Below, piece by piece: positions 1 through 20,654 of a DNA stretch of 20,654 bases. Position numbers and translations under genes: made by a program. Numbering within the stretch: the stretch's first letter is position 1; each line of letters starts with the position of its first letter. The stretch is taken from positions 1 to 20,654 of IMG/VR virus record IMGVR_UViG_3300044858_000980; one strand, 5' to 3'. The DNA comes from a virus. The notes under the pieces are model-generated. The model was not told the origin of the DNA, made no database searches, and worked only from the letters and a program-made list of their open reading frames with translations.

Positions 1-782
1 TCAATCTCATCTTTACAGTATTGAGTTCCAATGTAAGCGTACTTCTGTGCGTCTAGGTGTTTGCCTAGTTTATTAGCAGCCTCACTAGCCCACCTACACA
101 CTGCTGCTAGTTCAACATTCCATCCAGCACTGTGCTTGTCTGCTGAATCAAAACATTTCTCTGCGTTCTCTAACAGCATTTCCCATTGGGCGAACATGTA
201 GAGTTCACGACAGAGATAGACCCAAAGCCTTACATCATGCGGAGATTCGTTTACCCCTGCCACTAGCATTGGTAGGTATTTGCCTCTTGACTTAGTAGCA
301 TCAGGTTCGTGATGAATCACTGCCCCTGGTATGTCACAGTGAACTTCTTTCGAGTCCAGTGAAGGCATTGCTACTTCGTGAATAGGTGCTTTCCAGTAAT
401 AACCGTGTCTTGCGTGTAGGCGATTTACTTTCCAAGTGTTGCCAGTGTTAATGTCTGTCCAACCACGAGTGGCATCTTTAAGCCAATGCTTCTTTACTTT
501 CTTGACAAAATCTTTACTAAGAGTTTCATCCAAGTCCAGTGAAAGAAGTACATCTACTGAAGGGTCTACTAGGGATAGTGCTGTATTTCTAGCAACATCA
601 AACCGCCAAGGTCTTACAGTGATCTTATGAACAATCACTCCTTGGCTTTCTAGTAGAGCCACAGTGTCATCATCAGAGCCAGTGTCACACACCAGTCTGT
701 AGTCAAAATCTTTAGTTGCCTCACACCATCTAAGGGCGTGCTTGGCTTCATTAAGTGCTATCGCATAAGCTCCGAGTTTCAT
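1..782 (-). CDS. Family 2-like (GT-A) glycosyltransferase, 3' end cut by window
   Basis: Translating the minus strand from ATG at 782 gives an open frame of 260 codons that runs off the window edge, so the C-terminus is missing. GT-A hallmarks are visible: DTGSDDDT at residues 33-40 (the nucleotide-binding Asp region of family 2 enzymes), FDVARN at 61-66, and the metal-binding DxD motif in LSLDLDE at 80-86. After about residue 185 the chain becomes helical and Trp/Ala/Glu-rich, suggestive of TPR-like repeats, as in some WcaA/SunS-type enzymes. AAGG sits 7 bases before the start, in the 35-base gap after the third glycine-rich gene. Known role of the family: transfer of a sugar from a nucleotide-sugar donor. 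The acceptor is unknown; the position next to fibre genes makes a virion-protein or surface-glycan target an inference. The family call is fairly secure, the substrate is not. Confidence 0.82.
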   Translation of the reverse strand, partial: MKLGAYAIALNEAKHALRWCEATKDFDYRLVCDTGSDDDTVALLESQGVIVHKITVRPWRFDVARNTALSLVDPSVDVLLSLDLDETLSKDFVKKVKKHWLKDATRGWTDINTGNTWKVNRLHARHGYYWKAPIHEVAMPSLDSKEVHCDIPGAVIHHEPDATKSRGKYLPMLVAGVNESPHDVRLWVYLCRELYMFAQWEMLLENAEKCFDSADKHSAGWNVELAAVCRWASEAANKLGKHLDAQKYAYIGTQYCKDEI

Positions 783-817
783 ACGCTTACCTTATTACAC
801 ACTGAGTTAGAAAGGGT

Positions 818-1672
818 TTAAGCCCAACTTACGTTTCCTGTGCCAGCAGTCACTGTTGTTACCTTAAATCCACCGCTAGGACTGGCAGTAGTTCCTGTTA
901 AACCTGCTCCGATAGTGATGGTTTTTGAGTCTGGATATTTTAGAATTACTGTGCCTGAGCCGCCATTAACACCGTTTGTACCAGTGCCAAAACATCCACC
1001 ACCACCGTTTCCAGTATTTGCTGCACCTGTTGTTCCTGTAGTGGCGGCAACTGGTGTTCCAGCACCACCCGAGGCTCTTGTTACAGAAGAACCAGTAATA
1101 GAACTGGCTGTACCAGCACCAGCAGCACCAGCACCACCGCCACTTGTACTTCCTCCAGCACCACCTGAACCTCCACCACCTGCACTTTGGTCACTTCCTC
1201 CAGTAACAGAACCACCAGCATATCCTTCTACTGGTGAATAACTACCAGCATTTCCAGTTCCACCAACTCCATCTGCTCTACCGCCACCGCCACCGCCAGA
1301 ACCACCTGAACGGCCACTTTCTTTTATCCCATCACCAGCACCAGGTTGATTTCCATCACCGCCTCCACCGCCACCTGAGCGTGTAATAGTGCTAAACACA
1401 GAATTACTACCACTAGCACCTCTACCGTCTGTTCCATTCCCTGCAATACCACCTGCACCGCCACCGCCAACAGTGACTGTGTAATTGGTTGATGCAGTTA
1501 ATCCAGTTAATGTTGCAGTTCCATAACCTCCAGCACCTCCACCGCCAGTACCAGCGTGCCAACTTCCACCACTTCCACCGCCTCCAGCAATAACTAAATA
1601 CTCAACATCAAATGGAATTACAGTGACTCCATCCCAAAAGGAATCAGACTCTCTAAAACTTCTGATAGTCAC
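818..1672 (-). CDS. Glycine-rich tail fibre/adhesin-like protein, paralog 3
   Basis: 284 aa starting at GTG (1672-1670), which shares one base with the TAG stop of the 114-aa gene upstream (TAGTG). The N-terminus carries VTVIPFDVEYLVIAGGGG (about residues 16-33), followed by long Gly/Ser/Ala tracts broken by short beta-type motifs: TASTNYTVTVGGGG, NSVFSTITRSGGGG and ITGSSVTRASGG. The last ~45 residues (VILKYPDSKTITIGAGL to GNVSWA) are nearly identical to those of the proteins at 2038 and 2961. This is the glycine-rich domain architecture known from phage tail tip and receptor-binding adhesins, where Gly-rich loops pack as polyglycine-II-like helices. Receptor contact is inferred from architecture and location. 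The third of three paralogs, it lies directly before the glycosyltransferase. Confidence 0.85.
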   Translation of the reverse strand: MTIRSFRESDSFWDGVTVIPFDVEYLVIAGGGGSGGSWHAGTGGGGAGGYGTATLTGLTASTNYTVTVGGGGAGGIAGNGTDGRGASGSNSVFSTITRSGGGGGGDGNQPGAGDGIKESGRSGGSGGGGGGRADGVGGTGNAGSYSPVEGYAGGSVTGGSDQSAGGGGSGGAGGSTSGGGAGAAGAGTASSITGSSVTRASGGAGTPVAATTGTTGAANTGNGGGGCFGTGTNGVNGGSGTVILKYPDSKTITIGAGLTGTTASPSGGFKVTTVTAGTGNVSWA

Positions 1673-2016
1673 TAGACTCGCTCAATCCAGTTCAGTGAAT
1701 CCTCATCCCAATCCCATAGACCTTCACCTTCTGGGCGAGGTACAGGAGATTCCCATAGACAAATATCTTCATTTAGTAACCAAGACTCATAAGGCTTAGG
1801 AGGAATAAAAGCATCTCTTACACTGTCAAAGGTGTAACCAATGCCAGCATAGTTCTTACGATAATTATTGTTGTAGGAGGTACGCTTGCAAGTTTGTCCT
1901 CTAAAGTTGCCATACCAAGTTTCAGTGTCTAAGCCTTCGATTAGCTCAGTTTCGTCAATGCCAGTGATTACTTCAGTGACAATGTTATTCTCATCTAAAA
2001 ACGCATAATGAGCCAT
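1672..2016 (-). CDS. Conserved 114-aa phage protein of the tail-fibre region
   Basis: 114 aa with a clear AAGGAG ribosome binding site 7 bases before ATG at 2016. It begins MAHYAFLDENNIVTEVITG and contains WYGNFRGQTCKRTSYN, RKNYAGIGYTFD and a Trp-rich C-terminus (SWLLNEDICLWESPVPRP). From memory, the MAHYAFLDENNIV/KNYAGIGYT pattern recurs in many marine and freshwater phages, including cyanophages, usually near tail-fibre genes. Its biochemical role is not known to me. It sits between the second and third glycine-rich fibre genes, sharing a base with the latter, which argues for a structural or fibre-associated role. It has no signal peptide or membrane segment and no recognised catalytic motif. 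Confidence 0.85.
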   Translation of the reverse strand: MAHYAFLDENNIVTEVITGIDETELIEGLDTETWYGNFRGQTCKRTSYNNNYRKNYAGIGYTFDSVRDAFIPPKPYESWLLNEDICLWESPVPRPEGEGLWDWDEDSLNWIERV

Positions 2017-2037
2017 TTATTTTCTCCTTGATTTCAT

Positions 2038-2961
2038 TTAAGCCCAACTAACATTACCAGTACCTGCAGTGAATGTGGTAACTTTGAAGCCACCTGAAGG
2101 TGAGGCTGTAGTACCAGTAAGTCCAGCACCAATGGTAATAGTTTTTGAGTCTGGGTATTTCAAAATCACTACACCTGAACCACCATTACCACCTGTTCTA
2201 GTACCACCAAAATTATTAGCACCTGAACCGCCGCCACCTGTGTTTGCACTTCCAGCAGAACCATTTGTATTTGGAGTGCCAGAAGCATTTGCTCCGCCAC
2301 CTGTTCCGCCAGTACCGCCAGTGCCAGAAAAATAAGCAGCACCACCACCGCCTCCAGCGTAAGTTACAGATGAACCTGTAATTGAAACTGCTACGCCATT
2401 TCCGCCGTTGCCACCAATGGTATTAGTTGTTGAATTACCTCCAACAGCCCCTGCACCACCACCACCGCCAGAGCCACCGCCAGTTGTGGCACTTCCACCG
2501 TCATAACCTTGGTTAGCAGTTCCATTTCCCTTTACACCATTGGCTGAACTTGAGCCTCCACCACTTCCACCATTTCTACCAGAGTGATTACCATTACCAT
2601 CTGGGTTTTGACCCTCGACACCACCACCTCCACCGCCTGTGGAAGTTATTGTAGAAAATACAGAATTAGCACCATTACCACCATAAGTAGTTGTACCAGT
2701 GCCACCAGCCCCAACAGTGACTGTGTAGTTAGTTGATACAGCAAGAGATAAAGCACTTTCTAAACTGCCCCCACCACCAGTTGCAGTGACTGTAGAACGA
2801 AGTCCTCCACCTCCACCTCCACCACTACCGTTAGCGTTAGTAAAAGGCCCACCACCACCAGCACCACCACCAGCAACAACTAAATAATTTACAATTAGTG
2901 GAAGTACAGTGTTATTACTATTAAACCTAACACCAGCATCTCTGAATCTATTCACTGTCAT
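2038..2961 (-). CDS. Glycine-rich tail fibre/adhesin-like protein, paralog 2
   Basis: The ATG at 2961-2959 is preferred (307 aa). It overlaps the stop of the preceding gene as TAATG and starts MTVNRF, aligning with MTVSRL of paralog 1. An in-frame TTG three codons further upstream (2970) is possible but would lengthen the overlap. The N-terminal anchor differs slightly from the other two copies (VLPLIVNYLVVAGGG rather than VIPFDVEYLVIAGGG). The body is Gly/Asn/Ser/Thr-rich with the same recurring beta motifs (TNYTVTVGAGG, NSVFSTITSTGG, ITGSSVTYAGG), and the C-terminal ~45 residues are shared with the other copies. A glycine-rich phage adhesin/fibre role is inferred. Its middle is the longest and most Asn-rich of the three. 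Confidence 0.84.
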   Translation of the reverse strand: MTVNRFRDAGVRFNSNNTVLPLIVNYLVVAGGGAGGGGPFTNANGSGGGGGGGLRSTVTATGGGGSLESALSLAVSTNYTVTVGAGGTGTTTYGGNGANSVFSTITSTGGGGGGVEGQNPDGNGNHSGRNGGSGGGSSSANGVKGNGTANQGYDGGSATTGGGSGGGGGAGAVGGNSTTNTIGGNGGNGVAVSITGSSVTYAGGGGGAAYFSGTGGTGGTGGGANASGTPNTNGSAGSANTGGGGSGANNFGGTRTGGNGGSGVVILKYPDSKTITIGAGLTGTTASPSGGFKVTTFTAGTGNVSWA

Positions 2962-3863
2962 TATGCCCAACTCACATTTCCAGTACCAGCAGTCACTGTA
3001 GTTACCTTAAATCCGCCACTTGGGGCTGCTGTAGTTCCTGTAAGTCCTGCTCCAATAGTAATTGTTTTTGAGTCTGGATATTTCAAAATCACTGTTCCTG
3101 AGCCACCTGCTGCACCGTTGTAAAGAGCAGTAGAACCAGTACCACCACCACCTCCACCACCGCCGCCAGTATTTACTGTTCCTGCAGTTGGGGCGGCTAC
3201 ACCACTACCATTAGAAATAAGAGTTCCACCAGTGCCACCTCCACCACTGCCACCAGTTGCAGCAACTGGAGTACCGCCACTAAAATTATTTGCACTAGCA
3301 CCACCACCACCACCTGCTCTAGTAACAGATGAGCCAGTTATTGAACTTGCAGAACCATTTCCACCAGTTCCTCCCCAACTACTTTGCGTAGTTGTTTGTC
3401 CAGCAGCACTAGCACCTCCACCGCCACCTGATGAATAGTTACCACCTGCACCAAAAGAGTCACCACCAGCATTACCTTGGCCTGAAGGAGAAGCAGCACC
3501 GCCTGCTGTTTGACCACCTGTTGAGCCACCACCGCCACCTGAGCCACCACTTCCTGCAGTTGCTCCACCTGCACCACCACCCGCTGCACCTTTTCCGCCA
3601 CCAGTAGAAGTAACAGTGCTAAATACTGAGTTAGAACCATTTGTATTGTTTGCGCCACCACCACCAACTGTGACTGTGTAGTTGGTTGATGCAGTTAATG
3701 AAGTTAATGTTGCAGTTTTGTAACCACCAGCACCTCCGCCACCGCCGCAATAATCGTGGCCACCGCCACCACCTGCGACTATTAAATACTCAACATCAAA
3801 TGGAATTACAGTGACTTGATCCCAAAACTTACCTTTATTTCCCTTTAATCGAGAAACTGTCAT
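2961..3863 (-). CDS. Glycine-rich tail fibre/adhesin-like protein, paralog 1
   Basis: 300 aa from ATG at 3863, two bases after the stop of the 109-aa protein; the upstream Shine-Dalgarno is weak, so translational coupling is likely. Order of elements: short basic N-terminus (MTVSRLKGNKGKF), anchor VTVIPFDVEYLIVAGGGG (residues 17-34), a body of about 220 residues with GGGG blocks and the motifs TASTNYTVTVGGGG, NSVFSTVTSTGGG and ITGSSVTRAGGGGG, then the shared C-terminal ~45 residues ending GNVSWA. This matches the glycine-rich adhesin type seen at phage tail tips. The anchor is closer to paralog 3 than to the neighbouring paralog 2, so the set did not arise by a single simple tandem copy, or conversion has occurred since. 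Confidence 0.85.
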   Translation of the reverse strand: MTVSRLKGNKGKFWDQVTVIPFDVEYLIVAGGGGGHDYCGGGGGAGGYKTATLTSLTASTNYTVTVGGGGANNTNGSNSVFSTVTSTGGGKGAAGGGAGGATAGSGGSGGGGGSTGGQTAGGAASPSGQGNAGGDSFGAGGNYSSGGGGGASAAGQTTTQSSWGGTGGNGSASSITGSSVTRAGGGGGASANNFSGGTPVAATGGSGGGGTGGTLISNGSGVAAPTAGTVNTGGGGGGGGGTGSTALYNGAAGGSGTVILKYPDSKTITIGAGLTGTTAAPSGGFKVTTVTAGTGNVSWA

Positions 3864-3865
3864 AG

Positions 3866-4195
3866 TTAGGAAATTTCTGAGCCAAAGGCATTAAAAGACA
3901 TATCAGCACTTGAGGCATAGACAGTGACAACATCTGTTGCATCTAGGGTGATTCCCAATGTCAGTGCGATTGAATCATTTGCTGCTAGTGGAACATCATA
4001 AGCAAGATAATGCTTGTCCTCTAATGTTGCTCCAGCAGGGCGTACAGCAATACGATATGAACCAGCAGCGGCTGCTTTGTTAGCCACTACAAGTGTTGAT
4101 ACCACTGCATCTGTTGCCGAAGGAACAGTGTAAAGTGTTGTAGCAGTAGTAGCCGCAGGTTCTGCTTGACCTAATACTTTGTAAATTGTTGGCAT
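3866..4195 (-). CDS. 109-aa virion-associated protein of unknown function
   Basis: 109 aa with an AAGGAG ribosome binding site 6 bases before ATG at 4195. The sequence is almost entirely beta-type and Ala/Thr/Val-rich (LYTVPSATDAVVSTLVVANK, SYRIAVRPAG, YLAYDVPLAANDSIAL, DVVTVYASSADMSFNAFG), with no signal peptide or Cys. From memory, similar short beta-sandwich-looking proteins with a TLYTVP start and a YDVPL/NDSI middle are common near fibre genes of environmental phages, where they are usually called structural. A capsid decoration, fibre base or trimerisation role is possible but not shown. It lies between the collagen-like protein and the glycine-rich paralogs. Confidence 0.8.
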   Translation of the reverse strand: MPTIYKVLGQAEPAATTATTLYTVPSATDAVVSTLVVANKAAAAGSYRIAVRPAGATLEDKHYLAYDVPLAANDSIALTLGITLDATDVVTVYASSADMSFNAFGSEIS

Positions 4196-4208
4196 TATTT
4201 CTCCTTAG

Positions 4209-5875
<1,667 letters not shown>

Positions 5876-5884
5876 GCGAATCTC

Positions 5885-6139
5885 CTAAGTTACAGTGTAT
5901 CCAGCAGCAGTAAGTACAGCAGCTTCAGCGTCAGTTACAGTGTAAATGTGACCACCGTAATAAACATCAGTGAAGTATCCCACACCTGGGTAGGACTCGG
6001 TTAGTGTACCGTCATTTTTAATCCATACATTGACCCCCTTACGAACACCATTAGCAAAGAACTTTGCTGGTGAACTACCTCTGTCCTCTGGGAGAGTTGG
6101 AGGTTCGAATGATCTGTAAGGGGGTTCAAATGTAGGCAT
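5885..6139 (-). CDS. 84-aa protein of unknown function, Pro/aromatic-rich N-terminus
   Basis: 84 aa from ATG at 6139, which shares one base with the stop of the 35-aa gene upstream (TAATG); AGGAAAGAAG precedes it. The N-terminus has a partly repeated FEPP motif (TFEPPYRSFEPPTLPEDRG). The middle (KGVNVWIKNDGTLTESYPGVGYFTDVYYGG) is beta-rich and aromatic, and the C-terminus (YTVTDAEAAVLTAAGYTVT) looks like a short helix-strand. There is no Cys, signal peptide or membrane span. I do not recognise a family. Its place at the head of the fibre genes suggests a small structural or assembly protein. Confidence 0.75.
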   Translation of the reverse strand: MPTFEPPYRSFEPPTLPEDRGSSPAKFFANGVRKGVNVWIKNDGTLTESYPGVGYFTDVYYGGHIYTVTDAEAAVLTAAGYTVT

Positions 6140-6246
6140 TACTTCTTCTTTCCTAATTTCTTTAGGTCGGCTCCAGTAATCTTCTTCTTATCGCCAGCCA
6201 CTGCCGCTAAACGCTTTTGGGCTGGTGTGTATTTGCTGTATGGCAT
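6139..6246 (-). CDS. 35-aa basic microprotein
   Basis: A 35-codon frame from ATG at 6246 (AAAAGG 7 bases upstream) to TAA at 6139. It is flanked by TAATG overlaps on both sides, so it fills exactly the space between two genes. The protein starts MPYSKYTPAQKRLAAVAG, continues with KKKITGADLKKLG and ends in a Lys run; 11 of 35 residues are Lys or Arg. From memory, short proteins with an AQKxLAAVA...KITGADLK pattern recur in environmental phages near structural genes, which supports that it is a real gene. Function unknown; nucleic-acid contact or head packaging is only suggested by charge. Confidence 0.72.
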   Translation of the reverse strand: MPYSKYTPAQKRLAAVAGDKKKITGADLKKLGKKK

Positions 6247-6506
6247 TATTTACCTTTTGCACTAGTAGTTGGTTTTTTAATTTTTCCACGAGCACGATTT
6301 AATAGTCGAGCATCTTCTTTTCTATTACCATAGGTGGTTTCAGTAATAACATTTCTTGCATCTGCTAGTTGATCTGTTAAACGCCCAGGATATTGTTTTT
6401 GTACTCTTTTTACCAAATTATTTACAAATTGAGCATCCTTGCGATTTTTAGCCATTACTTTGCGAGCTGATGGCTTTGTAGGTTCTGATTTTTTTTTGGT
6501 TGCCAT
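6246..6506 (-). CDS. 86-aa basic protein of unknown function
   Basis: 86 aa, ATG at 6506 within a TAATG overlap; upstream AAGAAAGAAG acts as a purine-rich ribosome binding site. Both termini are Lys/Arg-rich (MATKKKSEPTKPSARK; RGKIKKPTTSAKGK). The centre is a predicted helical segment with alternating charge and hydrophobics (AQFVNNLVKRVQKQYPGRL, DQLADARNVI), which could fold as a helical hairpin with basic tails. Family not recognised. It is part of a run of five consecutive basic small genes directly after the major capsid gene. Confidence 0.75.
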   Translation of the reverse strand: MATKKKSEPTKPSARKVMAKNRKDAQFVNNLVKRVQKQYPGRLTDQLADARNVITETTYGNRKEDARLLNRARGKIKKPTTSAKGK

Positions 6507-6664
6507 TATTTCTTCTTTCTTGATACTGCTGCATTATCCACTAGATTTGGATAAGGACGACCTGCTGCTTTGGCTCTTGCTTTGGCTTGAGTCTTCTGTG
6601 CAGGAGTTAATGTTTTAGAAGTTTTCTTTGGGTTCTTTGTATCCCAAAATGCTTTCTTCTTCAC
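6506..6664 (-). CDS. 52-aa basic microprotein with GTG start
   Basis: The frame runs from GTG at 6664 to TAA at 6506. AAGGA lies 5 bases before the GTG, and the GTG shares its first base with the TAG stop of the preceding gene (TAGTG). No ATG in this frame gives a better start. The protein begins (M)KKKAFWDTKNPKK, then has a helical Ala/Lys segment (LTPAQKTQAKARAKAAGRPYPN) and ends SRKKK; 16 of 52 residues are Lys or Arg. The PAQKxxAKARAKAAGRPYPN segment looks like a conserved phage motif to me, but no function is known. Confidence 0.7.
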   Translation of the reverse strand: MKKKAFWDTKNPKKTSKTLTPAQKTQAKARAKAAGRPYPNLVDNAAVSRKKK

Positions 6665-6783
6665 TACATTCCTTTTTTGGATTTCATTTTTTTGTCATTT
6701 GCCATTTGCTTTTTACGAGCAGTGGCAGCAGCAGCCTTACCTTTTACAGTGTAAGGGAATTCTTTTTTTCCTACTTTTGGCAT
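6664..6783 (-). CDS. 39-aa basic microprotein, MPKVGKKEFPYT type
   Basis: The frame runs from ATG at 6783 (AAAGG 8 bases upstream, one base after the stop of the 101-aa gene) to TAG at 6664. It starts MPKVGKKEFPYTVKGKAAAA and has a Lys-rich C-terminus; 13 of 39 residues are Lys or Arg. From memory, the motif M-P-x-V-G-K-K-x-F-P-Y-T-x-x-G-K-A-A-A is one of the most repeated short phage ORFs in aquatic viral metagenomes, so this is very likely a genuine gene missed by length cut-offs. Function unknown; virion incorporation or DNA condensation are guesses from charge and location. Confidence 0.78.
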   Translation of the reverse strand: MPKVGKKEFPYTVKGKAAAATARKKQMANDKKMKSKKGM

Positions 6784-6784
6784 A

Positions 6785-7090
6785 TTACTTACCTTTCTTG
6801 TTTCTGTTTGATATTGCTGCTGCTTTCTTTTTAGCATCAGCCTTGCTACTTGCTCCCCACGCTTGTAAGGATAGTAGAAGTCTTGTTGGTTCTCCGTTTG
6901 GTTTTCTTTCTGGTCCAGGCATACTGCCCATTCTTGCTAAGAAAGATGCACGACGAGGATTGTTGCCTGATTTCACTGGGGCTTTTAATGTGCCACCAGT
7001 TTGTGCTTTGTAGGAAGCACGACCTGTGGCGTTCAATCCGCCCTTTGGGTTCTTGCCTTCTTTGCGTTGCCACGCTGCTGTCTTTGCCAC
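6785..7090 (-). CDS. 101-aa basic protein, WxRKEGKNPKGGLNATGRASY family
   Basis: 101 aa from GTG at 7090; AAGGA sits 6 bases upstream. N-terminal motif WQRKEGKNPKGGLNATGRASY at residues 7-27, then NNPRRASFLARMGSMPGPE (about 43-61), GEPTRLLLSLQAWG and a Lys/Ala-rich C-terminus. From memory this resembles a family of small phage proteins with the W-x-R-K-E-G-K-N-P-x-G-G-L-N signature (I recall the label DUF6321, which should be checked). Function is unknown to me; the basic charge and position immediately after the capsid gene and its hairpins suggest a head- or DNA-associated protein. It is the largest member of the basic cluster. Confidence 0.82.
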   Translation of the reverse strand: MAKTAAWQRKEGKNPKGGLNATGRASYKAQTGGTLKAPVKSGNNPRRASFLARMGSMPGPERKPNGEPTRLLLSLQAWGASSKADAKKKAAAISNRNKKGK

Positions 7091-7110
7091 TGTAAGTCCT
7101 TAACTAAAGA

Positions 7111-7140
7111 GGTGGTGGAGCCATTGCTGACCCCACCACC
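7111..7140 (-). terminator. Stem-loop downstream of the major capsid gene
   Basis: Minus-strand RNA GGUGGUGGGG, a 10-base loop, then CUCCACCACC forms a continuous 10-bp stem with one G-U pair. On the plus strand that pair would be A-C, so the fold belongs to the minus transcript. The 3' side continues UCUUUAGUU, a weak U-run, so it may be a leaky terminator or an mRNA-stabilising hairpin behind the highly expressed capsid gene. Confidence 0.55.
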
Positions 7141-7144
7141 AGTG

Positions 7145-7160
7145 TAGCGATTAAACGCTA
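7145..7160 (-). other. Short hairpin abutting the capsid stop codon
   Basis: UAGCG and CGCUA flank a 6-base loop immediately after the capsid TAA, just upstream of the larger hairpin. Five base pairs only; together they form a tandem hairpin 3' end. Confidence 0.35.
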
Positions 7161-8120
7161 TTAGGAGTTGGCTCCGATTGAGCTTGAAGACTCAATACGG
7201 TAAATAGCATCTTCACGAAGAATGCTGTATCCAACAAAGTGCTTCCAGCCCATACCTTCGAAACGGCGTAGAGCGTCAGTCACTGGTACATCTACCATCA
7301 CTGGGTTTGAGGAATATCCTCCACCAGTTGAGAATGCCTTGGCAACTGCTTGACGGCCCATGATTAGTGTTCCATAAACATCAATGGTTCCAGTGGCAGC
7401 AGTTCCTGAACCATCTGATGCGTTTGCAAATAGCGGAGCACGAGATGTTTCAATGAACTGAACACCTTGGAAGTTACCAATTACACCGTTGTAGATGCCT
7501 GATGGGTCTGAATAGACATGTGGGTCTGCCCAGTTGGTTCCACCAGTTGCACCACGGAAGTCATAGGAAACATCTGGGTGGATGAATCCTTTGTACATTC
7601 CGTTGAATGTGCCAGCGTTGTTTGAGCGTAGGTTTGCAACCGCACGACGAACAGCATTGCCAGCAAGGGTATCTCCTGTAAGAACATTGGCACGAGAAGT
7701 ACCTGTTCCTGCGAAGATTGCGTTTGTACCTGTCTGGAAAGCGTTGCGAGCAACACCATCAATAGAGATACCAGCGTTGAAGCCAATTACATTGGCAACG
7801 ATTGGGTTCACTGCTGTGAAGGCAGTAGCACGCAACTTGGCTGATGTCTGAACAGCGTTACCGTATTCCTCAAGGGTTACAGTTACTTGTGAGTCATCCA
7901 ATGCAACTGGAGTCACTGTTCCTGTTTCGCCTAGTGGAGATGATGCTGCTGATAGATCAGCAATGATGGTGAACTTAACAGTTGCACCTGGGTTGGTTAG
8001 ATCAGTTGTCTGTACATCTACAACTGAGTCATAGTAAAGCTCTGGACGTAATGCGAAGTACATTAACTTCTCATACGCTGTCTGCGAAATGTTTAGATTC
8101 GCAATTTCTGTAATAGCCAT
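7161..8120 (-). CDS. Major capsid protein, N4-gp56-like HK97 fold
   Basis: 319 aa from ATG at 8120 (AAAGGAA about 9 bases upstream). It follows the scaffold-like gene directly. Recognisable pattern: MAITEIANLNISQTAYEKLMYFALRPELYYD at the N-terminus, TVTLEEYGNAVQTSAKL around residues 80-96 (the E-Y-G segment typical of N4-gp56-type major capsid proteins), GMYKGFIHPDVSYDFRG around 173-190, and a beta-rich C-terminus with MGWKHFVGYSILREDAIYRIES. The length is somewhat short but compatible with the family. No protease or cleavage delta-domain is visible. It forms the icosahedral shell. It is followed by tandem hairpins consistent with high expression. The assignment rests on pattern memory and gene order. 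Confidence 0.9.
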   Translation of the reverse strand: MAITEIANLNISQTAYEKLMYFALRPELYYDSVVDVQTTDLTNPGATVKFTIIADLSAASSPLGETGTVTPVALDDSQVTVTLEEYGNAVQTSAKLRATAFTAVNPIVANVIGFNAGISIDGVARNAFQTGTNAIFAGTGTSRANVLTGDTLAGNAVRRAVANLRSNNAGTFNGMYKGFIHPDVSYDFRGATGGTNWADPHVYSDPSGIYNGVIGNFQGVQFIETSRAPLFANASDGSGTAATGTIDVYGTLIMGRQAVAKAFSTGGGYSSNPVMVDVPVTDALRRFEGMGWKHFVGYSILREDAIYRIESSSSIGANS

Positions 8121-8139
8121 TCTGGACTATTCCTTTCGG

Positions 8140-8637
8140 TTAGATTCGGAAAAACTGTCCTGGCCGAGAGTCGTCGAGAGGAACTCCCTCTTTCTGTAGA
8201 ATGTTTAGAACTTCATCTACAGATTCTGCTCTATTGATTGCATCTCGTGCGTCGTATTGACCCACGCTGTCTGCACCAGCAGAGGTGGATGCGATTCTTG
8301 AGTGAGCCGCTAGTTCTGCATTAGACACTGAAGGTGCTTCGGGTGCAGGTGTTGCCTGTCCGATTAGCCCAAACTCAGTGGCAGATGCCTTAATAGCCTC
8401 TACTGTTGCTTCGCCGTCGTATGCTTTCGCAAACAACTTTCCTGTTGGGGAATCCAAATCTATGCCTGCTTTGAGTAGAGCGAGTTCTCGTTTTGCTGCA
8501 TTTGCTTCTGCCTTGGCTGAGTCTGCTTCTTTTGCTTTACGCTCTAGTTGCTTTCTCCACTGTGGCTCTCGCTCTTGCTGAGGTTCGTTCTCCTCAAAAT
8601 CTTGGTCAAGATCGTTTTCTTCATATTGAGTTGTCAT
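8140..8637 (-). CDS. Scaffold-like head assembly protein
   Basis: 165 aa from ATG at 8637; AAAAGGA about 10 bases upstream. Layout: very acidic N-terminus (about 1-26, many Glu/Asp/Gln), a Lys/Ala/Glu coiled-coil segment (about 27-57, QLERKAKEADSAKAEANAAK), a helical middle with TGKLFAKAYDGEATVEAIKA, an Ala/Pro/Ser linker, and a C-terminal helix (ARDAINRAESVDEVLNILQ) ending GQFFRI. Acidic, coiled-coil proteins encoded directly before the major capsid gene are the usual phage scaffolds. The call is by composition and position; no maturation protease is present in or beside it. It follows the long structured gap, so its mRNA leader may be regulated. Confidence 0.78.
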   Translation of the reverse strand: MTTQYEENDLDQDFEENEPQQEREPQWRKQLERKAKEADSAKAEANAAKRELALLKAGIDLDSPTGKLFAKAYDGEATVEAIKASATEFGLIGQATPAPEAPSVSNAELAAHSRIASTSAGADSVGQYDARDAINRAESVDEVLNILQKEGVPLDDSRPGQFFRI

Positions 8638-8718
8638 TTTGTTTCAGTCCTTTTCCATATCGCACACTGTCGGACAAACAACAATGTGGTGGGGTCTTCC
8701 CGAGTTAATTTGTTTTTT

Positions 8719-8731
8719 GAGCGCAATGCTC
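8719..8731 (-). other. Small GAGC/GCUC hairpin
   Basis: Four base pairs around a 5-base loop, followed on the minus strand by an A-rich run. Weak on its own; listed because it is the third fold in a row in the leader. Confidence 0.2.
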
Positions 8732-8767
8732 GTAATAGATACCTGATGACCTACCAGGAGCTACTAC
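8732..8767 (-). promoter_or_regulatory. Bulged stem-loop in the head-gene leader
   Basis: Minus RNA GUAGUAG pairs with CUAUUAC (7 bp, one G-U), then a CU/UAU internal loop, then CCUG pairs with CAGG around a 9-base loop. The G-U would be an A-C mismatch on the other strand, supporting a minus-strand transcript. Confidence 0.4.
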
Positions 8768-8779
8768 CTTCACTCATTT

Positions 8780-8830
8780 ATGGTTCTCAGTGACTCTAGT
8801 GGTAAGTCACTACGCTTCAAGCGGAACCAC
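8780..8830 (-). promoter_or_regulatory. Three-way-junction RNA candidate in the head-gene leader
   Basis: In the minus-strand RNA, UGGUUC (8829-8824) pairs with GAACCA (8786-8781), plus a closing G-U. Enclosed are a 4-bp hairpin CGCU/AGCG with a 3-base loop (8823-8813, stacked directly on the outer stem) and a 6-bp hairpin GUGACU/AGUCAC with a 9-base loop (8810-8790). Junction linkers are 0, 2 and 3 bases. The compact geometry resembles a cis-regulatory or structured RNA. I do not recognise a named riboswitch class. Confidence 0.4.
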
Positions 8831-8883
8831 CTCTGACTTCCTGTAGAAATCGTTTGAGGCAATAAGATAAATGTAGCATAAAT

Positions 8884-8930
8884 AGTGACAACCCCACAAT
8901 TAGGACTCGGATAACTGTGGGGCTGTCAGT
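8884..8930 (-). terminator. Strong stem-loop after the 622-aa gene
   Basis: Starting 7 bases after the TAA at 8937, the minus RNA forms 16 consecutive base pairs (8928-8913 with 8886-8901, including the GCCCCACA / UGUGGGGU core) around an 11-base loop. Two G-U pairs would be mismatches on the plus strand. The 3' flank is AUUUAUGCUAC, A/U-rich but without a clean U-run, so it is either a terminator or a transcript-end stabiliser or processing site separating the upstream operon from the scaffold/capsid genes. Confidence 0.62.
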
Positions 8931-8936
8931 GTAAGT

Positions 8937-10805
8937 TTAGCGTGCTGCTCGCCTTAATCCTGTGACTCCTTGCTGTCCTTCAGCAAAGCCACCTCCTGTT
9001 TGGTATTCAGCCAAACGACGACGCTGTTCTCTTTCAAGTTGGGCTTGGGCAGATACATCTCCTGCTACTACACCTCTTAGTAGTTCTTGCTCAGTCACTG
9101 CACCACCTTCGCCACCTAATACTTGTTGTGACAATGGGCGTAGAACTCCTGCTGATTGAGCAGCCTGAGTTAGTTCTTTGTAATCCAGTGTGGTGTCTGT
9201 TGCTCCACCTAGAACAGAGCCAGTGAGTTCTTCTGCTTGTGCAGTGCCAAATCCTGCTTGCTGTAAGGCTGCTGCTGTTTGAGCCACATTGTATTGTCGT
9301 TGTAGGAATGGCTTAGTCTTCTCAGGGTTCAAGAAGTAAGCCACTAGCCCTGACTCGTCAATGTTGTAACGCTCTTTAAGTTGTGCCTTGATAGCAGGGT
9401 CTGCTGTTTGAGAGGCTCTTTGAGCCAAAGAAACCCTTCCTGTAAACTCATTGTAAGAAATGTCATTAGCAAGATAGGTAGTGAAATCATCTTGATTATC
9501 AAACAGTTGGCTTGGTAATCCTGCTTCTCTTAAAGTATCTCGATAAAGTTTTTCCATATTTAGATACTCAGCCTCAGACAGTGCTGGAAGTCCTTTAGAC
9601 ACTCTAGTTGCGTTAGCAGCAAATCTTTTCTTGTAAGCATCAGTTTGTCTTAAAGCTAATGTGATAGAAGCCTCTGATAAATCTTCAGTAATTAGTTGAT
9701 CTATGGCATTAAAGAAATCATCTCCAAGACCAAATTGCTGAGCAAGAAGTCTTGCAAAATCTCTAGCACCTCGAAGTGCAGATGTAACAGGAGCAAGAGT
9801 TGTAGGAACTACTGGAATAGGAATTACATCACCGTTTGCTCCGCCACCGCCTCTTCCGCCACCGCCTCCTCCTCCACCAGCTCCGCCTTGACCACTTCCT
9901 GTATCTTCATCAGTAAAAGGAACAGGTCCTCTTAATGCTGCTTGTAGTCTTTCTCGTTCTGCTCTTTCAGCAGCAGTTGTACTACCACGCTGATCTGCTA
10001 TTACTCTTAATTCTTCTATTCTATTTAATGCTGCTAAAGATTCTTGAGTAGTTAATAATCCAACACCAGATTTTGCTTTTTCTAATTTATTTTGTAATGC
10101 AATTAGTTCTGGGTTAGATTGAATTTGTTGTGCAGTTAAGCCTCTGGCTTCTAATTCACGACGCTTGGCTGTAACGGCATTTATTGCTGCTTTGCGAGCT
10201 TCTTCTGCTGAAGCAGATATTTCTTGATTTTTAGGTGCATTGATTGCATCTGTAAATGATGTTTGACCAGTAGAAACTATTCTGCTAGGAACAGTCGTTG
10301 AACTTACATCACGGGTAGGGGTCGTATCAGTAACTTGAACTAAAGGGGTAGAACCTTCTACTGCTGCTGCCGAAACTTTTGTTGATGGAATATCTGTAGT
10401 TTTAGCAGGTGCTGTAGTCCTTGGTCCTTCTACTGCTGCTGGTGAAATTCTGCCAGCAGCAGGTGGAGGTGGTGGTGGAGCATCAGGATATGGAAGGGCT
10501 GCTCCAATGGCTTTAGCCTTTGCGTTAGCATCTGTTTCTATTTTTGCAACTTTTGCTGCTTCTATTTTTTTTGCTTCTTCGGCTTTAGAAGTAGTTGTCA
10601 CTCGTTCTGTTGGTTTAGAACTAGGTACTACAGGTTTTGGTATTTTTGTTTGGATTGCCTTAGTTGCAATCTCGGCTTCCTCTTGTTTTGCTTTTTTGTA
10701 TTTTGCGGCTGCTTTGTAAATTGGAGAACTCTTTGGATATTCAGCCAAATATGTTTCAATTTGGTTAGTATCTAATTTAACGCCATCAATAGTTACTACT
10801 GCCAT
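8937..10805 (-). CDS. 622-aa large structural protein, unknown role
   Basis: 622 aa from ATG at 10805, four bases after the stop of the 388-aa gene. Layout: helical Lys/Ala N-terminus (1-60) with YPKSSPIYKAAAKYKKA; Pro/Ala/Thr-rich low-complexity region (about 100-200, including PPPPPPAAG and two copies of AAVEG); helical coiled-coil-like segment (about 200-300); a short Gly run (about 305-325); then a folded helical domain (about 335-560) with TLALRQTDAYKKRF, LSEAEYLNMEKLYRDTLREA and LNPEKTKPFLQRQYNVAQ; the C-terminus is Gln/Gly/Arg-rich. From memory the LRQTDAYKKRF...SEAEY...LREAGLP pattern recurs in structural proteins of actinobacterial phages. A virion-internal or tail-tip role is inferred. 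The N-terminal half looks A+T richer than the C-terminal half. Confidence 0.8.
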   Translation of the reverse strand: MAVVTIDGVKLDTNQIETYLAEYPKSSPIYKAAAKYKKAKQEEAEIATKAIQTKIPKPVVPSSKPTERVTTTSKAEEAKKIEAAKVAKIETDANAKAKAIGAALPYPDAPPPPPPAAGRISPAAVEGPRTTAPAKTTDIPSTKVSAAAVEGSTPLVQVTDTTPTRDVSSTTVPSRIVSTGQTSFTDAINAPKNQEISASAEEARKAAINAVTAKRRELEARGLTAQQIQSNPELIALQNKLEKAKSGVGLLTTQESLAALNRIEELRVIADQRGSTTAAERAERERLQAALRGPVPFTDEDTGSGQGGAGGGGGGGGRGGGGANGDVIPIPVVPTTLAPVTSALRGARDFARLLAQQFGLGDDFFNAIDQLITEDLSEASITLALRQTDAYKKRFAANATRVSKGLPALSEAEYLNMEKLYRDTLREAGLPSQLFDNQDDFTTYLANDISYNEFTGRVSLAQRASQTADPAIKAQLKERYNIDESGLVAYFLNPEKTKPFLQRQYNVAQTAAALQQAGFGTAQAEELTGSVLGGATDTTLDYKELTQAAQSAGVLRPLSQQVLGGEGGAVTEQELLRGVVAGDVSAQAQLEREQRRRLAEYQTGGGFAEGQQGVTGLRRAAR

Positions 10806-10809
10806 TTTA

Positions 10810-11976
10810 TTATCCCATCAGTCCAAAGTCCTTGAGGACTTTTAGCATTATGTTGTCGTAGCTTGCTCTTGCGTTTGAAGTCTTCTGCCAGCGTGGGTCT
10901 TTGCGTAAATCTTTTTCAAACTGCCAGATTGGTTTGGTCATAAATTGACCTTGTTCGTTTTGCATATTCACTGCTTGTTGGATAGTTGGGTCAGTGTAGT
11001 CAATACTGTTTTCATCTATCTCAAGGATATTAGACATTGCTCTCTTGTATGGTGAAGTAATAGAGTCAAAGGTTTCTCCCTTGTTGATTCTATCTGCTAC
11101 TCCTACATATCTAGATGCTGCTGATTGCCTGATGTCATCTAAGAAGTCTTCCACTGATTGACCTTTACCAACTAGGGCTGCCTTCTCTGCGTACCAGTTA
11201 GTACCCATATCAATTCCATACTGACGAGCAGCATTTTTTAGTTGGTCTTGGGCCTTGCCTAATACTCCATCTACATCTTCAGTGGCAAACTTATTGGCTA
11301 GGTAACCACGAGCCCAAGAGTTAAGATCAAATCCTGGGGTTGTTTCAGTGACAGTGCGATTACCTTTTCTTACTACTTTTGTTACAGCAGGAGCCTTAGC
11401 AGCAGCCTTTACAAGAGCAACACGCAAATCTTCTATCTCACTAGAACTGCCAGCCCTGCCAATTGTTTCTTTGAAAAACTCTTGAGCCCTAATGCGTGCT
11501 TGTTTAGCAGCATCTGATCTATCCCCTACTTGTGGTAATCCATAGTTCACTGCTGATTCAGTTACAGAAGGACCTGAAGGAAGATTAGTACCAACAGTTC
11601 TTGGCATCCTTGTTATGTATTCATCAGTAGTAATAGGAATACCTATTGCTGTTAATTCATTTACATCATCAACGACACCTTTGTAAATACTAATTACTTG
11701 GTCTGGACTTGCAGTGGATTGGATTTTTCCATTTTCAATAAGTAAGTTTCTAATACGGCTGTATTCAGTGTCAGGTTGCAAACCAAGAGCCTGAGCCTTC
11801 ATTCTTGCAAAAACGGCACTTGAAACTCCAGCCCTTCCAGCAGCAAAGTATTTTTTCAGCTCTTCAATGTTAAAATCTCCTGAAGGCTTAGGGGCTGTTT
11901 TACGAATAGTAGAAATACCAGCACCATTATCAACTTCTAAGTTATCTTGAATGCCGTCTTTGTCTTTGTCAGCCAT
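10810..11976 (-). CDS. 388-aa structural protein with calcium-loop-like N-terminus
   Basis: 388 aa; ATG at 11976 overlaps the stop of the 1532-aa gene (TAATG), with GGAG 8 bases upstream. Residues 3-16 (DKDKDGIQDNLEVD) match the DxDxDGxxD calcium-binding loop found in EF-hand and thrombospondin type 3 repeats; only one copy is present. The remainder is helical and mixed-charge, with LKKYFAAGRAGVSSAVF, ARGYLANKFATEDVDG and YASRYVG-like segments, and a C-terminal block with PIWQFEKDLRKDPRWQKT and ARASYDNIMLKVLKDFG. From memory, the WQFE..LR.DPRW...NAR ending is shared with large structural proteins of actinobacterial phages. Likely a virion protein working with its two large neighbours; the exact role is unknown. 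Confidence 0.8.
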   Translation of the reverse strand: MADKDKDGIQDNLEVDNGAGISTIRKTAPKPSGDFNIEELKKYFAAGRAGVSSAVFARMKAQALGLQPDTEYSRIRNLLIENGKIQSTASPDQVISIYKGVVDDVNELTAIGIPITTDEYITRMPRTVGTNLPSGPSVTESAVNYGLPQVGDRSDAAKQARIRAQEFFKETIGRAGSSSEIEDLRVALVKAAAKAPAVTKVVRKGNRTVTETTPGFDLNSWARGYLANKFATEDVDGVLGKAQDQLKNAARQYGIDMGTNWYAEKAALVGKGQSVEDFLDDIRQSAASRYVGVADRINKGETFDSITSPYKRAMSNILEIDENSIDYTDPTIQQAVNMQNEQGQFMTKPIWQFEKDLRKDPRWQKTSNARASYDNIMLKVLKDFGLMG

Positions 11977-14900
11977 TAGTCAATCTCCTCTAGTGTGTCG
12001 GAATCTAAAAATCTGTTGTAGAAGGTGGTAAAGGTTCCTGTAGGGTCAAGAGTAGCAACATAGCTAACTGCTCGTTCCCAAACAAACTTGAGATCGTCAT
12101 TTTGCTTGGCAGCGATATTACTAGAACCCCCTGTTTTTTTGCGATTTTGGAGTTCTGTTGTAACTTGGTTTCGGATGTTTTTGTACTCAAGGAAGGCATC
12201 CCAAACTGGCTCATCTCCTCGCTCAGCCATAAATTTCTTATCATCAAGAACAACATCTATGGCCTTTAAGAAAGAAACGAAACGCTTAGAACCAGCACCC
12301 TCACTGTAGTCTTTCCACCATACAAAGTTTTCATTTCTTTTGGATTCAACAAAAACTTTTTTTACATAAGCCAAATCTTCAGCCCCTGATTCACTGTAGG
12401 ACTCTAAGCCACGCTTAGATAGTTCTGCATCTAATTGTGTTTTGACTTGGGTGTATTCAATCCAACCTCTTTGTAAGGCGTTAATGGCAGCAATTTCATC
12501 TACTGGGGTCATTTCACGATAAGGCTTGCCAGTACGATATTCATTGGTTAATTGCCAAATGTAAGCATTTTGGTCAAAGGTTGTAGGAGCACCTGAGCGA
12601 TTAGTTATTAGTTGAGTAAATTCAGGTGAGAAACCATTTCTAGGGTCTGTAATTTTGGCAATAAGTTTTGGGTATTTTCGTGCGTAATTTACTGCATCAA
12701 GGTTAGGGTTAATACCAGTTGGGTTACGAGTTAAAGAGAAAAACATTTCGAAGTAATCTGGGTAATCCTGATAAAAGCGTACGGCTGCATCAGGTCCAAA
12801 CTTAGTTCTGTATTCTCTTGATTTGTTAATGTAGAACTCTAGTTCAGGGCGATACTTTATTGACACTGGTAAAGTTAAAGCAGAGGCAATTCGTAAAAAA
12901 GTAAAAGAATTAACTCTACTTTTCATTTCTGAATCTGTAGGTGGCTCTGCTCTTAAACCATTACGATATTTATTATTTTCAATTTGTGTAGAAATAATAA
13001 GATCGCTTGCATAGTCTCTAGCATCTTGTTGTTTCCAAGCATTTAATGCTTGTTTTATCACGCTTGGTAAAACAATATCGTAGGAGCCCAATTCTCTTGA
13101 TGGTCCTCTAGGAATAAAATAATTTGTAATTTGAGTAACGCTAGGAGTAGGGAACTGTTTAGCAACTTGAGAAGCAAAAACTTGTGTAAAAACTCCATCA
13201 CCAATTCTCCACCAATCTTCTCCTTGAAGAATTAAGTTAGCAGAACCTTTAGCAAAACTAATTGTTTCTTTGCCAGCCAATGCTTTACCTAGTGGAGTAT
13301 TACGCATCCAATTAGGAATTTGCATTGTGACTACATCTTGATCTATCTGTTCATCACGCTGGATTAAACCTGCTCTTTCAGGGGCTTGATAAATGTATCC
13401 AGCACGAGCTAATAGGCTTGGGTCGTTGTACACCAATTTAGCCCAAACTCTTGCAGTGTTTTCTTGAGCAGCAAAGAACGGTTCTAAAAAGCGAACAAAT
13501 GTAGAAATGTTGCTGTAGCGTTCAATAGTGTAAAGAGTTCTTCTAGTTTCGGCTAAAGCAGTACGACGAGCATTAGCAACTATTTTATTTAATTCAGTTC
13601 TAGTCAAAGATACATTTTGACTTATTCTTAAATCAATGCTTTCTTTAAGTGTTCTTTTGTACACTGCACCTGCAAATGGATGTCTTACAAAAACATCTTC
13701 AGGCATAGCACCAATGTACTTAAAGATTTTTCTAACAGTTTTATTGTATCCAAATCTTGGATCTGTCATTTCTTCAATTTTATCACCGTGAATAGCTTTT
13801 AAGTCTTTTCTACCTTGTAAAGCCAAACGCAAATCTGCAGCAGTAATTTCTTCATTAGCTACTCGTTTTTGTAGATTTGCATCAGGAAAATATCTATCTA
13901 CTGCGTAACTCATTTGGAGAGCATAGTCTTCAGGGTCTTGTGCTCTTGAAAAACGAAATTCTTTTCTACCTTCAGGAGTGTTTCTTAAATAATCTACTAC
14001 CTCATCAACAGTTTTACCTTGTAGTAATTGTTTAGGTGTTTCAGCATTTCTAAACTGACGAGCAGCTCTTTCTAGTCCAATAAAATAATTAGGGTCGTCA
14101 GGTTCTAATTTAGTAAATCCTGCTGACCGATACCTTGCTTGATCTACACCACTAAATACCCTACCTGGAGAAGATATTTCACGAGCAACACGACCTTCAG
14201 TGCCAGCCAAATTTGCTAATACTGCGCCAAAATCATCTTCAAATGCTTCAGGAGCAGTTACACCCCTGTAAGAAAGAATTCCTTCGTTACGGCGATAACG
14301 ATTTCCTTTTAATCCTTTAGCATTTGCTTGTTTTACATAAGATTTTATTTTATCTGTAGATTCTTTTATGTATGTTTCACGAGCATTTATTTCGTCAAGA
14401 ATTTGATCTTTGCGAATACTGTCAGCTGCATCATCTCCAAGTTCGTTAAGTTCTTCTTTTAGATTGTCTATTTTGTTTTTTGAAATTTGCATAAAATCTT
14501 CTTGAGCTTTAATAAGGCTTTGCCAAGAAGCCCTAAGTGGAGGTAACTTAACTTTTGTACCTTCAGTTTTTGCTAATAATTTTGCTTCATTTACCATACG
14601 ACCATAATTTAATATGCTTGCGTGACGATTTTTGTACCAATTTGCTGTTGCTTTAGAAACATCTTTAGGTGAATGTATTGCAAATAAACCACCTAAAGCA
14701 GCAACTGCTCTTAATGTTCCTTCACCGACATTTCTCTGTGGGTATCCAAGACGCATCAAAACTAATGGTCGCCATATTTGATCTAAGGTATCCATTAAAC
14801 TTATTACACCACCCCTAAGTTTAAGATCGGCTTGTTTCCAAGAGTTAGCATTTGCACCAAGTGCTTTATCTAAAGCGATAATATCTACAATTGGCATACT

Positions 14901-16574
14901 ATCTGCTAATTGAGATGATAGTTGTGGGGCAACAATTCTTCTTCCTTCTTCATCTATTAAGAAAGTGTTTTCTTTGTAAAATTTAATAGCATTTGATCTT
15001 CTTTTTTCTAATTCTTTAATAATTTCTTTAGCATCATTGGTTGATATTCCATATTTTTTAGCAGTATCTCTAATTGCTACTTGTTCTAATCTATTTACAA
15101 TTCTTTGACGGCTTATGTCATCAGTTGCTGATAGCCAATTATTGATAAATGATTTGCGTTGTTCAGGAGTAAAAGCAGATACCTTGCCAACAAAGGCTTC
15201 AATTTCACCTACTGAGTCACTGGAGTTAATTCCTTTAATTCGTACCCAACCTGAAGGTCGTTCTCTAAATGGCCAACTAACTACACCAACAGTGGCAACA
15301 AAAGGGTTGCGACGGAAATACTCAATATCCCAAACTTTGTTTTGGCTTGTAGAAAGTTCTCCTCTTAAAACTGCTTTATCAGCCCTTACTTTTTCTACAG
15401 CATTAAACACTGAAGGACCTCTGTAGCCTACTTTAGATTCTGCTGCTTCTATTGCTCTAGCCAAATAAGCATCTTTTTTAATTAAATCTTGAAATTCTAA
15501 ACCAAGAGCTTTTCTATTTTCTCTTAGTAAAGCCAATTCGTGAATATCTTGCCCTTGTTTTGCAGCGTAAATATGTTGTTTTATTTCTCCAAGAGCAGTG
15601 CGTGATCTTTCTAAAGCAAACCAAGTGCTTGCTGATTCTTCAGCTAACAATCTTTGGGCATTAACATCACCTATTGCAGAACGATAAATAAGTCCTGCTC
15701 TGTAAAGATCAGTATTTTCTCCCAACAAACCTGCTAAGGCTTCAGGATTAGAAGAATTTTTAATTACTCTATGGTTTTTTAATTGGTTTCCATCTGCTAC
15801 TGTTGTAAAACGTAAAAATTCATCTATGCCATCAGAATATCTAATTGAATCTAAATCTTTTTTTGTTGCATTAAATTGTTTTTCTAGTCGTGGTAAGGAA
15901 CGATTAAGTTCAATTCTTTCTGTTTCAATGTCATCTAAAGTCCTACCAGTAATAGCAGTGTTTTCTAAATCTAATTCATCTAAACGATTTTTTGTAGCAA
16001 GGTAAAGTGATCTAACATCTTCTGCTTTAGCAACTTTATCTATGTCTGTTTTAGCAATTACTTTATCTGGAGTTACTTTTGTATCTAAATACTTTAACCT
16101 ACCTAATTTTCCTAATTTACCAAATGCGTAAAAAGGAGATACAAAACTGCCAGCAATTAAGTCTGCTGTACCAGTTAATAAGTTAAATCCACCAAAGCGT
16201 TCTTCTCGTTCTTTTTCGTCATAAGGATTGTAGAGTTTGCCAGTTTTAGGATTGTATGAACTTGGGCTAAAGAACTGACCTATCTTATTTCCAAATATGT
16301 TATCGGCAATACTTTCTAAACGGTAAGTAGCGGCATTAGCCATTGAGATTGATTGGGCTGCTTTTTTTTGTTGTTCTTTTGTTGCTGTTTGACCTTGGAT
16401 AGTGTCAGGTAGAAAAAAATCAGAAATGTTTTGACGAACTAAGTTTCCTTTTAGAGTTTCACCTTCTAGTATTCCTAGTTTTTCAAATGGAGTTAAAAGT
16501 GCTTGTCCAATTTTAGTTCCAAGGTTTTTGAAAGTACCAAAAATACTTCCGCTTGGTTGCGGATTAAGACTCAT
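11976..16574 (-). CDS. 1532-aa giant virion protein, probable internal/ejection protein
   Basis: 1532 aa from ATG at 16574 (AAGGA 6 bases upstream). It begins with an amphipathic segment (FGTFKNLGTKIGQALLTPFEK, residues ~13-33). Around 128-152 a hydrophobic Gly/Phe patch occurs (LLTGTADLIAGSFVSPFYAF), then long charged helices (~165-350). Around 590-630 is IWRPLVLMRLGYPQRNVGEG followed by ALGGLFAIHS. A coiled coil follows at ~681-745, then VRFLEPFFAAQENTARVWAK at ~1020-1042. The C-terminal third has several Tyr/Trp-rich helices. There are no catalytic motifs I can assign (no lysozyme, peptidase or MuF motif seen) and no tape-measure-like periodicity. Size, helicity and position in the structural module suggest an internal-virion or DNA-ejection protein, but this is inference. 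Its central and N-terminal coding region (about 12,900-16,560) is clearly A+T richer than the C-terminal end. Confidence 0.82.
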   Translation of the reverse strand: MSLNPQPSGSIFGTFKNLGTKIGQALLTPFEKLGILEGETLKGNLVRQNISDFFLPDTIQGQTATKEQQKKAAQSISMANAATYRLESIADNIFGNKIGQFFSPSSYNPKTGKLYNPYDEKEREERFGGFNLLTGTADLIAGSFVSPFYAFGKLGKLGRLKYLDTKVTPDKVIAKTDIDKVAKAEDVRSLYLATKNRLDELDLENTAITGRTLDDIETERIELNRSLPRLEKQFNATKKDLDSIRYSDGIDEFLRFTTVADGNQLKNHRVIKNSSNPEALAGLLGENTDLYRAGLIYRSAIGDVNAQRLLAEESASTWFALERSRTALGEIKQHIYAAKQGQDIHELALLRENRKALGLEFQDLIKKDAYLARAIEAAESKVGYRGPSVFNAVEKVRADKAVLRGELSTSQNKVWDIEYFRRNPFVATVGVVSWPFRERPSGWVRIKGINSSDSVGEIEAFVGKVSAFTPEQRKSFINNWLSATDDISRQRIVNRLEQVAIRDTAKKYGISTNDAKEIIKELEKRRSNAIKFYKENTFLIDEEGRRIVAPQLSSQLADSMPIVDIIALDKALGANANSWKQADLKLRGGVISLMDTLDQIWRPLVLMRLGYPQRNVGEGTLRAVAALGGLFAIHSPKDVSKATANWYKNRHASILNYGRMVNEAKLLAKTEGTKVKLPPLRASWQSLIKAQEDFMQISKNKIDNLKEELNELGDDAADSIRKDQILDEINARETYIKESTDKIKSYVKQANAKGLKGNRYRRNEGILSYRGVTAPEAFEDDFGAVLANLAGTEGRVAREISSPGRVFSGVDQARYRSAGFTKLEPDDPNYFIGLERAARQFRNAETPKQLLQGKTVDEVVDYLRNTPEGRKEFRFSRAQDPEDYALQMSYAVDRYFPDANLQKRVANEEITAADLRLALQGRKDLKAIHGDKIEEMTDPRFGYNKTVRKIFKYIGAMPEDVFVRHPFAGAVYKRTLKESIDLRISQNVSLTRTELNKIVANARRTALAETRRTLYTIERYSNISTFVRFLEPFFAAQENTARVWAKLVYNDPSLLARAGYIYQAPERAGLIQRDEQIDQDVVTMQIPNWMRNTPLGKALAGKETISFAKGSANLILQGEDWWRIGDGVFTQVFASQVAKQFPTPSVTQITNYFIPRGPSRELGSYDIVLPSVIKQALNAWKQQDARDYASDLIISTQIENNKYRNGLRAEPPTDSEMKSRVNSFTFLRIASALTLPVSIKYRPELEFYINKSREYRTKFGPDAAVRFYQDYPDYFEMFFSLTRNPTGINPNLDAVNYARKYPKLIAKITDPRNGFSPEFTQLITNRSGAPTTFDQNAYIWQLTNEYRTGKPYREMTPVDEIAAINALQRGWIEYTQVKTQLDAELSKRGLESYSESGAEDLAYVKKVFVESKRNENFVWWKDYSEGAGSKRFVSFLKAIDVVLDDKKFMAERGDEPVWDAFLEYKNIRNQVTTELQNRKKTGGSSNIAAKQNDDLKFVWERAVSYVATLDPTGTFTTFYNRFLDSDTLEEID

Positions 16575-16576
16575 AT

Positions 16577-16735
16577 TTATTCCTTAGTGATTATGCCAAT
16601 AAGGTCCTCATGCTGATCTGGTGTTAAGTCGCTGACTTGTGCCAGACCCCAAGCGAGAGGAGCGTTGTCAAACCCGAAGGCATCAAGATACTTCGAAAAG
16701 TTCAATGCCCACGCTGGCGTAGAGTCGAGTGCCAT
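16577..16735 (-). CDS. 52-aa acidic microprotein between structural genes
   Basis: The frame runs from ATG at 16735 to TAA at 16577. AAAGAG lies 8 bases before the start and the ATG follows the preceding TGA by one base; the next gene starts 2 bases after its stop. The gene fills the interval exactly, which supports reality. Sequence: MALDSTPAWALNFSKYLDAF, then GFDNAPLAWGLAQVSDLTPD and a helical end (HEDLIGIITKE). It is net acidic and Trp/Leu-rich, unlike the basic cluster after the capsid. No family recognised. It could be a small assembly factor or a partner for the 1532-aa protein. Confidence 0.72.
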   Translation of the reverse strand: MALDSTPAWALNFSKYLDAFGFDNAPLAWGLAQVSDLTPDQHEDLIGIITKE

Positions 16736-16736
16736 T

Positions 16737-17177
16737 TCACACGCTCTTTAGATAAAGTACGAAATCTCTTAAAACTTGTGGTGAGTCTTGTGCTTGTGCC
16801 ACTGTTTCAATTACTGGGATGTAACCCTTTAGTCTTTGCATATCGTCACCCATAGTGTCAGGTGTAAATGATGGACCAGGACCTGCACCAAAAGGTGCTC
16901 CTGCAGTGATTGGCTCATCAGCAAATTGAGTAGGAGCTGATAAAGGTATTGGTTGTTCCATTGGCATTGGTGGGGTCATAGAAGTATCCACTGGAGGTGC
17001 TTGAGTTCTACCCATTGGCACTGCTCTTTGGGAATCTTCTAATTGCTTACGCATACCTTGTTGCATTCCGCTTGGTGCTGAAATAGGCAACTTAGCAGCA
17101 GGATTTAAGTCAGTACGATTGGTGTAAGCCTTACCAACCTGACCGTTTCTGCTACCGCCTCTACCTCTACTGGCCAC
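16737..17177 (-). CDS. 146-aa portal-adjacent protein, Gly/Arg N-terminus and Pro/Met-rich middle
   Basis: 146 aa from GTG at 17177, supported by AGGAG 6 bases upstream; it overlaps the end of the portal gene by 11 bases. It starts MASRGRGGSRNGQVGKAY, followed by TNRTDLN (about residues 19-25), a Pro/Met/Gln-rich disordered middle (MTPPMPMEQPIPLSAP) and a helical C-terminus (YIPVIETVAQAQDSPQVLRDFVLYLK). From memory, a GxRGG...Q..YxNRTDLN N-terminus directly after the portal is common in actinobacterial and environmental phages. The function is unknown; a small head-tail or portal-associated protein is a reasonable inference. Not a clear adaptor by sequence. Confidence 0.8.
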   Translation of the reverse strand: MASRGRGGSRNGQVGKAYTNRTDLNPAAKLPISAPSGMQQGMRKQLEDSQRAVPMGRTQAPPVDTSMTPPMPMEQPIPLSAPTQFADEPITAGAPFGAGPGPSFTPDTMGDDMQRLKGYIPVIETVAQAQDSPQVLRDFVLYLKSV

Positions 17178-18921
17178 CTAATGCTCCTAATAATTGATCT
17201 AATGATGGGGCTGGTCCTTGTGCTTGCTCTACTGGTTGCTCTGCTCCCATACCTGGCATAGATAGTCCTGGCATAGTTTCAGGGGCTCCCACTGGAGCAG
17301 GTGTGGCTTGACGCTCTTGTGCTTCTCTTTGGACCTTCTCCACTGCTGCTGCTAAATCTAACTTATCACTGATTACGAGTTTCATAATCTTAGCCAAGTC
17401 TGCAGGTGGTATTGCTCCTTGAGCAGCTTGTGTTTGAACTGCGGATAGTAGTGCTGCTTCTAGTGATTCACTCACTGTTCTATCGTGCTCTATTTCAGGG
17501 TCAGAGATCAATGGGTCAATCTCTTGGGCTGTTCTCTTAGACATTGTTCCAATACCTACACGCTGTCCTAGTCCTACAACAAGGGCGTTAGCATCTGCTC
17601 CTGCGTAAGCGTACGTCACTGTGTTTGCATCTGTTTCAAAATCTTTGTTAGGGATGTAATCAACATGCCCCTTGACCTTGCCTTGAGATACATAGAATGA
17701 ACGACGCTGATTACCAAAGTAAGACTTAGCAATAGCGATTGCTCTCTTGTTTTCCTCGACCAGTGAGGCAGCAAGAATCTCTTGGGCTTCTTGTACTGGG
17801 AAGTCCACTACGGCAGAAAGGATTGCGTCACCACGCTTGCCAGTTCTAATGTTAGAAGTAGATTCACCACCGAACTCAGCAGGTGTTCCTGAAGTAATAC
17901 GCATATTGCGTTCTAGGCGATCAATGGTTGCGTTAGCAGCAGTGCCTTGGCCCATACCTGCTTCTCTGATCTCACCACCTTGGATGATATTTACCATACC
18001 TGTTCTGCCGTCATACGGACCAGAAATAAATTTGGCTGACTCACCTGGGCGTGATACTAAGTAAGTGTCAGGGAAGATGCCTCGCTCAACTGCAATGACC
18101 TCTAGTGCCATAAGTTTTGCTTGCAACTGATACATACCAACAAGTCCATCAAACTGACCCATTGCTCTATCAAGAGTAATACGACCTGGTACAACTGCTA
18201 GGTTCATACCTGTTCTGTTTGGTACTCGTTCTAGTTCTACATAACTTGCGCCACTGGATAAGCCTGGTGTTACTTGTTCACCAATCACTGCGGTAACTAG
18301 GATGTCACCATCCATGTACTCCAATAGTTCAAACATAGTGTTTGGGTCTGCATTGGCACGCTTGTTTAGTTTGCCCATCTGCTCAGGATAGTTTTCTTGC
18401 AACCACCTGTAGCCACGCTTAAAAGTAAAGATTGCATCTGGTGGACACATCTCATCTGGGTCCTCAGTTGGTGCAACGAAAGTAGATAGTGGGTTTCTTA
18501 CTTCCCACTTAGCAATACCACGCTTAGGGTCTGGTCTTAACACTACAGGTGATGATGCGTAACCAATCATTAGCCTTGCACGACGACGAAGTTTAAGTGG
18601 AAGTTTGTTTGCTTCCCACCAACCTAGAGTTGCACGACGGCGAGTGTTAGCTCTTTTCTCACTAGCGTTGTTCCCAGGTTCTAAAGCAGGATAAAAACAA
18701 TTTGGGTAAGTGGATGCGATACGCATAGCACTTTGATCTAGTCCAGTGGCAATTAAGTTAGCCACAGCACTTGCCTCGGACTTATCCATCTCAGGCAGTG
18801 GGATAATAATGTCGCCGTTGTATGCGTCACGAAGTTTTTGCATACGGCTAATCACTGGCGATTGTGCTCTCTTGCGTTCCTCTAGTAGAGCTATTATCGA
18901 ATCGAGCGAAGGTCCTGACAA
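17167..18921 (-). CDS. Portal protein
   Basis: 584 aa from TTG at 18921, supported by GGAAGG 8 bases upstream and by its position one base after the stop of the 61-aa gene; no ATG lies within the first 20 codons. The pattern fits phage portal proteins: N-terminal helix (LDSIIALLEERKRAQSPVIS), LRDAYNGDI, a basic helix with WWEANKLPLKLRRRARLMIGY (~100-121), a beta-rich wing (RNPLSTFVAPTEDP; ERVPNRTGMNLAVVPGRI), the central stem-type helices (RTGKRGDAILSAVVDFPVQEAQEILA, ~365-390), and a Gln/Pro-rich C-terminal tail. Portals form the 12-subunit ring through which DNA is packaged and ejected and bind the terminase. Placement two genes after the large terminase agrees. Subtype (SPP1-gp6 versus other) not determined. 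Confidence 0.86.
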   Translation of the reverse strand: MSGPSLDSIIALLEERKRAQSPVISRMQKLRDAYNGDIIIPLPEMDKSEASAVANLIATGLDQSAMRIASTYPNCFYPALEPGNNASEKRANTRRRATLGWWEANKLPLKLRRRARLMIGYASSPVVLRPDPKRGIAKWEVRNPLSTFVAPTEDPDEMCPPDAIFTFKRGYRWLQENYPEQMGKLNKRANADPNTMFELLEYMDGDILVTAVIGEQVTPGLSSGASYVELERVPNRTGMNLAVVPGRITLDRAMGQFDGLVGMYQLQAKLMALEVIAVERGIFPDTYLVSRPGESAKFISGPYDGRTGMVNIIQGGEIREAGMGQGTAANATIDRLERNMRITSGTPAEFGGESTSNIRTGKRGDAILSAVVDFPVQEAQEILAASLVEENKRAIAIAKSYFGNQRRSFYVSQGKVKGHVDYIPNKDFETDANTVTYAYAGADANALVVGLGQRVGIGTMSKRTAQEIDPLISDPEIEHDRTVSESLEAALLSAVQTQAAQGAIPPADLAKIMKLVISDKLDLAAAVEKVQREAQERQATPAPVGAPETMPGLSMPGMGAEQPVEQAQGPAPSLDQLLGALGGQ

Positions 18922-18945
18922 GTTATTTACCTTCCGTAACCATTA
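18922..18945 (-). promoter_or_regulatory. Ribosome binding site supporting the TTG start of the portal gene
   Basis: On the minus strand GGAAGG lies 8 bases before TTG at 18921, inside the end of the 61-aa gene. With no competing ATG nearby, this decides the portal start. Confidence 0.6.
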
Positions 18946-19108
18946 AGTCTTGTTTGACTAATTCTAAAATTCCAACGACAGTAATTGCATCAATCTCGCC
19001 TTCTGAATGCAACTCTATCCTTGGTATTCCCTCAGAGGATACAACATAACTGACCTCAAGAGAATAAATTAGCATATCGCTAGTTTCAATAGCCACTAAC
19101 TTACCCAT
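18923..19108 (-). CDS. 61-aa protein of unknown function between terminase and portal
   Basis: The ATG at 19108 is chosen (61 aa, overlapping the terminase stop by 13 bases) because AAGAAG lies 9 bases upstream. The in-frame TTG at 19129 would give 68 aa but has no ribosome binding site. Sequence: a beta-rich protein (KLVAIETSDMLIYSLEVSYVV, GIPRIELHSEGEIDA) ending in a helix (ITVVGILELVKQDLMV). No Cys, membrane segment or recognised family. Its fixed place between terminase and portal and its overlaps suggest a translation-coupled small accessory protein. Confidence 0.7.
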   Translation of the reverse strand: MGKLVAIETSDMLIYSLEVSYVVSSEGIPRIELHSEGEIDAITVVGILELVKQDLMVTEGK

Positions 19109-20654
19109 CTTTGGTTGCTTCTTAACCAACTAGGTCTATGGAACATTGGTGGGTTTTTTGATTTTACTGGGAATAGGTTAGGAGCGTTCCATATTAGGAA
19201 CCAGTGAGCCATCACTGTGTCATCTGTACTGCCTTCAGGCCAAGAGGATAGTTCTTTTATCATTGATTCTACTTTTTTACGAGAGCCATCCATCACTGAA
19301 CCAGGCAATCTGACCCTGCCATACCGATAGTGAGGGGCCATAGTCTGAACACCATAGTCGGCATCAGTCTTATTCCTAGTAGTGCTGTGAGGAATTACCG
19401 ACACACCCCTAAGAGATTGCCACCTACGCACATGGTCGTATTGAAGTAGGAACCTTTGTGCTGCATTTGCCTCAACAATTAGATAAGTAAAGGGTCTGCC
19501 TTGCTCGTTTGACCTTTGCCACCATTCCTCAAGTAGCCCTGAAAACACACCATTACTGTGATTCCAGTCTAAGAAGTCAGGGGCATCCATAGGAGCTCTG
19601 TGTAGATCAATGAGAGTCTGCATTTCTGTTTCAGGTTCATAGAGCCAATGCTGAACAGCCCAGAATCTAGTAGGAGAAGGGTCAGCAGTGACTACACTGA
19701 AAGCCCCCTCAGCCAAATTCTTAGGGATTATCCCTGCTTGTCGAGTCTGGTCCCAACATCCAGGGAAGTCTTCACCTGTGGCATCACGCCCACCCTCTAT
19801 CCAAATCCTAGGAACCAACTGATTTTGAGGGTCAGTGTCTTCTTGCTGATAAAGAACAAGGAATCTATCTTCTCTGTTCTTCTTAATTCTATTTAGTTCT
19901 TTCCAAGGCAAGCGATAAGGGTCAAGTAAGCACCCTTCTGGCCAAGGTTTAGCCAAACTAGATTCGTCAATATGCTTCTCAGGGTAATAAGCCTTGTAGG
20001 AGATGTGGTGGTATTTGCGTTTAGGTGGCTCTCCTAGAATCTCAAAGTCATCACCATCAACCAAGTCGAGTGCATAGCGATACAGGTCTTCACTACCCAT
20101 CCTCTGCCCTTGCAGGATTAGCAAGCCACCTGGGTCAAGTCGAGTTTCAGCTTCAGTTTCCCACCAGTTAATTAGATTCTCTCTAGCATCCATAGTCCTT
20201 AGAGTCTTTTTATCTACCAAGTCATCCCAGATAACTAAATCAAATCGGCCTCCTAGAAAGCCTGAGTCCATTCCGTAAGCTACAAAAGATGATTCTTTAT
20301 CTTCTACACTGATACCCCCTGGCTGTTCAATGATGAACTCCTCTAATCGCCATAGTTCAGGGTTGGTAGGTTTGAATCTTCCATAGTCTTGCATCAAGGT
20401 AGCTACAGCATTTGAAGCCATACCCTTCTCAACAAGTTCAGGTTCTGCTTTTACAGGGATTGATCTATCGAAAGTTCTCCTAAGACGACCTGTGTACATC
20501 TTTGCTTGCTTCTCTGTCCTAGAGCCAATCATTGTTCTAAGGCTTCTATCTCTCACTGCAAGCCAACAAGGTAAGTCGTGAGTGAAGAAGGTAGATTTAC
20601 CTGAGCCTGGAGGAGCATTTACTACCAAGTATTCTTTATCACTACTACTGGCTA
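19096..20654 (-). CDS. terL: Terminase large subunit, 5' end cut by window
   Basis: 518 codons are visible; the frame stays open to the window edge, so the N-terminus (adenine-binding region) is missing. ATPase: Walker A APPGSGKST at visible residues 13-21, Walker B FDLVIWDD at about 137-144 with catalytic acid following, and coupling motif LILQGQRM at about 177-184. Nuclease (RNase H-like): first Asp in VVTADPSPT (Asp ~324), second acid in YLIVEANAAQ (Glu ~394), third in STDDTVMAHW (Asp ~477-478). The protein translocates DNA into the prohead and cuts concatemers, docking on the portal. A small terminase subunit is not visible in the window and would lie upstream, outside it. Assignment is by motifs in the right order and spacing. 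Confidence 0.93.
   Translation of the reverse strand, partial: ASSSDKEYLVVNAPPGSGKSTFFTHDLPCWLAVRDRSLRTMIGSRTEKQAKMYTGRLRRTFDRSIPVKAEPELVEKGMASNAVATLMQDYGRFKPTNPELWRLEEFIIEQPGGISVEDKESSFVAYGMDSGFLGGRFDLVIWDDLVDKKTLRTMDARENLINWWETEAETRLDPGGLLILQGQRMGSEDLYRYALDLVDGDDFEILGEPPKRKYHHISYKAYYPEKHIDESSLAKPWPEGCLLDPYRLPWKELNRIKKNREDRFLVLYQQEDTDPQNQLVPRIWIEGGRDATGEDFPGCWDQTRQAGIIPKNLAEGAFSVVTADPSPTRFWAVQHWLYEPETEMQTLIDLHRAPMDAPDFLDWNHSNGVFSGLLEEWWQRSNEQGRPFTYLIVEANAAQRFLLQYDHVRRWQSLRGVSVIPHSTTRNKTDADYGVQTMAPHYRYGRVRLPGSVMDGSRKKVESMIKELSSWPEGSTDDTVMAHWFLIWNAPNLFPVKSKNPPMFHRPSWLRSNQRWVS

Follow-up and report, generated by a model that had tools for sequence, protein, structure and literature searches.

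In short-tailed actinophages four genes, here called x, G, M and T, are placed between the portal and the scaffold gene. This placement is a rule of the group and not the oddity of a single phage, because G, M and T are known from Streptomyces podoviruses, where they are named "hypothetical" or "minor tail" proteins. We think it probable that the four genes form a variant of the podophage ejection module which is relocated to a position ahead of the scaffold gene and exchanged between phages as a cassette. That G, M and T are located in the virion and are ejected from it is what we infer from their sequences. The original prediction, which named three large proteins as candidates for an ejection or internal-virion complex, is supported by synteny, by the hydrolases found on M, by the exclusion of cysteine, by the fusion of a domain called H, by a motif common to M and T, and by block replacement between related phages.

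Layout of the locus

The window, i.e. the whole stretch of DNA analysed, comprises the 20,654 bases of a virus record from IMG/VR, and TerL and the gene at the left end are both incomplete at the window ends. On the minus strand the genes are read in the order TerL, portal, x, a 52-aa ORF, G, M, T, a 165-aa scaffold-like gene and MCP (Table 1); beyond MCP the same strand encodes small proteins, a collagen-like fibre and glycine-rich proteins. The three ORFs of 1532, 388 and 622 aa that had been predicted between portal and scaffold are present, and they overlap or abut as had been claimed: the stop of G and the start of M share one base, and M and T are separated by 4 bases. The interval originally assigned to them (8937-16574) holds all three ORFs but leaves out the 146-aa x and the 52-aa ORF, which belong to the same set. 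In 41 of 122 loci more than 100 bases separate x from G, and many of these gaps contain a small ORF like 'GQWFDDMGSLALAF'.

Table 1. Features of the window and tRNA gene clusters of related loci (E, E-value).
Feature	Position	Strand	Evidence or remark
TerL	runs off window end	-	phrog_38, E 7e-47
Portal, upstream flank	17167..18921	-	20.7% identity, E 5e-6, to annotated Kumquat portal; iterative profile
x, 146 aa	16737..17177	-	phrog_8200; cysteine-free; replaced along with G-M-T in E7/F5
52-aa ORF between x and G	16577..16735	-	sequence
G, 1532 aa	11976..16574	-	phrog_10618; no cysteine
M, 388 aa	10810..11976	-	phrog_6654; H domain and conserved C-terminal domain; no hydrolase
H domain in M (residues 58-217)	11326..11805	-	separate gene in many relatives (Kumquat gp10)
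M conserved C-terminal domain (residues 223-388)	10813..11310	-	holds LRKDPRWQK motif
T, 622 aa	8937..10805	-	phrog_8424; no cysteine
T N-terminal ~195 residues	10221..10805	-	missing in closest relative L006 (425 aa)
T helical core (residues 339-610)	8976..9791	-	conserved, mostly high pLDDT; holds LRQTDAYKK motif
Scaffold-like, 165 aa, downstream flank	8140..8637	-	phrog_7813; 99% identity to L006
MCP, downstream flank	7161..8120	-	PF13252, E 1e-33; phrog_1357, E 3e-67
tRNA gene clusters	L002 16011-18024; L003 16164-18211; L004 16464-18329		

The Kumquat portal that served as reference matches phrog_104 at E 3e-54, and the window portal is 98% identical to that of L006. The family of the scaffold-like protein also contains Kumquat gp35, which is the positional counterpart of the annotated Dennebes scaffolding protein. 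In the Pfam scan none of the window proteins G, M and T passed a family cut-off. In PHROGs they match families of unknown function (G at E 3e-73, M at E 2e-38, T at E 6e-57). No confident tape-measure, MuF or receptor-binding match was found for them in the Pfam and PHROGs scans, and no MuF match is listed in either at the thresholds used. The three proteins had been described as unknown, which is right in so far as their PHROGs are function-less, but they are already in the databases as Streptomyces podovirus proteins, under the names hypothetical, minor tail, peptidase or glycosylase.

Elsewhere in the window, positions 3-782 hold an incomplete gene of a phage beta-1,4-glycosyltransferase family (phrog_13126, E 6e-55). 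Positions 818-3863 encode three glycine-rich proteins (PF21722) whose C-terminal ends are almost the same, beside the collagen-like fibre (4209-5528); the long antisense ORFs around them look like by-products of the repeats.

Distribution and gene order

A tblastn search covered 50,697 phage records and detected G in 29 of them, M in 30 and T in 30. These are Streptomyces phages throughout, with OX376640 in addition for M and T. The three Streptomyces records that were inspected are Beephvirinae with the same gene order as the window, and OX376640 is the cultured Planktophila phage E7, whose host is a freshwater 'Ca. Nanopelagicales' bacterium (PMC10202952). Profile-based scans of IMG/VR confirmed 27 G loci, 513 T stretches and 382 M stretches; 80 T and 80 M stretches were kept.

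The order P-x-G-M(-M)-T-S-C was found in each of the 88 loci that cover the whole stretch between portal and MCP, and it was broken in none of 191 loci, all of them obtained through matches to G, M or T. The 88 complete loci represent 82 distinct T sequences, some contigs having been fetched twice, and in two of them (order PxMTSC) the profile called no G. In loci L156 and L184, ORFs of 1,780 and 1,792 aa without cysteine look like G genes that the profile missed. The synteny thus extends over Streptomyces podoviruses (Beephvirinae) and cultured 'Ca. Nanopelagicales' phages. In other words, the placement before scaffold and capsid that had been noted for the window is confirmed, though not as a peculiarity of this phage. 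T relatives also occur in bacterial genomes, among them Streptomyces hoynatensis and S. composti; they were detected in 3 of 396 genomes of the Streptomyces phylum, one of which is the centre genome itself, and in none of 14 control genomes. In a literature search of mostly non-subscription sources we noticed no title or abstract on an x-G-M-T module or on an ejection complex of actinobacterial podophages.

We also note that in Streptomyces phage JXY1 (MN994275, 3606-4492) the capsid match spans two annotated ORFs, perhaps by a frameshift or a sequencing error.

Cysteine content

It is conspicuous that G, M and T of the window contain no cysteine in 2,542 residues. The same tendency is seen in the families: G, T and x together have 4 cysteines in 133,344 aa. 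The G representatives have 3 in 89,553 aa (52 of 55 cysteine-free), those of T 1 in 36,018 aa (91 of 92) and those of x none in 7,773 aa (55 of 55). M representatives have 24 in 42,128 aa (80 of 104 cysteine-free); 19 of the 24 are in a catalytic-type NlpC motif and none is within the last 230 residues. The flanking genes have 17 cysteines in 10,462 aa (scaffold), 13 in 7,682 (MCP) and 35 in 7,207 (portal). The background, calculated from 249 other same-strand genes of at least 200 aa, is 5.07 cysteines per 1000 aa with 93 genes cysteine-free; it leaves out 42 H-like genes and still includes two evidently missed G genes (L156, L184). The cysteine-free background genes of at least 400 aa are mostly fibre or collagen-like by sequence.

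Known ejection proteins resemble the module in this respect. T7 gp15 and gp16 and P22 gp7, gp16 and gp20 have no cysteine and T7 gp14 has one; "no cysteine", which holds for 5 of these 6 proteins tested, is our own criterion and not a published definition. Cysteine is likewise absent from the virion RNA polymerase of N4-like phages, for which injection was given as the reason (PMC3915230; the absence is also stated in PMC4837373). The word "cysteine" does not occur in the main text of a review on ejection proteins (PMC8954989). The tape measures of lambda and phiC31 and some fibres are also cysteine-free, so the absence of cysteine alone does not mean ejection from the head.

M, the H domain and the motif common to M and T

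M consists of a conserved C-terminal domain behind a changeable N-terminus. The earlier statement that the proteins have no enzymatic signature holds for the window phage in Pfam but fails for the family: among 104 M representatives, NlpC/P60 domains were found in 19, SLT in 11, SLT_3 in 3 and LysM in 1. Kumquat has a pair of M proteins with the same C-terminal domain, gp11 with an NlpC/P60-type and gp12 with a transglycosylase-like N-terminus. One M member touches the P22 Inj_translocase profile (E 0.004). A calcium-binding N-terminus of M (DKDKDG) was also considered and dropped, the motif being present in only 2 of 236 M ORFs.

In most loci an H gene lies between G and M. Of the 40 loci that lack H as a gene of its own, 36 have an H domain within M, as against 1 of the 104 loci with a gap; the profile behind this count had taken in M hits. 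An HMM built from the separate H genes alone finds the window M at E 4e-5, and at 9e-18 after one iteration. Judged by these matches, H, a separate gene in relatives, is fused into M in the window. The W/Y motif that had been reported for two of the proteins is real, and is found in M and in T, but it is C-terminal only in M. M and T have in common a helical motif of 49 columns (hhalign probability 81%, E 1.2e-5). In the model of T (mean pLDDT 75.9) a helical core is predicted with confidence, and a linker with low confidence.

One alternative is that the proteins are external tail parts, i.e. that M is a murein hydrolase of the tail tip and that G and T belong to the short tail or its appendages. 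GenBank calls the M homologues of Streptomyces phages "minor tail protein", and Kumquat gp11 matches tail-lysin PHROGs, mainly via its hydrolase domain. However, x-G-M-T sits among head genes, before the scaffold, whereas the candidate short-tail genes (phrog_7578 and phrog_11667, neither with a function named in PHROGs, the former annotated "tail tube protein" in Kumquat) come after the capsid in both Kumquat and E7. The extreme scarcity of cysteine in G, compared with the 5.07 per 1000 of other genes, also argues against it, although fibres are often poor in cysteine too. We regard an external position as unlikely.

The giant protein G

The model of G (residues 333-1532) is mostly helical with few beta-hairpins (mean pLDDT 75.3). 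Among 30 G members no enzymatic domain was recognised and no match to LPD38 (PF18857) was found. There is no clear membrane segment: the hydropathy window maximum is 1.29 in the window phage, the median maximum of G is 1.21 and values of at least 1.6 are reached in 4 of 55 representatives; T7 gp14 (1.31) and gp16 (1.44) are likewise below 1.6 on the same scale. Comparison with T7 gp16 gave no sequence similarity (hhalign prob 0.1). A sequence search of solved structures with the G, M and T profiles gave nothing useful, the best row for M being a designed protein (E 0.011). VIA-align aligned mostly short helical stretches of T (residues 190-250) and of the G model (340-424), with Z up to 6.7 and 9.3, respectively, a level that the tool rates as a common arrangement; no conclusion follows from these rows, nor from phage ejection proteins missing among them.

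In the BFVD structure search several "large polyvalent protein associated domain" proteins appear below G's own family (best at rank 11, E 0.0069, prob 0.80, low TM-score). This search with a predicted model hints weakly at LPD38-type proteins, and G may be a distant analogue or relative of the LPD38 giants. A kinship at the sequence level was considered because G and LPD38 have RN..RD and PF..A motifs in common. It was not upheld, as the profile comparison, made with first 7 and then 30 LPD38 sequences, was non-significant (hhalign E 0.05-0.08 vs 0.5 for reversed controls). LPD38 is listed as a phage-only polyvalent domain in PMC5512222. Some records name LPD38-related giants (L208 4405-8247 and others) "type I restriction enzyme methylase" or "DarB-like antirestriction".

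According to a further alternative, G is an effector packaged in the head, a payload with a polyvalent, DarB-like or antirestriction function, and M and T help to package it. The BFVD matches point in this direction; the LPD38 giants are cysteine-poor as well (67 of 89 cysteine-free), and the swapping of G described below would suit an arms race. Yet G members lack a recognised enzymatic domain, the LPD38 comparison is non-significant, and the wall hydrolases of M fit entry better than a payload. Moreover, pelagiphage HTVC204P has the order internal virion protein, LPD38 giant, tail fibre. A payload function thus appears improbable to us, somewhat more so than a place on the tail. That G is the tape measure of a long tail is hardly credible: it is long, helical and cysteine-free as tape measures are, and 1 of 30 members touches TMP_2 at E 0.086, but none of the 30 exceeds the cut-off of a TMP profile, the BFVD tape-measure matches are weaker than the polyvalent ones, the G gene precedes the capsid, and the relative Abafar is a podovirus with a very short tail by electron microscopy (PMC11536984).

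The G+C content of G in the window is 0.359 compared with 0.46 in portal and MCP. This is no evidence of recent transfer, because in all 54 of the 54 loci compared G lies below the mean of portal and MCP.

Block replacement between near-identical phages

The cultured phages E7 and F5 infect the same 'Ca. Planktophila' strain. Their DNA is 96-98% identical on either side of E7 8373-16921, the stretch that corresponds to x-G-M-T. The break starts 89 bases inside x and stops 10 bases short of the end of T. Accordingly the protein identity falls from 96% in the portal to 46% in x, 21% in G, 24% in M and 27% in T, and is 99% in both scaffold and MCP. Further differences between the two phages are short or missing matches at E7 1-2833 and past 38376. 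The paper on these phages described an 8-kbp island of three (E7) or four (F5) hypothetical proteins without homologues in the other phage (PMC10202952), which we identify with the x-G-M-T block because size, gene number and position agree. Our profiles detect G of F5 at E 3e-66, M at 9e-28 and T at 1e-19. Contrary to the published statement, G, M and T of E7 and F5 are thus divergent homologues, and the island can now be read as a swapped orthologous cassette.

In three further pairs (L064/L104, L091/L083 and L116/L129) the upstream break has almost the same position, but DNA similarity persists at the 3' ends of M and T. A milder replacement is seen between the window and L006, whose portal, scaffold and MCP are 98-99% identical and whose G is 81% identical, while the N-termini of M and T are replaced. 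The C-terminal domain of M is 96-100% identical per 50-residue bin in this pair, and its N-terminus differs.

Co-divergence was calculated for 1128 pairs from 48 loci; the protein-identity comparison left out pairs whose G proteins are more than 97% identical. Given MCP and portal, M has the highest partial correlation with G (0.43), followed by x (0.33), and T and the scaffold both stand at 0.11. In general, x, G and M co-diverge. Co-divergence of all four genes is not upheld, since T tracks G no more than the scaffold does, though T is exchanged in E7/F5.

Comparison with known systems

The Beephvirinae (Manuel, Kumquat, Dennebes) are like the window in their portal-scaffold order and have counterparts of G (gp9 in Kumquat numbering, ~24% identity), M (gp11 and gp12, ~34% in the C-terminus) and T (gp13, ~40% in the core). 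They differ in that H is a gene of its own and M is present twice, once with an NlpC/P60 and once with a lytic-transglycosylase-like N-terminus; in the window a single M contains H and lacks a hydrolase. Unlike the window they carry 19-22 tRNA genes between T and the scaffold, exactly at the downstream edge of the cassette. The Planktophila phages LanE43AprE7 and LanE43AprF5 (OX376640/1), which infect freshwater Actinobacteria, have a single-M x-G-M-T set like the window, although G of E7 is only 19% identical to the window G and the two phages bear different versions of the block.

The ejection proteins T7 gp14-gp15-gp16 and P22 gp7-gp16-gp20 are likewise large, all but gp14 cysteine-free, and encoded with virion genes. 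One T7 component, gp16, has a transglycosylase, and the x-G-M-T family similarly has hydrolases on M, though not on the proteins of the window. The T7 and P22 genes follow the capsid and tail genes, whereas x-G-M-T precedes the scaffold. Homology to the T7 (gp14/15/16) or P22 (gp7/16/20) proteins was not found by hmmsearch or hhalign; the best hmmsearch result among 33 reference proteins was T with T7 gp16 (E 0.007), in scattered pieces. Even among known ejection proteins conservation is given as below 10% (PMC8954989).

Bacillus phage Page has the same MCP lineage as the window (E 1e-41) and a cysteine-free set of a hydrolase and a giant. This set, gp18-gp20 (L195 17622-24825), comprises a Q/W-rich 417-aa protein, an NlpC/P60+SLT protein and a 1679-aa giant with LPD38, all cysteine-free. 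Unlike x-G-M-T it is late, after the fibres, and LPD38 is undetected in G. We consider gp18-gp20 a candidate ejection set in a Gram-positive podophage.

Discussion

An ejection module suggests the following course of events. The proteins x, G, M (with H fused in the window) and T would be built into the procapsid on the portal, and after adsorption would leave through the portal and the short tail. Chains without cysteine could not be trapped by disulfides outside the reducing cytoplasm. G would form or line the conduit, and in the phages that have it the hydrolase-bearing M would open the wall. Since M of the window has H and no hydrolase, its wall opening would have to come from an unrecognised domain or from a gene outside the fragment. 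The conserved C-termini of M and T would be the docking parts, whereas G and the N-termini of M and T may face the host and diversify.

The review cited above draws its ejection proteins mainly from phages of Gram-negative bacteria and describes the phi29-like phages of Gram-positive bacteria as being without them (PMC8954989). How short-tailed phages pass the thick actinobacterial wall is the question for which x-G-M-T is a widespread and syntenic candidate machine, and one with cultured, testable members, i.e. the Streptomyces phages and the two phages on one 'Ca. Planktophila' strain. The exclusion of cysteine may in addition be a cheap screen for ejected proteins. More tentatively, and as a possibility rather than an expectation, we suggest that actinobacterial podophages have an ejection machine without sequence kinship to the machines of T7, P22 and N4. 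It would be built beside the portal at a stage when the scaffold is yet to be made, with a swappable x-G-M-T, docking C-termini and host-facing, diversifying parts, and which phages of one host strain exclude each other on superinfection, or are compatible with its envelope, may depend on the type of cassette.
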